A stretch of DNA of 64,000 nt. Origin: Novosphingobium sp. B 225. GTDB taxonomy: Bacteria; Pseudomonadota; Alphaproteobacteria; Sphingomonadales; Sphingomonadaceae. The notes under the pieces were generated by a model that worked only from the letters and a program-made list of their open reading frames with translations, ran no database searches and had not been told where the DNA came from. The DNA is taken from the NCBI RefSeq assembly GCF_002198665.1, contig NZ_MWLM01000054.1, positions 1 to 64,000 on the forward strand, read 5' to 3'. Numbering within the stretch: position 1 is the stretch's first letter; every line of letters starts with the position of its first letter. The translations under genes were made by a program, and so were the position numbers. This document shows, one piece after another, positions 1-64,000 of this stretch.

Positions 1-63
1 GCCGCCAGCGGGGGGCTGGGCGGGTTCCGGCCCAAGCTCTAGATTGAAGGGATCCTTGCCCAT
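1..63 (-). CDS. Unknown protein, N-terminus only
   Basis: Only the first 21 codons are inside the window, reading MGKDPFNLELGPEP and then a Pro/Gly-rich stretch. The ATG has a GGAAAGG ribosome site about nine bases upstream and begins 17 bases after the stop of the small gene 80-241. It is therefore probably the second gene of the sigma-54-driven operon. The start resembles neither PspA nor PspB. Function cannot be judged from this fragment. Confidence 0.55.
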   Translation of the reverse strand, partial: MGKDPFNLELGPEPAQPPAGG

Positions 64-79
64 CAGGCGCCTTTCCGGT

Positions 80-241
80 TCAGGCCTGCCGCGCGGCAGG
101 GGCCTGCTGCGCGATCTGGACCAGGGGATCGGCCTGCATTTGCTGGGCCAGGACGAAGAGGTTCATGCCGAGCATTGCGGCGATCGAAAGCGTGATCGCC
201 TTGTCGAGCTTGCTGGCGGACTTGAGTGACTTGGTGAACAT
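80..241 (-). CDS. Small single-span membrane protein under a sigma-54 promoter
   Basis: A 53-residue protein beginning MFTKSLKSASKLDKA, with a basic N-terminus, one hydrophobic segment (about residues 15-29) and a Gln/Ala-rich tail. An in-frame GTG lies upstream at 271, but the sigma-54 promoter at 276-292 places transcription start near 266. That makes the ATG at 241, preceded by GAGG, the usable start. It is divergent from the PspF-type activator, in the position pspA holds in enterobacteria, so an envelope-stress role is inferred from context only. No family is recognised. Confidence 0.7.
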   Translation of the reverse strand: MFTKSLKSASKLDKAITLSIAAMLGMNLFVLAQQMQADPLVQIAQQAPAARQA

Positions 242-275
242 GATGTGCCTCGTTGAAGCGGGTTTGTTCACCTTT

Positions 276-292
276 CAGCAAGGGGCGTGCCA
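276..292 (-). promoter_or_regulatory. Sigma-54 (-24/-12) promoter
   Basis: On the minus strand this reads TGGCACGCCCCTTGCTG, an exact match to the sigma-54 consensus TGGCACG-N4-TTGCW with the fixed GG/GC spacing. The predicted +1 is near 266, giving a leader of about 25 bases to the ATG at 241. The divergent neighbour is a sigma-54 activator, which supports function. Confidence 0.9.
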
Positions 293-357
293 AATGCGGT
301 TCGGGGCGGATTTTCGCCAGTTCGGTGGCTAATCGACGAACGACATGTCGGAATATC

Positions 358-373
358 TTCCCAATGTTGGGAA
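358..373. promoter_or_regulatory. Perfect 16-bp palindrome, candidate PspF binding site
   Basis: TTCCCAA-TG-TTGGGAA is a perfect inverted repeat. It lies about 92-107 bases upstream of the predicted sigma-54 start site, a normal distance for an enhancer site, and 20 bases before the activator's ATG. Binding there could activate the left operon and repress the activator gene itself, as Escherichia coli PspF does. That PspF is the ligand is inferred. Confidence 0.6.
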
Positions 374-392
374 TTTTCACTAGATATTGGTC

Positions 393-1415
393 ATGGAGCG
401 CAACACGCAGTTCGTCGGCCAGTCCACTGCCTTCCTTGACGCGGTTGAACGCGCCAGTCGCGCCGCACCCTTGCAGCGCCCGGTGCTGGTGATCGGGGAA
501 CGCGGGACCGGCAAGGAACTGATCGCCGAACGCCTGCACCAGCTGTCCCGCCGCTGGTCCGAACCGCTCGTCACGCTGAACTGCGCGGCGCTGCCGGAAA
601 CTTTGATCGAGGCGGAACTGTTTGGTCATGAGCAGGGGGCCTTTACCGGCGCTACCAGAGCGCGGGCCGGGCGGTTTGAGGAAGCCGACAAAGGCACGTT
701 GTTTCTCGACGAACTGGCTACGCTGTCCAGTGGGGCGCAGGAACGCCTGTTGCGCGCGGTTGAATATGGAGAGGTGACGCGGATCGGATCGTCACGGCCG
801 ATCAAGGTCGATGTCCGGATCGTCGCTGCCACCAACGAGGACTTGCCTCGCATGGCTGACGACGGTCGGTTTCGGGCCGACCTGCTCGACCGGCTGAGTT
901 TTGAAGTCATCACCCTGCCGCCGCTGCGGGTGCGCGAAGGGGATATCGGCGTGCTGTCGGAATATTTCGGCCGCCGCATGGCTGCCGAGCTGCACTGGGA
1001 ATCCTGGCCCGGCTTTTCCGAGCTCGCGCGGCGCCAGCTTGAGGACTACCAGTGGCCGGGCAATGTGCGCGAACTGCGCAATGTGGTGGAACGCGCGGTC
1101 TATCGCTGGGACAATTGGGATCTGCCGGTGGCCAGCATCCAGTTCGATCCCTTCGTCAGCCCTTGGAAACCGGCCGCGCCGGCGCGCGCAGACAACAGCA
1201 ACCCGGATCGCTCAGCCCCGCCACCCGCCGCCGCGCCCGATATTGAAATGGTCACGGACCTGCGCGGGGCAGTCGATGCGCACGAAAAGGCGATCCTGGA
1301 AACCGCGCTCGCCCGGCACCGCTACAACCAGCGCCAGACCGCGAAGGCGCTGGGGCTCAGCTATGACCAGCTGCGCCATGCGATGAAGAAGCATGGGCTG
1401 ATGGAGCGGGGGTGA
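393..1415 (+). CDS. pspF: PspF-type sigma-54-dependent activator
   Basis: A 340-residue bacterial enhancer-binding protein with no N-terminal sensory domain, as in PspF. The AAA+ domain shows Walker A GERGTGKE, the sigma-54-contacting loop GAFTGA and Walker B GTLFLDE. A Fis-type helix-turn-helix lies at the C-terminus (NQRQTAKALGLSYDQL). An upstream in-frame TTG at 387 is less likely than the ATG at 393. Such proteins hydrolyse ATP to open sigma-54 promoters; the obvious target is the divergent promoter at 276-292. The linker before the HTH is Pro/Ala-rich. No pspA gene is visible, so the regulon may differ from the enterobacterial one. Confidence 0.92.
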   Translation: MERNTQFVGQSTAFLDAVERASRAAPLQRPVLVIGERGTGKELIAERLHQLSRRWSEPLVTLNCAALPETLIEAELFGHEQGAFTGATRARAGRFEEADKGTLFLDELATLSSGAQERLLRAVEYGEVTRIGSSRPIKVDVRIVAATNEDLPRMADDGRFRADLLDRLSFEVITLPPLRVREGDIGVLSEYFGRRMAAELHWESWPGFSELARRQLEDYQWPGNVRELRNVVERAVYRWDNWDLPVASIQFDPFVSPWKPAAPARADNSNPDRSAPPPAAAPDIEMVTDLRGAVDAHEKAILETALARHRYNQRQTAKALGLSYDQLRHAMKKHGLMERG

Positions 1416-1600
1416 TGCAAGCGCTGTTCGAATGGCTGGTTCAGGCCATCGTAGAGGCACTTGCTGCACTGCTCAAACGAACCCCTGCGGCGAATAAGGC
1501 CGGGTCCGCACGAAAGCTCGCTGCGGCAGGCTGCTTGTTCGGCGTGCTGCTAATGCTTGGCGCGGTGGCATTGCTGGGCTTGGTTGTGTCCCGCAACTAG
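1415..1600 (+). CDS. Small membrane protein coupled to pspF
   Basis: A 61-residue protein whose ATG overlaps the pspF stop (TGATG), implying translational coupling. The N-terminal half is amphipathic (FEWLVQAIVEALAALL), followed by a basic linker and a strong transmembrane helix near residues 37-57. No family is recognised. Co-transcription with the activator and similarity in size to the small membrane protein on the other side hint at a shared envelope-stress role, but this is inference. Confidence 0.6.
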   Translation: MQALFEWLVQAIVEALAALLKRTPAANKAGSARKLAAAGCLFGVLLMLGAVALLGLVVSRN

Positions 1601-1610
1601 CCGCCCCGCA

Positions 1611-1820
1611 TCACTTCATCGAATATTGCCCGGCCTTGGCGTTGAAATTGGTGCGGGCCCAGGTCTTGGCCGCTGCCGCAGTCTTGAAGCATTCGGCCTG
1701 CATCACGCCGCTGACCAGCGGGTAGCCCTGCGAATTATAGCGGATGTCGCGCACGGTCAGGCGGAAGTTGCCCTCGACGTCCTGGTTGATCAGGAACGGA
1801 CGGATCGAATCTTCATTCAT
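1611..1820 (-). CDS. Conserved-looking small protein, unknown function
   Basis: A 69-residue protein starting MNEDSIRPFLINQD, acidic at the start and ending in a basic/aromatic segment. Longer upstream in-frame starts would run deep into the preceding gene. The chosen ATG overlaps the end of the gene at 1813-2013 by eight bases, so the two are probably translated together. No signal peptide or membrane segment. Codon use is ordinary for the window. Function unknown. Confidence 0.6.
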   Translation of the reverse strand: MNEDSIRPFLINQDVEGNFRLTVRDIRYNSQGYPLVSGVMQAECFKTAAAAKTWARTNFNAKAGQYSMK

Positions 1821-2013
1821 GCGCGGTCTCCACTTGTTTGGTGCGTTCGCGCTCGGCGCGGGCGGTCTGGACTTCGATTTCGCGTTCGGCCAGCCCCAGC
1901 CAGACCGCGCGGGACCGCAGCAGGATCTCGCGCTGGTTGGCCAGTGCCGCCGCCTCTGCTGCCTTGGTGCAGCTATCGGCTTGTTCAAGGTAAAAGCGCG
2001 AGGCGGTGGACAT
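1813..2013 (-). CDS. Small helical protein, unknown function
   Basis: A 66-residue, Ala/Glu/Arg-rich, probably wholly helical protein beginning MSTASRFYLEQAD. The ATG at 2013 has a GGAAAG ribosome site about 11 bases upstream; the in-frame ATG at 2049 lacks one. It overlaps the following gene by eight bases. The N-terminal pattern (FYLEQADSCTKAAEAA) looks like a helical hairpin. No enzymatic motif is visible. Confidence 0.6.
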   Translation of the reverse strand: MSTASRFYLEQADSCTKAAEAAALANQREILLRSRAVWLGLAEREIEVQTARAERERTKQVETAHE

Positions 2014-2060
2014 GGGAGCTGGTCTTTCCGGCCGGTGCGGCCTGGTCATTGGGGCCGGCG

Positions 2061-2213
2061 TCAGCCGAGTATGGCGATCACCTCGCGTTGCAACTCATCA
2101 CGGGTCAGGGTCGCACGGGGTGCGCCGCGGGGCTGGATGGCGGGGCGGGCGGCATGCAGCCGGGCCTGGCCAAACCGGCTCGCGGTCAGGGTAAAATGGG
2201 TATTATAGGTCAT
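2061..2213 (-). CDS. 50-residue basic protein, unknown function
   Basis: Starts MTYNTHFTLTASRFG at an ATG with a good GGAGAA site seven bases upstream. A longer in-frame start at 2297 would overlap the infA stop and run through two hairpins, so it is rejected. The protein is rich in Arg/Ala/Pro and ends in a short amphipathic helix (LTRDELQREVIAIL). It lies between infA and the small gene at 1813-2013. No family is recognised. Confidence 0.5.
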   Translation of the reverse strand: MTYNTHFTLTASRFGQARLHAARPAIQPRGAPRATLTRDELQREVIAILG

Positions 2214-2223
2214 TCTATTCTCC

Positions 2224-2280
2224 GGCGCGCATCTGGCGCGCCGCTTTCTTGTGCGGAATGCAGCGCCCTGGCTGCATTCC
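2224..2280 (-). terminator. Two adjacent hairpins after infA
   Basis: GGAATGCAGC-GCCCTG-GCTGCATTCC (2255-2280) has 10-bp perfect arms, and GGCGCGC-ATCTG-GCGCGCC (2224-2242) has 7-bp perfect arms. The first hairpin is well placed to end the csp-infA transcript, although there is no clear U tract. The second ends just before the ribosome site of the 50-residue gene and could limit its translation. Confidence 0.5.
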
Positions 2281-2296
2281 CGTTTGGGGAGCGGCA

Positions 2297-2563
2297 TCAG
2301 CGCCGCTTGCCCTTGCGTACGCCCGGCGGACCGCCGCCACCGGGACCCTTGTCCCGGAAAACGATGCGGCCCTTGCTCAGGTCATAGGGGGTCATTTCTA
2401 CCCGGACCAGATCGCCCACCACCGTACGGATGCGAAACTTTCGCATCTTTCCGGCGGTGTAAGCGATGATCCGGTGGTCGTTTTCCAGCAGGACGCCAAA
2501 GCGCCCGTCCGGAAAGATTTCATCGACCTGGCCGTCAAGGGTAAGAAGGTCTTCCTTCGCCAC
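2297..2563 (-). CDS. infA: Translation initiation factor IF-1 paralogue
   Basis: 88 residues. The first 72 match the IF-1 S1/OB fold: MAKED start, then [17 protein letters not shown] and the [13 protein letters not shown] signature. The last 16 residues form a Gly/Pro/Arg/Lys tail absent from the standard 72-residue IF-1. Position four bases after a cold-shock gene, rather than beside ribosomal genes, suggests a second, cold-linked IF-1 copy. IF-1 occupies the A site of the 30S subunit during initiation and also has RNA-melting activity, which would fit a cold-shock partner. Confidence 0.88.
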
Positions 2564-2567
2564 CCGT

Positions 2568-2774
2568 TCAGACTGCTTCGAGCTGCACAGCAGAAGTGCG
2601 GCCGCGCTTGTCGGTTTCCAGTTCGAACTTCAGACGCTGGTCCTTGTCGAGCGTGGACATCCCGGCGGTTTCGACGGCACTGATGTGCACGAAGCTGTCC
2701 GGCGAGCCATCATCGGGAGCGATAAAGCCATAGCCCTTGTCGGAATTGAAGAATTTTACGGTGCCGATAGGCAT
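2568..2774 (-). CDS. csp: Cold-shock domain protein
   Basis: 68 residues, the normal CspA length. It starts [18 protein letters not shown], with the RNP1 motif KGYGFI and RNP2-like SFVHIS. The ATG at 2774 follows an AAGGA ribosome site; a longer upstream start would add an unlikely 17 residues. It should bind single-stranded nucleic acid as an RNA chaperone. The downstream IF-1 gene starts four bases after the stop, so the two form one operon. The leader of roughly 120 bases is typical of cold-shock mRNAs. Confidence 0.93.
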
Positions 2775-2903
2775 AAGAGGGGTTCCTTTCACGAAACCAT
2801 GAGTGACCCCGCAGCAATGAGCCACGAGAGCAAGGTAGCTTGAAAGGGAACGAGAGGGCCTTCAGGCCAAGAGGTTCCGTCGCAGGCGACGTTAGCGAAA
2901 GGG

Positions 2904-2932
2904 GATATAGGGCACCGGAAGCGAAAATACAA
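2904..2932 (-). promoter_or_regulatory. Likely housekeeping promoter of csp-infA
   Basis: Minus strand: TTGTAT (2932-2927), a 17-base spacer, then TATATC (2909-2904). Transcription would begin near 2897, leaving about 120 bases of leader before the csp ATG. The assignment rests on the motif match alone. Confidence 0.45.
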
Positions 2933-2997
2933 CGAGCAAAGCAATGACCGCTTGCTTTTGAGCGCCGCCGCGCCTATTTGGCCGCCTATCCCGACAT

Positions 2998-3055
2998 TGT
3001 GACACAACGGAGGGGCTGGCGCCGCAAGGGGCCGGCGCGAAACGCCATTGTCACA
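2998..3055 (+). promoter_or_regulatory. Nested inverted repeats in the rimP leader
   Basis: The gene-free stretch 2775-3077 holds divergent control regions. Near its right end, TGTGACA (2998-3004) and TGTCACA (3049-3055) flank an inner stem GCGCCG/CGGCGC (3019-3024 and 3033-3038). In RNA this could form a hairpin 22 bases before the rimP GTG. It might be a leader structure or an operator; neither is proven. Confidence 0.35.
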
Positions 3056-3077
3056 TCGTCCGGTCAAGGAGCATTGA

Positions 3078-3653
3078 GTGGCGGACATCGCGCGCATTAC
3101 CGAGATTGTCGAGCCCGAGGCCAAGGCCCTCGGCTTCGATCTCGTGCGCGTGCGCTATTTCAAGGGCGGCGAAATCGGGCCGCTTTCCGATGCAGAGGAA
3201 TATACTCTGCAGATCATGGCCGAGCGGCCCGCGACCGGGCAATTGGTGATCGAGGATTGCGCCGCGCTGTCGCATCGCATCTCTGACCGGATCGACGCGC
3301 TGGAAGAAGCCGGCGAACTGCTGATCACCGATGCCTACCGGCTCGAAGTCTCCTCGCCCGGGATCGACCGTCCGCTGACCCGGGCCAAGGATTATGCCCA
3401 GTGGGCCGGGCACGAAGCTCGCGTCACGCTGGCTAATCCCGTGGATGGTAACCGCAAGTCGCTGCTGGGCGACCTGGTGGGGATTGAAGGGGAAACGGTC
3501 ACGCTTGACGACAAGAAGAGCGGTCTGGTTTCTTTCCCGCTGTCCGACATTCAATCCGCCAAGCTGGTTTTGACCGACCGGCTGATCGCTGCAACCCGCC
3601 CGCTGGACGCCAGCGGGGCCGATGACATTCTCGAAGAAGAACAGGAAGACTGA
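3078..3653 (+). CDS. rimP: Ribosome maturation factor RimP
   Basis: 191 residues, starting at a GTG with a strong AAGGAG site. The N-terminal alpha/beta domain ends in the typical YRLEVSSPGIDRPL motif, followed by the C-terminal SH3-like barrel (residues about 105-175) and an acidic tail. RimP helps assemble the 30S subunit. It is the first gene of the rimP-nusA-ylxR-infB cluster, and its stop lies one base before the nusA ATG, as in most bacteria. Confidence 0.96.
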   Translation: MADIARITEIVEPEAKALGFDLVRVRYFKGGEIGPLSDAEEYTLQIMAERPATGQLVIEDCAALSHRISDRIDALEEAGELLITDAYRLEVSSPGIDRPLTRAKDYAQWAGHEARVTLANPVDGNRKSLLGDLVGIEGETVTLDDKKSGLVSFPLSDIQSAKLVLTDRLIAATRPLDASGADDILEEEQED

Positions 3654-3654
3654 T

Positions 3655-5265
3655 ATGGCCAGTCCGATTTCCGCCAACCGCGCTGAACTGCTCGCGATCG
3701 CCACCAGCGTCGCGACCGAGAAGATGATCGACAAGTCGATCGTCATCGAAGCGATGGAAGAAGCGATCCAGAAGAGCGCCCGCAACCGCTATGGTGCCGA
3801 AAACGACATCCGTGCCAAGCTTGATCCGCGTACCGGCGATCTGCGCCTGTGGCGTGTGGTCGAAGTGGTCGAGGAAGTTGAGGACTACTTCAAGCAGGTC
3901 GATCTGAAGCAGGCGCAAAAGCTGCAGGCCGATGCCAAGCTGGGCGATTTTATCGTCGATCCGCTGCCTCCGGTTGATCTGGGCCGGATCGATGCGCAGT
4001 CGGCCAAGCAGGTGATCTTCCAGAAGGTCCGCGATGCCGAGCGTGAGCGTCAGTACGAGGAATTCAAGGACCGTGCCGGCGAAGTGGTCACGGGCGTGAT
4101 CAAGTCGGTCGAATTCGGCCACGTGATCGTCAACCTGGGCCGCGCCGAGGGCGTGATCCGCCGCGATCAGCAGATCCCGCGCGAAATGGCCCGTGTCGGA
4201 GAACGCGTCCGTGCCTGGATCATGAAAGTGGAGCGCCAGAACCGCGGTCCGCAGATCTTCCTCAGCCGCGCGCATCCTGAATTCATGAAGAAGCTGTTCG
4301 CGCAGGAAGTGCCCGAAATCTACGACGGCATCATCACCATCCAGGCCGCCGCCCGCGATCCGGGCAGCCGCGCCAAGATCGGTGTGATCAGCCGCGATTC
4401 CAGCATCGATCCGGTCGGCGCCTGCGTTGGCATGAAGGGCAGCCGCGTGCAGGCGGTGGTGCAGGAATTGCAGGGCGAAAAGATCGACATCATCCCCTGG
4501 AGCGAAGACACCGCGACTTTCGTGGTCAACGCGCTGCAGCCCGCCACTGTCAGCCGCGTGGTGATCGACGAAGAGGAAAGCCGGATCGAAGTGGTCGTTC
4601 CTGATGACCAGCTCAGCCTGGCAATCGGTCGCCGCGGTCAGAACGTGCGGCTCGCCAGCCAGCTGACCGGCAGCCAGATCGACATCATGACCGAGGCGGA
4701 ATCGAGCGAAAAGCGGCAGAAGGAATTCGCCGAACGTTCGAAGATGTTCGAGGAAGAACTCGACGTCGATGAAACCCTGTCACAGCTGCTGGTCGCCGAA
4801 GGGTTCAGCGAGCTGGAAGAAGTCGCCTATATCGAGCTGGCGGAACTCGCCACGATCGAAGGGTTCGACGAGGAACTGGCCGAAGAGCTGCAAAGCCGCG
4901 CCCAGGAAGCGCTTGATCGGCGCGAGGAAGCGCACCGCGAACAGCGCCGGGCGCTGGGCGTTGAAGATGATCTGGCCGAAATTCCCCACCTGACCGAACA
5001 GATGCTGGTCACGCTGGGCAAGGCCGGGATCAAGACGCTCGATGATCTGGCCGATCTGGCCACTGACGAACTCATTGCCAAGAAGCGCCAGGAACAGCGC
5101 CGCCGCGATCCGACCGGCCCGCGCCGTCCCGAGCGTGAGCAGGACAAGGGCGGCGTGCTCGGCGAATATGGCCTGAGCGAAGAGCAGGGCAACGAAATCA
5201 TCATGGCTGCCCGCGCCCACTGGTTCGCTGACGAGGAGGCCGCCGATGCGGATTCCTCACAATGA
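3655..5265 (+). CDS. nusA: Transcription termination/antitermination factor NusA
   Basis: 536 residues from the ATG at 3655 (AGGAAG site); in-frame codons upstream belong to the rimP tail. Order: N-terminal RNA polymerase-binding domain (1-130), S1 domain (about 133-200, GEVVTGVIKSVEFG), KH1 and KH2 (about 225-350, with GRRGQNVRLASQL), then two acidic helix-hairpin-helix repeats. It binds RNA polymerase and nascent RNA and affects pausing, termination and antitermination. It overlaps the next gene by 20 bases. Confidence 0.97.
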   Translation: MASPISANRAELLAIATSVATEKMIDKSIVIEAMEEAIQKSARNRYGAENDIRAKLDPRTGDLRLWRVVEVVEEVEDYFKQVDLKQAQKLQADAKLGDFIVDPLPPVDLGRIDAQSAKQVIFQKVRDAERERQYEEFKDRAGEVVTGVIKSVEFGHVIVNLGRAEGVIRRDQQIPREMARVGERVRAWIMKVERQNRGPQIFLSRAHPEFMKKLFAQEVPEIYDGIITIQAAARDPGSRAKIGVISRDSSIDPVGACVGMKGSRVQAVVQELQGEKIDIIPWSEDTATFVVNALQPATVSRVVIDEEESRIEVVVPDDQLSLAIGRRGQNVRLASQLTGSQIDIMTEAESSEKRQKEFAERSKMFEEELDVDETLSQLLVAEGFSELEEVAYIELAELATIEGFDEELAEELQSRAQEALDRREEAHREQRRALGVEDDLAEIPHLTEQMLVTLGKAGIKTLDDLADLATDELIAKKRQEQRRRDPTGPRRPEREQDKGGVLGEYGLSEEQGNEIIMAARAHWFADEEAADADSSQ

Positions 5266-5992
5266 GCGCCTGAGCGCAGACCAGGCTGACGGGGGACCGG
5301 AAAGGAAATGCATCCTTTCCGGGGACCACGGCACGCGTGACACATTGGTGCGGCTGGCGATCTCGCCGGAAGGACTGGTCCTGCCCGATGCTCTGGCGCG
5401 TGCGCCGGGGCGGGGGGCCTGGATTGGGGTCAGCCGCGCCGAGCTGGAAACGGCCATGGCCAAGGGCAAGCTCAAGGGCGCGCTGGCGCGGGCCCACAAA
5501 GGCGCCGCACTGAGCATTCCAGACGACTTGCCGCAGCGGATCGAGGCAGCGCTGCAACGCGCCTTTACCGACCGGCTGGGGTTGGAAATGAAAAGCGGCA
5601 AGTTGCTGACCGGGTCCGACCGGATCGCGGAACATGCCCGCGGCGGCGTGGTTGCCTGGCTGGCGCATGCGCGCGATGCGGGCGAAGACGGCAGCCGCAA
5701 GCTTGACCAGGCCTGGCGGGTTGGGCGCGAAGCCGAAGGATCAGGGACGACGGGCATCACCTTGCCACTGGACCGCATGGCGCTGTCTGTGGCATTGGGC
5801 CGTGACAACGTCGTCCATTTGGCACTGACCGATCCGGCTGCGGCCGGGCGGATTGCGGCCCCGCTCCAGCGCCTCTTGCGCTTTCTGGGGCAGGCGGCCG
5901 AGACCGGACTGAATGAGGACAAGCGGACGGCGCACCACGCCGCGCCGCCTGTCGTGACGATTGAAGACGTGAAGGGCGAAGTACAGCGATGA
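5246..5992 (+). CDS. YlxR (DUF448) plus YlxQ-like RNA-binding protein
   Basis: 248 residues. The N-terminal domain has the YlxR signature around PERKCILSG and GRGAWI. The middle (about residues 95-215) resembles an L7Ae/YlxQ-like fold, and the tail is disordered. This fused form between nusA and infB is common in alphaproteobacteria. YlxR-type proteins bind RNA, and some act on transcription or RNase P in other phyla; the role here is not established. It overlaps nusA by 20 bases and infB by four (ATGA). Confidence 0.85.
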   Translation: MRIPHNERLSADQADGGPERKCILSGDHGTRDTLVRLAISPEGLVLPDALARAPGRGAWIGVSRAELETAMAKGKLKGALARAHKGAALSIPDDLPQRIEAALQRAFTDRLGLEMKSGKLLTGSDRIAEHARGGVVAWLAHARDAGEDGSRKLDQAWRVGREAEGSGTTGITLPLDRMALSVALGRDNVVHLALTDPAAAGRIAAPLQRLLRFLGQAAETGLNEDKRTAHHAAPPVVTIEDVKGEVQR

Positions 5993-8508
5993 CCGATAGC
6001 AACGACAAACCGACGCTGGGCAGGAAGCCCCTGGGCCTGAAGCGCTCGGTTGAAGCAGGCGAGGTCAAGCAGACCTTCAGCCACGGCCGCACCAACAAGG
6101 TGGTGGTCGAGGTGAAGCGCCGCAAGCTGATCGGCAAGCCGGGTGAAGCCCCGCTTGCCGCTCCGCCCCCGCCCCCGGCTGCGCCCGAACCGGCCGCCGT
6201 TGCGCCTGCTCCCACGCCGCGCGCCCCTGCTCCTGCGGCCGAAAGCCGTCAGGAAATGCAGGCCCGCCTGCTGCGTGAGGCTGAAGAGGCCCGGCTGGCC
6301 GTGCTGGAAGAGCAGACCCGCCGCGAGCAGGAAGAAAAGGCCCGCGCGCTTGAGGAAGAGCGCCGCCGCGCCGAAGAAAACCGCAAGGCCGAAACGGTGG
6401 TCGAAGTTGCTCCCGCAGCGGTCGAACCTGTTGAAGCACCTGCCGCTGCCGCACCTGAGCCAGCGGCCGACGAGCTCGAAGTGGAAACCAAGAGCGAGGC
6501 CGCGGCCCCTGCACCGCGCCGCTTCACTCCGGTGGCCGCGCCCAAGCGCCCCGAACCCGTCGCCAAGAAGCCGGCACACGCCGCTCGCGACCGCAAGGGC
6601 GGCGACGAACGCCGTGGTGGTAAGCTGACCGTCACGCGCGCGCTCAACGATGACGAAGGTGCGCGCGCTCGCAGCCTTGCCGCGCTCAAGCGGGCCCGTG
6701 AAAAGGAAAAGCGGGCCCACTTTGCCGGACAGTCGCAGCCTCGTGAAAAGCAGGTCCGCGACGTGGTCGTGCCCGAAGCGATCACGGTGCAGGAGCTTGC
6801 CAACCGCATGGCCGAAAAGGGTGCGGACCTGGTCAAGGCGCTGTTCAAGATGGGCATGATGGTCACGGTCAACCAGACGATCGATCAGGACACTGCCGAA
6901 CTGCTGGTCGAGGAATTCGGCCACAACATCCAGCGCGTGAGCGAAAACGATGTCGATATCGATACCGCGATGGACGTTGATGATGATGCATCGCTGCTGC
7001 CGCGACCGCCGGTAGTGACGATCATGGGCCATGTCGATCATGGCAAGACCAGCCTGCTGGACGCGCTGCGCGGCACCGATGTGGTGCGCGGCGAAGCAGG
7101 CGGGATCACCCAGCATATCGGGGCCTACCAGATCAAGACCAAGGGCGGTGAACTGATCACCTTCCTGGACACCCCGGGTCACGAAGCCTTTACCGAAATG
7201 CGGATGCGCGGGGCCAATGTCACCGACATCGTCATTCTGGTGGTGGCCGGTGACGACGGGCTGATGCCGCAGACGGTCGAGGCGATCAATCACACCAAGG
7301 CGGCCGGCGTGCCGATGATCGTCGCGATCACCAAAAGCGACAAGCCCGAATTCAATCCGCAGAAGATCCGCGAGCGCCTGCTTGAACATGAAATCCTGGT
7401 CGAGGCCATGTCGGGTGAAGTGCAGGACGTGGAAGTTTCGGCCAAAACTGGGGCCGGATTGGACGAATTGATCGAAAAGATCCTGCTCCAGGCCGAACTG
7501 CTCGAACTGAAAGCCAACCCTGATCGCGCCGCTGAAGCGACTGTGATCGAGGCCAAGCTCGACAAGGGCAAGGGCCCGCTCGCCACCGTGCTGATCACGC
7601 GCGGCACGCTCAAGGTCGGTGACATTCTGGTCGTCGGCACCCATTCAGGCCGCGTCCGTGCGATGCTTGATGACAAGGGCCGCCAAATCAAGGCCGCGCC
7701 GCCTGCGCTGCCGGTTGAAGTGCTGGGCTTAGGCGGGGTGCCGATGGCCGGCGATACGCTGACCGTGGTCGAAAGTGAGGCCCGCGCCCGCGAGGTCGCC
7801 GCCTTCCGCCAGGAACGTGCCACTGCCAAACGCACCACCAGCGCACCGACCAGCCTGGAAAACATGTTCTCCGCGCTGTCTGCCAAGCAGGCCGTGATCG
7901 AATACCCGGTGGTGATCCGTTCGGACGTGCAGGGTTCGACCGAAGCGATCGTCAATGCGCTCAACAAACTGTCGAACGACGAGATCAAGGTCCGCGTCCT
8001 GCAATCGGGTGTGGGTGCGATCACCGAAAGCGACGTCGGCCTGGCCCAGGCCAGCGGGGCGCCGATCATCGGCTTCAACGTCCGTCCCAATGCCAAGGCG
8101 CGCGAGATGATCGAACGCCAGAAGGTACGGCTGAAGTACTTCGACGTGATCTATCACCTGACCGACGAAGTGGCCAAGGAGATGGCCGGAATCTGGGGGC
8201 CTGAACGGATCGAGCACGTGGTTGGCCGTGCCGAGGTCAAGGAAGTGTTCCCGGCTGGCAAGCGCGACAAGGCGGCCGGTCTGCTGGTGCTCGAAGGGTA
8301 CATCAAGAAGGGCATCAACGCGCGGCTTACCCGCAACGATGTTATCGTGTCACAGACGCTCATCCACTCGCTGCGGCGCTTCAAGGACGATGTCCCCGAA
8401 GTGCGTGCCGGGCTCGAATGCGGGGTGGTGCTGGCCGATACCAACGATATCAAACCGGGCGACATGCTCGAAGTGTTTGAGGTCGAGGAGCGCGAACGGA
8501 CGCTGTGA
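5989..8508 (+). CDS. infB: Translation initiation factor IF-2
   Basis: 839 residues. A long Ala/Pro/Glu/Arg-rich low-complexity N-terminal region (about 1-240) precedes the IF2-N domain ([12 protein letters not shown]) and the GTPase domain: G1 GHVDHGKT, G3 DTPGH, G4 TKSD in place of the usual NKxD, then domains II-IV. It places initiator tRNA on the 30S subunit and promotes subunit joining. The start ATG overlaps the previous stop (ATGA) and the stop overlaps the next GTG, so the run is translationally coupled. The G4 substitution is noted in the findings. Confidence 0.97.
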
Positions 8509-8912
8509 GCGACTATACCACACCGCGCGGGGCCCATGCCGAACTGATGGGAATCCGCTTTGGCGGGTTCGATCCGGCAACAGAGACCGTGACGCTGCAC
8601 TGCCACGCGCCGGACAGCTTCATCACGCCGCGCGGGGCGGTGCAGGGCGGTCTGATCGCCGGGTTTCTTGACGAGGCGATGGGCTGGGCACACGTTATCG
8701 CGACCAAGGGGGTTGAGGCACCGCTCAACCTGGAAATCAGCATGACACTGCTGAACATGGTCCCCGCCGGATCACTGGTCTGCACCGGAAAGGTGCTGCG
8801 CCGGGGCAAGCGGGTGATTTTCCTTGAAGGGGAACTGTGCGATCCAGCCGGCAAGGTCCTGGCTCGTGCTACCTCTACCGCCATTCCCACTCCACGGCCG
8901 GGGAGCCTGTAA
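8505..8912 (+). CDS. PaaI-type hotdog thioesterase
   Basis: 135 residues with the hotdog-fold pattern of PaaI-like thioesterases: a fitting [18 protein letters not shown] helix and a C-terminal sheet with [10 protein letters not shown]. It probably hydrolyses an acyl-CoA. It starts at a GTG overlapping the infB stop and ends overlapping the rbfA ATG (TAATG). It is thus embedded in the translation operon between two genes that are usually adjacent. Substrate unknown. Confidence 0.85.
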
Positions 8913-9307
8913 TGTCCCGCCAAACCGCCACGCCCGAAACCCGTTCGGTCCGCTTGCTCAAGGTGGGGGAACAGGTCCGCCACGTGCTCAGTGAATTGCT
9001 GACCCGGCAAATGGTGCATGATGAAGTGCTGACTGCGCATTCGGTCAGCGTTACCGAAGTGCGGATGAGCCCTGATTTGCGCCATGCCACGGTGTTCGTG
9101 AAGCCGCTGCTGGGATCGGATGAAGAACTGGTGCTCAAGGCGCTGCGCACTCATACCGCGTTCTTCCAGAAGGAAGTCGCGGGCAAGCTGCGACTGAAAT
9201 ATGCCGCCAAAATCAAGTTCCTGGGCGATGAAAGCTTTGACGTGGCCAGCAAGATCGATGCCCTGCTGGCCGATCCCAAAGTGCAGCGCGACCTCGATCC
9301 GGAATAG
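8912..9307 (+). CDS. rbfA: Ribosome-binding factor A
   Basis: 131 residues from the ATG at 8912. The KH-like fold shows [32 protein letters not shown] and [18 protein letters not shown], all typical of RbfA. It matures the 16S rRNA 5' end on the 30S subunit. An earlier in-frame start at 8837 would read through the thioesterase and is rejected. Confidence 0.95.
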
Positions 9308-9316
9308 ATACTGGCC

Positions 9317-9901
9317 CTAGATCGCCGGCACCAGCCGGGCGTGGATGGTGATCTTGACCTTGTTGCCGATCAGGATCGGGAAAGCACCCATATTGAACTG
9401 GCGGCGGTCGATCGTGGTGGTGCCGACAATCGACAGCGGCTCGTTCGGCCCTGCTTCCCAAGGCACTTGCGAAAAACCGATCACCAGCTGGACCGGGCGG
9501 GTTACGCCCTTGGCTGTCATCAGCCCGGTCACGGTTCCGCCGCGATCGCCTTTGAGTTCTAGCTTCTGTGCAACGAACCGGACGGTGGGATAGCGCTCAA
9601 CATCAAAGAACTGTCGCCCCCGCAGCCGCTTGGTTTCCGAATCACCCGTGGTCAGGGTGCGGGCATCGACATCGACGGTCATGTTGACCTGCTGGTAATC
9701 GTTGATGTCGAGCGACAGTGTCCCCTTCATGTCGGGAAAACGTGCGGTCTTGCTCGCTACGCCCAGGAACGCAACCTTGGCGTCGACCTGGCTCTTGGCG
9801 TCGTCAACCACATAGCGGCGCACCGATCCCTGCCCTATGGCCGGTTGAGCCAGGGCGAAAATCAGCAGCAAAAACAGATACCGGAACCGTCGCAAGAACA
9901 T
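9317..9901 (-). CDS. YceI-family periplasmic lipid-binding protein
   Basis: 194 residues with a clear signal peptide (MFLRRFRYLFLLLIFALAQPAIG). The mature protein follows the YceI beta-barrel pattern: YVVDDAKSQVDAKVAF, then GTLSLDI, FFDVERYPTVRF and VTGLMTAKGVTRPVQL. YceI proteins form lipocalin-like barrels that bind isoprenoids or other lipids. An AAGGAG site almost touches the ATG, so an in-frame TTG two codons later could be the real start. It is the only minus-strand gene within the translation cluster. Confidence 0.9.
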   Translation of the reverse strand: MFLRRFRYLFLLLIFALAQPAIGQGSVRRYVVDDAKSQVDAKVAFLGVASKTARFPDMKGTLSLDINDYQQVNMTVDVDARTLTTGDSETKRLRGRQFFDVERYPTVRFVAQKLELKGDRGGTVTGLMTAKGVTRPVQLVIGFSQVPWEAGPNEPLSIVGTTTIDRRQFNMGAFPILIGNKVKITIHARLVPAI

Positions 9902-10002
9902 ACTCCTTCGCGTCTTGCGCGCCCGGGTGGTGCTATGGCCGGTCCGCAAGCTGGCTGTCAATCTCACTGGCCTTTCGCAGCACAATCCCTATCTGTTGCG
10001 CC

Positions 10003-10587
10003 ATGGCCAAGCTCTACTTCTACTACTCCAGCATGAACGCAGGCAAATCGACCACGCTGCTGCAGGCCGATTTCAACTATCGCGAGCGCGGCATGCAGAC
10101 CATGCTGTGGACCGCTGCGCTGGATGACCGCGCTGGGCACGGCGGCATCGAAAGCCGGATCGGGCTTCATGCCGAAGCGCACAAGTTTTCCGCCGCAACC
10201 CAACTGTGGGAGCGGATCGTTGCGGCGCACCGGGTTGAACCGCTGGCCTGCGTCCTGGTTGACGAGGCGCAGTTCCTGTCCGAGGCCCAGGTCTGGCAGC
10301 TGGCGCGAGTGGCGGATCAGGCCGGAATCCCGGTACTGTGCTATGGACTGCGCACCGACTTCCAGGGCGAACTGTTTCCCGGTGCCAAGGCCTTGCTGGG
10401 TATTGCGGATTCGCTGATCGAGTTGAAGGCGGTGTGCCATTGTGGACGCAAGAGCAGCATGAACCTGCGCGTCGATGGCGATGGCGTGGCGGTAAAGCAG
10501 GGGGCGCAGACCGAGATCGGCGGGAACGACCGCTATGTCGCGCTATGCCGCAAGCACTTCACCGAAGCGCTGGGGTGGTGGGTATGA
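10003..10587 (+). CDS. tdk: Thymidine kinase
   Basis: 194 residues, the normal type II length. Walker A is SSMNAGKST, Walker B is VDEAQFL, and a Cys pair of the zinc lasso appears in CHCGRKSS with a further Cys near the C-terminus. It phosphorylates thymidine in the salvage pathway. The ATG at 10003 fits family starts; upstream in-frame codons overlap the YceI promoter region. Its stop overlaps the next ATG. Confidence 0.95.
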   Translation: MAKLYFYYSSMNAGKSTTLLQADFNYRERGMQTMLWTAALDDRAGHGGIESRIGLHAEAHKFSAATQLWERIVAAHRVEPLACVLVDEAQFLSEAQVWQLARVADQAGIPVLCYGLRTDFQGELFPGAKALLGIADSLIELKAVCHCGRKSSMNLRVDGDGVAVKQGAQTEIGGNDRYVALCRKHFTEALGWWV

Positions 10588-11138
10588 AAGCTGACCCATT
10601 GGGCCTGCTGGCCGTGCTGGAAGACGGGCCGCTGCGGCTGGAGCCGCTGGAGGAGCGTCACCGCGATGCCTTACGCGAAGCCTGCGGCGAGGATCCGGCG
10701 ATCTGGGATATCTATGCGATCTCCTATGCCACGGCACAGTTTGACCTGAGCTTTGACAAGCTGCTGGCCAATCCCGCGCGGCTGCCGCTGGCGCTGCTGG
10801 TGGACGGTGAACTGGCCGGGATGACCGCCTGGATCGATGCCGATCCGGCGCGGCGCTCGGCGGAGATCGGCAACACCTATATCCGTCCCGCCCAGCGCGG
10901 CGGGGCAGTTAATGCAGCGATGAAGCGCTTGCTGTTCGTCCATGGCTTTGCTTGCGGGCTGCTGCGCATCCAGCTGTGCGTCGATGTCCGCAATCAGCGC
11001 TCGCAAGCCGCCTGCCGCAAGATCGGTGCGACCTTTGAAGGCGTGCTGCGCAATCACATGATCACCTGGACCGGGTATGAGCGCGACAGTGCGATCTTTT
11101 CGGTCGTCGAACGCGATCGGGAGCGACTGGGACTATGA
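10584..11138 (+). CDS. GNAT-family N-acetyltransferase (RimJ/RimL type)
   Basis: 184 residues. The N-terminal LRLEPLEERHRDAL and C-terminal LCVDVRNQRSQAACRKIGATFEGVLRNH match RimJ/RimL-like acetyltransferases that modify N-terminal amines or small molecules. The acetyl-CoA loop is PAQRGGAVNAAMK, a weak version of the Q/RxxGxG/A motif. It overlaps tdk and the next gene by four bases each. Target not predictable. Confidence 0.85.
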   Translation: MKADPLGLLAVLEDGPLRLEPLEERHRDALREACGEDPAIWDIYAISYATAQFDLSFDKLLANPARLPLALLVDGELAGMTAWIDADPARRSAEIGNTYIRPAQRGGAVNAAMKRLLFVHGFACGLLRIQLCVDVRNQRSQAACRKIGATFEGVLRNHMITWTGYERDSAIFSVVERDRERLGL

Positions 11139-11827
11139 ACGATACCATCTGGCAAGCTGCTTCGCTGATTATCCCGCTGGTCGTGGCGATCGTGTTCCAC
11201 GAAGTGGCGCACGGATACACGGCCCGGCTGCTGGGCGATCCAACCGCTTCCGAGCTTGGACGGTTGAGCCTTAATCCCCTGCGCCATGTCGATCCGTTCG
11301 GCACGATCATCCTGCCGGGTCTACTCAAGCTGTCAGGCCTGCCGGTGTTCGGTTTTGCCAAGCCGGTCCCGGTAATGAAGGCCCGGCTGCGCAATCCCCG
11401 GCAGGGTATGATGCTGGTCGCTGCGGCGGGGCCGGCGAGCAACCTCGTTATGGGCCTGATCGGTGCGGTGCTGCTTGGCCTGTTGCTGCGGCAATATCAG
11501 GAGGTGCAAGAAACCTCTGCTCTGGTCCAGTTCACGGCCCTCAACCTCACAAATTTCATCGCGCTCAACGTGTTCCTGGCACTGTTCAACCTGCTGCCCG
11601 TGCCGCCGTTCGATGGCGGTCACATTGTCGAAGGACTGTTGCCGCGGCCGCTGGCGGAAAAGTTCGCCGGAATGCACCAGCAGGCCCTGCTGGTGATGAT
11701 CTTGCTGCTGGTAGTGCTGCCGTGGATCTCGCCCAGCCTGAACGTGGTTGGCGCATTGGTGTTTCCGCCGGTCGAATGGTTGACCGGTCACTATCTTGAT
11801 CTTGCCGTCGCGGTTGCGCGGAGCTGA
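11135..11827 (+). CDS. Site-2 protease family (M50) membrane peptidase
   Basis: 230 residues with about five membrane segments. The zinc motif HEVAH lies in the first helices, and the second motif NLLPVPPFDGGH supplies the Asp ligand. The sequence around NPLRHVDPFGTIILP matches the short YwhC/Rip3-like M50 group that lacks PDZ domains. Such enzymes cut substrates within the membrane; the substrate here is unknown. The ATG overlaps the upstream stop, and the gene ends five bases before the truB TTG. Confidence 0.9.
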   Translation: MNDTIWQAASLIIPLVVAIVFHEVAHGYTARLLGDPTASELGRLSLNPLRHVDPFGTIILPGLLKLSGLPVFGFAKPVPVMKARLRNPRQGMMLVAAAGPASNLVMGLIGAVLLGLLLRQYQEVQETSALVQFTALNLTNFIALNVFLALFNLLPVPPFDGGHIVEGLLPRPLAEKFAGMHQQALLVMILLLVVLPWISPSLNVVGALVFPPVEWLTGHYLDLAVAVARS

Positions 11828-11831
11828 ACCT

Positions 11832-12731
11832 TTGCCCCACGGCTGGATAATCCTCGACAAACCGCACGGGCTTGGATCGACCCAGGCGGTCGGTGCAGTC
11901 AAGCGCAACTTGCGTGAGGCGGGCTTTGGCAAGGTCAAGGTGGGTCACGGCGGTACGCTGGATCCCTTCGCAACCGGTGTCCTGCCGATCGCTCTTGGCG
12001 AGGCGACCAAGCTGTGCGGGCGGATGCTCGATGCCAGCAAGATCTATGCTTTCACGATCAAGTTCGGTGAGGAGACCGATACGCTGGACCTTGAAGGCAA
12101 GGTCATTGCCAGCAGCCCGGCCCGGCCAACCCTGGCCGAGGTCGAGGCCGTGCTACCCTGCTTTACCGGGCCGATCGACCAGATCCCGCCCGCATATTCC
12201 GCGCTCAAGGTCGACGGCCAGCGCGCCTATGATCTGGCCCGCAAGGGTGAGGCGGTGGAATTAAAGAGCCGCGCGGTGACGGTCCATTTGCTTGAACTGT
12301 CAGGCGGGGCGGGGGACAGCGTCACCCTGATTGCCCACGTTTCCAAAGGCACCTACATCCGCAGCCTCGCTCGCGACATCGCCCGGGCGCTCCGCACGGT
12401 TGGCCATGTTACCGTGCTGCGCCGACTCAAGGCGGGGCCGTTCGGGATCGAACAGGCGATTTCGCTGGACAAACTGAACGAAGTGGGTAAGGGCGCGCGG
12501 CTTGAGAACGTACTCTTGCCGCTGGAGGCAGGGCTGGTCGACATCCCGGCTCTCAACCTCGGTCCGGAACAGGCAAGCATGGTCCGCCAGGGCCGGGTTC
12601 TGACCGGGCTGCCCTACGATGACGGGCTTTACTGGGCGAAAGCAGGCCGCGTGCCTGTTGCGCTGTTGGAGGTTTCCTCCGGTGAAGCCCGCGTATCGCG
12701 GGGGTTCAACCTTTCCGATGTCGCGGAGTGA
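11832..12731 (+). CDS. truB: tRNA pseudouridine-55 synthase TruB
   Basis: 299 residues. The TTG at 11832 is chosen because GCGGAG precedes it and the protein then starts at the family's usual [10 protein letters not shown]. The catalytic Asp is in [15 protein letters not shown]. Further motifs: [34 protein letters not shown] and [14 protein letters not shown]. It makes pseudouridine 55 in the T loop of elongator tRNAs. It is followed by rpsO at six bases. Confidence 0.95.
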
Positions 12732-12736
12732 ATGAT

Positions 12737-13006
12737 ATGTCGGTTAGCCCCGAAAAGAAGCAGGAAATCATCCAGGACAACGCCCGCCAGGCCAGCGACA
12801 CCGGTTCGCCGGAAGTACAGGTGGCGATCCTGACCAGCCGTATCGTTACGCTGACCGAACACTTCAAGCAGCACCACAAGGACAACCATTCGCGCCGTGG
12901 TCTGCTGATGATGGTCAACAAGCGCCGCAGCCTGCTTGACTATCTCAAGCGCAAGGATGTGGACCGGTACAACGCCCTGATCCAGAAGCTGGGTCTGCGT
13001 AAGTAA
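12737..13006 (+). CDS. rpsO: 30S ribosomal protein S15
   Basis: Exactly 89 residues, the standard size, from the ATG at 12737 (an in-frame GTG at 12728 is rejected). Contains [31 protein letters not shown] and [13 protein letters not shown]. It binds the central domain of 16S rRNA early in assembly. It sits in the classical truB-rpsO-pnp order and is followed by a hairpin terminator. Confidence 0.98.
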
Positions 13007-13016
13007 CCACGCGGAG

Positions 13017-13040
13017 GCGGCCCCAAGCGGGCCGCTTCTT
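13017..13040 (+). terminator. rpsO terminator hairpin
   Basis: GCGGCCC-CAAGC-GGGCCGC followed by TTCTT. Seven-bp perfect arms eleven bases after the rpsO stop. It probably ends part of the transcription, leaving pnp partly dependent on read-through or its own promoter. Confidence 0.75.
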
Positions 13041-13049
13041 GCATTTGGA

Positions 13050-13074
13050 CCTGGCTCGCAATCCGGCGAGCAGG
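13050..13074 (+). promoter_or_regulatory. Hairpin in the pnp leader
   Basis: GCTCGC (13054-13059) pairs with GCGAGC (13066-13071), extended by three further pairs past a single-base bulge. In other bacteria the pnp leader has a stem-loop cut by RNase III and then used for autorepression by PNPase. The position fits such an element, but this is inference. Confidence 0.4.
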
Positions 13075-13170
13075 CCATCACGGGGCCAGGAGCGCCCCAC
13101 ACCGGACCGGGACGGAATCCCCGGCAGCAAAACCCGCTGGCAATAGGGCTGGCGGGCTGAAGGAAATACA

Positions 13171-15495
13171 ATGTTCGACGTCAAAACCGTATCCATGGAG
13201 TGGGGCGGAAAGACCCTCACGCTGGAAACCGGCCGCATTGCCCGTCAGGCTGACGGCGCGGTCCTCGCCACTTATGGCGAAACTGTCGTGCTGTGCGCTG
13301 TCACGGCCGCCAAGTCGGTCAAGGAAGGGCAGGACTTCTTCCCGCTGACCGTGCACTATCAGGAAAAATTCTTCGCCGCCGGGCGCATCCCGGGCGGCTT
13401 CTTCAAGCGTGAACGCGGCGCGACCGAAAAGGAAACGCTGGTTTCCCGCCTGATCGATCGTCCGGTTCGCCCGCTGTTTCCAGAAGGGTTCTACAACGAA
13501 ATCAATGTCATCGCCCAGGTTCTGAGCTATGATGGCGAGATCGAGCCCGATGTGCTGGCGATGATCGCGGCTTCGGCTGCGCTGACCATCTCGGGCGTGC
13601 CCTTCATGGGCCCGATCGGCGCTGCGCGCGTCGGTTATGTCGATGGTGAATACACTCTCAACCCGCGTCAGGACGTGGCCGCTGCCGGTGCGCTCGACCT
13701 GGTGGTTGCCGCAACCGGCAACGCGGTGATGATGGTTGAATCGCAGGCCCGCGAACTGAGCGAAGAAGTCATGCTCGGCGCCGTCATGTTCGCGCATGAC
13801 GAGTGCAAGAAGGTTGTGAACCTGATCATCGATCTGGCTGAAAAAGCCGCGAAGGATCCCTGGGACGTCGCCGTTTCGGATAACACCGCGATCAAGGACA
13901 AGCTCAAGAAGCTGATCGGCAAAGACATTGCCGCAGCTTACAAGCTCACCGACAAGTCGGAACGCTCAAATGCGCTCAATGCTGCCCGCGCCAAGGCAAA
14001 GGAAGCTTTCGCATCTGAAGACGCGCAGACCCAGATGGTCGCGATCAAGTCGGTCAAGAAGGTCGAAGCCGATATCGTGCGCGGTGCCATCCTCAAGGAC
14101 GGCCAGCGCATTGACGGACGCAAGACCAACCAGGTCCGCCCGATCGAAAGCATGGTCGGCTTCCTGCCCCGTACCCATGGTTCGGCACTGTTCACTCGCG
14201 GTGAAACGCAGTCGATCTGCACCACCACCCTGGGCACCAAGGACAGCGAGCAGATGATCGACGGGCTGGAAGGCCTGAGCTACTCGAACTTCATGCTCCA
14301 CTACAACTTCCCGCCCTATTCGGTCGGTGAAGTGGGCCGCTTCGGCGCACCGAGCCGCCGCGACGTGGGCCATGGCAAGCTCGCCTGGCGCGCACTGCAG
14401 GCGGTGCTGCCCAGCAAGGAAGACTTCCCCTACACAATCCGCGTGGTTTCGGACATTACCGAGTCCAACGGTTCGTCCTCGATGGCGACCGTTTGCGGTG
14501 GCGCGCTGGCGATGATGGACGCGGGCGTTCCGCTTACCCGTCCGGTTTCGGGCATTGCCATGGGGCTGATCCTCGAAGGTGAAGATTTCACTGTGCTGTC
14601 CGACATCCTGGGTGATGAAGATCACCTGGGCGATATGGACTTCAAGGTGGCCGGGACTTCCGAAGGCATCACTACGATGCAGATGGACATCAAGGTTGCC
14701 GGGATCACCAAGGAAATCTTCTCGGCCGCGCTCAACCAGGCCAAGGAAGGCCGGGCGCACATCCTGGGTGAAATGACCAAGGCGCTGGGCACGGCCCGCA
14801 CCGAACTGTCGGCTCACGCTCCGCGCATCGAAACGATGCAGATCGACAAGTCGAAGATCCGCGACATCATCGGTACCGGCGGCAAGGTGATCCGCGAAAT
14901 CGTGGCCACCACCGGTGCCAAGGTTGATATCGACGATGAAGGCCTGATCAAGATCAGCTCGTCCGACCTGTCGCAGATCGAAGCTGCCCGGCAGTGGATC
15001 AGCGGGATCGTGGAAGAAGCCGAAGTCGGCAAGATCTATGACGGCAAGGTCGTTACGATCGTCGATTTTGGCGCCTTCGTGAACTTCATGGGCGGCAAGG
15101 ACGGCCTGGTTCACGTGTCGGAAATGCGCAATGAGCGTGTCGAAAAGCCGACTGATGTCGTTTCCGAAGGTCAGGCCGTGAAGGTCAAGGTCCTCGAGAT
15201 CGATCCGCGCGGCAAGGTTCGCCTGTCGATGCGCGTTGTCGATCAGGAAACCGGTGCCGAGCTGGAAGATACCCGTCCGCCGCGCGAACCGCGTGAACCG
15301 CGCGGGGACCGTGGTGATCGCGGTGGTGACCGTCGTGGCCCGCGTGGCGGCGGCGATCGTGATCGAGGCCCGCGCCGTGATGGCGGCGGTGACCGTGGTC
15401 CGCGCCGCGATGGCGGTGATCGCGGCCCTCGTCGTGACCGTGAAGAAGGCGGCAATCCGGATCACATGCCGGCCTTCCTCAAGGGCGACGATTGA
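13171..15495 (+). CDS. pnp: Polyribonucleotide nucleotidyltransferase
   Basis: 774 residues with the full PNPase order: two RNase PH domains (about 10-220 and 310-540) around a helical linker, then KH ([14 protein letters not shown]) and S1 ([19 protein letters not shown]). The core carries [14 protein letters not shown] and the family SNGSSSMA active-site region. It degrades RNA 3'-5' with phosphate and is a degradosome component. The last 70 or so residues are an Arg/Gly/Asp repeat tail, longer than in enterobacteria. The ATG has an AAGGAAA site. Confidence 0.98.
15280..15465 (+). repeat. RG/RD-rich repeat tail of PNPase
   Basis: Imperfect short DNA repeats encode units such as [11 protein letters not shown] and [10 protein letters not shown], from about residue 703 to 765. 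The tail is strongly basic/acidic mixed and certainly disordered. It may bind RNA or degradosome partners, like the arms of RNase E. Confidence 0.8.
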
Positions 15496-15523
15496 TCGCT
15501 GCGACAAGACTGTGAAAAAAAGG

Positions 15524-15552
15524 AAAGGGGGCAGCTGCGGCGGCCCCCTTTT
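15524..15552 (+). terminator. pnp terminator
   Basis: AAAGGGGGC, a ten-base loop, then GGCCCCCTTTT, starting 29 bases after the pnp stop. The A-rich 5' side and T-rich 3' side make it a good intrinsic terminator that closes the long translation cluster. Confidence 0.85.
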
Positions 15553-15626
15553 CGCTTGTCAGGACATGGCTTTGTCTGGAATTCTCACTCCGCGTCGCGC
15601 GCACTTGATCGGTTGGAGAATTCGGA

Positions 15627-17756
15627 ATGAAGCGGAAGCTGTTGCTGGCGACGGGGCTGGGACTTGCGGCGGTGCCTGCGGCCTTGTGGGCCTGTGCCGA
15701 CACAACCTGCGAACCATCGTGGAAGCTAGGCGGGACAACGCTTGATTGCGCCAGCCGGGCCTTTCTTTCGCCGGGTAACGATTCGCGGATCAATCTGGCC
15801 TTCCTGCTGCGCGGCAAGGCCGGACTGGCGATCAAGGCCGACAAATATCCTTCCCGCGAATACGATTCCGAAGGCTATGGCCACACCTTCCTCGATTGGG
15901 AGTTGCTGCGGATCGGATTGTTTCCGGCCAAGGCAGGGGAAGATCCCTTTGCCGGGCGCAGTGATCATTACGGTTCGCGCTGTATCAGCCTGACCGGGGC
16001 CACCTCTGCCTTCCAGACGGCGCTGGCTGCCAATGCGAGCGTTCCCGCTGCGGAGCGGACCAAGCTGCTGGCGGCGCGGGGGCGGGTCAGCCTGGCCTGC
16101 GATGGCCCGGCAGACCAAACCCTGCCCGCCTGGCCTGAAGGGATCGCCAGCGCCGGGGGCAAGGCCTATCTTGGCTATCTTCAGGCGGCAGAAGCATTCT
16201 ATGCTGAACGCTGGGACGATGCGCGCGGCCTGTTCGCAGGTCTGTCCGGGGCAAGCGACCCGTGGCTCAAGGAAACCGCCGCCTACATGGCCGGGCGGGT
16301 GGAGCTGAATGCCGCACAGGCCAAGACGTTTGAAGATGAAGGTTGGTCGTCGGGCACAGAGAACGTCGATCAACGGGCGATTGCCGCCGCGCATTCGGCG
16401 CTGGAAAGCTATCTCAAGGCCTGGCCGAACGGACGCTATGCGGATTCGGCGCGTGGCTTGCAGCGACGGGTCCATTGGCTGTCGGGCGATACCAAGGCAC
16501 TCGCTGCGACCTATGCCAGCGCGCTGGGCGCGGTTCCTGCTGGGAGTGCGCAAGCGCTCGACTTGATCCAGGAGATCGACAACAAGCTGCTGTTCGCCAG
16601 CGGCCGCAAGGCCGAAGCGAATGGCCCGCTGCTGCTGGCTGCGCTCGATCTCGTCCAGATGCGGGATGATCGCTACAAGGATGATGACGGCATCCTGCAG
16701 GGCCAGGGCCCCACGCTGACTAGGGCAGACCTCGATGCGCAGGCTCCGGCCTTTGCAGGTGAGCCGGACCTCTATGGGCTGCTCAAGGGCATGCACGCCT
16801 ATTACGTGGAAAACGATCCGCGCGCGGTGCTGACGCTGATCCCCGACGATTCGCACCGGCGAGACTATTCGCAAGTCCAGTTCAGCCGCCAGGTGCTGCG
16901 CGGGCAGGCGCTGGCCGCGCTGAAGGACCGCAACGAGGCCGGGTTCTGGCGCGATCTGCTGGGCGGATCGAACGCGCTGTGGCAGCGCCCGACGGTTGAG
17001 CTGGGCCTGGCGATGAGCCTTGAGCGCAGCGGGCAGGTCGCAGCAGTCTTTGCCAAGGATTCGCCCGTAACCGATACGGCCATCCGCAAGCGATTGCTGG
17101 GCTATTCGGCGGGCAAGGACGTGCTGCGCGCCGCAGCGCAGGACACGGCCCGCCCGCAAGTGGAGCGTGATACGGCGCTCTTCACTCTGCTCTACAAGCA
17201 GCTGACCCGTGGCGATTATGCCGGGTTTGCAGGCAATGTCGCCATGGTCCCGGCCAAGGCTTCGACCGAAGCCAACTTCTGGTATTTCTATGATCATGAC
17301 AACGCTCCCGTTGGCCTGTTCACCAAGGGGCGTTTCGCCAGTGGTGGCTACCCCTGCCCGGCGTTGACAGTGACCGTGCTAGGTTTGGCCAGAAACCCGC
17401 AGGACGTGGCTGCGCGGCTGTGTGTGGGGGAATTCCTGCGGCTCAACGGGTTCGACGGGTTTACTGCTCTGGACGATGCGCCAGGCAAGGACGAACTGGG
17501 CGGTGCGCGGCAGGACTTTGGCGGCAAACCGGTGCAACGCGGGGCAATCTATGCCTCAGTGATCGCCAACGCCAAGGCAGCTCCGAACGATCGTGCCTAT
17601 GCTCTATTCCGTCAGATCAACTGCTATGCCCCTTCGGGCAGCAACAGCTGCGGCGGGCAGGATGTGGAGATCGATCAGCGCAAGGCCTGGTTCAACCAGT
17701 TGAAGCGTGATTATCCCGGCAGTCCCTGGGCCAAAAAGCTGCGTTTCTACTGGTGA
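15627..17756 (+). CDS. Large exported protein with helical repeats, unknown
   Basis: 709 residues with a signal peptide (MKRKLLLATGLGLAAVPAALWA). The mature part begins with a Cys-rich segment (CADTTCEPSW), then a long Ala/Leu helical region with TPR-like texture (for example AYLGYLQAAEAFYAERWDDARGLF and ALESYLKAWPNGRYADSARGL). A further Cys cluster near the end (CYAPSGSNSCGG) suggests disulfides. The start has a GGAG site. It overlaps the DUF3142 lipoprotein gene by four bases, so the two probably act together at the envelope. No catalytic motif recognised. Confidence 0.8.
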   Translation: MKRKLLLATGLGLAAVPAALWACADTTCEPSWKLGGTTLDCASRAFLSPGNDSRINLAFLLRGKAGLAIKADKYPSREYDSEGYGHTFLDWELLRIGLFPAKAGEDPFAGRSDHYGSRCISLTGATSAFQTALAANASVPAAERTKLLAARGRVSLACDGPADQTLPAWPEGIASAGGKAYLGYLQAAEAFYAERWDDARGLFAGLSGASDPWLKETAAYMAGRVELNAAQAKTFEDEGWSSGTENVDQRAIAAAHSALESYLKAWPNGRYADSARGLQRRVHWLSGDTKALAATYASALGAVPAGSAQALDLIQEIDNKLLFASGRKAEANGPLLLAALDLVQMRDDRYKDDDGILQGQGPTLTRADLDAQAPAFAGEPDLYGLLKGMHAYYVENDPRAVLTLIPDDSHRRDYSQVQFSRQVLRGQALAALKDRNEAGFWRDLLGGSNALWQRPTVELGLAMSLERSGQVAAVFAKDSPVTDTAIRKRLLGYSAGKDVLRAAAQDTARPQVERDTALFTLLYKQLTRGDYAGFAGNVAMVPAKASTEANFWYFYDHDNAPVGLFTKGRFASGGYPCPALTVTVLGLARNPQDVAARLCVGEFLRLNGFDGFTALDDAPGKDELGGARQDFGGKPVQRGAIYASVIANAKAAPNDRAYALFRQINCYAPSGSNSCGGQDVEIDQRKAWFNQLKRDYPGSPWAKKLRFYW

Positions 17757-18454
17757 GAGGACGCATCGCGCTGGCCATGATCGCGGCGCTTGCCCTGCTG
17801 GGCGGGTGCCGCAAGTCAGCGCCGGACCGGGTGCGGGCAGAAGATTACAGCAGCTTCTTCCTGTGGGCCGGGGTCCGACCGCAGCCGGTCGTGGCGGAAG
17901 CGAAGGAACTCTATATCCTCGATGGCGAAGTGCAGCGCGAAAGCGGTTCTGCCCTGGTGCCGCTGCGCGCTTCGGTGCCGCGCCATCCGGACAAGCGGCT
18001 GTGGCTGGTGGTGCGCGCGGCGCGGCTCGATTGGGGGCCGGGGGTGTGGCGCAAGCTGGAGCGCGATCTGGGTCAATGGCAGGCCTACGGGCTCCAGCTT
18101 GATTTTGATGCCTCAACCCCCGGTCTGGCGGACTATGCGCGGTTTCTGAAGGAACTGCGCGCCCGATTGCCTGCGCGCTACAAGCTGTCGGTGACCGGGC
18201 TGATGGACTGGAGTGCCAATGCTGACCCGGCCGCGCTGGCGCAGCTGGCGGGCGTGGTCGATGAAGTGGTGGTGCAAAGCTACCAGGGGACCGAGACGAT
18301 CCCCGGCTATGACCGTTACCTTGCGCGACTGGCCCGTGTGCCAGTGCCGCACAAGGTTGCGTTGGTGCAGGGCGGCCAGTGGCGCGAACCGCCCGGATTA
18401 CGCGTCGATCCCTTATTTCGCGGCTATGTGGTCTTCCTTGTCAACCCGGGTTGA
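17753..18454 (+). CDS. DUF3142-like lipoprotein
   Basis: 233 residues, GTG start overlapping the upstream stop. The signal peptide ends in the lipobox LLGGC, so the mature protein should be lipidated. The rest resembles DUF3142, which looks like a TIM-barrel glycoside-hydrolase fold: VRAARLDWGPG, LQLDFDASTPGL, LSVTGLMDW and VDEVVVQSYQG. Function unknown. Its last codons and stop form the 14-bp palindrome TCAACCCGGGTTGA. Confidence 0.75.
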   Translation: MRGRIALAMIAALALLGGCRKSAPDRVRAEDYSSFFLWAGVRPQPVVAEAKELYILDGEVQRESGSALVPLRASVPRHPDKRLWLVVRAARLDWGPGVWRKLERDLGQWQAYGLQLDFDASTPGLADYARFLKELRARLPARYKLSVTGLMDWSANADPAALAQLAGVVDEVVVQSYQGTETIPGYDRYLARLARVPVPHKVALVQGGQWREPPGLRVDPLFRGYVVFLVNPG

Positions 18455-18479
18455 AATTTGTTAGCAATGCATACAAATT
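18455..18479. promoter_or_regulatory. Inverted repeat before the SDR gene
   Basis: AATTTGT-N11-ACAAATT, 7-bp perfect arms, in an AT-rich patch 21 bases before the SDR ATG. Size and place suit a repressor operator. No regulator gene lies next to it. Confidence 0.4.
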
Positions 18480-18499
18480 GATTCAGCTAAGAGAGGCCC

Positions 18500-19354
18500 A
18501 TGACCATCACCGAATTCGCCGGTCGCACTGCCTTCATTACCGGGGGCGCATCGGGGATTGGCCTCGGCATTGCGAAAGTTCTGGTCGAGCGGGGCGCGCG
18601 GGTGGTGATTGCCGACTTGCGTCAGGACCATATCGACAAGGCGCTGGCTGAATTTTCCGGGGGCGGGCGCAGCAATGCCGTTTCTGCGCTGCAACTCGAT
18701 GTCACCAGCCGTGCGGCCTATGCCGAAGTGGCGGCGCGAATGCTGGCGGAATTCGGCGGGATCGACATCCTGGTGAACAATGCCGGGGTCGGGCTCGAAG
18801 GGCCGATCCTCAAGGCCACCTATGCCGATTATGATTTCGGATTCGGGGTCAATATCGGGGGAGTGATCAACGGCTTCGTTGAATTTCTGCCACAGATGCT
18901 GGCGCATGGGCGCGGCGGGCATGTTGTCTCCACCGCCAGCCTCGCCGCCGAAGTGGTAATGCCCGCACACCTTGCGATCTATGCCGCGAGCAAAGCGGCG
19001 GTGTGCCACTATTGCGAGGCGGTGAAAGGCGAACTAGGCGAACAGGGGATCGGGGTTTCGATCCTACTGCCCGGACCGATCAAATCAAACATCCACCAGG
19101 CCCAGCAAAACCGCCCCGAACATCTGCGCAGCGGCAGCGGCTTTGCCGAAAGCGAGGCGCAACTGGCGCGGCGACAGGTCGGTGACAACTGGATGGAGCC
19201 CGAGCAGGTCGGCCATCTGGTCGCCGACGGGATCCTGGCGAACCAGACTTACATCGTCACCCACGGCATCTTCAAGGATTGGCAGCGCGCCCGGGCGCAG
19301 GCTGTGCTCGATGCCACCCCAGATGTTGAAAACGCAGCCGTGCGCGGGATCTAG
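18500..19354 (+). CDS. Short-chain dehydrogenase/reductase
   Basis: 284 residues. The Rossmann motif is TGGASGIGLGIA, with NNAGVG, the catalytic Ser in STASLAA, and YAASK supplying Tyr and Lys. The Asp after the second strand (VVIADLRQD) favours NAD over NADP. The C-terminal extension (about residues 225-284) is longer than in minimal SDRs. The ATG has a GAGAGG site. Substrate not predictable; it stands alone on its strand. Confidence 0.9.
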   Translation: MTITEFAGRTAFITGGASGIGLGIAKVLVERGARVVIADLRQDHIDKALAEFSGGGRSNAVSALQLDVTSRAAYAEVAARMLAEFGGIDILVNNAGVGLEGPILKATYADYDFGFGVNIGGVINGFVEFLPQMLAHGRGGHVVSTASLAAEVVMPAHLAIYAASKAAVCHYCEAVKGELGEQGIGVSILLPGPIKSNIHQAQQNRPEHLRSGSGFAESEAQLARRQVGDNWMEPEQVGHLVADGILANQTYIVTHGIFKDWQRARAQAVLDATPDVENAAVRGI

Positions 19355-20521
19355 TCAGGCGGCGGCGGGCTGGTCTGCTGGCTTGCCGTCTTCCGTTGTG
19401 GCCAATTCGATCCGGTTGCGGCCAGCCTGTTTGGCCCGGTATAGTGCGGTATCGGCGGCCTTCAGCGCAGAACGCCGGTCGGCAAAGGCAAAGGCATCGG
19501 CCACTCCACCGGAAAATGTGATCTGCCCGAACGGCTGCTCGGTAGCGCGATTGACCAGGCGACGCGCAGCCAGTGTTTCGCGCAGCTGATCGAGTTTGGC
19601 ATAGGCTTGCGCGACCGGAGTGTCGCGGAACAACACGACAAATTCCTCACCCCCGTGGCGAGCCACGTGGCAGCGATCATCAGATATCTTGGCCAGGCTG
19701 TCCGCCACCAGTTTCAAGACCCGATCCCCGGCGTCATGGCCGTGGGTATCGTTGACCAGTTTGAAGTGGTCGATGTCGCAGAACGCGATGCACAGCGGCT
19801 CAGCGGCGGCAAACGCTTCGCGATATTCTGCTTCAAAGCGGGATTCAAACGCACGGCGATTGGGCAGGCCGGTCAGGTGGTCCTCTTCGGCGCTGCGCTT
19901 GGCTTCATCCAGTCGCCGCCGCAAGGCACGGGTTTGGGCTTCGCTGCGCAACATTTGCTTTTCGATGTCGCGGGTTCGCTTGAGCATGACCTTGGCGATT
20001 GAGGCCAGTTCGGAAATAACTGCCCCTGCGGCAGTGACCTGTTCCAGCTCGCCAACGTGCTCCTCCAGCGCACTGTGATATTCGCTGGTGGCCTGCTGGG
20101 CATCGTGGCTGGTCTTGCCAAATTCGTCGATGCTGGTTTCCAGCCGCTGCATAAGGTCAGCCAAGGTCTTGACCTCGTCCTCGCTGGTGTTGCGCAGGAA
20201 CACTTCGTCCAACCATTCGATTGTCACCGGCTTGCGCGTCTGGACTTGACGGTCGATCAGCCGGACCAGATGCGGATCTGCACTGGTCAGATAAGCATGG
20301 GCAATCGAGAGTGTATGCGCTGTTACTTCCAGCTGGTGCGTCGCCAGGAAGCGATTGATCTCGTCCAGTTGACGTTCGCGCAGCGATTGCCGCCGCTCAC
20401 GTGCAGGCACCGCCGGGGCAGCATCCGTGGAGGAATCGGTTTCGTCAACCGGCTTCGAGCCAAGCCCGAGCCAGCCGAGCAGGCCGCCGGAACGGCCAAG
20501 CGAGGGATCATGGACAGTCAT
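19355..20521 (-). CDS. GGDEF diguanylate cyclase
   Basis: 388 residues. The C-terminal GGDEF domain (about 215-375) has DHFKLVNDTHGHDAGD and the active-site GGEEF, so it should make cyclic di-GMP from GTP. The inhibitory site normally reading RxxD is DDRC here, so product inhibition at that site is probably absent. The N-terminal half is helical with a coiled coil (about 115-205) and no obvious membrane segment. It converges on the SDR gene with no spacer. Confidence 0.92.
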   Translation of the reverse strand: MTVHDPSLGRSGGLLGWLGLGSKPVDETDSSTDAAPAVPARERRQSLRERQLDEINRFLATHQLEVTAHTLSIAHAYLTSADPHLVRLIDRQVQTRKPVTIEWLDEVFLRNTSEDEVKTLADLMQRLETSIDEFGKTSHDAQQATSEYHSALEEHVGELEQVTAAGAVISELASIAKVMLKRTRDIEKQMLRSEAQTRALRRRLDEAKRSAEEDHLTGLPNRRAFESRFEAEYREAFAAAEPLCIAFCDIDHFKLVNDTHGHDAGDRVLKLVADSLAKISDDRCHVARHGGEEFVVLFRDTPVAQAYAKLDQLRETLAARRLVNRATEQPFGQITFSGGVADAFAFADRRSALKAADTALYRAKQAGRNRIELATTEDGKPADQPAAA

Positions 20522-20641
20522 GGCATGGTTAACGTCGCCTTGCCCGAATTTTTAAGGTCGGCGACCAATTTGGTGATCTAGCGCACCGCCGGATGAGCTG
20601 AGTCCGGTTACACAGGGTCATGGTTGGCGAAGGAGCGACTC

Positions 20642-22123
20642 ATGCCTTTTATCGATGACGACGTGGTCGGGATGCGGCTTGATAGCGGCGCGGTCCGCCA
20701 ACTGTTTTGGGGAGACGAGGTTGAAGTGCTGTCCAGTAGCGCCACCGAAGTGCGGGTAAAATTGCCCGGCGTTGCCAAAGACCGGGGTGAAGGCGTTATC
20801 TCTCCCAAAGCCAAGCTGCGCAATCCGGGACTGTTGCGGATGTCGATGATTGATGTTCAGCAGGGGGACGGATTGATCATCGAAACGCCGACGGGCAAAG
20901 TGATCTTCATCGACGGCGGGGATAACCAGCTTTTCGCGCGCCATGTCGCAGCGCGTTACCCCGGAACCAGCGATACCAATCCGCTCAAGGTAGACCTGAT
21001 GCTGGTGACTCACGGCGATGCCGATCATTTTGACGGGCTTAACCAGCTGCTCAAATCGGAAAGCCACAAGACCTTGCGCAAGCGCGTGTTCGTTGCCCCC
21101 GGTCGGTACTATCACAACGGTATCGTCAAGCGGCCGGGCAGCAAGGGCGGCAAGAAGGTGCCCGATGTCGAACTGCTGGGGGAAACCACGAGAGTCGGCA
21201 AGGACACGTTCATTACCGGCCTGGTCGAGGATCCGGGTGCCTTGCCGGGCAGCGAGCGCAACGATCCGTTCAAGACATGGGTCAACACCCTGGCGGCGTG
21301 GGAGCCGCGGGTTCAGCGCGTCTGGGGGCAACCGATCGAGCGGCGGCGGCTGGACCAGACTCGTGGCGATGCGTTCGATTTCCTGAAAGGCGAAGGGATC
21401 GGAGTGGACCTCTATGGCCCGATCACCGAAGATGCGGGCGGCGCGCCGGGCCTGCGTTTTCTGACCAGCCCGCCCGACGATGCCAACCTGATGCTGGGAT
21501 CAAAACCGGGTGGAAAGGGCAAGAGCTTGTCGGCCAGCCACACCATCAACGGGCATTCGATCGCCTTCCGGCTGCGTTACGGCAATGTCCGCTTCCTGTT
21601 TACCGGTGATCTCAACCAGGAAGCGGGTGAGCGGCTGCGCCAGGCACTGCCCAATGCATCGTTGCGCTGCGAAGTGTTGAAGGCGCCGCACCATGGCTCG
21701 GCAGATTTCGACATGGAATTCCTGAAAGAGGCGGGGCCGGTGGTCTCGCTGATTTCATCGGGTGATGAAAACCAGACCAAGGAATACATCCACCCGCGCG
21801 CCACCTTGATGTCTGCACTCGGCAAGGCCAGCCGAACTACGCCAGGGGTGATTTTTTGTACCGAACTCGCGGCGTTCTTCCAGACACTGGGCTGGGTCGA
21901 TGCTCCGCCTGCCAAAGGCAAGAAACCGCGCAAGGTATTTGCCTTTGAGCGCACCAACTTTGGCATCGTCCACATCCGCACCGATGGCGAACGGGTTCTG
22001 GCCTTTACCCATTCGGGCAAGGAAGGAATGAACGAAGCCTATCGCTTTACCGTTTCGTCCACCGGAGACGTCGTTTTCGCCCCTGCAGTCAGCAAGGTCA
22101 GCGCCCCGGCTAAGCCGGACTGA
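20642..22123 (+). CDS. Metallo-beta-lactamase-fold hydrolase (ComEC-like domain)
   Basis: 493 residues from an ATG with an AAGGAG site. After an N-terminal SH3-like region (1-65) comes the MBL fold: SMIDVQQGDGLIIETP, the metal motif THGDADHFDG, FTGDLNQEAGERL and APHHGSADF. The order is that of the soluble ComEC/Rec2-type hydrolase domain; no membrane segments are present. It probably acts on a nucleic acid or phosphodiester. No partner gene is adjacent. Confidence 0.85.
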   Translation: MPFIDDDVVGMRLDSGAVRQLFWGDEVEVLSSSATEVRVKLPGVAKDRGEGVISPKAKLRNPGLLRMSMIDVQQGDGLIIETPTGKVIFIDGGDNQLFARHVAARYPGTSDTNPLKVDLMLVTHGDADHFDGLNQLLKSESHKTLRKRVFVAPGRYYHNGIVKRPGSKGGKKVPDVELLGETTRVGKDTFITGLVEDPGALPGSERNDPFKTWVNTLAAWEPRVQRVWGQPIERRRLDQTRGDAFDFLKGEGIGVDLYGPITEDAGGAPGLRFLTSPPDDANLMLGSKPGGKGKSLSASHTINGHSIAFRLRYGNVRFLFTGDLNQEAGERLRQALPNASLRCEVLKAPHHGSADFDMEFLKEAGPVVSLISSGDENQTKEYIHPRATLMSALGKASRTTPGVIFCTELAAFFQTLGWVDAPPAKGKKPRKVFAFERTNFGIVHIRTDGERVLAFTHSGKEGMNEAYRFTVSSTGDVVFAPAVSKVSAPAKPD

Positions 22124-22141
22124 ACGAACCTGCAAACGCGA

Positions 22142-22807
22142 TTAGCGGACGCGCGGTCCGCCAAATGGGAGCGGCGGCGGCGGGCGGCGGTGTCCGCGCG
22201 GCAGCTGCGCCTGATAGGCGCGGCCACAATGTTCCACACAGTACGGGAAGCCAGGGTTCACCTTGTCTCCGCAAAAATGGAAATCCGGTTCACCTGGGTG
22301 TCCCATCGGCCAGCGGCAGATCCGGTCATTCAGATCAAGCAGGCTGGTCTTGTCAGCCATTTCAGGGCTGGGCTTGGCGGGAACCAGGCGGCGCGGCGGG
22401 GCGGGGGGAATCGGAGCCTGCTGATCGCCGGGGCCCTGACGCAGGAACCCTCCGGGGCCGACCGAGACGATCCGCGGTTGAGGCGCGGCTGGCACGGCGG
22501 GAGCATCGCCGACGCTGGGTGCAGCGGCCTGCGGGGCCGGGCGCGGAGCTGCGGGAGCGGCCGCGGGACGTGGGGTCGGGGCAGGCCGGGGCGCGGCCTC
22601 TGCCTTGGGCGGCTTGGCCGGGGCCGGAGCGGCTTCCTTTTCATTGGGCTTGACCGGGCTGGGGCGGGCTTTCAGCCCCAGGCGGTGCGCCTTGCCGATT
22701 ACGGCATTGCGGCTGACCCCGCCCAGTTCGTCGGCGATCTGGCTGGCCGTAGCGCCGCCTTCCCACATCTTGGTCAGCTTTTCGATCCGTTCGTCGGTCC
22801 AGCTCAT
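22142..22807 (-). CDS. gcrA: GcrA cell-cycle regulator
   Basis: 221 residues starting MSWTDERIEKLTKMWEGG, the unmistakable GcrA N-terminus with its HTH (ASQIADELGGVSRNAVIGKAHRLGL). The centre is a long Ala/Pro linker (55-155). The C-terminal domain (CRWPMGHPGEPDFHFCG, then FPYCVEHC) is the sigma-70-contacting part. In Caulobacter, GcrA activates sigma-70 promoters carrying methylated GANTC sites. It is divergent from the ABC permease with 81 bases between starts. Confidence 0.95.
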   Translation of the reverse strand: MSWTDERIEKLTKMWEGGATASQIADELGGVSRNAVIGKAHRLGLKARPSPVKPNEKEAAPAPAKPPKAEAAPRPAPTPRPAAAPAAPRPAPQAAAPSVGDAPAVPAAPQPRIVSVGPGGFLRQGPGDQQAPIPPAPPRRLVPAKPSPEMADKTSLLDLNDRICRWPMGHPGEPDFHFCGDKVNPGFPYCVEHCGRAYQAQLPRGHRRPPPPLPFGGPRVR

Positions 22808-22829
22808 TGCCCGTCCAGTTCCTTCGCGT

Positions 22830-22872
22830 GCGGCCCCAAGCGGGCCTGACGCTTGCCACATGCGCGGCAAGC
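22830..22872. promoter_or_regulatory. Two inverted repeats between gcrA and the permease gene
   Basis: GGCCC-CAAGC-GGGCC (22832-22846) and GCTTGCC-N8-GGCAAGC (22851-22872), both with perfect arms. They fill most of the 81-base divergent region. The first sits in a 17-base string identical to part of the rpsO terminator. They may be operators or leader hairpins. Confidence 0.4.
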
Positions 22873-22888
22873 CGATAGTCGCCACTTC

Positions 22889-23779
22889 ATGGCCAATCAA
22901 CCTGTTCCTGCACCGTCAACCGCCTCCGCCCCGTCGCTCGGCATGAGCGTGGGGCAGCGCAATTTTCCGGCCCAGGGAGTGCCCTTGATCCACCGGGTCA
23001 ACCGGCTCGGGCTGTGGACGCTCTATATGAAGGAAGTGCGCCGATTTTTCAAGGTGCAGACCCAGACGATCTGGGCACCTGCGATAACGACGCTGTTGTA
23101 CCTGATGATCTTCACCGTGGCGATGGGACGTGAAGGCTATACGGTGCTGGGTGTACCCTTCGCCAGCTTCATCGCGCCGGGTTTGATCGTGATGGGCATG
23201 ATCAACAGTGCTTTCGCCAATACCAGCTTCAATTTCCTGGCCGGCAAGATCCAGGGGACAATAGTTGATTATCTGATGCCACCGATTTCCAATGGCGAAC
23301 TGATGCTGGGCCTGATCGGCGCGGCAGTGACCCGCGCGGTGCTGGTTGGCCTGGCGATCAGTGCGGCGATGCTGCCGTGGCCGGGTGTGCATTTGTCAGC
23401 TGCTCATCCGTGGGCGATCGTATGGTTCGGCCTGATGGGATCAATCCTGCTGGCGATCATTGGCCTGATGACATCGCTGTGGGCTGAGAAGTTCGATCAT
23501 ACCGCGATGGTGACGAATTTCGTGATCACCCCGCTGACCATGCTTTCAGGCACATTCTATGTGATCGACAACCTGCATCCGGCATTTCAGGTGGTCAGCC
23601 GGCTCAATCCATTCTTCTATGTGATCAGCGGCTTTCGTTTTGGTTTCCTGGGGCAGAGTGACATTGGCGCAACCAATGCGGCGGTGTTCAATGGCGCGCT
23701 GTATGTCGGGCTGCTCAATGTGGTCATGGGCGCGGCGCTGTATCTGTTGTTGCGCAGCGGGTGGAAGCTAAAAAGCTGA
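22889..23779 (+). CDS. ABC-2 type transporter permease
   Basis: 296 residues with six predicted membrane helices in the ABC2 pattern of YadH/NodJ: WTLYMKEVRRFFKVQTQTIWAPAITTLLYLMIF near the start, FIAPGLIVMGMI, and the signature LSGTFYVIDNLHPAFQVVSRLNPFFYVISGFR. It would pair with an ATPase to export a lipid, drug or saccharide; no ATPase gene lies in the window. The start at 22889 is preferred over one at 22853. Its stop overlaps the thioesterase ATG. Confidence 0.9.
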   Translation: MANQPVPAPSTASAPSLGMSVGQRNFPAQGVPLIHRVNRLGLWTLYMKEVRRFFKVQTQTIWAPAITTLLYLMIFTVAMGREGYTVLGVPFASFIAPGLIVMGMINSAFANTSFNFLAGKIQGTIVDYLMPPISNGELMLGLIGAAVTRAVLVGLAISAAMLPWPGVHLSAAHPWAIVWFGLMGSILLAIIGLMTSLWAEKFDHTAMVTNFVITPLTMLSGTFYVIDNLHPAFQVVSRLNPFFYVISGFRFGFLGQSDIGATNAAVFNGALYVGLLNVVMGAALYLLLRSGWKLKS

Positions 23780-24594
23780 TGATCCACCCGTTTCTGGCGA
23801 TCGAACCGACCGGCGACCCATTGCGATTCCGCCTGCCAGTCACTGCGGATCTGTGTGTCGGTCGCAAGGATCACATCTTCCTGTTCGGCGGGGCAGGGTT
23901 GGCCACGGCGGTTGCTTGCGCGCGCCATGTCGCGGGGCGGGAACTGATCTGGGCGACCGCGCAATACCTGTCCTATGCCCGACCCGGTTCGCTGATCGAA
24001 GCGGATGTGCGCTTGCCGGTGCAGGGGCGAAACATCACTCAGGCTGTGATTACCCTGCATTGCGGGGAGGAGGTTATCATTTCCGCCACCGCCGCGCTGG
24101 GTGAGCGCGAAGGCCATCCCAGTGCGCAGTGGTTCGATCTGCCGCAAGTGCCCGCACCCGATCAGTGCGAAGTGTGGGCCCCATGGGACCATGAAGGCGA
24201 GGGCACCTTGCTGCAGCGGCTGGAAAAGCGGATCGCGCCAGATAGCATCGCACTGCGCCCGCGCGACGGCGCGGTCGATCCGTCGGGCCGGATGCAAATG
24301 TGGCTGCGTACGCGCGAGGATTTGCCAGTGGACGCTGCCGTGCTGGCCTTAATGGGGGATTTCGTGCCAACCGGGGCTGGGGTTTCGCTTGGGCTTGATG
24401 GCGGCGGTAACAGCCTCGACAACACCCTGCGCCTGCACAGCGTGGTCCCGACCCGCTGGGTGCTGTGTGATATCCAGATGAGTGCGGCGGGGCGCGGCTT
24501 TGCTCATGGTCATTTGCGGCTGTTTGCCGAAGACGGGACGCTGATGGCAACCGCCTCGCAATCGCTGGTGCTGCGCTACCGCAAAAGCGGGTGA
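23779..24594 (+). CDS. Acyl-CoA thioesterase, TesB-like double hotdog
   Basis: 271 residues made of two hotdog halves: the first with GGAGLATAVACARHVAGRELIWATAQYLSYARPGS, the second with MGDFVPTGAGVSLG, LHSVVPTRWVLCDIQMSAAGRGFAHGHLRLF and TASQSLVLR. This is the TesB (acyl-CoA thioesterase II) arrangement. It should hydrolyse medium- or long-chain acyl-CoA. The ATG overlaps the upstream stop (TGATG); an earlier GTG at 23761 is possible. Confidence 0.85.
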   Translation: MIHPFLAIEPTGDPLRFRLPVTADLCVGRKDHIFLFGGAGLATAVACARHVAGRELIWATAQYLSYARPGSLIEADVRLPVQGRNITQAVITLHCGEEVIISATAALGEREGHPSAQWFDLPQVPAPDQCEVWAPWDHEGEGTLLQRLEKRIAPDSIALRPRDGAVDPSGRMQMWLRTREDLPVDAAVLALMGDFVPTGAGVSLGLDGGGNSLDNTLRLHSVVPTRWVLCDIQMSAAGRGFAHGHLRLFAEDGTLMATASQSLVLRYRKSG

Positions 24595-24598
24595 AGGC

Positions 24599-25006
24599 TC
24601 AGTCGATCGGCACCGCGTTGGAATAGGTGCAGCCGGGACGCAGCCAGATGGTCCCGCCAAACCCGCTGCCGGTGGCGCCGATCCGTTGCAACTGGAAGTT
24701 TCCGGTTACTTTGAGCGTCAGGGTGCCGGCGCCGCTGGCGCCCTCGTTCAGGTCCACCCATTGGCCGGTTACCACATTGCCACTGCGGGTGCCCTTGAAC
24801 AGGTTGGTCCAGCTGGCCCCGTCGTCTTTGCTTTTGCCCTGCCACCACACCGCATTGCCGGTGCTGCGGATGCGATAGGTGCCGCCGTCGTTGGCTTTGA
24901 AGGTGCCGGACAGCGCAGGCTGAGCTTTGCAGGTGGCGGCACCGGCGGGGCTGGTGGCCAGCAAAGCCAGACCAAGTCCGGCAAGGGCGATGTGCAAGCT
25001 GGTCAT
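24599..25006 (-). CDS. Small exported protein, unknown
   Basis: 135 residues with a cleavable signal peptide (MTSLHIALAGLGLALLATSPAGA) and a GGAG ribosome site. The mature domain is beta-rich: GTFKANDGGTYRIRSTGNAVWW, GNVVTGQWVDLNEG, GTIWLRPGC. Two Cys at the ends (near 26 and 128) could form a disulfide. It looks like a single-domain beta barrel or sandwich. Function unknown. Confidence 0.7.
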   Translation of the reverse strand: MTSLHIALAGLGLALLATSPAGAATCKAQPALSGTFKANDGGTYRIRSTGNAVWWQGKSKDDGASWTNLFKGTRSGNVVTGQWVDLNEGASGAGTLTLKVTGNFQLQRIGATGSGFGGTIWLRPGCTYSNAVPID

Positions 25007-25035
25007 CGGCAGCTCCGGTTCGCGGCTGGCCGCTA

Positions 25036-25416
25036 TCAATGCGTCAGCGAACGCCGCAGGCGGTAACGCCCGCCGTCAAAATCCTCAAACAGTTCGGCGA
25101 CGCTAGGATGATCGATCGGCCCGGCTTCGCCATCGGACAGCAGGTTCTGCTGGCTGACATAGGCGACATAGCTCGAATCGCCGTTTTCGGCGAGCAGGTG
25201 GTAGAACGGCTGTTCGCGGTGCGGGCGCACTTCTTGCGGGATCGATTCGTACCATTCCTCGCTATTGGCGAAGACCGGATCGATATCGAACACCACGCCG
25301 CGGAAATCGAACACCTTGTGCCGTACAACATCGCCGATCCCGAACCGTGACTTGGTGCGCAGCGGGGCATCGACCTTGCGGCCAGCCTGGGGCGAGAAGA
25401 AGGTGGCTCGGTCCAT
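25036..25416 (-). CDS. hspQ: Heat-shock protein HspQ (YccV-like)
   Basis: 126 residues. The core from residue 20 on matches HspQ: KSRFGIGDVVRHKVFDFRGVVFDIDP, then REQPFYHLLAE, YVAYVSQQNLL and a C-terminal DFDGGRYRLR. The N-terminal 20 residues are extra. HspQ/YccV binds hemimethylated DNA and acts as a Lon adaptor in enterobacteria. The ATG at 25416 was chosen over one at 25452, which gives an unusual extension. Confidence 0.88.
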   Translation of the reverse strand: MDRATFFSPQAGRKVDAPLRTKSRFGIGDVVRHKVFDFRGVVFDIDPVFANSEEWYESIPQEVRPHREQPFYHLLAENGDSSYVAYVSQQNLLSDGEAGPIDHPSVAELFEDFDGGRYRLRRSLTH

Positions 25417-25573
25417 AAGTCGCAATATAGGGTGTTCAGGCCGCCGAAACAACGCCGGACCTTTGCCGGTCCCCGTATTTCCCGGCCAAGGGGGCTTGGC
25501 AAGCGCCCCGGCTTAGGCTAACCGCGCGCTTCCCGACCCGTCCGGCCCCACGGCCAGACACCGGCGATCTCGC

Positions 25574-25664
<91 letters not shown>

Positions 25665-25777
25665 CTTGCGTTCCGCAAATATCCCCTAAGCGCTTATTTC
25701 TCTTGCATTTTCGCCGATTTGTGAGCATTGTTGTTCCCTGTTCGTTTCATTGCTTCCATGTGCTTCCACATCGATCC

Positions 25778-25817
25778 GGGGGCACGGCTGGGGGCAGCGT
25801 CCGGAGATCCGGGGGCA
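25778..25817 (+). repeat. Three GGGGGCA repeats before the integrase remnant
   Basis: GGGGGCA occurs at 25778-25784, 25790-25796 and 25811-25817; the first and third are within the longer match GATCCGGGGGCA. They sit between tRNA-Ser and the integrase ATG, where integrase arm-type or regulatory sites are expected. Confidence 0.45.
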
Positions 25818-25820
25818 TCG

Positions 25821-25903
25821 ATGCTGACCGAGATGCAAGTGAAGAACGCCAAGGCTAGGGAGCGGGACTACAAGCTCGCCGATTCCGAGGGTCTGTACTG
25901 GAC
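25821..25903 (+). pseudogene. Tyrosine integrase, N-terminal remnant
   Basis: About 27 codons (MLTEMQVKNAKARERDYK, then LADSEGLYW) match the start of the arm-binding domain (DUF4102) of P4-type integrases. The similarity stops abruptly at 25903, where an IS-like sequence begins, so some 370 residues are missing. Together with the tRNA just upstream this marks an old island insertion at tRNA-Ser. Confidence 0.8.
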
Positions 25904-26152
25904 TTGTAACGGTTTTGCGCCGGTCACCTGAGCGTTTAGAGCTCGCAACAGGAGACCGATGAGATGATGAAGCATTCAGAAGAGTTCAAGCAGCAGGCGG
26001 TACGCATTGCGCTCACCAGCGGTCTGCCGCGAGAGCGGGTTGCAGTGGATTTGGGGATCGGCAAGTCGACGCTGGTCAAGTGGATTGCGCAATATCGGCC
26101 GACAGATTTGACCTCAGCGCCGCAGGCAGATCTGGCGCGCGAGAACGACGGT
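25904..26152 (+). mobile_element. IS3-family fragment, left part
   Basis: Begins near TGTAACGGTTTTGCGCC, where the integrase homology breaks off, and contains the orfA start. OrfB and the right end are absent, so the element is not mobile. The left boundary is estimated from loss of the integrase reading frame. The right boundary near 26152 is where orfA homology stops. Confidence 0.55.
25964..26152 (+). pseudogene. IS3-type orfA transposase, truncated
   Basis: 63 codons match the orfA HTH protein: MMKHSEEFKQQAVRIALTSG, GKSTLVKWIAQYRP and SAPQADLAREN. After REND the usual leucine-zipper and LKKATVFFA tail is missing. The frame then continues through unrelated sequence to 26227. The HTH would bind the IS ends if made, but no orfB is present. 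Confidence 0.8.
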
Positions 26153-26272
26153 ATCAGGTTGCCAAGCGTTAAGTTCAGAAGAGGATCGTTGGTTCACCAG
26201 CATCCAACCGTCGCCAGAGCCGCCTGAGCATCCGTACTTGCAAATTCTGGCCGAAGATCGGACTGCTCCTGA

Positions 26273-26458
26273 AGTCTGCGCGCCGCCAGCATTGCTACGT
26301 TTGACAAAAAGGCGTGGAGCGCGGCGGCGAACCTGTTTTACTCACCGGTCAAAGCGATCGACTGCGGCGGCGAGGTCTGTCACGGCGAGCGCAAGCTGGT
26401 CAATGAGGCGGACGGGTCGACCAACCGTGTTGACGTCGTCGCAAAGTATAGCTTCTAA
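26273..26458 (+). pseudogene. DcaP-like porin, C-terminal remnant
   Basis: A frame without a start runs from a TGA at 26270-26272 to TAA at 26456-26458. It reads ATFDKKAWSAAANLFYSPVK, then GGEVCHGERKLV and NRVDVVAKYSF. The NL-x-x-SPV, GxE-x-x-xGER and R-x-x-x-x-AKYSF pattern, with a final Phe, fits the last strands of DcaP-like trimeric outer-membrane porins. Some 85% of the gene is missing. It directly precedes the MFS transporter, suggesting a lost outer-membrane partner. 26153-26272 shows nothing recognisable. Confidence 0.6.
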
Positions 26459-26478
26459 GACCATCGGGGAGAGGACCA

Positions 26479-28218
26479 ATGGACCTGCAAATGCGAGAAT
26501 CGGCCGAGGATATAAGCTCGCTGCCCAAGCACCATAAGCCGACCCATGACGAGAAACTGGTGATCACCGCTTCGTCGCTGGGCACCGTTTTCGAATGGTA
26601 CGATTTCTATCTCTATGGCCTTCTGGCCACCTTCATCTCGAAGGTGTTCTTTGCCGGCGTCAACGAAACCACCGGGTTCATCCTGGCGCTGGGGGCCTTC
26701 GCCGCCGGTTTCGCGGTGCGCCCGTTCGGGGCGATCTTCTTCGGCCGGATCGGCGATCTGGTCGGTCGCAAGAACACATTCCTGGTCACCATGGGGATCA
26801 TGGGCCTGTCCACTTTCGTGGTCGGCCTGCTGCCCGGCTATGAAAGCTGGGGTGTCGCTTCACCGATCATTCTGGTCTTGCTGCGCATTCTTCAGGGCCT
26901 GGCGCTGGGCGGTGAATACGGCGGCGCAGCGACTTACGTGGCCGAGCATGCCCCCAACAACAAGCGTGGGCTTTACACCAGCTTCATCCAGATCACAGCC
27001 ACCTTTGGCCTGTTCGCGGCGCTGCTGGTGGTGCTGGGCTTCCGCACCTGGATGGGTGAGGAAAGCTTCGCCGCCTGGGGCTGGCGCGTGCCGTTCCTGA
27101 TCTCGATCGTGCTGCTGGCGGTTTCGATGTGGATCCGAATGCAGTTGAACGAGAGCCCGGTCTATCAGAAGATGAAGGACGAGGGCACCACGTCGAAGGC
27201 TCCGTTGACCGAAGCCTTCGGCCGCTGGAGCAACCTCAAGTTCGTGCTAATCTGCCTGTTCGGTGCCGGCATGGGCCAGGCCGTGGTGTGGTACGGCGGG
27301 CAGTTCTACGCCCAGTTCTTCCTTGAAAAGACCATGAAGGTCGATGGCGCGACCACTAATATCCTGGTCGCCACTGCGTTGTTGATGGGTACTCCGTTCT
27401 TCGTGTTCTGGGGCTGGCTGTCGGACCGGATCGGTCGCAAGTACATCATCCTGGGCGGCTGCGCCCTGGCTGCACTGACTTACTTCCCGGCCTTCCACCA
27501 GCTGGCGCTGGCCACCAACCCGGCGCTCAACGCGGCAACTGAATCGAGCCCGGTCTCGGTGACCGCTGCTCCGGGTGAGTGCTCGTTCCAATTCGATCCG
27601 ATCGGCAAGAACAAGTTTGATGGCTCCAGCTGCGATATCGCCAAGGCCTATTTCGCCCGCAACGGCCTCAACTACGTCAATGTCGAGGCTGCGGCCGGAA
27701 CAGCGGCGACAGTCCAGGTCGGCGACAAGGTGATCGAAGTGCCCAACCCGACCCAGGTGACCGGCAAGGACCGCGACGATGCGATCAAGAAGTTCGGCGG
27801 CACACTGACCACCGCGCTGAAGGATGCAGGCTATCCGATCAAGGAAAACCCCGCAGCTGCCAAGGATCCCAAGGCCGCCAAGCTGGTGTTCTTCGCCGAC
27901 AAGGCGCAGATCAACAAGCCGCTGGCGATCGCGATCCTGTTCTACCTCGTGCTGCTGGTGACCATGGTCTATGGCCCGATAGCGGCAATGCTGGTCGAAC
28001 TGTTCCCCAGCCGGATCCGCTATACCTCGATGTCGCTGCCCTATCACATTGCCAACGGCTGGTTCGGCGGGTTCCTGCCCACCACGGCTTTTGCGATGGT
28101 CGCGGCCAAGGGGGACATCTACTACGGCCTGTGGTACCCGGTCGCGATTGCCACCGCCACCGTGGTGATCGGGCTGCTGTTCCTGCCTGAAACGTTCAAG
28201 CGGAACATCGACGACTGA
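26479..28218 (+). CDS. MFS transporter, metabolite:H+ symporter family
   Basis: 579 residues. The start of the MFS domain (GTVFEWYDFYLYG) and the loop GRIGDLVGRKNTF are diagnostic of the MHS family (ProP, KgtP, ShiA). A second GWLSDRIGRKY loop marks the other half. Between about residues 345 and 478 is an extra hydrophilic domain with two Cys (GECSFQF and SSCD), located on one membrane face before the last three helices; most relatives lack it. Carboxylate or betaine uptake is likely. The GGAGAGG site precedes the ATG. Confidence 0.9.
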   Translation: MDLQMRESAEDISSLPKHHKPTHDEKLVITASSLGTVFEWYDFYLYGLLATFISKVFFAGVNETTGFILALGAFAAGFAVRPFGAIFFGRIGDLVGRKNTFLVTMGIMGLSTFVVGLLPGYESWGVASPIILVLLRILQGLALGGEYGGAATYVAEHAPNNKRGLYTSFIQITATFGLFAALLVVLGFRTWMGEESFAAWGWRVPFLISIVLLAVSMWIRMQLNESPVYQKMKDEGTTSKAPLTEAFGRWSNLKFVLICLFGAGMGQAVVWYGGQFYAQFFLEKTMKVDGATTNILVATALLMGTPFFVFWGWLSDRIGRKYIILGGCALAALTYFPAFHQLALATNPALNAATESSPVSVTAAPGECSFQFDPIGKNKFDGSSCDIAKAYFARNGLNYVNVEAAAGTAATVQVGDKVIEVPNPTQVTGKDRDDAIKKFGGTLTTALKDAGYPIKENPAAAKDPKAAKLVFFADKAQINKPLAIAILFYLVLLVTMVYGPIAAMLVELFPSRIRYTSMSLPYHIANGWFGGFLPTTAFAMVAAKGDIYYGLWYPVAIATATVVIGLLFLPETFKRNIDD

Positions 28219-28235
28219 CCCGTTCTCCCAGGAAG

Positions 28236-28272
28236 ATGCCGCGCCTTGATCCCGATCATGGCGCGGCATTTT
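28236..28272 (+). terminator. Terminator after the MFS gene
   Basis: ATGCCGCGCC, a 14-base loop, then GGCGCGGCAT and TTT. Ten-bp perfect arms 17 bases after the stop. It separates the transporter from the GNAT and prpE genes. Confidence 0.85.
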
Positions 28273-28313
28273 GCCATGGGCATAGGCAGTGCCTCGACCA
28301 AATGGAGTATATC

Positions 28314-28817
28314 ATGACTACCAAGCTCAGTACCCGGGCCGGGATTGTCCTCGACGTGCGCACCGCCAGCGAATCCGACGAGCCGGCGCTGGCAGCCTTT
28401 TTCGATTCGGTCAGCGATGAGGACCGGCGCTTTCGCTTTTTGGCCGCAGCCGAGCACGTCAGCCACGAACAGCTCGATCCCCTGATCCATTCCGACCATT
28501 TCCAGTCGGAGAGCTTTCTGGCGTTCGATCAGGCCAATGGCGAACTGGTCGGATCGGCACTGCTGGCCTGCGACAAGGCGCTCGACACTGGCGAGATCGC
28601 GGTTTCGGTCCGCAGCGATTACCGGAGCAAAGGCGTTGGCTGGGCACTGCTCGACCTGCTCGGCAGCGAAGCGCAGCGGCGCGGTGTGCGCCGGGTGATC
28701 GCGATCGAAAGCCGCGACAATCACGCAGCGATCGAACTTGAACGCGAAAAGGGCTTTACTCCCGAAGCGTTTGACGGTGATCCAACGCTCGTGATCCTTT
28801 CGAAGACCTTCCGCTAG
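28314..28817 (+). CDS. GNAT-family acetyltransferase
   Basis: 167 residues with an N-terminal DVRTASESDEPALAAFFDSVSDED, a core strand GELVGSALLACD and the acetyl-CoA loop RSDYRSKGVGWALL. It ends with AIESRDNHAAIELEREKGF. This resembles the GNAT domain found attached to, or next to, acyl-CoA synthetases. The next gene is propionyl-CoA synthetase, so lysine acetylation control of that enzyme is possible but inferred. ATG with GGAG site. Confidence 0.85.
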   Translation: MTTKLSTRAGIVLDVRTASESDEPALAAFFDSVSDEDRRFRFLAAAEHVSHEQLDPLIHSDHFQSESFLAFDQANGELVGSALLACDKALDTGEIAVSVRSDYRSKGVGWALLDLLGSEAQRRGVRRVIAIESRDNHAAIELEREKGFTPEAFDGDPTLVILSKTFR

Positions 28818-28836
28818 ATCAAGGGAGCGTGATGCA

Positions 28837-30711
28837 ATGAGCCAAGCATACCTGGACGCCTGGCAGCAAAGCATCGCCGATCCGGAACTGTTCTGGAGCA
28901 CGGCCGCGCGCGCGATCGACTGGACCACACCGCCCCAGCGCGCCTGGGACGATGTGCGCGGCTGGTTTGCCGGCGGAACACTCAATACTGCCGCCAATTG
29001 CCTCGACCGTCACGTCGAGGCCGGCCGCGGTGAAAGCACCGCGCTGATCTATGACAGCCCGGTGACCGATACCGTCCGCACCTGGACCTACCGCGAACTG
29101 CAAGACGAGGTCGGCCGGGTCGCGGCGATGCTGGTCCGGCTGGGCCTGGACAAGGGTGACCGGGTTATCATCTACATGCCGATGATCCCGCAGACCGTCT
29201 TCGCAATGCTGGCCTGCGCGCGGCTGGGGGCGATCCACTCGGTTGTGTTCGGCGGCTTCGCCCCGCTCGAACTCGCCAAACGGATCGACGACGCCGCGCC
29301 CAAGGTGCTGTTGACCGCCAGTTGCGGGATCGAAGGCAGCCGGATCCTGGCCTACAAGCCAATGGTCGACGAGGCACTGACCCTCGCCAGTCACCAGGTT
29401 GAACATGTCGTGCTGCTCCAGCGCGACCAGATCAGCGCCGAACTTCAGGCCCCCCGCGACCTCGACTGGGAAGCGCTGCGCGGCGCCAGCGCCGCCGATC
29501 CGGTCCCGCCGGCGGCCGAGCTTGCCGCCGACGATCCGCTCTACATCCTCTACACTTCGGGCACTACCGGCACCCCCAAGGGTGTGGTGCGCGAGAACGG
29601 CGGGCATGCAGTGGCGCTCGCCTGGTCGATGGCCAACATCTATGGGATCGGCCCTGGCGACACGTTCTGGGCGGCCAGCGATGTCGGCTGGGTCGTCGGG
29701 CACAGCTACATCGTCTATGCCCCGCTGCTGGTCGGTGCCGCCACAGTGCTGTTCGAGGGCAAACCGGTCGGCACCCCCGATCCGGGCACATTCTGGCGGG
29801 TAATGAGCCGCCACCAGGTCAAGAGCTTCTTCACCGCCCCCACCGCGATCCGTGCGGTGCGCAAGGAAGATCCCGATGCCAAACTGCTGAAGGAGATCGG
29901 CACGGGTGACTGCCGGGTGATCTTCCTCGCCGGCGAGCGCGCCGACCCTGATACGATCGGCTGGCTAGAAGGGCACAGCGGTCTACCGGTGATCGATCAC
30001 TGGTGGCAGACCGAACTGGGCTGGCCCGGGGTGGCTTCCTGCTTTGCGCTTGGCGACCTGCGCCGCAAGCGCGGTAGCGCGGGCTTTCCGGTCCCCGGCT
30101 ACCGTTTCGAAATTCTCGACGAGGGCGGCAAGCCCCTGCCCGCCGGGCAAAGCGGCGCGGTGGCGATCAAGGCCCCGCTGGCTCCGGGCGCGTTTCGCAC
30201 GCTGTGGAACAATCAGGCCGGGTTCGACAAGAACTTCGCGGGCTTTCCGGGATATTACGAAACCGGTGATGCCGGGCATTTCGATGACGAAGGGTTCCTG
30301 CATATCATGGGCCGCACCGACGACATCATCAATGTTGCGGGCCACCGCCTCTCGACCGGGCAGATGGAACAGATCGTCGCCAGCCAGGACGGCGTGTCCG
30401 AATGCGCGGTGATCGGTGCCGACGATGCGATCAAGGGGATGATTCCGGTCGCCTTTGTGGTCGCGCGCGCCGGTCATGAAGGCGATGCCTCGCTGCACGG
30501 CCGGGTCATCGCGGCAGTTCGCAATGAACTGGGCGCAGTCGCCGCACTCAAGACTGCCTTCGTGGTCACCGCGCTGCCCAAGACCCGATCGGGTAAAATC
30601 CTGCGCAACCTGCTGCGCAAGATCGTCAATGGCGAAGACTACACGATCCCGCCCACGATCGAAGACCCCTCGGTCGCAAGAGCAATTGCGCAAGCTGTCA
30701 ACCAACGCTGA
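28837..30711 (+). CDS. prpE: Propionyl-CoA synthetase
   Basis: 624 residues of the acetyl/propionyl-CoA synthetase group. Motifs: YTSGTTGTPKGVVRENGGH, WWQTELGWP, YYETGDAG, GRTDDIINVAGHRLSTG and the catalytic Lys in PKTRSGKILR. The VRENGGH stretch and DVGWVVGHSYIVYAPL favour PrpE over Acs. It activates propionate or related short acids with ATP and CoA. Its start follows the GNAT stop by 19 bases, with a GGGAG site. Confidence 0.93.
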   Translation: MSQAYLDAWQQSIADPELFWSTAARAIDWTTPPQRAWDDVRGWFAGGTLNTAANCLDRHVEAGRGESTALIYDSPVTDTVRTWTYRELQDEVGRVAAMLVRLGLDKGDRVIIYMPMIPQTVFAMLACARLGAIHSVVFGGFAPLELAKRIDDAAPKVLLTASCGIEGSRILAYKPMVDEALTLASHQVEHVVLLQRDQISAELQAPRDLDWEALRGASAADPVPPAAELAADDPLYILYTSGTTGTPKGVVRENGGHAVALAWSMANIYGIGPGDTFWAASDVGWVVGHSYIVYAPLLVGAATVLFEGKPVGTPDPGTFWRVMSRHQVKSFFTAPTAIRAVRKEDPDAKLLKEIGTGDCRVIFLAGERADPDTIGWLEGHSGLPVIDHWWQTELGWPGVASCFALGDLRRKRGSAGFPVPGYRFEILDEGGKPLPAGQSGAVAIKAPLAPGAFRTLWNNQAGFDKNFAGFPGYYETGDAGHFDDEGFLHIMGRTDDIINVAGHRLSTGQMEQIVASQDGVSECAVIGADDAIKGMIPVAFVVARAGHEGDASLHGRVIAAVRNELGAVAALKTAFVVTALPKTRSGKILRNLLRKIVNGEDYTIPPTIEDPSVARAIAQAVNQR

Positions 30712-31220
30712 TTTATGCTGAATGCGGCGGCGGGGTGCTATCCAATCCGATCCTATGATGTTGGGTCTATCAAATCTCTAAAAAAACTCAAGAAACCAAG
30801 GATTTCCTGACGGACTAGCCATGCCGGCGATGCTCCCCTGCCAGCTTCCATGAAACGCCGGAACCGAAATATTTGTCGCTCACTGCTTCGACGACAAGCC
30901 ATCGCCCCTCGTCGCCCTCACCAGGCACCGTTTCTTCCGGTGAGAGGTAAACAAGATCGGCCACAAGGTTTCTGTGGAGGGTTTTTGTCGGCGATGTTGT
31001 CGGATCCAGAATGGCACTTTTCAGACCCATGGTAGCGGAAGCGGTCATTCAAGGTGAGAGAAGGCTCGATGCCGGCTCCCGCTAACATTGCGGTCGCTCA
31101 ACGTTCGTCCGGTGCAGCTTGGAACCTGTCGGTTGCTCATCAACTCAAAGGCTGACGAAGCGCTTGAGCTGGCAGGGGGCGACATGAATGGTTCGGCAGC
31201 TGACCTTTGACGGCAGCCAA
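30712..31220. other. Gene-poor spacer between prpE and the TSUP gene
   Basis: A 509-base stretch between two convergent genes. It has lower GC at its left end and one minus-strand reading frame, listed separately. I see no clear terminator, tRNA or IS end. Its composition differs somewhat from neighbouring coding DNA, and it may hold degraded genes. Confidence 0.5.
30815..31030 (-). CDS. Possible small protein, unknown
   Basis: A 71-residue frame starting MGLKSAILDPTTSPTKTL, with a plausible protein-like middle (LVADLVYLSPEETVPGEGDE). A further ATG lies at 31048. Neither has a convincing ribosome site, and no family is recognised. It may be the tail of a decayed gene rather than a working one. 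Confidence 0.3.
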   Translation of the reverse strand: MGLKSAILDPTTSPTKTLHRNLVADLVYLSPEETVPGEGDEGRWLVVEAVSDKYFGSGVSWKLAGEHRRHG

Positions 31221-31973
31221 CTACCCCGCCATCCGCAACATCGCTCCCAGGGTGGCAATCGCAATCAAGCCAACTACCAGCGCCCGCCAGTGCCGATCGG
31301 GAATCTTGCCAAAATACCGGCTGCCCAGCGCATTCCCGATGGCAAGCGCTGGAAAGCAGGCGAGGGCAAGCCCGCCCAGTTGCCAATCAAGTTTGCCCAG
31401 CGCCAGCGCCGCGAGCGCGACGAACAAGGGGCCCCAAAGGAATATCACGATCAAGGAATCGCGGGTCAAGGCAGCAGGAACCCCTCTGCGCACGAAATAG
31501 TAGATCACGGGCGGCCCAGGGATCGCGGCGAAAGATCCGAGTAGCCCGGTCAACAAGCCGGTTACGATCATCGGGCCGATGCCCGATGGTGGCAGCGGTG
31601 GGCGCGGAATAACGATCACGACGAAAGCCGCCAATGCGATCACGGCGATTGCCAGTCGGGCTATGTCGGGCGGTGTGTTGAACAGCAGTGCCAGCCCCAA
31701 CGGTGTTGCTGCGATTGCTGCCAGGGTAATAATGCTCACTTGCCGTCGGTTGACGTTTCGCCAGGCCGCGCGATAGCCCATCGTGCCTGCCAGGCAACCG
31801 ACCAGAATTGCCAGCAGAACAGTCCGTTCGGGTGGCAACACAAGGTTGACCAGCGGCACCAGCACTACTGCCAGTCCTACCCCGGTAAGCCCTCGTACGA
31901 ACCCCGCGATCAGCACGATCCCCGCAACCATCAGCATCGATAACGGTGCAAGTCCGGTCAGTGCTTCAATCAT
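31221..31973 (-). CDS. TSUP (TauE/SafE) family permease
   Basis: 250 residues, eight predicted membrane helices. The two-repeat TSUP pattern is visible: AGFVRGLTGVGLAVVLVPLV in the first half and GLLTGLLGSFAAIPGPPVIYYFV in the second. Family members move sulfite, sulfonates or organic acids. It is the last gene of the minus-strand set that starts at the PQQ dehydrogenase, so it may export or import an acid made by those enzymes. An upstream in-frame TTG at 31991 is an alternative start. Confidence 0.85.
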   Translation of the reverse strand: MIEALTGLAPLSMLMVAGIVLIAGFVRGLTGVGLAVVLVPLVNLVLPPERTVLLAILVGCLAGTMGYRAAWRNVNRRQVSIITLAAIAATPLGLALLFNTPPDIARLAIAVIALAAFVVIVIPRPPLPPSGIGPMIVTGLLTGLLGSFAAIPGPPVIYYFVRRGVPAALTRDSLIVIFLWGPLFVALAALALGKLDWQLGGLALACFPALAIGNALGSRYFGKIPDRHWRALVVGLIAIATLGAMLRMAG

Positions 31974-32009
31974 GCCCGATCGCACCGGCAAAAATCATCA
32001 CATGGCGCA

Positions 32010-33929
32010 TCACTTGGGCGCAACCCAGATTGGCGAGGTATAGGCACGTTCCTGAATGGTCAGCGGTTTGCCGGTTGATTTAGGATCGATCCCCAGCTGG
32101 ATCGCGTCGAACAGCGAATAGCGCGGGGTCGGGATTTGCAGGACCCGGGCATAGTAGAACGCCTTTTGGCCCGGCCGATATTCCGGATCGCGCCACAAGG
32201 TGCGCAGGAACGTAGCCCCGATCGTATTGGTATAGGCCCCGGTCTTCAGATCGACCGTATTGCCGACCGGCGCCAGCTTGCCATCACGCCCGCGCTTGCG
32301 CGCGTCCGACCAGACCACATTGAATACCGTTTCGTGCGCCTTGCCGCTGGCATCGACCCAGCCTTTGACGATCTGGATCCGGTCCAGATTGCCGCCTTCA
32401 GGATCTTTCATGGCTTCGACCATGAAGCTCGGCGCGCGGCCTCGGCCAATCAGATCGCCGCCCATCGGTACGCCGCGATCATAGCCCGACTGGGGAAAGC
32501 GCGGCGTATCCAGATCGCGCCGGGTAAAGTTCCAACCGGCAAACATCCGCACTGCCATGCGCGGTCCGGTCGAGGCATAGACCTCTTTGCGCTTGAAAGC
32601 TTCGTAGATTGAACGGCGATCATTGCTGGGCGCCCAGACGGCAACCAATCCCGCAGCGCCCATGTCCCAACCGCGTGCCGATCCCAGCCCGGTAGGCTCC
32701 TTGCGCTGCTGCGGTGTCGCGTCGTGCTGACCTTTGCCGGCGAAGCGGTTTTCCTCGATTGCGGACATGCCAGTGTGGGCGTCAGTCGATCCGATCAGTC
32801 CGAACTTGAATGGATTGACGCCGGTCTTTGCTTCAACTTCCAGCCCACGGCGCAGCGCCGCGCGGACATAGTCAGCCTCGTCCGGCTTGGCGATCGGGCC
32901 GGTCGGGACCATGACGAAGCTGTACTTTTCGTAGTCGGCAAATTCATCGGTTGGAGAGAGCGCCGGGTGGGTTTCGGAATCGCCCTTGATCTGGGTGGTT
33001 TCGACCACCGGCTCCCAGCGCATCCGCTTTTGCGCGTATTCTGCAGTGATCGGCTTCCCGTCGCTGTCAGTTCCGGCGAACATCTTGCCCCAGCTGAGAT
33101 TGGAGTTGTGCGGGATCGCCACGAAATCCGCGCCGGTCGCCTTACTGGTCGCTCCAAGCCATTCCCACAGCTTTTCCGGCCGTTCGCTCTCGAGCTGACT
33201 GAACGGCATGAACTGCTTGGCCTTGTCGGCGCCGTCAGGAGTGAAAATGACCCGATGCAGATTGCCGCCGCCGGGCATTGAGGACCATTCCCAGCCGATC
33301 AGTGTGGTGAACTTACCCGGCTCGTTATAGCGCTCGGCAGTATCGATGTAGTTGTACCACGCTGACTGCCGTTTGGTACCGCCGTGCAGATCGACATAGG
33401 CTTGTTTCGGCGTGACAAATCCCGGGCCTGTCGTGCCGGTTCCCACTTTGACAAGGTAATGATAAGCGTGGAGCAGTTGATCGGCACCCGGAATACCCGG
33501 CTGGGCCAGCAGCGCCTTGCCGGTGTCTGTATCGGCATAGCCGTGCTCCCCGTCATAGACTTTGGGCACGCTGCCAACCAGCTCTGCGTGATCGGCAACC
33601 ACCAGGAAGTCGAGCGGTCGCGACAGCTGCCAGTCTTTACCGGTTGTCGGGCTGGTGACCTTTTCACCGCGGGCAAAGCGATAGGCGGCTTCGGCAGTCG
33701 AAGTCGGCGTTCCGAACAGGTACACATCGAACGATTGCGAGGTGTGCAAATGGGTGTCACCCCAATAGAGATGCTTGCCGCCGCCAGCCGGCGCGGCAGC
33801 TGGCTTGTCGCTGGCGGCGGCATGATGCTCTGGACTGGACTGAAGTTGGACCAGACTGGAAGCCATGGCCACCGAAGCCGCCGTTGTGGCCAGCGCAAGA
33901 GCAAACGGGATTCGCATTGCCTTCGTCAT
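32010..33929 (-). CDS. DUF3604 domain protein, exported
   Basis: 639 residues, with a signal peptide (MTKAMRIPFALALATTAASVAMA) and a GGGAGAG ribosome site. Contains LYWGDTHLHTSQSFD, FLVVADHAELVG, FVAIPHNSNLSWG and GSTDAHTG, the His/Asp pattern of DUF3604, which resembles PHP-type metal hydrolases. Reaction unknown; a periplasmic metal-dependent hydrolase is a fair guess. It is 37 bases downstream of the FMN oxidase gene in the same direction. Confidence 0.88.
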   Translation of the reverse strand: MTKAMRIPFALALATTAASVAMASSLVQLQSSPEHHAAASDKPAAAPAGGGKHLYWGDTHLHTSQSFDVYLFGTPTSTAEAAYRFARGEKVTSPTTGKDWQLSRPLDFLVVADHAELVGSVPKVYDGEHGYADTDTGKALLAQPGIPGADQLLHAYHYLVKVGTGTTGPGFVTPKQAYVDLHGGTKRQSAWYNYIDTAERYNEPGKFTTLIGWEWSSMPGGGNLHRVIFTPDGADKAKQFMPFSQLESERPEKLWEWLGATSKATGADFVAIPHNSNLSWGKMFAGTDSDGKPITAEYAQKRMRWEPVVETTQIKGDSETHPALSPTDEFADYEKYSFVMVPTGPIAKPDEADYVRAALRRGLEVEAKTGVNPFKFGLIGSTDAHTGMSAIEENRFAGKGQHDATPQQRKEPTGLGSARGWDMGAAGLVAVWAPSNDRRSIYEAFKRKEVYASTGPRMAVRMFAGWNFTRRDLDTPRFPQSGYDRGVPMGGDLIGRGRAPSFMVEAMKDPEGGNLDRIQIVKGWVDASGKAHETVFNVVWSDARKRGRDGKLAPVGNTVDLKTGAYTNTIGATFLRTLWRDPEYRPGQKAFYYARVLQIPTPRYSLFDAIQLGIDPKSTGKPLTIQERAYTSPIWVAPK

Positions 33930-33966
33930 CGGTTCTCTCCCTCAAGATCCCATCCGAACGGCGCGG

Positions 33967-35130
33967 TTAGCGCTTTCGGATAATGTCACGTCCAACTGCA
34001 GCGGCGCTGGTTGTGCCGGTCAGGCCCAATCCGGTCTTCAGATCGTGTTTGAAGCTGGCCAGCAGTGCTGAAAGCCCTGCCTCGCCGCGCGAGGCCACGG
34101 CATAGACCCAGGGCCGACCAATCATCACTGCCTTGGCGCCAAGCGCCAGAGCCTTGGCAACATCCTGACCGCTGCGAACCCCGCCATCGACCAGCAAGGT
34201 CGAAGATCCGCCCAGCGCATCGGCAATCTCAGGCAACACGGCTATCCCCGATGCCACACCGTCAAGCTGGCGACCGCCGTGGTTGGATACCACCATGCCG
34301 TCGGCGCCATTGGCAACGGCTTCTTTGGCATCATCGGCGTTGAGCACGCCCTTCAGCACCAGATTGCCTTTCCAGATGGTGCGCAGCCAGGCGATGTCCT
34401 TCCAGTTGGTGGAAGCATCAAACTGGCTGTCGACCCAGACTTTGAACTGTTCGGGGTTCTTGGCCGCCGGGACATACGATTGCAGATTGCCGAAGGTGTG
34501 CGGCCCGCCTTTGATGCCGACGTCATAGAGCCAGCGTGGATGCAGCAGATAATCGCCGAGACCAGCCCGAAACTTGCCCCAGGCGCTCGCTCCGCCAGCC
34601 ATGCCATTGCGGACATCGCGGTAGCGCGCGCCCAATACGGCCAGATCGACGGTAAAGGCCAAGGTGCGAACCCCCGCTGCCCAGGCGCGGTCCAGAATCT
34701 CCTGCACCACGCCGCGGTCTTTCAGCATGTAGAGCTGGAACCAGAACGGCCGGTCGGAAACCTGTCTCACTTCATCGATCGAACAGATGCCGACGGTTGA
34801 AAGGCACATCGGGATGCCGGCCGCGTCTGCCGCGCGCTTGGCCTGCAGTTCGGCCCGCCGCGCCATCATCCCGCCCAGACCGACCGGAGCGAGCACAACC
34901 GGCATTGTCAGTTTTTCGCCAAACAACTCGATGCTGATGTCGATCTCGGAAACGTCACGCATCACCCGCTGATCCAGCTGGATTGCGCGGAAATCGGCCA
35001 TATTGCTCGCCAAGCTCATTTCCTCACCAGCACCGCCATCGAGATAGTCGAACAGGAAGCGTGGCAGTCGCGCCTCTGCTTCGCGGCGATAATCGGCGAC
35101 AGTTGCGGGTACGAGATTGAGGCTGGGCAT
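33967..35130 (-). CDS. FMN-dependent alpha-hydroxyacid dehydrogenase
   Basis: 387 residues of the LldD/glycolate oxidase/mandelate dehydrogenase family. Motifs: FDYLDGGAGEE near the start, PVVLAPVGLGGM, WFQLYML, the active-site His in SNHGGRQLDG, and DGGVRSGQDV plus GRPWVYA for FMN phosphate. It oxidises an (S)-2-hydroxyacid to the 2-ketoacid. It lies nine bases after a ThDP decarboxylase-like gene, the order used for hydroxyacid to ketoacid to aldehyde conversion. L-lactate and mandelate types cannot be separated by eye. Confidence 0.92.
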   Translation of the reverse strand: MPSLNLVPATVADYRREAEARLPRFLFDYLDGGAGEEMSLASNMADFRAIQLDQRVMRDVSEIDISIELFGEKLTMPVVLAPVGLGGMMARRAELQAKRAADAAGIPMCLSTVGICSIDEVRQVSDRPFWFQLYMLKDRGVVQEILDRAWAAGVRTLAFTVDLAVLGARYRDVRNGMAGGASAWGKFRAGLGDYLLHPRWLYDVGIKGGPHTFGNLQSYVPAAKNPEQFKVWVDSQFDASTNWKDIAWLRTIWKGNLVLKGVLNADDAKEAVANGADGMVVSNHGGRQLDGVASGIAVLPEIADALGGSSTLLVDGGVRSGQDVAKALALGAKAVMIGRPWVYAVASRGEAGLSALLASFKHDLKTGLGLTGTTSAAAVGRDIIRKR

Positions 35131-35139
35131 CGGTGTTCC

Positions 35140-36684
35140 TCAGACGATCGCTTCAACCAGCCGCGGGCCCTTGTGGGCAATCGCATCGGCCAGCGCAGCG
35201 CGAAATTCGGCGGCTGTGGTCGCACGCACCGCGGGGACCCCCATGCCTTGCGAGATCGCCACCCAATCTAGCGCCGGATCGCGCAGACTGAGCATCGACA
35301 GGGCCTTGGGCCCGGGGTTCTGCACCCCGACCCGGGCAAGTTCGATGTTGAGGATGGCGTAGGAGCCGTTGTTGATGATCACCGTGGTTACATCCAGCTT
35401 TTCGCGCGCCATGGTCCACAGCGCCTGGCACGTGTACATGCCCGAGCCATCGGCCTGGAGCGCCAGAACCTTGCGGTCTGGGCAGGCAATCGCGGCGCCC
35501 ACCGCTAACGGCAAGCCCTGGCCGATCGCGCCGCCGGTCAGCGTCATCCAGTCGTGCGGGGCCGCGCCCGCAGTCATCGGATAAAGCGCCAGCCCCGCCG
35601 TCGCGGCTTCGTCCGAAACGATTGCATCGGCTGGCATCCGTTCGGCCACGATTGCCCCCATGCTCATTAGGTTGAGCGGACCATCAGGCGCCGGTGGGAT
35701 TCCGGCTGGCTGGATCAGACCAGGCTCAGTCGGGGCGTCCAATGCTGCGGCTAGAGAACTCAGCGCATCTTCGGCGTCTTCCCGCAGCGATGCGAGCCGG
35801 ACAAGCCGCGCACCATCGGGGGAAAGCCAGCTGGGCTTGCCGGGATAGGCAAAGAACGAGACTGGCGGTTCAGCCCCGACAAATACGATTGCGGTAAAGT
35901 CCTTCAGGTAGTCAGCCGCTTGCTCGCCGAAATAGGGCAGCTTTTCGACCGCGACCCGGCCTGCCCCGCGTTCCATCCGGGCTGGAAACGTTTCGCAGAT
36001 CAGCCGGGCTCCAGTGGCGGCGGCGATCCGCCCGGCTGCAATGAGCGCTTGGCCGCGCAGGGCACGACCGCCGAGATATAGTGCGGTGGGTCCTGTGCTG
36101 AGCAAGGCCTCGGCGGCATCGGCAACCACGGCGGCTGGCGCTTTGGGCGGCGCGGCCGGGATCGCTGCGGCGACCGTGCTCGCCCCTTCATCCCAGGCGT
36201 GGTCGGCAGGGACGATCAGCGAAGCAATGGCGCCGGGGTAACGCATCGCCTGAGCATAGGCTTCGGCTCCGGCCTGCGGCAGATCCCGCGCCGAACGCGC
36301 TACCCGGACCCAGTCCGACATCGGCCGAGCTACACCTGCTGCATCCGAAGTCAGCGGCGCATCATAGTGCAGGTGATAGGTGGCATGATCGCCGATCAGA
36401 TTGATAATAGGCGATCCGGCGCGACGCGCATTGTGCAGGTTGGCAAGTCCGTTGCCCAACCCCGGACCCAGGTGCAACAAGGTGGCGGCAGGCTTGTCGG
36501 CCATCCGGCCATAGCCATCCGCAGCGCCCGTCACCACGCCTTCGAACAGCCCCAGCACCGGCCTGATCCGGGCGTGACTGTCGAGCGCGGCAACCAATTG
36601 CATTTCCGACGTGCCCGGATTGGCAAAGCACACTTCCACACCGCATAGTTGCAGGGTTTCGATCAGGGCCTCGGCACCGTTCAT
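35140..36684 (-). CDS. ThDP-dependent enzyme, acetolactate synthase/benzoylformate decarboxylase-like
   Basis: 514 residues. The N-terminal Pyr domain has FANPGTSEMQ, the ThDP-activating Glu in LFEGVVTGAADGYGRM, and LHLGPGLGNGL with a His at the place used by benzoylformate decarboxylase. The C-terminal PP domain has LALQADGSGMYT and INNGSYAILN for Mg-diphosphate. It is shorter than catabolic and anabolic acetolactate synthases and lacks an ilvN partner, so a 2-ketoacid decarboxylase role is favoured. ATG at 36684 has GAGGAA. Confidence 0.85.
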   Translation of the reverse strand: MNGAEALIETLQLCGVEVCFANPGTSEMQLVAALDSHARIRPVLGLFEGVVTGAADGYGRMADKPAATLLHLGPGLGNGLANLHNARRAGSPIINLIGDHATYHLHYDAPLTSDAAGVARPMSDWVRVARSARDLPQAGAEAYAQAMRYPGAIASLIVPADHAWDEGASTVAAAIPAAPPKAPAAVVADAAEALLSTGPTALYLGGRALRGQALIAAGRIAAATGARLICETFPARMERGAGRVAVEKLPYFGEQAADYLKDFTAIVFVGAEPPVSFFAYPGKPSWLSPDGARLVRLASLREDAEDALSSLAAALDAPTEPGLIQPAGIPPAPDGPLNLMSMGAIVAERMPADAIVSDEAATAGLALYPMTAGAAPHDWMTLTGGAIGQGLPLAVGAAIACPDRKVLALQADGSGMYTCQALWTMAREKLDVTTVIINNGSYAILNIELARVGVQNPGPKALSMLSLRDPALDWVAISQGMGVPAVRATTAAEFRAALADAIAHKGPRLVEAIV

Positions 36685-36726
36685 GGCTGGATTCCTCAAG
36701 GGCTATTGGAGGTACAAATGCAAACT

Positions 36727-36748
36727 GGCCGGACCCGCAGGTCCGGCC
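36727..36748 (-). terminator. Intercistronic hairpin after the PQQ dehydrogenase gene
   Basis: GGCCGGACC-CGCA-GGTCCGGCC, nine-bp perfect arms, 15 bases after the stop. No strong U tract follows on the minus strand. It may stabilise or attenuate the message so that the alcohol dehydrogenase is made in excess of the downstream genes. Confidence 0.65.
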
Positions 36749-36762
36749 CATTTCAGATGCAG

Positions 36763-38907
36763 TTACTTGCTCTTAGGCGGCTTGGCATCGCCATTGGCGA
36801 CTGCCATCCAGGCTTGGCCAAGGACATAGGCGCGGATCGCTTCGGCCTCCTGCGGCGTCAGATTTTGCCCAAAGGCAACCATGCCATTGGGCTTGAGTAC
36901 CCCATCAATCACCACCTGACGCCAGGTGGCTGGATCGGCAGTAACCGCCGACCAACGCAGGTCTGGTAGCACACCAGAACTCTGCACCATCGGGCCATGG
37001 CAGACCATGCAGTTCTCAGCATAGCGCTGGAAACCCAAGGCGACCTGTTCAGGCGTGCCAAAGGCGGCACCTTTGGGGCTGGCTTCGACCGCGAGCGGGG
37101 CGTTGTCGGGCAGGGTGCCTTTCGCGCCCAGCTTGATAACCACCAGTCGGCCAATTTCGCGGTTGACCTTTTCCTTCCAGAACAGGCCATGGTTGAGCCC
37201 CCAGGCGCTGCCCCATCCGGTGGCAATCGCGATGTACTGCTCACCGTCAATCTCATAAGTCATCGGTGCGGCCGATGCCCCGCGCTTGAGATTGGTTTCC
37301 CACAGCACCTTGCCATTCGCAGCATCGTAGGCGCGGAGTAGTCCGGCCTTGGTGCCCTGGAACACCAGGCCTGTCTTGGTGGTCAGGATGCCGCCGTTGC
37401 CCGGGGCCCCCAGATCAACCGACCAACGCGCTTCCTGTTTGACCGGATCCCAGGCGAGCAGTCCGCCGCTCTGGCCCGACTGGACCTGCGGCAGCATGCC
37501 CTTGGGCAGGCCTGGCGGAATGCCGCCAGCCATGTTGTAGCCGACATTCCAGAAGCTCTTTGCCAGCTTTTCGCCAGGCTTGACCTGGTAGAGCTGCCCG
37601 TTCACCTCGGTCGGGATATAGACCAGCCCGGTATCGGGGTTGAAGGCCATCGGTGGCCAGTTGTGCGCGCCCGGAGGTCCGGGGACGACCAATGTGCCCT
37701 TTTCATCGGGATTGCGTGCCGCGGGATTCTCGATCGGCCGACCATTGGCATCAAGCCCGGTCGCCCAGGTCATCGGCGCAAAGGCCTTGCCGCTCAGGAA
37801 TTTGCCGGTCTTGGCATCGAGCACATAGAAAAAGCCGTTCTTGGGCGCGTGCATGATGACGCGCTGCTTGGCGCCGTCCTTGCCAATCGGCAGGTCGGCC
37901 AGCACGATCCCTTGCGTCGCGGTAAAGTCCCACTTGTCGCGCGGGGTTTCCTGGAAGTGCCACTTGTACTTGCCGGTCGCCGGATCAAGCGCGACGATCG
38001 AAGAGACGAACAGGTTGTCGCCCTTGCCGCCGGGATCGCGCACTTCGTCGTTCCACGGCGATGAATTGCCGGTGCCGATCAGCACGCTTTCATTGACCTC
38101 GTCATAGACGATCGTGTCCCACACGGTGCCGCCGCCTGCGGTCTGCCAGCCGCCCTTGTCGCCCCAGGTGGCGTTGCCCTGCGCGGCAAGTGCTTCATCG
38201 GAAGCCGCGCCATCGGCCTTCTTCTCCGGGTTGGGCGTGGTGTAGAACCGCCAGGCCAGATCGCCATCAGCCGCGTCGTAGGCCGAAACATAGCCGCGCA
38301 CGCCCAGTTCCGCCCCGCCATTACCGATCAGCACCTTGCCTTTGACCACGCGCGGCGCGCCGGTGATGGTATAGGGTTTGGTCTGATCGACTGTGATTTT
38401 GCTCCACACCAGTTTGCCGGTCTTGGCGTCGAGTGCCTGCAGGCGGCCATCGTAGGTGCCGACGAAGACCTTGCCATCATAGATCGCGACCCCGCGGTTG
38501 ACCGCGTCGCAGCAGCCCTTGGCCAGCGTTTCGCGTGGCACTTCGGGATCGTGGACCCACAGCTCCTTGCCGGTCTTGGCATCAAGCGCATAGACGATCG
38601 ACCAGGCGCTGGTGACATACATCACGCCGTCCGACACGATCGGGGTCGCTTCAACCCCATGCGGGACTTTCATGTCATAGGACCAGGCGATGCCGAGCGT
38701 GGAGACATTGTCCTTGGTGATCGCGCCCAGCTGCGAATAGCGTTGCTCGTCATAGCTGCCGCCATAGGTCAGCCATTCCTTGCCGGTCTTGGCGGCTTCG
38801 GCGATCGCCCGCGTCGCGGCCTCGTCTGACAGACCGCCGCCGCAGCCAGACAATGTTACCAGTCCGGCTGCCAGTATCGCCAGTCCCTTGAACCTAGTTT
38901 CGCTCAC
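36763..38907 (-). CDS. PQQ-dependent quinohaemoprotein alcohol dehydrogenase
   Basis: 714 residues. The signal sequence ends in a lipobox (LVTLSGC), so the protein may be lipid-anchored. The eight-bladed PQQ propeller has the vicinal disulfide in AKGCCDAVNRG and tryptophan-docking repeats (YALDAKTGKELWVHDP). A C-terminal cytochrome c domain carries CMVCHGP, with a later Met as likely sixth ligand. It oxidises alcohols in the periplasm and passes electrons through haem c. It is divergent from ilvD with 177 bases between starts and is the likely first gene of the minus-strand set. Confidence 0.93.
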   Translation of the reverse strand: MSETRFKGLAILAAGLVTLSGCGGGLSDEAATRAIAEAAKTGKEWLTYGGSYDEQRYSQLGAITKDNVSTLGIAWSYDMKVPHGVEATPIVSDGVMYVTSAWSIVYALDAKTGKELWVHDPEVPRETLAKGCCDAVNRGVAIYDGKVFVGTYDGRLQALDAKTGKLVWSKITVDQTKPYTITGAPRVVKGKVLIGNGGAELGVRGYVSAYDAADGDLAWRFYTTPNPEKKADGAASDEALAAQGNATWGDKGGWQTAGGGTVWDTIVYDEVNESVLIGTGNSSPWNDEVRDPGGKGDNLFVSSIVALDPATGKYKWHFQETPRDKWDFTATQGIVLADLPIGKDGAKQRVIMHAPKNGFFYVLDAKTGKFLSGKAFAPMTWATGLDANGRPIENPAARNPDEKGTLVVPGPPGAHNWPPMAFNPDTGLVYIPTEVNGQLYQVKPGEKLAKSFWNVGYNMAGGIPPGLPKGMLPQVQSGQSGGLLAWDPVKQEARWSVDLGAPGNGGILTTKTGLVFQGTKAGLLRAYDAANGKVLWETNLKRGASAAPMTYEIDGEQYIAIATGWGSAWGLNHGLFWKEKVNREIGRLVVIKLGAKGTLPDNAPLAVEASPKGAAFGTPEQVALGFQRYAENCMVCHGPMVQSSGVLPDLRWSAVTADPATWRQVVIDGVLKPNGMVAFGQNLTPQEAEAIRAYVLGQAWMAVANGDAKPPKSK

Positions 38908-39002
38908 AACCAGTCCCCTCCCGATTTCCGGATTCCCAAGGCTCTACCATGGCACAATCTCAGGTCTGAAATTGACCGAAAAGTGCTTTAATTGATTTTT
39001 CA

Positions 39003-39024
39003 GCGCAAGAGTGCGGTCTTGCGC
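39003..39024 (+). promoter_or_regulatory. Hairpin in the ilvD leader
   Basis: GCGCAAGA-GTGCGG-TCTTGCGC, eight-bp perfect arms, 60 bases upstream of the ilvD ATG. It is not followed by a U tract. It may be an operator in the divergent region or a leader RNA element. Confidence 0.4.
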
Positions 39025-39084
39025 CAAGCACCGCGCCATTTGTTGCACCAAAATCGCCGGGACTGCACTTTGAGGGGGACTGAC

Positions 39085-40920
39085 ATGGCACTTCGTTCTG
39101 ACCGCGTTACCACTGGCGGGCTTTCGGCGGGCGCACGGGCGCTGTTTCGGGCTGGCGGGGTCAAGGGCACCGACTTTGGCAAGCCGATCATCGCTGTGGC
39201 CAACAGCTTCACTGAGTTCGTGCCCGGCCACGTCCACCTCAACACGATCGGCCGGATCGTCTGCGATGCAATCTGGGAGGCAGGCGGGATTCCCCGCGAA
39301 TTCAACACCATTGCGATCGATGACGGGATCGCCATGGGCCATGACGGGATGCTCTATTCGCTGCCCAGCCGCGATCTGATCGCGGATTCGATCGAATACA
39401 TGGTGCAGGGCCACTTGGCCGACGCGCTGATCTGTATCTCGAACTGCGACAAGATCACGCCCGGAATGCTGATGGCCGGGCTGCGCCTCAACATTCCGGT
39501 GATCTATGTTTCGGGCGGGCCGATGGAAGCCGGCCGGATTACCGTCAACGGTCAGGTCCGGCGCATGGATGCCACCGACACCGTAATCTCAGCGCTCGAT
39601 CCCAGCCATCTCGGCGGGCAGGTGGAAGAGGTTGAGGCCAACGCCTGCCCGACCTGCGGTTCGTGCAGCGGCATGTTTACCGCCAATTCGATGAACTGCC
39701 TGGCCGAGGCACTGGGGCTGGCACTGCCCGGCAACGGATCGCTGGTAGCCACCCACGCCAACCGCAAGACGCTGTACCAGCGCGCAGCGAGCGAAATCGT
39801 CAGTCTGGCCAAGCGCCACTATTTCGATGGCGATGCCAGCGTGCTGCCGCGCGCTGTGGCGACCCGGCCGGCCTTCATGAACGCGATGGCGATGGACATC
39901 GCAATGGGCGGATCGACCAACACGATCCTGCACCTGCTGGCGCTGGCGCATGAAGCCGGAGTCGATTTCACCATGGCCGATATTGACGCGATGAGCCGCC
40001 GGGTGCCGTTCCTGTGCAAGGTTGCCCCGGCCACGCCCGACTATTTCATGGAGGATGTTCACAAGGCCGGCGGGGTGATCGGCATTCTGGGCGAGCTTGA
40101 GCGCGCCGGGCATGTCGATGCCTCGGCCCCGCATCTGGCCAGCCCCGGCGGAACCCTGGCCGATGTTCTGGCACAATGGGACATCTTGCGCAGCAGCGAT
40201 CCCGCCACGCTCGACTGGTACCGCGCCGATGCCTCGGGCCGGACGGGCGCCCAGTCGCTCTCGCACGCTACGCTGGGCGAACTGGATACGGACCGGGCCA
40301 ACGGCTGCCTGCGCGATGTGGATCACGCCCACAGCAAGGAAGGCGGGCTGGCGATCCTGACCGGTAATATCGCCGAGCACGGCTGCGTGGTGAAGACCGG
40401 ATCGGTCAAGGATCACATGCTGGTGTTCTCGGGCCGGGCGCGTGTGTTCGATGCACAGGAAACAGCCGTCCATGCGATCGGCACCCGGCAGATCAAGCCC
40501 GGCGATGTCGTGGTAATCCGCTATGAAGGGCCCAAGGGCGGCCCCGGAATGCAGGAAATGCTGCTGCCCACCACCATGCTCAAGGGCATGGGGCTGGCCG
40601 AAACTTGCGCTCTGATTACCGATGGGCGCTATTCGGGTGCTACGTCCGGACTGTCGGTTGGGCATATGTCACCCGAAGCGGCTGCGGGCGGCGGGATCGG
40701 GCTGATTGAGGAAGGCGATACCGTTACCATCGACATTCCCGGCAGGGCGATCCGGATCGAATTGGATGAGGAGACCCTCGCTGCGCGCCGCGCCGCGATG
40801 GCCGCACGCGCCAATCCCTGGCAGCCGACTGAGCCGCGCAAGCGCGTGATCTCGAAGGCTCTCAGGGCCTATGCCCACTTTGCTGCCAGCGCCGACAAGG
40901 GCGGGATTCGGGAGATCTAG
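39085..40920 (+). CDS. ilvD: Dihydroxy-acid dehydratase
   Basis: 611 residues, close to the Escherichia coli length. The Fe-S and substrate signatures are present: [43 protein letters not shown] and [20 protein letters not shown]. It forms 2-ketoisovalerate and 2-keto-3-methylvalerate in branched-chain amino-acid synthesis. ATG at 39085 has GAGGGGG. Sugar-acid dehydratases of the same superfamily lack the full [18 protein letters not shown] string, so IlvD is favoured. Confidence 0.93.
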
Positions 40921-40924
40921 CGGC

Positions 40925-41857
40925 ATGAGCATCAAGGTTCTGACCACCCGGCTGTTGCCGCTGCCTCCGCTCAAGTGCGGGGACCAACCGATTGACTTTG
41001 TCGTGCTGGGTGACGGCGATCCTGCTGGCGCGCGGGCAATCGTGGTTCCCGCAATCGACCGGCTCGATGCCGCGGCAATTGCACAGCTTCCCCCATCGCT
41101 TGGACTGATCGCCAATATCGGGGTGGGCGTGGATAACATCGATCTGGCTGCTGCCGCCGCGCGCGGGATCGTGGTGAGCAACACGCCGGTGGTGACCGAG
41201 GATACCGCCGATCTGGCCTTTGCCTTGCTCCTCGCGGCGGCACGCGGGGTAGCGCGGGGTGACCGCTATGTCCGGGCCGGAAGCTGGAGCGCTGGCGAAC
41301 CATGGACACTTGGCCAGCGGGTTAGCGGAGCCACACTGGGCCTGGTCGGGTTCGGCGCGATTGCCCAGGCCGTGGCCCGCCGCGCTGCTGGGTTTGGGAT
41401 GAAAGTGCTCTACTGGAACCGCAGCGCCCGCGATGATGCGGCTACCGCGCTGGGTGTGACCCGCTGCACTGATCTGGACGAGCTGCTGGGTCAGGCCGAT
41501 TTCGTGTCGCTTCACCTGCCACTGACCGGAGAGACCGAAGCTCTGATCGACGCCGCGAGGTTGGGCGCGATGAAGCCCGGTGCAGTCCTGATCAACACCG
41601 CACGCGGCAGTGTGGCCGATGAAGCGGCGCTGGTCGCAGCCCTGCAATCGGGTCACCTGGCCGCTGCCGGACTGGATGTATTTGCAGCGGAACCGGCCGT
41701 ACCGGCGGCGCTGCTGGCGATGGATCAGGTTGTCCTGACGCCCCACATCGGCTCGGCCACCTCGGCTTGCCGGACCGACATGGCGATGCGGGCCTTGAAC
41801 AATCTGCTGACCTTCCTGAGTGGGGCAACGCCACCTGATCGGCTGACTGTGTCCTGA
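40925..41857 (+). CDS. D-isomer-specific 2-hydroxyacid dehydrogenase
   Basis: 310 residues. The NAD(P) motif is GLVGFGAIAQAVARR, followed by the catalytic Arg in NTARGSV, the Glu in DVFAAEP and His in TPHIGSAT. The residue after the second Rossmann strand (LYWNRSAR) suggests NADPH, as in glyoxylate/hydroxypyruvate or 2-ketogluconate reductases. It starts five bases after ilvD, so the two are co-transcribed. It could reduce ketoacids made by its neighbours. Confidence 0.9.
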   Translation: MSIKVLTTRLLPLPPLKCGDQPIDFVVLGDGDPAGARAIVVPAIDRLDAAAIAQLPPSLGLIANIGVGVDNIDLAAAAARGIVVSNTPVVTEDTADLAFALLLAAARGVARGDRYVRAGSWSAGEPWTLGQRVSGATLGLVGFGAIAQAVARRAAGFGMKVLYWNRSARDDAATALGVTRCTDLDELLGQADFVSLHLPLTGETEALIDAARLGAMKPGAVLINTARGSVADEAALVAALQSGHLAAAGLDVFAAEPAVPAALLAMDQVVLTPHIGSATSACRTDMAMRALNNLLTFLSGATPPDRLTVS

Positions 41858-41863
41858 CCGCGA

Positions 41864-42874
41864 TCAACCCAGCCGTGCCTGCCGCCAGCCGCGCGGTGAT
41901 TGCCCGGCGCGGCGGCGGAATGCGCGAGTGAATACTGCTGGTTCGGAATAGCCCAGCATGGCGCTGATCTCGCCCAGCGAGAGGCCGGTATCGCGCATAT
42001 AGTGCTGAGCCATCTCAAACCGGACATCATCCAGCAATTGTTGATAGCTCGTTCCCATAGTCTTCAAACGTCGCTGCAAGGCATGGCGATTGACGCCTAG
42101 GGCAGCGGCCACCGCCTCAAGACTGACGCTGTCGCCAAGCAATCGCTGAATCTCCTGCTTTGAACGGGCGATGAAATCTTCGGTCATCTCGCGGTCGATC
42201 CGGTCAAGATAGTCGTGGAGTATCCCGAACAGCTGCGGATCGGCGGTGCGCAGCGAGCGGCCAAGGTCAGCGCGGCTCAGCTCGATGCCGGTCGCGGCCT
42301 GCCCGAACAGCACCGGGCAGCGAAATACCCGGTCAAACAGGCGGACATCGGCAGGGCGATCATGTTCGAAATAGACCGCCTGCGGGGTCCAGCCTTCGTC
42401 AAACACCGAGCGGATGAAATTGCAGGTCAGACCAACCGTCAATTCAGTTTGCTGGATCGCGGAATCGCCCGCTACCCCGGCCAGGCCATAGAGCCACATC
42501 GCCGATTGCCCATCGATCTGTAACTGGCTGAGCGTTCCGCCATCATGGGTGCGGGTATAGCGCGCCAGCCGATCGATCGCCTGGCTCAGGTCCGCCGCAT
42601 GGCGCACCAGCAATCCCACTGCGCCCAGCTTGGAAAAGCTCTGTCGCTGGGAAAGCAGCAAGCCGAAATGGGCCAGCCCGGTCGCCGCGGCTGCTTCGTT
42701 CAAGGCTAGCCTGAAACACCGGGTCGGGATCCTGAAATCGCGATTTCCCAGCTGTGCCGGATCAATCCCGGCCCGCAGCAGGATCGGCACGGGATCATGG
42801 CCGAGTTCGAACACAAATGTCCTGAACCCTTCCAGTGCGGCAACGCGGATCATGATCTCATGCGGATCGGCCAT
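41864..42874 (-). CDS. AraC-family regulator
   Basis: 336 residues from MADPHEIMIR. The N-terminal part (about 15-200) is the arabinose-binding-like domain of the OruR/ArgR-type AraC group (LLSQRQSFSKLGAVGLLVRHAADL). The C-terminal HTH pair carries LEAVAAALGVNRHALQRRLKTMG and GEISAMLGYSEPAVFTRAFRRRAGQSPRGWR. The sensed ligand is probably a fatty or aromatic compound. It lies just downstream of the carotenoid-oxygenase operon on the same strand and is the best local candidate to control it. Confidence 0.9.
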   Translation of the reverse strand: MADPHEIMIRVAALEGFRTFVFELGHDPVPILLRAGIDPAQLGNRDFRIPTRCFRLALNEAAAATGLAHFGLLLSQRQSFSKLGAVGLLVRHAADLSQAIDRLARYTRTHDGGTLSQLQIDGQSAMWLYGLAGVAGDSAIQQTELTVGLTCNFIRSVFDEGWTPQAVYFEHDRPADVRLFDRVFRCPVLFGQAATGIELSRADLGRSLRTADPQLFGILHDYLDRIDREMTEDFIARSKQEIQRLLGDSVSLEAVAAALGVNRHALQRRLKTMGTSYQQLLDDVRFEMAQHYMRDTGLSLGEISAMLGYSEPAVFTRAFRRRAGQSPRGWRQARLG

Positions 42875-43020
42875 GATGAGCGCACTAGCATAAGAGCCGT
42901 TGTGTCTCACGCATCAGATTCTCGGCGCTGTCCAGAAGCCGACCAGGCAGCGGCCTTTAATCCCCTTCACCTGCCGGGACAGGGTCGCTTACGCCATACC
43001 CGGATCTGCACACCATCGAA

Positions 43021-43054
43021 ATGGCCTGAACATGCCGCGATCGGAACAGGCCAT
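43021..43054 (-). promoter_or_regulatory. Inverted repeat between the thiolase and AraC genes
   Basis: ATGGCCTG-N18-CAGGCCAT with perfect eight-bp arms, 44 bases after the thiolase stop. The 223-base spacer 42875-43097 otherwise shows nothing clear. It may end the operon transcript or serve as a site for the AraC regulator. Confidence 0.4.
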
Positions 43055-43097
43055 CTGCCATGCTTCGAATTGCCATGAGGAGGTAAGTGTTTCAGCC

Positions 43098-44273
43098 TTA
43101 AGCCGCATAGGGCGCCAGTCTTTCAACCACCATGGCCGCTCCAACGCCCATTGCACCGGTTGTGACGATGAGGCCAAAGCGCCCATTGTTGGCATCCAGC
43201 GCATCCAGCAGTGTCGAAGTCAGGATCGCACCCGTGGCACCCATCGGATGGCCTTTGGCCAGATGACCGCCACAAACGTTGACCTTTTCCGGATCGGGCG
43301 AACGATCCCGCATGAACCTGGCGATGGTCACCGCGAAGGCTTCCATGAACTCGATCCGGTCCATGTCTTCGAGACGGTGACCGGCACGGGCAAGCGCCTT
43401 GTCCATCGCCGCGAACCCGGCGGTGAGCGAGGCGGCGGGATCGCCTCCGCTTTCGGCATAGGCCAGGACCCGGGCGCGCGGCCGGTCGCCCAGTCCTTCG
43501 TCTCCGATCAAGGCGAGGCCCGCCCCATCGCAGACTGGCGGGGCGTGGCTGAGCGTGTGGAGCGGATCGAACCTCCGTCCTTCCAGCGCCTCGGCATAGT
43601 CATTCTGCAGCTGCCCGAAAGCCGGAGGCAACTGGGCAAGCGATTCCAGGGTGGTCCCGGGCCGGATGCATTCCTCGCCAGCCAGCGCGCCAAGGTCGAG
43701 CCGGGATGCCTGGAGCAGAGGGTCGCGGTCACTTGCCGCCGCGCGCTGCTGCGAGGTGAAGGCACAGGCATCGAGTTCGGCGCGGGTGATCCCCTCGTTC
43801 GCAGCCAGGCGGTCGGCGGCGAGCACCGGCGGCAAGAACCGCCGGGCCGGCGGCAGGCTTGTGTCGCCATAAAATTCCGCCCGGTCGCTGAGGAACGGCG
43901 CCCGGCTCATCATCTCGACACCGCCGGCCAGCACGGCTCGTTCGTGTCCAGCAGCAACCGTGGCCACGGCATGGCCGATCGCCGACAGGCCCGAGGCGCA
44001 ATAGTTGTTGAGTGTTTGGGCAGCGCAGGTATCGGGCAGGCCGGCATGCTGCTTGGCCGCCATCGCGATGTTGCCGCCCTGAGCTCCGGCCTGGGTCACG
44101 CAGCCAAGCAGCAGTGCGCCGGGATCGCGCGAGGCTCCGCCGGTCCGTTCGGCAAGCGCATCAACCAGCGCCTGAACCAGCCCGGGCGGGGTCAGCGCGG
44201 CAAGCCCGCCATCAGCCCGTGCCTTGCCGCGCGGGGTGCGCAGCGCGTCATAGATGAAAACCGGATGCGCCAA
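43098..44273 (-). CDS. Thiolase-like acyl-CoA acyltransferase, second catalytic Cys absent
   Basis: 391 residues if it starts at the TTG 44273, one base after the upstream stop; a longer start adds 33 unusual residues. The nucleophile Cys92 is in NNYCASGLSA and the catalytic His in KGHPMGATG. The C-terminal Cys of the usual C-x-G-x-G motif aligns with Thr in IVTTGAMGVGAAMVVE, so normal Claisen deprotonation is doubtful. It may be a degradative thiolase with another base, a hydrolase, or a partner subunit. Last gene of the carotenoid-oxygenase operon. Confidence 0.85.
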   Translation of the reverse strand: MAHPVFIYDALRTPRGKARADGGLAALTPPGLVQALVDALAERTGGASRDPGALLLGCVTQAGAQGGNIAMAAKQHAGLPDTCAAQTLNNYCASGLSAIGHAVATVAAGHERAVLAGGVEMMSRAPFLSDRAEFYGDTSLPPARRFLPPVLAADRLAANEGITRAELDACAFTSQQRAAASDRDPLLQASRLDLGALAGEECIRPGTTLESLAQLPPAFGQLQNDYAEALEGRRFDPLHTLSHAPPVCDGAGLALIGDEGLGDRPRARVLAYAESGGDPAASLTAGFAAMDKALARAGHRLEDMDRIEFMEAFAVTIARFMRDRSPDPEKVNVCGGHLAKGHPMGATGAILTSTLLDALDANNGRFGLIVTTGAMGVGAAMVVERLAPYAA

Positions 44274-44274
44274 G

Positions 44275-45507
44275 TCAGATGCCGACCACGAAGCTGACCG
44301 ATGTGGTTGCACTGCCGCCGACGTTGAAGGTGGCGAAGTTCTTCGCGCCTTCGACCTGGTAATCACCGGCATTGCCGGTCACCTGCCGCCAGGCGTCGAG
44401 CATCATGCGGACCCCGGTGGCGCCAACCGGGTGGCCAAGGCCAATCAGTCCGCCCGAGGGGTTGACCGGCAGCTTGCCGCCCAGCGCAATCGTGCCGTCT
44501 TCCACCGCGCGCCAGCTTTCGCCTGGCGGGGTGATTCCGAAGTGGTCGATCGCCATATATTCGGTGATCGAAAAGCAGTCATGCACCTCAACCCCGTCAC
44601 ACCCATAGACATCCGCCATTCCGGCGCGGTCCAGCGCGTCCAGCATCGCCTTGCGCACGCTGGGGAAGACATAGGGCTGGCCGCGGCTGGCGCTGACTTT
44701 GGTGGAATAGAGCAGAGGCGCAGTGGTGTGGCCCCAGCCCTTGATCCGGGGCAAGCTGTCGAGCGCGATCCCGCGCCGCTTGGCATAGCGTTCAGCCACC
44801 TCGCGCGAGGCGAGGAAGATGGCAGCGGCACCGTCGGTCACCTGCCCACAATCGGACTTGCGCAAGGATCCCTCGATCGGTGGGTTGAGCTCATCGTTGG
44901 TATCGCTGAGGTGTTCGGGGGTGATCGCCCAGCTGCGGGTCTGCGAATTGGGATTACGCTTGGCATTGCTGAAGGCGATTTCGCTGATCGCATTGAGGTG
45001 CGCGCGGTCCAGCCCGAAACGTTCGGAATATTCGCGGGCGACGTCGGAGAACATGTAGGGCCAGAGGTATCGTGCCTCTTGCGCCTCGCGCCCGGCCCAG
45101 GCGGCTGAACCGAGGTACTCGGCGGCGCGCTGGCCGGGCACGTTGCGCATCAGCTCAATCCCAAGCACCAGCGCCAGGCCATAACGGCCCGCCTCGATCT
45201 CGGCACCGGCAGCCAACAACGCGATTGAGCCTGAGGCGCAAGCGGCTTCGTGGCGTGATGCCGGAACACCCGCCAGATCCGGATGGACGTGGCCGAAAAA
45301 CCCGCCGAGCTGGCCTTGCCCGGCGAACAGCTCGCCCACGAAGTTGCCAACGTGAGCAGTCTCGACTTCCTTGGGTTCAATCCCGGTCGCGGCAAAGGCA
45401 GCCTCTGCAACATCGCGGAACAGTTCAAACATCCCGCCGCCCTCGCGTTCGAGATTGCGGGCAAAATCGCTCTGGGCTCCGCCCAATACGAAAACTTCTG
45501 CGGCCAT
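44275..45507 (-). CDS. SCP2-type thiolase
   Basis: 410 residues. The nucleophile Cys90 is in SRHEAACASGSIAL, the SCP2-thiolase form, with the His in GLIGLGHPVGATG and a further Cys-region DVYGCDGVEVHDCFSITEYMA. This group handles bulky or branched acyl-CoA such as steroid or terpenoid side chains. It begins two bases after the CoA ligase stop and ends one base before the second thiolase, so the pair may work as a heteromer. Confidence 0.88.
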   Translation of the reverse strand: MAAEVFVLGGAQSDFARNLEREGGGMFELFRDVAEAAFAATGIEPKEVETAHVGNFVGELFAGQGQLGGFFGHVHPDLAGVPASRHEAACASGSIALLAAGAEIEAGRYGLALVLGIELMRNVPGQRAAEYLGSAAWAGREAQEARYLWPYMFSDVAREYSERFGLDRAHLNAISEIAFSNAKRNPNSQTRSWAITPEHLSDTNDELNPPIEGSLRKSDCGQVTDGAAAIFLASREVAERYAKRRGIALDSLPRIKGWGHTTAPLLYSTKVSASRGQPYVFPSVRKAMLDALDRAGMADVYGCDGVEVHDCFSITEYMAIDHFGITPPGESWRAVEDGTIALGGKLPVNPSGGLIGLGHPVGATGVRMMLDAWRQVTGNAGDYQVEGAKNFATFNVGGSATTSVSFVVGI

Positions 45508-45509
45508 GG

Positions 45510-47204
45510 TCAGCCTCCCTGTTCCATCATCTTGAGCGCCAGTTCGCGCACTTCGCTGCGCATCACCTTGTTTGTCACATTGCGCGGCAGGCTATCAAAC
45601 ACGAACATTCGTTCGGGCAGCTTGAACATGGCGAGGTCCTGTTCGCGCAGGTAGCCAGTGACATCACCGAAGCTGACCGTGGAATCGCCGCGCGGCACCA
45701 CAGCAACCCCGATCCGTTCGCCCATTACAGCATCGGGGATGCCGAACACGCAGGCTTCGGCCAGCAGCGGATGCCCGCCCAGCAGCTGGTCGATCTCTTC
45801 GGGCGAAATGTTCACCCCGCCGCGAATGATCAGATCCTTGCAGCGCCCGACAAAGCGCAGGAACCGGCCGCCCTGTTCAATCTGAAACAGGTCGCCGGTC
45901 TTGAAGAAGCCGTCCTCGGTAAAGGCCGCCGCAGTTTGCTCTGGCGCTTTCCAGTAGCCTTCAAACACGGCAGGCCCGCGGATCTGGAGTTCGCCCGGCA
46001 CTTCTTCGGCCGTGATCGCCTCCCCGCCTTCGGGCGGGACCAGCCGGCTTTCCATGATCCGCTGGGGGGCATCACCAAAGAAGGGTGTCAGGTTTAGTCC
46101 GTTCGGGAAATAGCTGGCGCGTTCGACAGGATCGGGGACATCGTCGGGTCCGGTAATCAGGGTCATCCCCTCGTTCGATCCGAAGATGTTGATCACCGGC
46201 AGGCCAAGCCGTTCCTGAAAGCCTGCGACCATCGCCGGGGCCAGCGGGGCCGAGCCCGAGCCGATCGTGCGCAGGCTGGACAGGTCCACTTGCGCCAGCA
46301 GCGCCTCGTTCTGCAGCAGCATGTTGAGCACGGCGGGCGGGGCGATAGTGAAGCTGGGCCGCTCGCTGGCGATCTGGGCGAGGTAAACCTGCGGATCGAA
46401 CGGATGATGCAGCACCATCGTGCCCGCGACGCGCAGCCAGCTCATGGTGATCCCGCCGATCGAGGCCATATTGATCAGCGGGAAGGGGTTGAGCATCACA
46501 TCCCCGTCTTGCAGCCGCGCCGTGACATAGGTGCCGGGCGCGATCCCCACCCAATGGTTGTGGCTGCGCGGCACGCCTTTAGGCACGCCGGTGGTGCCAG
46601 AGGTCCAGCAGATCGTGAAGACATCGTCGGCGTCGATCTTGGTCGCGGTCAGGTGCGCGGCGAGCAATTCAGGGCGGGCCGGTTCGTTCCACAGGTCGAC
46701 TGCGTCAGCAGGCGCATCGGGACCGACGGTCATCAGCTTGATAGCATCGCCCAGCAACGGGCGTACCACCCCCAGGTGATCCGCGTGGTGCATCCGGGTG
46801 CCGCAGATGAACGCCTTTGGCTCGACAATCCCGAACATCGCTGACAGCTCGTGGCTGCGGTATTGCACCGCCACCGGGCTGACCACGGCCCCGATCCGCG
46901 CCGCCGCGAAATAGAGCGAGACGAATTCGCTGATGTTCGGCAACTGGATGACAATCACGTCATCCTTGCCGATTCCGGCTGCGAGCAGTGCCCCGGCATA
47001 GCGATCCACCTCGGCCTTCATCTGAGCATAGGTCAGCCGCCTTTGCTCACCAAAGGCGAATTGCCCGCGGTTGGGTGCATCGACCAGCGCCATCCGGTCC
47101 GGATGCGCCACCGCGTTGGCTTCGAACATGTCGGCCAGGGTCTTGTCGCCCCACCAGCCGCTGTTCCGATATGCCGCGCGCTTGTTCTCCCCTGCGACGA
47201 TCAT
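45510..47204 (-). CDS. AMP-forming acyl-CoA ligase
   Basis: 564 residues from the ATG at 47204, one base after the upstream stop. Motifs: CWTSGTTGVPKGVPRSHNHW for ATP, IFGSNEGM, FFKTGDLFQIEQGG, GRCKDLIIRGGVNISPEEID, and Lys near the end (RNVTNKVMRSEV). It activates a carboxylic acid to its CoA thioester. Its place right after the carotenoid oxygenase suggests the acid derives from the cleavage product. The closest types are long-chain or aryl-acid CoA ligases. Confidence 0.9.
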   Translation of the reverse strand: MIVAGENKRAAYRNSGWWGDKTLADMFEANAVAHPDRMALVDAPNRGQFAFGEQRRLTYAQMKAEVDRYAGALLAAGIGKDDVIVIQLPNISEFVSLYFAAARIGAVVSPVAVQYRSHELSAMFGIVEPKAFICGTRMHHADHLGVVRPLLGDAIKLMTVGPDAPADAVDLWNEPARPELLAAHLTATKIDADDVFTICWTSGTTGVPKGVPRSHNHWVGIAPGTYVTARLQDGDVMLNPFPLINMASIGGITMSWLRVAGTMVLHHPFDPQVYLAQIASERPSFTIAPPAVLNMLLQNEALLAQVDLSSLRTIGSGSAPLAPAMVAGFQERLGLPVINIFGSNEGMTLITGPDDVPDPVERASYFPNGLNLTPFFGDAPQRIMESRLVPPEGGEAITAEEVPGELQIRGPAVFEGYWKAPEQTAAAFTEDGFFKTGDLFQIEQGGRFLRFVGRCKDLIIRGGVNISPEEIDQLLGGHPLLAEACVFGIPDAVMGERIGVAVVPRGDSTVSFGDVTGYLREQDLAMFKLPERMFVFDSLPRNVTNKVMRSEVRELALKMMEQGG

Positions 47205-47205
47205 C

Positions 47206-48702
47206 CTATCCGGCCAGGACCGTGTTGGGGCCCATGCCGATGTCGTCGCCATTGGCCCAGACCGAGTGCGTGCCCGAACAGAACCGTTCGGGCAGCACGA
47301 TCCGGCAGACCGGCCCGGCGGCGAAGTTCTTGGCATCAATCAGCACGCATTCGCTGCGGTCACCTTCGACATCGGCAATGAACGAGACCAGGTAGCCATC
47401 GTCCTCGTCCTTGGCATTGATGCGCGGGGCAAAGGGCGTTTCGCTGCCATAGCGGCCCGGGCCAAAGCTGATTTCCTCGCTCTTGCCGGTTTCAAGGTCA
47501 TGCTTGACCAGCCCGGTAAACAGGAACCAGTACGGTTCGGGCACGGCCGAATAGGCATAGCGGTATTTGCGGCCGGCGTATTTCTGGTTGAACATCCCGA
47601 ATTCCAGAATCCGGTCGTCCAGCCGCTCTTCGCTGGTCTCGCCAGTCTTCAGATTGAAGCGCCAACGGTGCAGCTTGGGTTTCATCAGACCCTGGCTGAG
47701 ATAGGCCATCATCCGTTCCAGGCCATCGGGCGCATCGGGATGCGATTTGGGCTGGGGCTCTTCCTGGAAATAGCCGTCAAGGATCACCTCGTCGCCTTCC
47801 TCCCAGGCGTTGAGCCAGTGCAGGGTATAGGTCGGCTCAGCTTCGAACCAGCGGATGTCTTCGGGTTGACCCATGCGGGGGATGATCCCGAACCGGGTCT
47901 TCTGGTCGGGATGGAACTGCACCACGTGAAGGTTGCGTTCCAGCAGCTCCGGGTTCCAGTAGAGCGGCATGTCATTGATGATGGCATAGTTCTTGGTGAA
48001 GGCCATGTCGTGGGGCAGACGGGGGCCTGCCAGCGGCACCGGAATATAGTGCTTTAGCTTGTTGTCCGGCCCGACCACCCCGTAATGCATGAATGGGGCA
48101 TGCTTCGAATAGTTGAAGAACAGCAGCTCGCCGGTTGCCTCGTCCACTTTGGTATGCGCGGAAATGCCATCAAGCGGGACCCAGCCTTCAGTCCCGAACT
48201 GTTCGAGCGTGAAGGGATCGAGCCGGTAGCCCTCGCCGCACTGGTAGAACGAGGAGAGAATCTTGCCGGCGTGGACCACCACGTCGGTCGAAGACGAATC
48301 CTTGAGCCATTCCTGCGCGCCCCAGCCTGGCCGGGTGCTTTTGTGCGGCGGCTCCATCAGTCCGGCCCACAGCGCCTGGCCAGCTTCCTGTTCGGCCTGG
48401 AAGCCCTTGGTCCGCACGAACCGGCTGCGATAGCTGGCGCGGCCGTTCTTGAAGCTGATGCTGTGGATCTGCCCGTCGCCATCAAACGGATGATAGCGGC
48501 CAATCGGTTCGTGCACGGGGATTTCACCGGTGCGGACATAGACACCGTCAATATCGTCGGGGATCGTGCCGATCACCTCCGCGTCGCCATTGGCGAAGAT
48601 TGCGTTCCATTCATTGAAGGTTGGGCGCCAGGCGCCCTGCATATAAGGATGGTCCGTGTTCTTCAGCGTCGATCGCACGGTCCCGACCAGTTCCACCGTC
48701 AT
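47206..48702 (-). CDS. Carotenoid/stilbene-cleaving oxygenase
   Basis: 498 residues. Four iron-binding His are visible in the RPE65/CCD pattern: His183 (ISAHTKVD), His231 (LPHDMAF), His295 (TYTLHWLNAWEEGDE) and His479 (GTHSVWANG). No signal peptide. The family splits C=C bonds of carotenoids, apocarotenoids or stilbenes with O2. The ATG at 48702 is preferred because GGAG lies eight bases upstream; another ATG six bases earlier sits too close. Substrate cannot be read from sequence. Co-operonic CoA ligase and thiolases imply the product enters beta-oxidation-like steps. Confidence 0.93.
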   Translation of the reverse strand: MTVELVGTVRSTLKNTDHPYMQGAWRPTFNEWNAIFANGDAEVIGTIPDDIDGVYVRTGEIPVHEPIGRYHPFDGDGQIHSISFKNGRASYRSRFVRTKGFQAEQEAGQALWAGLMEPPHKSTRPGWGAQEWLKDSSSTDVVVHAGKILSSFYQCGEGYRLDPFTLEQFGTEGWVPLDGISAHTKVDEATGELLFFNYSKHAPFMHYGVVGPDNKLKHYIPVPLAGPRLPHDMAFTKNYAIINDMPLYWNPELLERNLHVVQFHPDQKTRFGIIPRMGQPEDIRWFEAEPTYTLHWLNAWEEGDEVILDGYFQEEPQPKSHPDAPDGLERMMAYLSQGLMKPKLHRWRFNLKTGETSEERLDDRILEFGMFNQKYAGRKYRYAYSAVPEPYWFLFTGLVKHDLETGKSEEISFGPGRYGSETPFAPRINAKDEDDGYLVSFIADVEGDRSECVLIDAKNFAAGPVCRIVLPERFCSGTHSVWANGDDIGMGPNTVLAG

Positions 48703-48707
48703 TTGCA

Positions 48708-49655
48708 TCACTCCTTCGCAGCGAAGCGCGGCAGGCTGCATGCCGCGGCATATTCGGATTTCAAACGTTCGACGATTGCGCCAAGCGGTTCGGCCGCGCG
48801 CACTGCGCCAACCCCTTGCCCGGCAGACCAGACGTTTTTCCACGCCTTGGCATCGTCCTGGGCATTCTCGAAATTAGGCTGCTTGTCCTCGGGCATGTTG
48901 GCCGGATCGTACCCTGCTGCAACCAGGCTCAGCCGGAGCCAGTTGGCGGTGACGCCCGTGATGCCCTTTGAAGGAACGATGTCCTCTGCTCCGGCGGCGA
49001 CCACCATGTCCTTGTAATCGGGTGCGGCAAGGCTTTCCTCGCAGGCGATCAACGAAGTGCCGAGATAGGCGAGGTCGGCACCGAGCACTTCTGCGGCGCG
49101 GATTGCCTGGCCGGTCGAGATCGCTCCGCCCAGCACGATCGGGCCACTCCAGAACTGGCGCACTTCTTCGACAAAGGCGAAGCCAGCGGTCTGCCCGGTA
49201 TGGCCGCCAGCACCGGCGGCAACCAGCACCAGTCCATCGACCCCGGCGGCAGCGGCCTTGCGCGCAAAGCCGACCGAATTGACATCGGCAAAGACCAGCC
49301 CGCCATAGCTGTGCACCGCGTCAATCACCCGGGTGGGTGAGCCCAGCGCAGTGATCACCAGCGGTACCTTGTGCCGGACCACGCATTCAAGATCGGCAGG
49401 AAAGCGATCATTGGATGGGTGGACCACCAGATTGATCGCCCAGGGCGCGGCCTGGGGTGTTTCAGCCAGCGCGGCTTCAATCTGCCCGATCCAGTCCTCC
49501 AGATCGGCCGAGGTCCGCGCGTTGGGCGCGGGGAACGAGCCGATCATCCCGGCGCGGCAGGCGGCGATCACCATCTCCGGTCCGGAAACGAGGAACATTG
49601 GCGCGGCAATCGCCGGGAGCGCCAAATTCCTTTGCAAGGAGGCCGGTACTGACAT
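48708..49655 (-). CDS. Nitronate monooxygenase-like FMN enzyme
   Basis: 315 residues of the 2-nitropropane dioxygenase/NMO group (also enoyl reductase FabK-like): LPAIAAPMFLVSGPEMVIAACRAG, VLVAAGAGGHTGQ with the His typical of class I NMOs, and GGAISTGQAIRAAEVLGADLAYLGT. In catabolic gene sets such proteins are often enoyl-CoA or other reductases rather than nitronate oxidases. First gene of the minus-strand operon; start has GGGAG. Its stop overlaps an ATG next to the oxygenase start. Confidence 0.87.
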   Translation of the reverse strand: MSVPASLQRNLALPAIAAPMFLVSGPEMVIAACRAGMIGSFPAPNARTSADLEDWIGQIEAALAETPQAAPWAINLVVHPSNDRFPADLECVVRHKVPLVITALGSPTRVIDAVHSYGGLVFADVNSVGFARKAAAAGVDGLVLVAAGAGGHTGQTAGFAFVEEVRQFWSGPIVLGGAISTGQAIRAAEVLGADLAYLGTSLIACEESLAAPDYKDMVVAAGAEDIVPSKGITGVTANWLRLSLVAAGYDPANMPEDKQPNFENAQDDAKAWKNVWSAGQGVGAVRAAEPLGAIVERLKSEYAAACSLPRFAAKE

Positions 49656-49689
49656 CGCATCTCCCGCCGGTGACAAATTCTGAATCGAC

Positions 49690-49718
49690 TTGCCTAACCG
49701 GACTTGCTTGCATAAACA
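49690..49718 (+). promoter_or_regulatory. Possible promoter of the TonB receptor gene
   Basis: TTGCCT, 17 bases, TAAACA, about 50 bases before the receptor ATG, inside the 113-base divergent region. A single weak match; the opposite promoter must also lie here. Confidence 0.25.
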
Positions 49719-49768
49719 TACTTTCGGAGCCGACACAAGGAAGGTCGGATGACATGGGAGGGGAATTG

Positions 49769-52060
49769 ATGACCAGATTTTCGCTCAAGCTGCTCGCTTG
49801 CACCGCATTGCTTACGCCGCAGATGGTTTGGGCCCAGGACGGAGCACCTGCCGAGGAAGCAGGCGGGCTTGAAGAAATCGTGGTCACCGCGCAGAAGCGC
49901 GAGGAAGGTCTTTCGCGCGTGCCGATCTCGATCGCGGCGGTGAGCGGAGATGCCATCGCCGAAAAGGGCACGGCCAACCTTGAGCAGCTGTCCTCGACGG
50001 TTCCCAACCTGCGCATCACCCAGACCGGGATCGCCAACCGCATCGCGATCCGCGGCATCTCTTCGGGCGACAACAAGGGCTTCGAGCAGTCGGCGGCGAT
50101 GTTTGTCGATGGCGTCTACTATGGCCGTGACCAGCTGGTCCGCATGCCGATCGTCGATGTCCAGCGCGTCGAAGTGCTGCGCGGCCCGCAGCCGACCCTG
50201 TTCGGCAAGAACGCCATCGCCGGCGCGATCAGCATCATCAACCGCAAGCCGACCGACGAATTCGGGGGGTCGCTCAATGCCTCTTACGAATTCGAACACA
50301 AGGAGGCCCAGGTTACCGGCGTGATCAACGTGCCGATGGGTGACAAGGCCGGGATGCGCCTGGTGGGCTATCACCGGAGCATGGACGGTTACATGTTCAA
50401 CACCACGTTGAATCGTGACGAACCGCATGTCGACACCACGTTCCTGCGCGGAACCTTTGCGCTGGACGACGGTCCGATATCGGCGACGCTCAAGCTTGAA
50501 TATGCCGATTTCAAGGTGCTTGGCCAAGCGCGCGAGAACTTCAGCCCGCGCGGAACCTATAGCGTCTCACCGTTTTTCAGCGGCGTGGACACCGTGCTCG
50601 ACTGGAGAAGCCAGAACAATGGCTTTGACAGCAAGACCAAGATCTTCAACTCGACTCTCAACGTCGATGTCGGGATCGGCAGTCACACGCTCAATCTGAC
50701 TTCTGGCTATGTCCATTATTCGGCTGCGGAAATCCTCGACGTAGATTTCACCGCGCTGCCGATGCTCGACGGGACCAACCAGGACGAGAAGTATGACCAG
50801 CTTTCGCAGGAAGTGCGGCTGACCTCGCCTAATGAAGGCCCGCTGACCTACATTCTGGGTGGTTATTTCCAGACCTCGAAACTTTCGGCCAATGACACGA
50901 TTCAGCTGGGTTCGTTCTTTCAGGGGCTGAGCGGCCCGTTTGCCGCCTTCAGGCCTTTGGGTGATTCAAGGTCGGTTCGGGCCTTCCGGCAAACGTCGAC
51001 GCTGTGGTCGGGCTTTGCCCAGGCAACCTATGCCTTGACCGAGCAGCTTCGCCTGACCGCTGGCGTGCGCTTCAACCATGAAAGCAAGGACGGTTCGCGC
51101 AAGCTGGGGATCGTCGCCGGTTCGACCAACCTGTTCCCGATCACGACGATCAGGGCAGTGTGGGGGGCAGTGCGCGTGGCCGAGCATTCGCTTAGTGGCC
51201 GAATTTCGGAAGATTCGACCACTCCGATGGCGAATATCCAATATGATATCACCGATGAACTGATGGCCTATGCGTCTTATGCTCGCGGGGCGAAAGCAGG
51301 TGGTTTCGATATCCGTTCCAACGCCGCGCCGACGCATCCCACGTTCCCGGGCTCGTTCATCTTCCGTCCCGAAAAGGCTGACAGCTTTGAAGGTGGTTTG
51401 AAGTATCGCAGCCGCAACCTTTCGCTCGCGGTCAGCTATTACCATACCACCTACAAGGACTTGCAGACGAGCACCTTCGACGGCGGGATCGGGTTCAACG
51501 TGGACAACGCTTCGGCGGCAAAGGTGCAGGGCATCGAGGCCGAGGCGCGGGTGGCGATTGGTGATCATCTCCAGCTCAGCGGTGCGCTTGCCTATCTCGA
51601 TTTCAAGTACACCGACTGGCGGCGCGGGCAGTGCCCGTTCGGGCTTGCGGCCAATGTCCAGCCCGGAAACTTCTGCGACTATACCGGCACACGCGCCACC
51701 TTTGCCCCGAAATGGTCTGGTAATGCGGCTGCAGACTTCAACTATCCGGTCGGGACGAACATGAAAGTCTCGTTGAATATCAACGCGGACTTTTCCAGCG
51801 CCTATCGTTCGGGCAACGTGCTCGATCCGTTCACCGATCAGGCTGGCTTTGCCAGAATCGGCGCGCGCCTTGGGCTCGGCCATATCGATGACAACTGGGA
51901 AATCGCCCTGGTCGGCCGCAACCTGACCAACAAGCGGATCGTTCTGACATCAGGCCAGCTTCCGCTTTCGAACACGCTGACGGGCAATACCGGAACGGGT
52001 TATTCCGGGATCTTCGATCGTCCGCGCAACATTGCGGTGCAGTTCCAGGGCAAGTTCTGA
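49769..52060 (+). CDS. TonB-dependent outer-membrane receptor
   Basis: 763 residues. The signal peptide (MTRFSLKLLACTALLTPQMVWA) is followed by the TonB box EEIVVTAQKREE, plug domain (about 45-160, with RNAIAGAISIINRKP-type end) and a 22-strand barrel ending in Phe. This is the sphingomonad catabolic receptor type that takes up hydrophobic or aromatic compounds. The ATG at 49769 has GGGAGGGG. It is divergent from the oxygenase operon by 113 bases, so it likely imports that operon's substrate. Confidence 0.93.
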   Translation: MTRFSLKLLACTALLTPQMVWAQDGAPAEEAGGLEEIVVTAQKREEGLSRVPISIAAVSGDAIAEKGTANLEQLSSTVPNLRITQTGIANRIAIRGISSGDNKGFEQSAAMFVDGVYYGRDQLVRMPIVDVQRVEVLRGPQPTLFGKNAIAGAISIINRKPTDEFGGSLNASYEFEHKEAQVTGVINVPMGDKAGMRLVGYHRSMDGYMFNTTLNRDEPHVDTTFLRGTFALDDGPISATLKLEYADFKVLGQARENFSPRGTYSVSPFFSGVDTVLDWRSQNNGFDSKTKIFNSTLNVDVGIGSHTLNLTSGYVHYSAAEILDVDFTALPMLDGTNQDEKYDQLSQEVRLTSPNEGPLTYILGGYFQTSKLSANDTIQLGSFFQGLSGPFAAFRPLGDSRSVRAFRQTSTLWSGFAQATYALTEQLRLTAGVRFNHESKDGSRKLGIVAGSTNLFPITTIRAVWGAVRVAEHSLSGRISEDSTTPMANIQYDITDELMAYASYARGAKAGGFDIRSNAAPTHPTFPGSFIFRPEKADSFEGGLKYRSRNLSLAVSYYHTTYKDLQTSTFDGGIGFNVDNASAAKVQGIEAEARVAIGDHLQLSGALAYLDFKYTDWRRGQCPFGLAANVQPGNFCDYTGTRATFAPKWSGNAAADFNYPVGTNMKVSLNINADFSSAYRSGNVLDPFTDQAGFARIGARLGLGHIDDNWEIALVGRNLTNKRIVLTSGQLPLSNTLTGNTGTGYSGIFDRPRNIAVQFQGKF

Positions 52061-52068
52061 GCCTGGCC

Positions 52069-53376
52069 GTGCGCCGCACCGCTGCTCTCTTGGTCGGTGC
52101 CCTGCTGCTGACCTGCGCTTCGGCGCAGGCGCAGCAGGCCCCGTCAAGCCCTGCCGATAGCGATCCGGTCAAACTGGGCTGGATGCAAGGCAGTCCGCCC
52201 CCGCCAGAGAAACGCATCCTGTTTCGCGATGGCAGCTTTTTTACCTTCCCCAGGTTGCGCTGGTCGTTCGCGCATATCCGCGAACTCATGCCAACTGCGG
52301 CGATCGCGCGGGGGCCGGGCTCGGTGTCCCCGTTGCCAAAGGCACTGCGCAAGGATCTCGATGGCGTAACCTTCACGCCGCTCGGCGGTGGTGCCGCGAT
52401 GAGCTGGTCGCAGGCCTATGAAGCCGTTTATGGCGACGCGGTGCTGATCCTCCACAAGGGCAGGATCGTCTACGAACGCTACAACGGCGTGATGGGGCCG
52501 GACCAGCCGCATATCGCATTTTCGGTCACCAAGAGCTATTTCGGCACGCTGGCCGAGATGCTGATTGCCGAAGGCAAGCTTGATGAAACCGCGCTGGTAT
52601 CGCGCTACATCCCCGAACTCAGCGGCAGCGGTTTTGGTGATGCAACGGTGCGTCAGGTGCTCGACATGACAACCGGTCTCGCCTTTTCCGAAGACTATAC
52701 AAATCCGGATGCTGACATCGCGAAATTCTCGCTGGCGGTTGGTGCAGGCCCCGCGCCGCCAGGATATGCCGGTCCGCGCGCGGCCTATGACTATTTGCCG
52801 ACCGTGCCCAAAAAAGGGGCGCACGGCGAAGGCTTTACCTACCGATCGGTCAACACCGAAGTGGTCGGCTGGCTGATCGCCAAGATTACCGGCAAGCTGC
52901 CACACGTCGTGCTTAGCGAACGCATCTGGTCAAGAATGGGAATGGAGCATGACGCTTCGATCATCGTCGACAGCGCGGGCACGCCGTTTACCGCAGGCGG
53001 CCTCAACCTTACCTTGCGTGACATGGCCCGCTTTGGCGAAATGATCCGCCGCGGCGGGCGGTTTAACGGACAGCAGATCGTTCCGGCTGCGGTGATCGCC
53101 AAGATCCGGACCGGCGGCAGCCCAGGCGATTTCGCCAAGGCCGGGTACAAGCTGCTTCCGGGCTGGAGCTACAAGAGCCAGTGGTGGATCTCTCACAATG
53201 CCCACGGCGCGTTCAATGCCCGCGGGGTGCATGGCCAGACGATCTACATCGATCCGACTGCGGAAATGGTGATCGTCCGTTTCGCATCGAACCCGCGTGC
53301 AACGAACAGCAGTTTTGACGGTATCTCGCTGCCTGCCTATCAGGCCATCGCGGAGCGATTGATGGGCGGAAAGTGA
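52069..53376 (+). CDS. Serine hydrolase (class C beta-lactamase fold), exported
   Basis: 435 residues, GTG start eight bases after the receptor stop. Signal peptide (MRRTAALLVGALLLTCASAQA). The catalytic SxxK is FSVTKSYFG, the Tyr motif YRSVNTE, and a late HGQ (GVHGQTIY) takes the KTG place, as in esterase-type members such as EstB and 6-aminohexanoate-dimer hydrolase. It probably cleaves an ester or amide of the imported compound in the periplasm. Classical beta-lactamase activity is unlikely. Confidence 0.88.
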   Translation: MRRTAALLVGALLLTCASAQAQQAPSSPADSDPVKLGWMQGSPPPPEKRILFRDGSFFTFPRLRWSFAHIRELMPTAAIARGPGSVSPLPKALRKDLDGVTFTPLGGGAAMSWSQAYEAVYGDAVLILHKGRIVYERYNGVMGPDQPHIAFSVTKSYFGTLAEMLIAEGKLDETALVSRYIPELSGSGFGDATVRQVLDMTTGLAFSEDYTNPDADIAKFSLAVGAGPAPPGYAGPRAAYDYLPTVPKKGAHGEGFTYRSVNTEVVGWLIAKITGKLPHVVLSERIWSRMGMEHDASIIVDSAGTPFTAGGLNLTLRDMARFGEMIRRGGRFNGQQIVPAAVIAKIRTGGSPGDFAKAGYKLLPGWSYKSQWWISHNAHGAFNARGVHGQTIYIDPTAEMVIVRFASNPRATNSSFDGISLPAYQAIAERLMGGK

Positions 53377-54281
53377 AGCACGAAACCATCAGGGCCTGCT
53401 CGATCTGGCGCGCGCTCGACGTGGTCGGCGACGTGGCGGTGCTCCTGATCCTTGAGCAGGCGTTTCTCGGCCGGCACCGGTTCGACGATTTCGTCAAGCA
53501 GACCGGGCTGGCGCGTTCGGTCGTGAGCGGCCGACTGGCCAAACTGGTCGAGGCCGGAGTGCTGCGCAAGGCGGCGCAGCGGCAGGCCGGTTATGCCTTG
53601 ACCGAAAAGGGCCGCGGTCTGTTTCCGGTCGCGCTGATGATCCTGCGCTGGCAGCACCGCTGGGAACCGGGCGAACGCGGCTTTTCGGTACGGCTGGTCC
53701 ATCGCGGCTGCGGCCAGGCGATGGAGCCGGTCCCGCATTGCGCCGCTTGCCAGACAGAGATCGATCCACGCGCGGTTGATTGGGCTCCGGGGCCCGGCCT
53801 AGCCCAGGTCACCCCGGTCTATACCCGCCGCCGCCAGCAAACCGCCGCGGCCAGCGCCAAACGCGGCAACCAGACCATGGTCGATTCAGTCATCGAACTG
53901 TTCGGCGATCGCTGGGCGACGCTGGTGGTGCGCGCCTGCTTCACCGGGATCCACCGCTTTGACGATATTCAGCGCGACACGCTGATGGCCACCAACATCC
54001 TGTCTGGCCGGATCGAGCAATTGCTTGCTCAGCGGATCATCAAGGCGGTGCCCTATTCCGCGCATCAGGACCGGTTTGAGTATCGCCTGACCGAAAAGGG
54101 GCGCGACCTCTATCCTGTGCTGCTTGCCCTGCTGCAATGGGGCGACCGCTGGTTTGCCGACGAGCAGGGGCCACCCTTGCTCCTGACCCATCGCAATTGT
54201 GGGCAGCCGCTGGGCCTGCAGCCCAAGTGCAGTGCTTGCGCGGCCGGTCTGGACATCCGGAATACCGCGTTCGAACTTTGA
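53373..54281 (+). CDS. Tandem HxlR-type regulator
   Basis: 302 residues formed by two complete HxlR winged-helix units: residues 1-125 (RACSIWRALDVVGDVAVLLIL, RFDDFVKQTGLARSVVSGRL) and 165-302 (IELFGDRWATLVVRACFTG, RFDDIQRDTLMATNILSGRI). Each ends in a Cys group, CGQAMEPVPHCAAC and CGQPLGLQPKCSAC, which may bind zinc. Ordinary HxlR proteins have one unit and dimerise; this one carries the dimer in one chain. The GTG overlaps the hydrolase stop, so it is in the receptor operon. Confidence 0.9.
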   Translation: MKHETIRACSIWRALDVVGDVAVLLILEQAFLGRHRFDDFVKQTGLARSVVSGRLAKLVEAGVLRKAAQRQAGYALTEKGRGLFPVALMILRWQHRWEPGERGFSVRLVHRGCGQAMEPVPHCAACQTEIDPRAVDWAPGPGLAQVTPVYTRRRQQTAAASAKRGNQTMVDSVIELFGDRWATLVVRACFTGIHRFDDIQRDTLMATNILSGRIEQLLAQRIIKAVPYSAHQDRFEYRLTEKGRDLYPVLLALLQWGDRWFADEQGPPLLLTHRNCGQPLGLQPKCSACAAGLDIRNTAFEL

Positions 54282-54356
54282 TCGGGGTCTGTGACCTAGA
54301 CCCGACCGGATCGTCCGAAAGCTATGCGAAAGCCGTGCCGGCGGCGCTCAGCCCCT

Positions 54357-55253
54357 TCACGCCCTGACCACTTTCAGGATGCAGTCAACGAAGCCTTGCG
54401 GATCATTCTCCTGAATGAAGTGACCGCCCTTCAGTGTGCAATGCGGTTGGCCCTTGGTGCCGGGAACACGCCCGATGAAGCGCGCTTCGCCGCCGCGCGT
54501 GACCGGATCACCATCGCTGAAACAGCACAGGAACGGCTTGTCCCACTGTTCAAACACTTGCCAGGCGCGCTTCTGATCGGGCACCGCGACGTTGTTCTCG
54601 AACGGCACGAAGCTGGGAAAAATCCGCGCCCCGGCTTTATAGCTGCTGTCGGGGAACGGCGCGTCATAGGCGGCAATTTCCGCCGGGCTGAGCGCGCGCT
54701 TGGCCCCGGCGTTGACGATCCGGCCGATCGGAAACACCGGGCTCCATTTGGAGAACGCGCGCCAGATCGCAAAGGCGCGCGGCGGGGTTCCGCCTTCGGG
54801 CAGGCCGCCGTTGGAGAGCACCACCCCGGCGAACCGGTCCGGCATTTCGGCAACCAGCCTGAGCCCGATCAGCGAACCCCAATCCTGGCACGCCAGCGTC
54901 ATCCGCGTCAGGTCCAGCGCTTCGGCCCACTGGCGCATCCAGCCGACGTGGCGGGCATAGCTGTAATCGGCTTTCCTGCTGAGCTTGTCCGACTTGCCGA
55001 ACCCGATCAGGTCAGGCGCTACCACCCGGAATCCTGCCGCGACCACCGGTGCGATCATCTTGCGATAGAGGTAGCACCAGCTCGGCTCGCCATGCATCAT
55101 CAGCACAACCGGCGCGTCGCGCGGCCCTTCATCCAGATAGTGGACCCGCAACCTGGTTCCATCATCCGGATCGGTGATTTCCAGATAGTGCGGCGCGAAC
55201 GGAAAATCAGCGATCCCGGCAAAGGCCGCATCGGGGGTGCGCAGGACTTTCAT
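54357..55253 (-). CDS. dhmA: Haloalkane dehalogenase (HLD-I type)
   Basis: 298 residues, alpha/beta hydrolase. The oxyanion region [13 protein letters not shown] and the nucleophile Asp124 with the halide Trp in CQDWGSLIG are typical of subfamily I dehalogenases. The likely acid is Asp249 (SDGDPVTRG) and the base His278 (GGHFIQEN). It hydrolyses haloalkanes to alcohols. The true substrate may not be halogenated. A perfect operator-like palindrome lies 24-44 bases before the ATG, and a TetR gene is just upstream on the same strand. Confidence 0.92.
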
Positions 55254-55276
55254 GGGATGCTCCGTCGGTTCAATAA

Positions 55277-55297
55277 TATGGCACGATAACTGCCATA
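55277..55297. promoter_or_regulatory. Operator-like palindrome before dhmA
   Basis: TATGGCA-CGATAAC-TGCCATA, seven-bp perfect arms with a seven-base spacer. It lies between dhmA and the TetR gene, and a related site precedes the TetR gene. A TetR operator is the simplest reading. Confidence 0.65.
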
Positions 55298-55311
55298 AGG
55301 TCGATCAGGGG

Positions 55312-55932
55312 TCAATCGCCGGGGAGTTCCGCCAAAGCGGCACCCAGCAGGCGGCGGACCACGTCTTTGGCCGCTGCAACCGGCAGCTCCTGATCATGGC
55401 GCAGCAGGCGCCAGGTCTGAAAGCTGAGGATCACGTTCAGCCCGCGTGCCCCGGCGGCATCAGCCCGGACTGCTTCGGGCAGATGCGCCTCGATCGATTC
55501 GCTCTCAAAACGCAGCATCCGGCGATAGTCGTGCATCAGATAAGGCGATTCAAAGCGCCGAAGATTGGCCGAAATGCGATAGGGCATGATCGTTTCGAAC
55601 ACCTTGGCCCGGCGTTCCGCTAAATCGAAGACTTTCTCCTTCCAGGTCGCGCCGCCTGGCGGCTGGAGCAAGATCGGCAGGATCCGTGCCTCGATCACTT
55701 CCCCCATTTCGCGGTATAGCGCGTCCATATCCTCAAAATGCCGGAATACCGACCGCAGGCCAACCCCGGCCACTTCCGCAACCCGGGCCGCGCTGGGCGA
55801 AACATCACCTTTACCGACCAGATCGAGCAAGGCGGCGACAATCTTTGACCGGCTGGAGCGGCTGCGTTCGCGGCGGCCATCACCAAGCGGGGCTTGCTTT
55901 GACAAGGCAGGGGGAAGTTTCGTTGCAGCCAT
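55312..55932 (-). CDS. TetR-family regulator
   Basis: 206 residues from MAATKLPPAL. The HTH lies near residues 30-75 (RSKIVAALLDLVGKGDVSPSAARVAEVAGVGLRSVFRHFEDMDALYREM, a TetR pattern with FRHF where most have YYHF). The C-terminal ligand domain is helical and unclassified. A longer start at 56004 would place the coding region across the operator-like site at 55995-56015, so the shorter one is preferred. It probably represses dhmA and the divergent sulfatase operon. Confidence 0.88.
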   Translation of the reverse strand: MAATKLPPALSKQAPLGDGRRERSRSSRSKIVAALLDLVGKGDVSPSAARVAEVAGVGLRSVFRHFEDMDALYREMGEVIEARILPILLQPPGGATWKEKVFDLAERRAKVFETIMPYRISANLRRFESPYLMHDYRRMLRFESESIEAHLPEAVRADAAGARGLNVILSFQTWRLLRHDQELPVAAAKDVVRRLLGAALAELPGD

Positions 55933-55994
55933 CGCCGGTTTGATCACCGCACATGCACCTTCGGGCTGAGATTGATTGACCAATGTCGCTAGAT

Positions 55995-56015
55995 TATGGC
56001 ACAACCAATGTCAAT
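55995..56015. promoter_or_regulatory. Second, imperfect TetR-type site
   Basis: TATGGCA-CAACCAA-TGTCAAT: the left half is identical to the dhmA site and the spacing is the same, with a degenerate right half. It sits between the TetR gene and the divergent membrane-protein gene at 56042. Confidence 0.5.
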
Positions 56016-56041
56016 TGAGTCGGGAATGGGGAGTGGGCGGG

Positions 56042-56671
56042 ATGACGCCGTGGATGATCTGGATCGCAGCATTGGCCGCCTATGTCCTGTTTCGGCTGTG
56101 GTATGACAATTGGTCAGGTCCGCTCAAACCGGCTGAAGTCGATGCCTTTCTGGCCAAAATGGCAGGCCGCTATGAAGGCACCGGCAACAGCCCGGGAATG
56201 ATGCGCGCATTTCTGGAAGCCGATGATGGCCGCGAATTCGTGATGCTCAATCTGGTCAAGGCGCAGATGGACCAGGTCAGGGATCCGGCCAGCGGCGAAA
56301 TGATCCAGGGGTTCGAACTGCTCAAACGCTATTCCAAGCGCTTCATGCCCGTGCTGTTCCGCAATGGCGGCCACCCCGGGATGGTTGGCCGCAAGGTTGG
56401 CGGCTATGTTGATGCCTGGAATACCGAGCCCGATCCCGGCTGGACGATCTTCGGCCTGATGCGATACCGCAGCCGCCGGGACATGATGAAGCTGGCGCTG
56501 GACCCGTCGTTCATGGATGCCCACCCGGAAAAGATACTGGGCACGCTGGCCACCTTTTCCTTCCCGACCCAGCGGGTGGTTTCGTTCTATGTCAGTCCGC
56601 GCGTAACCGTGGCGCTGGCGCTGGCGCTGGCCGCCGCGCTGGGCCACCTGGCATTGCTGACATTCAGTTGA
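56042..56671 (+). CDS. Membrane protein with DUF1330/EthD-like core, unknown
   Basis: 209 residues, one N-terminal membrane helix (TPWMIWIAALAAYVLFRLW) and one at the C-terminus, enclosing a soluble domain (residues 25-185). That domain has REFVMLNLVKAQM, DAWNTEPDPGWTIFGLMRYRSRRDMMKL and HPEKILGTLATFSFPTQRVVSF, a texture like dimeric alpha/beta barrels of the DUF1330 or EthD kind. ATG at 56042 with GGAG upstream. First gene of a three-gene overlapping set with a sulfatase. Function unknown. Confidence 0.75.
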   Translation: MTPWMIWIAALAAYVLFRLWYDNWSGPLKPAEVDAFLAKMAGRYEGTGNSPGMMRAFLEADDGREFVMLNLVKAQMDQVRDPASGEMIQGFELLKRYSKRFMPVLFRNGGHPGMVGRKVGGYVDAWNTEPDPGWTIFGLMRYRSRRDMMKLALDPSFMDAHPEKILGTLATFSFPTQRVVSFYVSPRVTVALALALAAALGHLALLTFS

Positions 56672-57126
56672 TGACCGCGCTGCTGCCACCCGGCACCAAC
56701 CGCCAGTATCACGGCTCGCGTTATGCAGCCTGGTTTCTGGCGCTCTACGGGATCGGCTGGACCGTGCCGGGGATGATCCACAGCTTCCTGCCCGATGGCG
56801 GTGCGGGCACGATTGCCGGGCTCGACCTTAGTCACAATCGCGGGTTGATTCTGGGCCTGTTTGCCTGGGCTGGCGCGACGCAGATTGCCCACGGCATTGT
56901 GACGCTGATTGTCGCTCTGTTCTATCGCTCGCTGGTGCCGCTATTCCTTTTGGTCAGCCTGCTGGAACGCAGCTTGCTGAGCTGGTCGGCCTGGATTGGC
57001 GCAGGGAAAGCCGGTGGTCACCATCCGCCCGAACACTATGCCAGCCTGGTTCTGGTGCCGGTGATCCTGCTGTTCCTGGCGCTCGCCCTGCGGCCTGCCG
57101 CAAATCAATCCAGAGGCCTGCAATGA
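56671..57126 (+). CDS. Four-helix membrane protein, unknown
   Basis: 151 residues with about four membrane helices and a His-rich loop (GAGKAGGHHPPEHY). The ATG overlaps the previous stop (TGATG) and the stop overlaps the sulfatase ATG (ATGA), so all three are translated together. It has a DoxX-like size, but no DoxX motif is certain. Possibly involved in handling the sulfatase substrate or in its maturation. Confidence 0.7.
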   Translation: MTALLPPGTNRQYHGSRYAAWFLALYGIGWTVPGMIHSFLPDGGAGTIAGLDLSHNRGLILGLFAWAGATQIAHGIVTLIVALFYRSLVPLFLLVSLLERSLLSWSAWIGAGKAGGHHPPEHYASLVLVPVILLFLALALRPAANQSRGLQ

Positions 57127-58754
57127 CCCGCAAGCTGAAATGGCTCGGCGCGGCAGCGCTGGTGATCGGCGCGGGCTATCTCGGCCTGCAGAAATACGGG
57201 ATCTACATTCCTGGCAAGCTTGCGGAACTGCGTGAACCGATTGCGGAAAACCATCCGGTTGCCTGGGCGCGCGGCCCGGCCCAGCCGCCGCGTGGTGAAC
57301 GTCCGCCCAATGTGATCCTGATTGTCGCAGACGATCTGGGGATGAACGACATCTCGCTCTATGGCGGCGGCGTGGCTGGTGGGGCGGTGCCGACGCCCAA
57401 TATCGATTCCATCGCCAGACAGGGCGTCAGCTTTGCCAACGGCTATGCCGCCAATGCCACCTGCTCGCCATCGCGCGCAGCCCTGATGACCGGGCGTTAC
57501 CCGACCCGCTTTGGCTTTGAATTCACCGCCGTCCCGGCCGCTTTCGTGGGCAATATGGCGCATGCCGGCACCAATCAGCTCTATCCGGCGATCTATCACA
57601 AGGAACTCAACCACGATCTGCCCGCCTATGCCGATATGGGCGTGCCGCATGATCAGATCATGCTGCCTGAAATCCTGAAGCCGCGCGGATATCACACGGT
57701 CCACATTGGCAAATGGCATCTGGGTGAAGCCCAGCCGCTGCGCCCGACCTCGCAGGGGTTTGACGAAAGTCTGGGGCTGCGCGCAGGCGGCGGAATGTAC
57801 GCCGCCAAGGGCGATGGGCAGGTGGTTGACGCGAAGCTGCCGTGGGATCCGATCGACCGGTTCCTGTGGGCCAACCTGCCCTATTCGGTCCATTGGGGCG
57901 ATGATCAGCGGTTTCGACCCAAGGGCCATCTGACCGACTATTTCACCGACAATGCGATCGCTGCGATCGATGCCAACAAGAACCGCCCGTTCTTCATGTA
58001 CCTGGCCTATAATGCGCCGCACACTCCGTTGCAGGCGACCAGGGCAGACTATGATGCGCTGCCGCAGATCAAGGATCACACCCAGCGGGTTTACGGCGCG
58101 ATGATCCGCCAGCTGGACCGGCGGATCGGCGACGTGCTGCAGAAACTGAAGGATACCGGGATCGATCAGAACACGCTGGTGATCTTCACCAGCGACAATG
58201 GCGGGGCCTGGTATGCCGGGATACCCGATCTCAACAAGCCGTATCGCGGGTTCAAGGGAACCTTCTTTGAAGGCGGCATTCACGTGCCGTTGCTGATGCG
58301 CTGGCCGGGCCATATTGCTCCGGGAACGGTGCGCAGCGACACGGCCCAGCACCTTGACATGTTCGCCACGATTGCCGCAGCCGCAGGCGCACAGATGCCG
58401 GGTGACCGGGTGATGGACAGTTTCAACCTGCTGGGCAGCGGGCCCCGGCGCGATGTCACTTTCTGGCGTTCGGGCGATTACCGCGTGGTCCGCGCGGGTG
58501 ACTGGAAGCTGCAAGTGTCAAAGCGGCCGGACAAGGTCTGGCTGTTCAACCTTGCCAGCGATCCGACCGAGCAAGTCAATCTCGCCGGTCAGCAACCGGC
58601 GCGCGTTGCCCAGCTGCGCAAGTTGATCGAAGATCAGAATGCGCCGATGCCAAAGCCGCTCTGGCCCGGTTTGCTCGAAGCCCCGATCCGGATCGATGTT
58701 CCGCTCAATGCGCCGTGGCAGGGGGATCAGGAATATGTCTACTGGGCCAACTGA
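57123..58754 (+). CDS. Exported sulfatase
   Basis: 543 residues of the arylsulfatase family. The N-terminus is a signal anchor (KWLGAAALVIGAGYLGL). Metal residues appear in VILIVADDLGMNDISLYGGG, the formylglycine signature is CSPSRAALMTGRYPTRFG, then HIGKWHLGE and FTSDNGG. The Cys must be oxidised to formylglycine; no maturase gene is seen in the window. It cleaves a sulfate ester in the periplasm. Grouping with a dehalogenase suggests a regulon for substituted organic compounds. Confidence 0.93.
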   Translation: MTRKLKWLGAAALVIGAGYLGLQKYGIYIPGKLAELREPIAENHPVAWARGPAQPPRGERPPNVILIVADDLGMNDISLYGGGVAGGAVPTPNIDSIARQGVSFANGYAANATCSPSRAALMTGRYPTRFGFEFTAVPAAFVGNMAHAGTNQLYPAIYHKELNHDLPAYADMGVPHDQIMLPEILKPRGYHTVHIGKWHLGEAQPLRPTSQGFDESLGLRAGGGMYAAKGDGQVVDAKLPWDPIDRFLWANLPYSVHWGDDQRFRPKGHLTDYFTDNAIAAIDANKNRPFFMYLAYNAPHTPLQATRADYDALPQIKDHTQRVYGAMIRQLDRRIGDVLQKLKDTGIDQNTLVIFTSDNGGAWYAGIPDLNKPYRGFKGTFFEGGIHVPLLMRWPGHIAPGTVRSDTAQHLDMFATIAAAAGAQMPGDRVMDSFNLLGSGPRRDVTFWRSGDYRVVRAGDWKLQVSKRPDKVWLFNLASDPTEQVNLAGQQPARVAQLRKLIEDQNAPMPKPLWPGLLEAPIRIDVPLNAPWQGDQEYVYWAN

Positions 58755-58990
58755 TCGCGCGGTTCGCGGCGCGGTCTGCCCGGGCAAAAGCTTGACCCGG
58801 GCAATGGCCGTGGCTGCTGTCGCGGCTTGATTTTCCTACATCCCGGCAAAGTGTTACAAGCCGATTCGCTCTTTGAAATTGTCGATCCAGCCCCTTCCAC
58901 TGGCCCCTTTGGCAAGGACCGCCGGGGGGTGGGGGAAACTTTGCCCAGAACAGTGTCAACCGTGTCAACCGTGTGACCTTTGGCCCCGGT
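58755..58990. other. Spacer with a long inverted repeat and tandem 9-mers
   Basis: Between two convergent genes. TGCCCGGG-N11-CCCGGGCA (58777-58803) has eight-bp perfect arms and may terminate the sulfatase transcript. GTGTCAACC occurs twice in tandem plus a variant GTGTGACC (58953-58978). No coding potential seen. Confidence 0.5.
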
Positions 58991-59887
58991 TCAGCCCAGC
59001 GCCTGCCGCCCCAGTGCGATCGCGCCGGTGATCCCGGCATCGTCGCCCAGACCCGGACCAACGATGTAGCGTTCCAGCCCGGGATCGAGCTGCGGGGCCT
59101 TGATATAGCCTGCCAGCCGCGCCTCGGTCGCTTTGCGCAGTGCGGGGATCAGGCCCGGGGTCTTCATCACCCCGCCGCCAAAGATCAGCCGGTCGGGCAT
59201 GTGCAGCAAGACCAGGCTGACCGCCAGCTGCGCGACATAGCCGGCGATCAGTTCAACCTTGTCGGACGGACTGCCAAGCTCGGACAGGCTCTGCCCCCAG
59301 CGGCCCTTGATCGCCGGGCCCGCTGCCAGCCCTTCCAGGCAATCGTGGTGATAGGGGCAGAACCCGGCATAGGGGTCTGCCGTCCGGTCGTGCGGCACGG
59401 GGATGTGGCCGCTCTCGAAGTGCGAAAAGCCCATCAGCGACTTGCCGTCGCGCAGCACCCCGGTGCCCACCCCGGTGCCGACCGTGGTATAGGCCAGCGT
59501 CCGGCAGCCTTGCCCCGCGCCGGCCTGCCATTCACCCAGCGCCGCGCCGTTGACATCGGTATCGACCACGATCGGCGCACCGAACCGGCCCAGCACATCG
59601 TGAAACCGCGCGCCTGACCAGCCGGGTTTGGGTGTGGTGGTGAAAGTGCCATAGCCGGGCGATGCCGGGTCAATGTCAATCGGACCGAAGCTCGCCACCC
59701 CGAACGCCGCGATCGGGCCGTGCGCGGCGCTTGCCTGTCCGAAAAACGCGGCCAGCGCGGGAAAGCAAGTGGCGGGCGTTTCGGTAGGGATCCGCTCGCG
59801 CGCCAGCACCGTCCCATCCGCGCGCGCCAGAGCGACGACGAATTTCGTCCCGCCAGCCTCGATTGCCCCAATCAGTTGCTCCGCCAT
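58991..59887 (-). CDS. ROK-family sugar kinase (fructokinase-like)
   Basis: 298 residues. Phosphate loop GAIEAGGTKFVVAL, substrate region VDTDVNGAALGEW, ATP motif TTVGTGVGTGVL, and the zinc group HIPVPHDRTADPYAGFCPYHHDCLEG (His, Cys, His, Cys). The pattern is that of bacterial fructokinases/mannokinases of the ROK family. It phosphorylates a hexose with ATP. The ATG at 59887 was chosen over one 28 codons upstream. Confidence 0.92.
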   Translation of the reverse strand: MAEQLIGAIEAGGTKFVVALARADGTVLARERIPTETPATCFPALAAFFGQASAAHGPIAAFGVASFGPIDIDPASPGYGTFTTTPKPGWSGARFHDVLGRFGAPIVVDTDVNGAALGEWQAGAGQGCRTLAYTTVGTGVGTGVLRDGKSLMGFSHFESGHIPVPHDRTADPYAGFCPYHHDCLEGLAAGPAIKGRWGQSLSELGSPSDKVELIAGYVAQLAVSLVLLHMPDRLIFGGGVMKTPGLIPALRKATEARLAGYIKAPQLDPGLERYIVGPGLGDDAGITGAIALGRQALG

Positions 59888-60051
59888 GGTCAGTCCGTCC
59901 TCCTGTCTGCGCGTGGCTGGTGTCATCAAGCAGCGATTTGGCGCGGGTGCAAATGCCGCAATCGAATTCAACCGGGCAGTCTGGCCATGACCATCCCGGA
60001 TAATGCTGCCGTGCGGCTTGACCTTGGCGCTTGCCGGGCTACTTCACACCC

Positions 60052-60702
60052 ATGGTACATGAACCCGCCAGCGCCGGATCGCGCCGCAAGCAGGAAGCGC
60101 TCGAAACCCGCGAGAACATTCTGGAAGTCGCGACCCGCGAATATGCGGACAAGGGTCTGGCCGGGGCCCGGATTGACGAGATCGCGGAAAAGACCAATTC
60201 GTCAAAGCGGATGATCTATTACTATTTCGGCGGCAAGGACGAACTCTACCGCGCCGTTCTTGAACGCGCCTACGCCCGGATCCGCGCGCAGGAACAGGCC
60301 GCGCAGTTTGAGGAATTGCAGCCCGAGGAAGCGCTGCGGGCCGTTGTCGGGCACAATTTCGACTATCACTTCGAACACCCCGAATTCGTGCGCCTGGTGA
60401 TGAACGAAAACGTTCACCACGGCGAACATATTGCCCAGATCGAAAGCATGAAGCAGCGCAACCAGAGCGCGATCGAACAGCTCCGCGCGATCCTGGTCAA
60501 AGGGGTGGAGCAGGGGGTGTTCCGGCCCGGAATTGACCCGGTCGATCTGCACACCACGATCTCCGCGCTCAGCTTTTACAACGTGTCGAACCGCCATACG
60601 TTCCAGCACAATTTCGGGGTCGATTTCGCCGCTCCGGCCGTGCGCGCCAAGCGCCGCGAACAGATTATCGACTGTGTGCTGGGCTGGGTCCGTCGGCACT
60701 AG
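60052..60702 (+). CDS. TetR-family regulator
   Basis: 216 residues. The N-terminal HTH (RENILEVATREYADKG, IDEIAEKTNSSKRMIYYYFGGKDELY) is a textbook TetR domain. The C-terminal domain with HPEFVRLVMNENVHHGEHI matches the TetR_C_11/RutR-like group. It sits 94 bases before an exported esterase gene whose promoter carries the 13-base site TGTACGAACTGGT, its likely operator. Confidence 0.92.
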   Translation: MVHEPASAGSRRKQEALETRENILEVATREYADKGLAGARIDEIAEKTNSSKRMIYYYFGGKDELYRAVLERAYARIRAQEQAAQFEELQPEEALRAVVGHNFDYHFEHPEFVRLVMNENVHHGEHIAQIESMKQRNQSAIEQLRAILVKGVEQGVFRPGIDPVDLHTTISALSFYNVSNRHTFQHNFGVDFAAPAVRAKRREQIIDCVLGWVRRH

Positions 60703-60758
60703 GCCGGGCTGATTGAGAAAGGGAGCGAAGCCGCGGGCTTGCTCCCGGCGCAAAGGTG

Positions 60759-60773
60759 TGTACGAACTGGTAC
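60759..60773. promoter_or_regulatory. Operator-like site before the first esterase gene
   Basis: GTAC-GAACTG-GTAC, part of TGTACGAACTGGT, directly upstream of a CATAAT (60775-60780) that could be a -10 box. A 12-of-13 match in the reverse direction lies at 63398-63410. Confidence 0.5.
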
Positions 60774-60796
60774 GCATAATTTTGGTGGAGGAATCG

Positions 60797-61786
60797 ATGC
60801 GGGCATTCATTCTTGGCCTGGCAGCACTGGCGCTGCTGGGCGGCGCGGCCCAGGCGGCAGAGCGGCAATTCCCGGTGGATGCCGCGCCGGTGCTGGAAGA
60901 TCGCTATCCGGCACAGGTAACCAAGTGGCCCGGCGGGGTGACCAGCCTGGCCGATGTGACCTATGCCACGGTCACCGGCTATCGCCCGATGGTGGTCGAT
61001 ATCTACATGCCGCCGAAAAAGGGCGGGCCCAAGCCGCTGATCCTCTACATCCACGGCGGCGGCTGGATCGGCGGGCATACCCGCCATTCCGGCGCGCTGG
61101 CGAACTTCCCGGCGGCGCTGGCCAAATTGGCGAGCGAGGGCTTCGTGGTCGCCAGTCTGGAATACCGGCTGGCCGATGAAGCGCGCTTTCCCGCGCAGTT
61201 GCAGGATGCGCGCTCGGCATTGCGCTTCCTCAAGGGCAATGCGGCGAAGTACGGGATCGATCCCGCCCGCACCGGCCTGTGGGGCGGATCGGCCGGGGGG
61301 CATCTGGCGGCGCTGACCGGGCTGACCTGCGGGGTGGGCTACCTCGATCCGGCTGGCACCAAGGCCGCAGCGGGCAGCGAATGCGCTCAGGCGGTGGTGA
61401 CCTGGTACGGAGTGTTCGATTTCGCCGCGCTTTCGGCGGGCCGCCCGGGCGGGGTCGATTCTGCCGGAGCGCGGCTGCTGGGCTGTAACGGGGCCTGCCA
61501 GCCCGAAAGCCTCGCGCTTGTCAGCCCGGTGACTTACATCGATGCCAAGGATCCGCCGTTCCTGCTGATCCACGGTGATGAGGACAAGGTGGTCCCCGCG
61601 GCGCAATCGCATCTGGCCGAGGCCCGGCTCAAGACCGCCGGGGTGCCGGTGCAGAGCATCTTCATCCCCGGTGTGGACCACAGCTTCATCGGCAAGACTG
61701 CCCCGGAAACCCGCACCGCGACACTGCGGGCCGTCAACGCGACGTTCGACTTCTTCCACCAGCAGCTCGATCGCCCCGCGAAGTAA
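60797..61786 (+). CDS. Exported alpha/beta hydrolase (carboxylesterase)
   Basis: 329 residues, signal peptide MRAFILGLAALALLGGAAQA. Oxyanion motif YIHGGGW, nucleophile Ser in GGSAGGHLA, Asp in HGDEDKVVP and His in VDHSFIG: the hormone-sensitive-lipase/BD-FAE type. The ATG has GGAGG. It is followed after ten bases by a second esterase, and both may attack the same ester in the periplasm under control of the upstream TetR protein. Confidence 0.92.
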   Translation: MRAFILGLAALALLGGAAQAAERQFPVDAAPVLEDRYPAQVTKWPGGVTSLADVTYATVTGYRPMVVDIYMPPKKGGPKPLILYIHGGGWIGGHTRHSGALANFPAALAKLASEGFVVASLEYRLADEARFPAQLQDARSALRFLKGNAAKYGIDPARTGLWGGSAGGHLAALTGLTCGVGYLDPAGTKAAAGSECAQAVVTWYGVFDFAALSAGRPGGVDSAGARLLGCNGACQPESLALVSPVTYIDAKDPPFLLIHGDEDKVVPAAQSHLAEARLKTAGVPVQSIFIPGVDHSFIGKTAPETRTATLRAVNATFDFFHQQLDRPAK

Positions 61787-61796
61787 GGCTGCCAGA

Positions 61797-63377
61797 GTGC
61801 TGCGCTATCTGATCCTGCTGTTGGCCGTGCTGGCCAGCCCGCTGGCAGCCGATCCGGTCCGGATCGAAGGCGGGCAAATCGAGGGGCGGCAACTGGCCGA
61901 CGGGGTGGACGGCTGGTTCGGCGTGCCGTTCGCCCGGCCGCCGCTGCGCGAACTGCGCTGGCGCGCCCCGCAGCGGGTCGAGCCGTGGCAGGGCGTCTAT
62001 CATGCCGACCGGTTCGCACCGATGTGCCTGCAGCCGCTGCGCAGCCGGACGATGAACCACTATTTCGGCAACGAAGCGATCAGCGAAGACTGCCTTTACC
62101 TCAACATCTGGGCCCCACGCGGTGCTGCGGGGCGGAAGCTGCCGGTGGTGGTCTGGGTCTATGGCGGAGCGTTCAATGTCGGTTCGGCCAGCATGGCCAA
62201 TTACGGCGGGGCCAACCTGGCGCGCGAAGGGGTGGTCTATGTGTCGATCGCCTATCGGGTCGGGCCGCTCGGCTTTCTGGCCCACCCCGAACTGACCCGC
62301 GAGGGCGGGGGGCATTCGGGCAATTATGGCCTGATGGACCAGGTTGCCGGGCTCGAATGGATCCAGCGCAATATTGCGCAGTTCGGGGGTGATCCGGGCA
62401 ATGTCACGGTGATGGGTCAGTCAGCAGGCTCGGCCTCGGTCGCGCTGTTGCAAATCAACCCAAAGGCCAAAGGACTGTTCCACAAGGCTGTGGGGATGAG
62501 CGTCAGTCCGTTCGGCCCGCTGGTTGGCCCGGTGCCGCTGGCGACGGGTGAGGAACAGGGGCTGGCGCTGCAAAAGGCGCTAGGTGCCACCGGGATCGAG
62601 GCGATGCGCGACCTGCCGGGGGATCGTGTGCTGGCCATCGCCGCCGGGGTTCCGCGCCACCCGATCGTGATCGATGGCGCACAAGTTACCGGCAAGCCAG
62701 AGGCGGTCTTTGCCGCCCGGCAGCAGAACGACGTTGCGGTCATGCTGGGCTTCACCCGCGACGAACGCTTTGCCAGCCTAGGGCCGGTTGGCACTCTGGC
62801 GGAATACCAGGCGGCAGTGCGCAAGGCTTTTCCGCAGACCGCCGAACAGGTGCTGAAGGCCTATCCGGCGAAGGACGATGCCGCCACTGCGCGCGCCGTG
62901 GTGGACATCACGCGCGACATGTCGGTCGGCAGCCAAATGTTCAACTGGGCCAGCGCCGCCGCGCGCAGCGGGACCAAGCCGGTCTGGGGCTATTTCTTCA
63001 CCCGCCGCCAGCCCTATGCCCCCGGGATCACCTTTGTCGATCACGATCCGGCCACGGTCGGAGCCTACCACACCGGGGAAGTGCCCTATTTCCTGCGCAA
63101 CCTGGATAGCCTGAACCTGTTCCGCCAGACGCGTGACTGGACCCCGATGGACCTGCAGTTGCGCGATACCATGTCGGGCCTGATCCTGTCCTTTGCCCGC
63201 AGCGGCGTGCCCCGGGCAGACTGGCCCCGGTTCGATCCGAAAGCGCCCAAGGTGCTGACGCTGGGGGAAGAGGTGAGAGTGATCGGCTGGCCAAACGTCG
63301 CAGCATTGCCGCTGCTGAGCGAGGCCGCGATATCTCCGCCAGATCGCCCTGCCGCCGCCGGCAGGGCGCGTGATTAG
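61797..63377 (+). CDS. Type-B carboxylesterase, exported
   Basis: 526 residues from the GTG at 61797 (AAGG upstream); the reading frame extends further upstream but only through the previous gene. A short signal peptide (LRYLILLLAVLASPLAA) is followed by EDCLYLNIWAP, WVYGGAFNVGS for the oxyanion hole, nucleophile GQSAGSAS, the Glu region GFTRDE and the His in YHTGEVPYFL. Family members cleave carboxyl esters of varied size, including carbamates and phthalates. Second gene of the TetR-linked pair. Confidence 0.92.
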   Translation: MLRYLILLLAVLASPLAADPVRIEGGQIEGRQLADGVDGWFGVPFARPPLRELRWRAPQRVEPWQGVYHADRFAPMCLQPLRSRTMNHYFGNEAISEDCLYLNIWAPRGAAGRKLPVVVWVYGGAFNVGSASMANYGGANLAREGVVYVSIAYRVGPLGFLAHPELTREGGGHSGNYGLMDQVAGLEWIQRNIAQFGGDPGNVTVMGQSAGSASVALLQINPKAKGLFHKAVGMSVSPFGPLVGPVPLATGEEQGLALQKALGATGIEAMRDLPGDRVLAIAAGVPRHPIVIDGAQVTGKPEAVFAARQQNDVAVMLGFTRDERFASLGPVGTLAEYQAAVRKAFPQTAEQVLKAYPAKDDAATARAVVDITRDMSVGSQMFNWASAAARSGTKPVWGYFFTRRQPYAPGITFVDHDPATVGAYHTGEVPYFLRNLDSLNLFRQTRDWTPMDLQLRDTMSGLILSFARSGVPRADWPRFDPKAPKVLTLGEEVRVIGWPNVAALPLLSEAAISPPDRPAAAGRARD

Positions 63378-63397
63378 GGCCCGAATTCGTTTTATTA

Positions 63398-63418
63398 ACC
63401 AGTTAGTACATAAACTGG
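63398..63418. promoter_or_regulatory. Operator-like element before aroQ
   Basis: CCAGTT-AGTACATA-AACTGG (63399-63418), six-bp perfect arms. On the minus strand 63398-63410 reads TGTACTAACTGGT, matching the site before the first esterase at 12 of 13 positions. Its use in front of aroQ is unexplained. Confidence 0.45.
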
Positions 63419-63471
63419 CTTGCAAGCGGATCGGTTCCGATTAAACCGGTACCCACGAAGCTGAGGGGATA

Positions 63472-63927
63472 ATGACGATGGGCCGCACGATTCTGGTGCT
63501 CAACGGGCCGAACCTGAACCTGCTGGGTGAACGGGAACCGGCGATCTATGGCCATGAAACCCTGGCCGATGTCGAAGCGGCATGCCGGGCCGTGGCGGAA
63601 GCAGAAGGCTATGCCATCGATTTCCGCCAGACCAATGCCGAACACGAAATGGTTGAATGGCTTCAAGCCGGGCGCAAAGGCATGGCCGGGATCGTGATCA
63701 ATCCGGCAGCCTTCAGCTATGCTGCCTATCCGGTGCTCGATGCGATCAAGCTTGCCGATTGCCCGGTGATCGAAGTCCACATTTCCAACGTCCACCGGCG
63801 GGAAGAGGCCTGGCGATCCAAATCGATCATGACCCAGGTTTGCACGGGGATGATCACTGGGCTGGGCGTGCAAGGCTATGAACTGGCGGTGCGCCACGTG
63901 ATCTGGCTGCGGGAACGCGGCAAGTGA
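63472..63927 (+). CDS. aroQ: Type II 3-dehydroquinate dehydratase
   Basis: 151 residues. LVLNGPNLNLLGEREPAIYG carries the catalytic Arg and Tyr. The rest has FRQTNAEHEMVEW, INPAAFSYAAYPVLDAI and EVHISNVHRREEAWRSKS, all diagnostic of the dodecameric type II enzyme. It makes 3-dehydroshikimate in the shikimate pathway; some copies serve quinate use. GAGGGG precedes the ATG. Its stop overlaps the GTG of the next gene. Confidence 0.97.
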   Translation: MTMGRTILVLNGPNLNLLGEREPAIYGHETLADVEAACRAVAEAEGYAIDFRQTNAEHEMVEWLQAGRKGMAGIVINPAAFSYAAYPVLDAIKLADCPVIEVHISNVHRREEAWRSKSIMTQVCTGMITGLGVQGYELAVRHVIWLRERGK

Positions 63928-64000
63928 GCGAAACGCGCGGGCGCTGGACGATCCGTGCCGCCGGGATAGTTGCGCTGTGCTTTCTGATCAACATGGTCGA
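63924..64000 (+). CDS. Probable MFS transporter, N-terminus only
   Basis: A GTG overlapping the aroQ stop opens a frame reading MSETRGRWTIRAAGIVALCF, then LINMVD, up to the window edge. A basic start followed by a membrane helix ending in N-x-V-D is usual for MFS proteins of the aromatic-acid or MHS kind. Overlap with aroQ suggests import of quinate, shikimate or dehydroshikimate, but only 25 codons are seen. Confidence 0.5.
   Translation, partial: MSETRGRWTIRAAGIVALCFLINMV

Follow-up and report, generated by a model that had tools for sequence, protein, structure and literature searches.

A divergent pspF-psp control region in Novosphingobium sp. B 225, with a conserved single-TM leader gene and a pspA that is probably translated from two starts

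The DNA analysed here (the window) comes from Novosphingobium sp. B 225, whose 3.7-Mb genome is spread over 73 contigs. It comprises the first 64 kb of contig C50, and its base 1 is the left end of that contig. Judged by its genes and motifs, a region close to this end controls both a pspF gene and, in the opposite direction, a psp operon of the known PspF-sigma-54 kind. The pspF gene occupies positions 393..1415 of the plus strand (ATG 393, with an alternative TTG at 387), and many of its relatives align from residue 2 or 3. Its product scores 485 bits against the NCBIfam equivalog TIGR02974, for which the cut-off is 444. Pfam places a Sigma54_activat (AAA+) domain at residues 10-172 and a Fis-type HTH at residues 300-336, and no N-terminal sensor domain was found when the protein was scanned with Pfam and NCBIfam. 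The PspF-type activator named in the initial annotation is borne out by this architecture, which is that of E. coli-type psp systems. The closest solved structure is the AAA+ domain of E. coli PspF, and Trp56, the PspA contact, is kept in the alignment. This residue is a tryptophan in 201 of 201 PspF copies from all fetched loci (these loci overlap and are not independent), and its conservation fits a model in which PspF is held by PspA. Joined to pspF on the same strand is a 61-residue ORF (1415-1600) whose start lies inside the pspF stop codon (TGATG). It carries a C-terminal hydrophobic segment, may represent a second small membrane protein, and has no NCBIfam match.

On the minus strand, positions 277-292 hold the predicted sigma-54 -24/-12 promoter TGGCACGCCCCTTGCT, which is the exact TGGCACG-N4-TTGCW match that had been claimed for it. 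All 30 pspF loci examined, among them the window, have a promoter-like element (at least 10 of 12 positions matched) at the equivalent position. The exact pattern has four matches in the 3.7-Mb genome, compared with none for a reversed-pattern control, and rpoN was found in the same genome. The other three exact matches lie together on contig C45, within about 2.5 kb (C45:3620-6134, L113-L115), where the sequence of L114 looks flagellar by eye.

The comparison began from 80 named loci, of which 78 have a canonical pspA start and 76 also have the promoter; with the window these make 77 loci. Two loci were dropped for want of a matched canonical start (L104 and L111) and two for want of a promoter in the short stretch before pspA (L033 and L056). 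The PspA comparison gave Novosphingobium and other Sphingomonadaceae records as the closest named relatives. A PspF-type UAS motif, ATAGCGAAATTTCCCAA, is found upstream of the promoter in all 77 loci, and in 73 of them 73-75 nt lie between the end of the distal site and the promoter. The motif was grown from the E. coli UAS and trained on the same 77 sequences that were scanned, so that its score margin over shuffles is inflated, while the fixed distance is unaffected. In the window, the predicted distal UAS is CTAGTGAAAATTCCCAA (367..383, minus strand) and the predicted proximal UAS is TTGGGAAGATATTCCGA (348..364, minus strand), 19 bp from it; across the 77 loci the second-best site falls at +20 in 49 and at +19 in two. 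The same matrix applied to the E. coli psp region returns two sites 20 bp apart, with TTAGTGTAATTCGCTAA at 11.8 bits, and the E. coli pspA promoter is described with two UAS in the literature (PMC3709507). The predicted gaps between UAS and promoter are 54 (55 in the window) and 74 here versus 64 and 84 in E. coli, which puts the sites about 10 bp, or roughly one helical turn, nearer the promoter.

By these motif matches, the conserved unit is a tandem pair of predicted PspF-type sites, as in E. coli, placed upstream of a sigma-54 promoter that diverges from pspF. The initial annotation had instead seen a perfect 16-bp palindrome acting as the enhancer. A PspF-type activator does face a sigma-54 promoter with an apparent enhancer, but the palindrome (358..373) is two abutting half-sites, the right half of the distal UAS and the left half of the proximal one. 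Nor is it perfect, for TTCCCAA-TG-TTGGGAA has 7-bp arms around an unpaired centre, with 7 of 8 pairs formed. Elements of this 7-2-7 form, whatever their sequence, occur five times in the 64 kb. Conservation in relatives had been proposed as a check, and the exact palindrome is present in only 3 of the 77 loci, window included, on which grounds we reject it as the enhancer.

The first gene behind the promoter encodes a 53-residue single-TM protein, MFTKSLKSASKLDKAITLSIAAMLGMNLFVLAQQ..., at positions 80..241 of the minus strand. With the +1 of the promoter assumed at about 265, the GTG at 271 lies upstream of the transcript, as had been argued, and translation is expected to begin at ATG 241. 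This start is preceded by a Shine-Dalgarno GAGG at 248..251 (minus strand), assigned from the sequence and its relatives, and AGG, GAG or GGA stands at that place in 74 of 75 relatives. Differences among leaders fall on the three codon positions as 645/399/1334, versus 270/312/234 in the 5' UTR (87 related pairs). A leader ORF lies between promoter and pspA in 76 of the 77 loci, the exception being L101, and promoter, small ORF and then pspA follow one another in 75 of the 76 named relatives with promoter and pspA on one contig. In the same-genus loci L012 and L015, the TM ORF was not listed. Given its conservation, codon-position bias and ribosome site, we reject a chance ORF and conclude from these signals that the 53-codon ORF at ATG 241 is a real gene. 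In the predicted structure, residues 9-36 form a long helix that is accompanied by a short one, at a mean pLDDT of 72. Neither the leader of the window nor the other short leaders tried reach the cut-off of any Pfam or NCBIfam family, and by sequence these libraries place the leader neither with LiaI nor in another named family. Leader ends of VELA or GELA type recur, and in several relatives cleavage sites of signal-peptide type (AFA-A-like) can be seen by eye.

Behind the leader, a further frame opens on the minus strand (ATG 63-61) and runs through base 1 (1..63), where the contig stops. The sequence to the left of base 1, in which pspA, pspB and pspC were to be sought, is therefore not on C50; all three were found at the start of contig C38, each over its NCBIfam cut-off. 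The first 13 bases of C38 are the last 13 of the reverse complement of the window, and the only PspA-family match in this genome is at C38:170-823, at the start of that contig. Because C38 opens with pspA-pspB-pspC and overlaps the window end by 13 bases, we take the ORF at base 63 to be pspA. A single open frame crosses the join: it begins at ATG 63 and reaches the canonical start MGIFSRTRDII (ATG at C38:167) after 72 codons. The putative join of C50 and C38 is based on the 13 bases and on synteny, in that unbroken relatives have the same order of promoter, small ORF and pspA (L101, L012 and L015 excepted), and it would place pspA, pspB and pspC in the driven operon. The initial annotation held that the driven gene is not pspA, which is right in so far as the first gene encodes the 53-residue membrane protein, but pspA comes directly after it. 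An ordinary pspABC operon beginning at base 63, named there as an outcome that would refute the proposal, is what C38 supplies, with the twist that its PspA is N-terminally extended. Several small membrane proteins do belong to the operon, as had been suggested, yet they do not replace pspA.

After pspB and pspC, C38 carries five small PspB-like ORFs. Their starts lie at 1571, 1864, 2145, about 2480 and 2764 (L227:1571-3030), each overlapping or abutting the next. All have a hydrophobic start and a PspB-like motif of RVKVLERIxTD type, so that they look like a tandem PspB-like array. Of 68 named loci, 65 have this motif at least once in the 4 kb that follow the pspA start. The PspB-like ORFs L001:1571, L001:1864, L001:2145 (in part) and L227:2764 have no Pfam or NCBIfam match above cut-off.

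The frame ahead of the canonical PspA start is the second unusual feature of the operon. It is open from leader stop to canonical ATG in 76 of 76 loci, against 17 and 24 of 76 for the other two frames (L101, which has no leader, is left out of the extension counts, and the window out of the counts over 75 relatives). Of 75 relatives, 57 have a start codon (ATG, GTG or TTG) that shares one base with the leader stop; for the remaining 18, the chosen start is 2-23 nt after the first base of that stop. The window itself has no overlapping start, with 16 nt between the leader stop and ATG 63. Codon preference, rather than evidence of use, decided which codon was taken as the long start. Differences within the extension fall on the codon positions as 649/546/1423. 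Among 32 aligned long forms, a PLGPER-like beginning is seen in most, a motif SRLDxEVERLR recurs, and Arg46 and Arg55 are invariant. By eye, this motif resembles the C-termini of PspB and PspC.

These observations weigh against the best of the alternatives, namely that this is a plain psp operon making short PspA only, with a leader that is minor or a relic and an upstream frame that is untranslated and open by chance. We consider that reading unlikely, and it has real points in its favour. All 77 loci have GGAG ahead of the canonical ATG, at a constant distance of 12 nt. The extension varies from 32 to 102 codons, its gaps are multiples of three at the chance level (150 of 422, beside 57 of 127 in the leader and 28 of 172 in the UTR), and as modelled for a relative (L035) it is mostly disordered, with a low-confidence helix at 46-56 (pLDDT about 60). 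Nor is the extension family-wide, for fewer than 50 open codons precede the canonical start in 10 of 29 own-family loci and in 22 of 30 loci from other Alphaproteobacteria. The invariant GGAG, however, is always supplied through a GGA codon (codon -4), and GGA accounts for only 38 of 575 glycine codons (7%) in the pspA core, 168 of 1824 in pspF and 42 of 366 in the rest of the extension. Together, the frame open in all loci, the codon-position bias and the invariant GGA site suggest that both PspA starts are under selection. Two PspA isoforms, one long and one short, are the simplest reading of these sequences and a likely one.

How far the leader extends beyond close relatives was examined with a profile and with a survey of psp loci, in both of which the loci are the best-scoring ones, not a random sample, and related loci do not count as independent. 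The leader profile matches 74 of 199 family genomes at an E-value of 0.01, 71 of these at 2e-8 or better, while pspA is over cut-off in 184 of the same 199. In a sample from the order it matches 11 of 99 genomes, of which nine are strong matches, all in the own family, and two are weak. In each of the 30 leader loci retrieved for inspection, pspF is divergent and both the promoter and pspA are present.

The survey of own-family psp loci (31 in all, 30 fetched plus L166) gave a broader picture. Many of the leaders differ in sequence from that of the window. The promoter is more than 150 nt from pspA in 28 of the 31, and all 28 have an ORF of at least 35 codons with a TM-like segment (Kyte-Doolittle at least 1.6), a result obtained on the reverse strand in 5 of 28 and in a mean of 0.3 for shuffles. 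The remaining three comprise two loci with a short gap (L177 and L183) and one with no start matched (L193). Outside the family, 37 genomes had a match and 30 loci were analysed. The gap is long in 14 of these; in 13 the promoter element stands 48-81 nt ahead of pspA, as it does in E. coli, and in three no such element was found. Thirteen of the 14 long-gap loci have an ORF reaching Kyte-Doolittle 1.3 and eight one reaching 1.6, compared with 2 of 14 on the reverse strand at either level. A small TM-like ORF thus precedes pspA in 13 of the 30 sampled psp loci of other Alphaproteobacteria, where the ORF scored is the most hydrophobic of the gap and need not be the true leader. Several of these leaders have a C-terminal TM segment with a W-x-F-F-x-A-G-like pattern. 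The survey leaves out L162 (the C38 of this genome), L170-L175 (no pspA start) and L215, L218 and L220 (no promoter found).

Two variants seen along the way deserve mention. The own-family genomes L166 and L197 have leaders of 162-168 residues whose N-terminal hydrophobic segment is similar, and the L197 leader matches TonB_C at a score that falls just short of the Pfam cut-off. Six loci from other families of the order (L021-L025 and L031) have a small ORF of another type before pspA, which starts MN-I/M/T-L, often has a basic tail and shows no clear TM segment; PspA there has at most 34 open codons upstream.

Comparison with known systems places the operon close to pspF-pspABCDE of E. coli K-12, with which it shares divergent pspF, the sigma-54 promoter, the order pspA-pspB-pspC, PspF Trp56 and, on the predicted sites, a tandem pair of UAS spaced 20 bp apart. 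In E. coli, 67 bp separate the start of the promoter element from the pspA ATG and no gene lies in that interval, whereas a leader gene intervenes here. E. coli also has pspD and pspE, where the present operon has the leader gene, the extended PspA frame and extra PspB-like ORFs. In Zymomonas mobilis, ZMO1061-ZMO1065 are listed as four phage shock proteins and one hypothetical protein, ZMO1062, and the psp genes are reported there to go up under ethanol (PMC3495753). By number, ZMO1062 lies between ZMO1061 and pspA (ZMO1063), a place at which it might correspond to the leader. Extra PspB-like genes, as on C38, are known from psp operons with duplicated pspB, in the available part of whose description neither a leader gene nor a PspA extension is mentioned (PMC11237479). 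A membrane-protein gene in the operon of a PspA homologue is also found in Bacillus subtilis, where LiaI helps recruit LiaH to the membrane (PMC9239133). The LiaI-LiaH pair differs in being under LiaRS rather than PspF control, and no sequence family common to LiaI and the leader was found in Pfam or NCBIfam.

Given this anatomy, we think it probable that the locus is a divergent psp control region with a single-TM leader and a PspA made twice, the leader serving as a membrane partner. PspF would bind the two tandem sites (348-383) and activate sigma-54 polymerase at 277-292. For E. coli, it is reported that PspA holds PspF until membrane stress frees it (PMC9239133). The same would apply here, with PspA keeping PspF inactive through the Trp56 surface in unstressed cells and membrane damage titrating PspA away from PspF, as is known for E. 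coli. The transcript, once expressed, would yield in order the 53-residue leader, PspA, PspB, PspC and the five PspB-like small proteins. Long PspA would start at the end of the leader, by stop/start overlap in most relatives, and would carry a tail predicted to be disordered apart from the short conserved motif, while the short canonical PspA would use a Shine-Dalgarno of its own and begin at MGIFSR. By analogy with LiaI and LiaH, the leader would most likely be an additional membrane partner whose synthesis keeps pace with that of long PspA, and it may anchor long PspA or act as a sensor for it.

A different use of the leader would be as a SecM-like nascent-chain sensor acting in cis, in which slow insertion of its TM segment alters pspA translation and so reports insertion failure. 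A short TM or signal-like ORF directly upstream, with a start codon overlapping its stop in most relatives, is well placed for this, and TM-like ORFs of other sequence occupy the same place in other Alphaproteobacteria. RAPP-like arrest peptides are reported upstream of localization genes (PMC12992588). No RAPP-like motif was seen by eye in A2. The invariant or near-invariant columns of the leader are M1, L12, A15, S19, A22, M23 and Q34, and no highly conserved column lies near the C-terminus among the 37 leaders aligned. Because the conserved columns avoid the C-terminus, this hypothesis fits the position of the leader and not its conservation. The short PspA start also has an independent ribosome site, and we regard such a sensor as quite improbable. 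The reading from which the analysis set out, a psp-like response without pspA in which small membrane proteins are governed by an isolated palindromic enhancer, has in its favour the small first gene and the five PspB-like ORFs after pspC, but we reject it as having a negligible chance of being correct, since the window starts at a contig end, pspA follows directly unless C38 is misassembled, against which the unbroken relatives speak, and the palindrome is hardly ever exact.

As for the reading with a leader partner and two forms of PspA, a literature search that covered few subscription journals turned up no account of this leader family or of an extended PspA in sphingomonads, nor any paper pairing Novosphingobium with pspF, and both features seem undescribed in the literature searched. 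The locus also offers two cautions for annotation, in that ordinary operons may look novel where a contig ends and that the PspA start may get called in two places. A wider proposal, which goes further than the evidence obliges and which we consider rather unlikely, is that in the Novosphingobium/Erythrobacter part of the Sphingomonadaceae one gene makes two isoforms of PspA, a bacterial ESCRT-III protein. The long form would be coupled to and recruited by the TM leader and the short form independent of it, and the ratio of long to short would set the balance between PspF inhibition and membrane coating. A TM leader before pspA would then be recurrent in Alphaproteobacteria, in the form of unlike sequences. 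PspA polymers act on membranes via the N-terminal helix alpha-0 (PMC12358876). If the proposal is true, a conserved tail placed before alpha-0, together with a second start that omits the tail, would provide a bacterial ESCRT-III protein with a natural switch, and an unnamed family of small membrane proteins would join a well-studied stress response.
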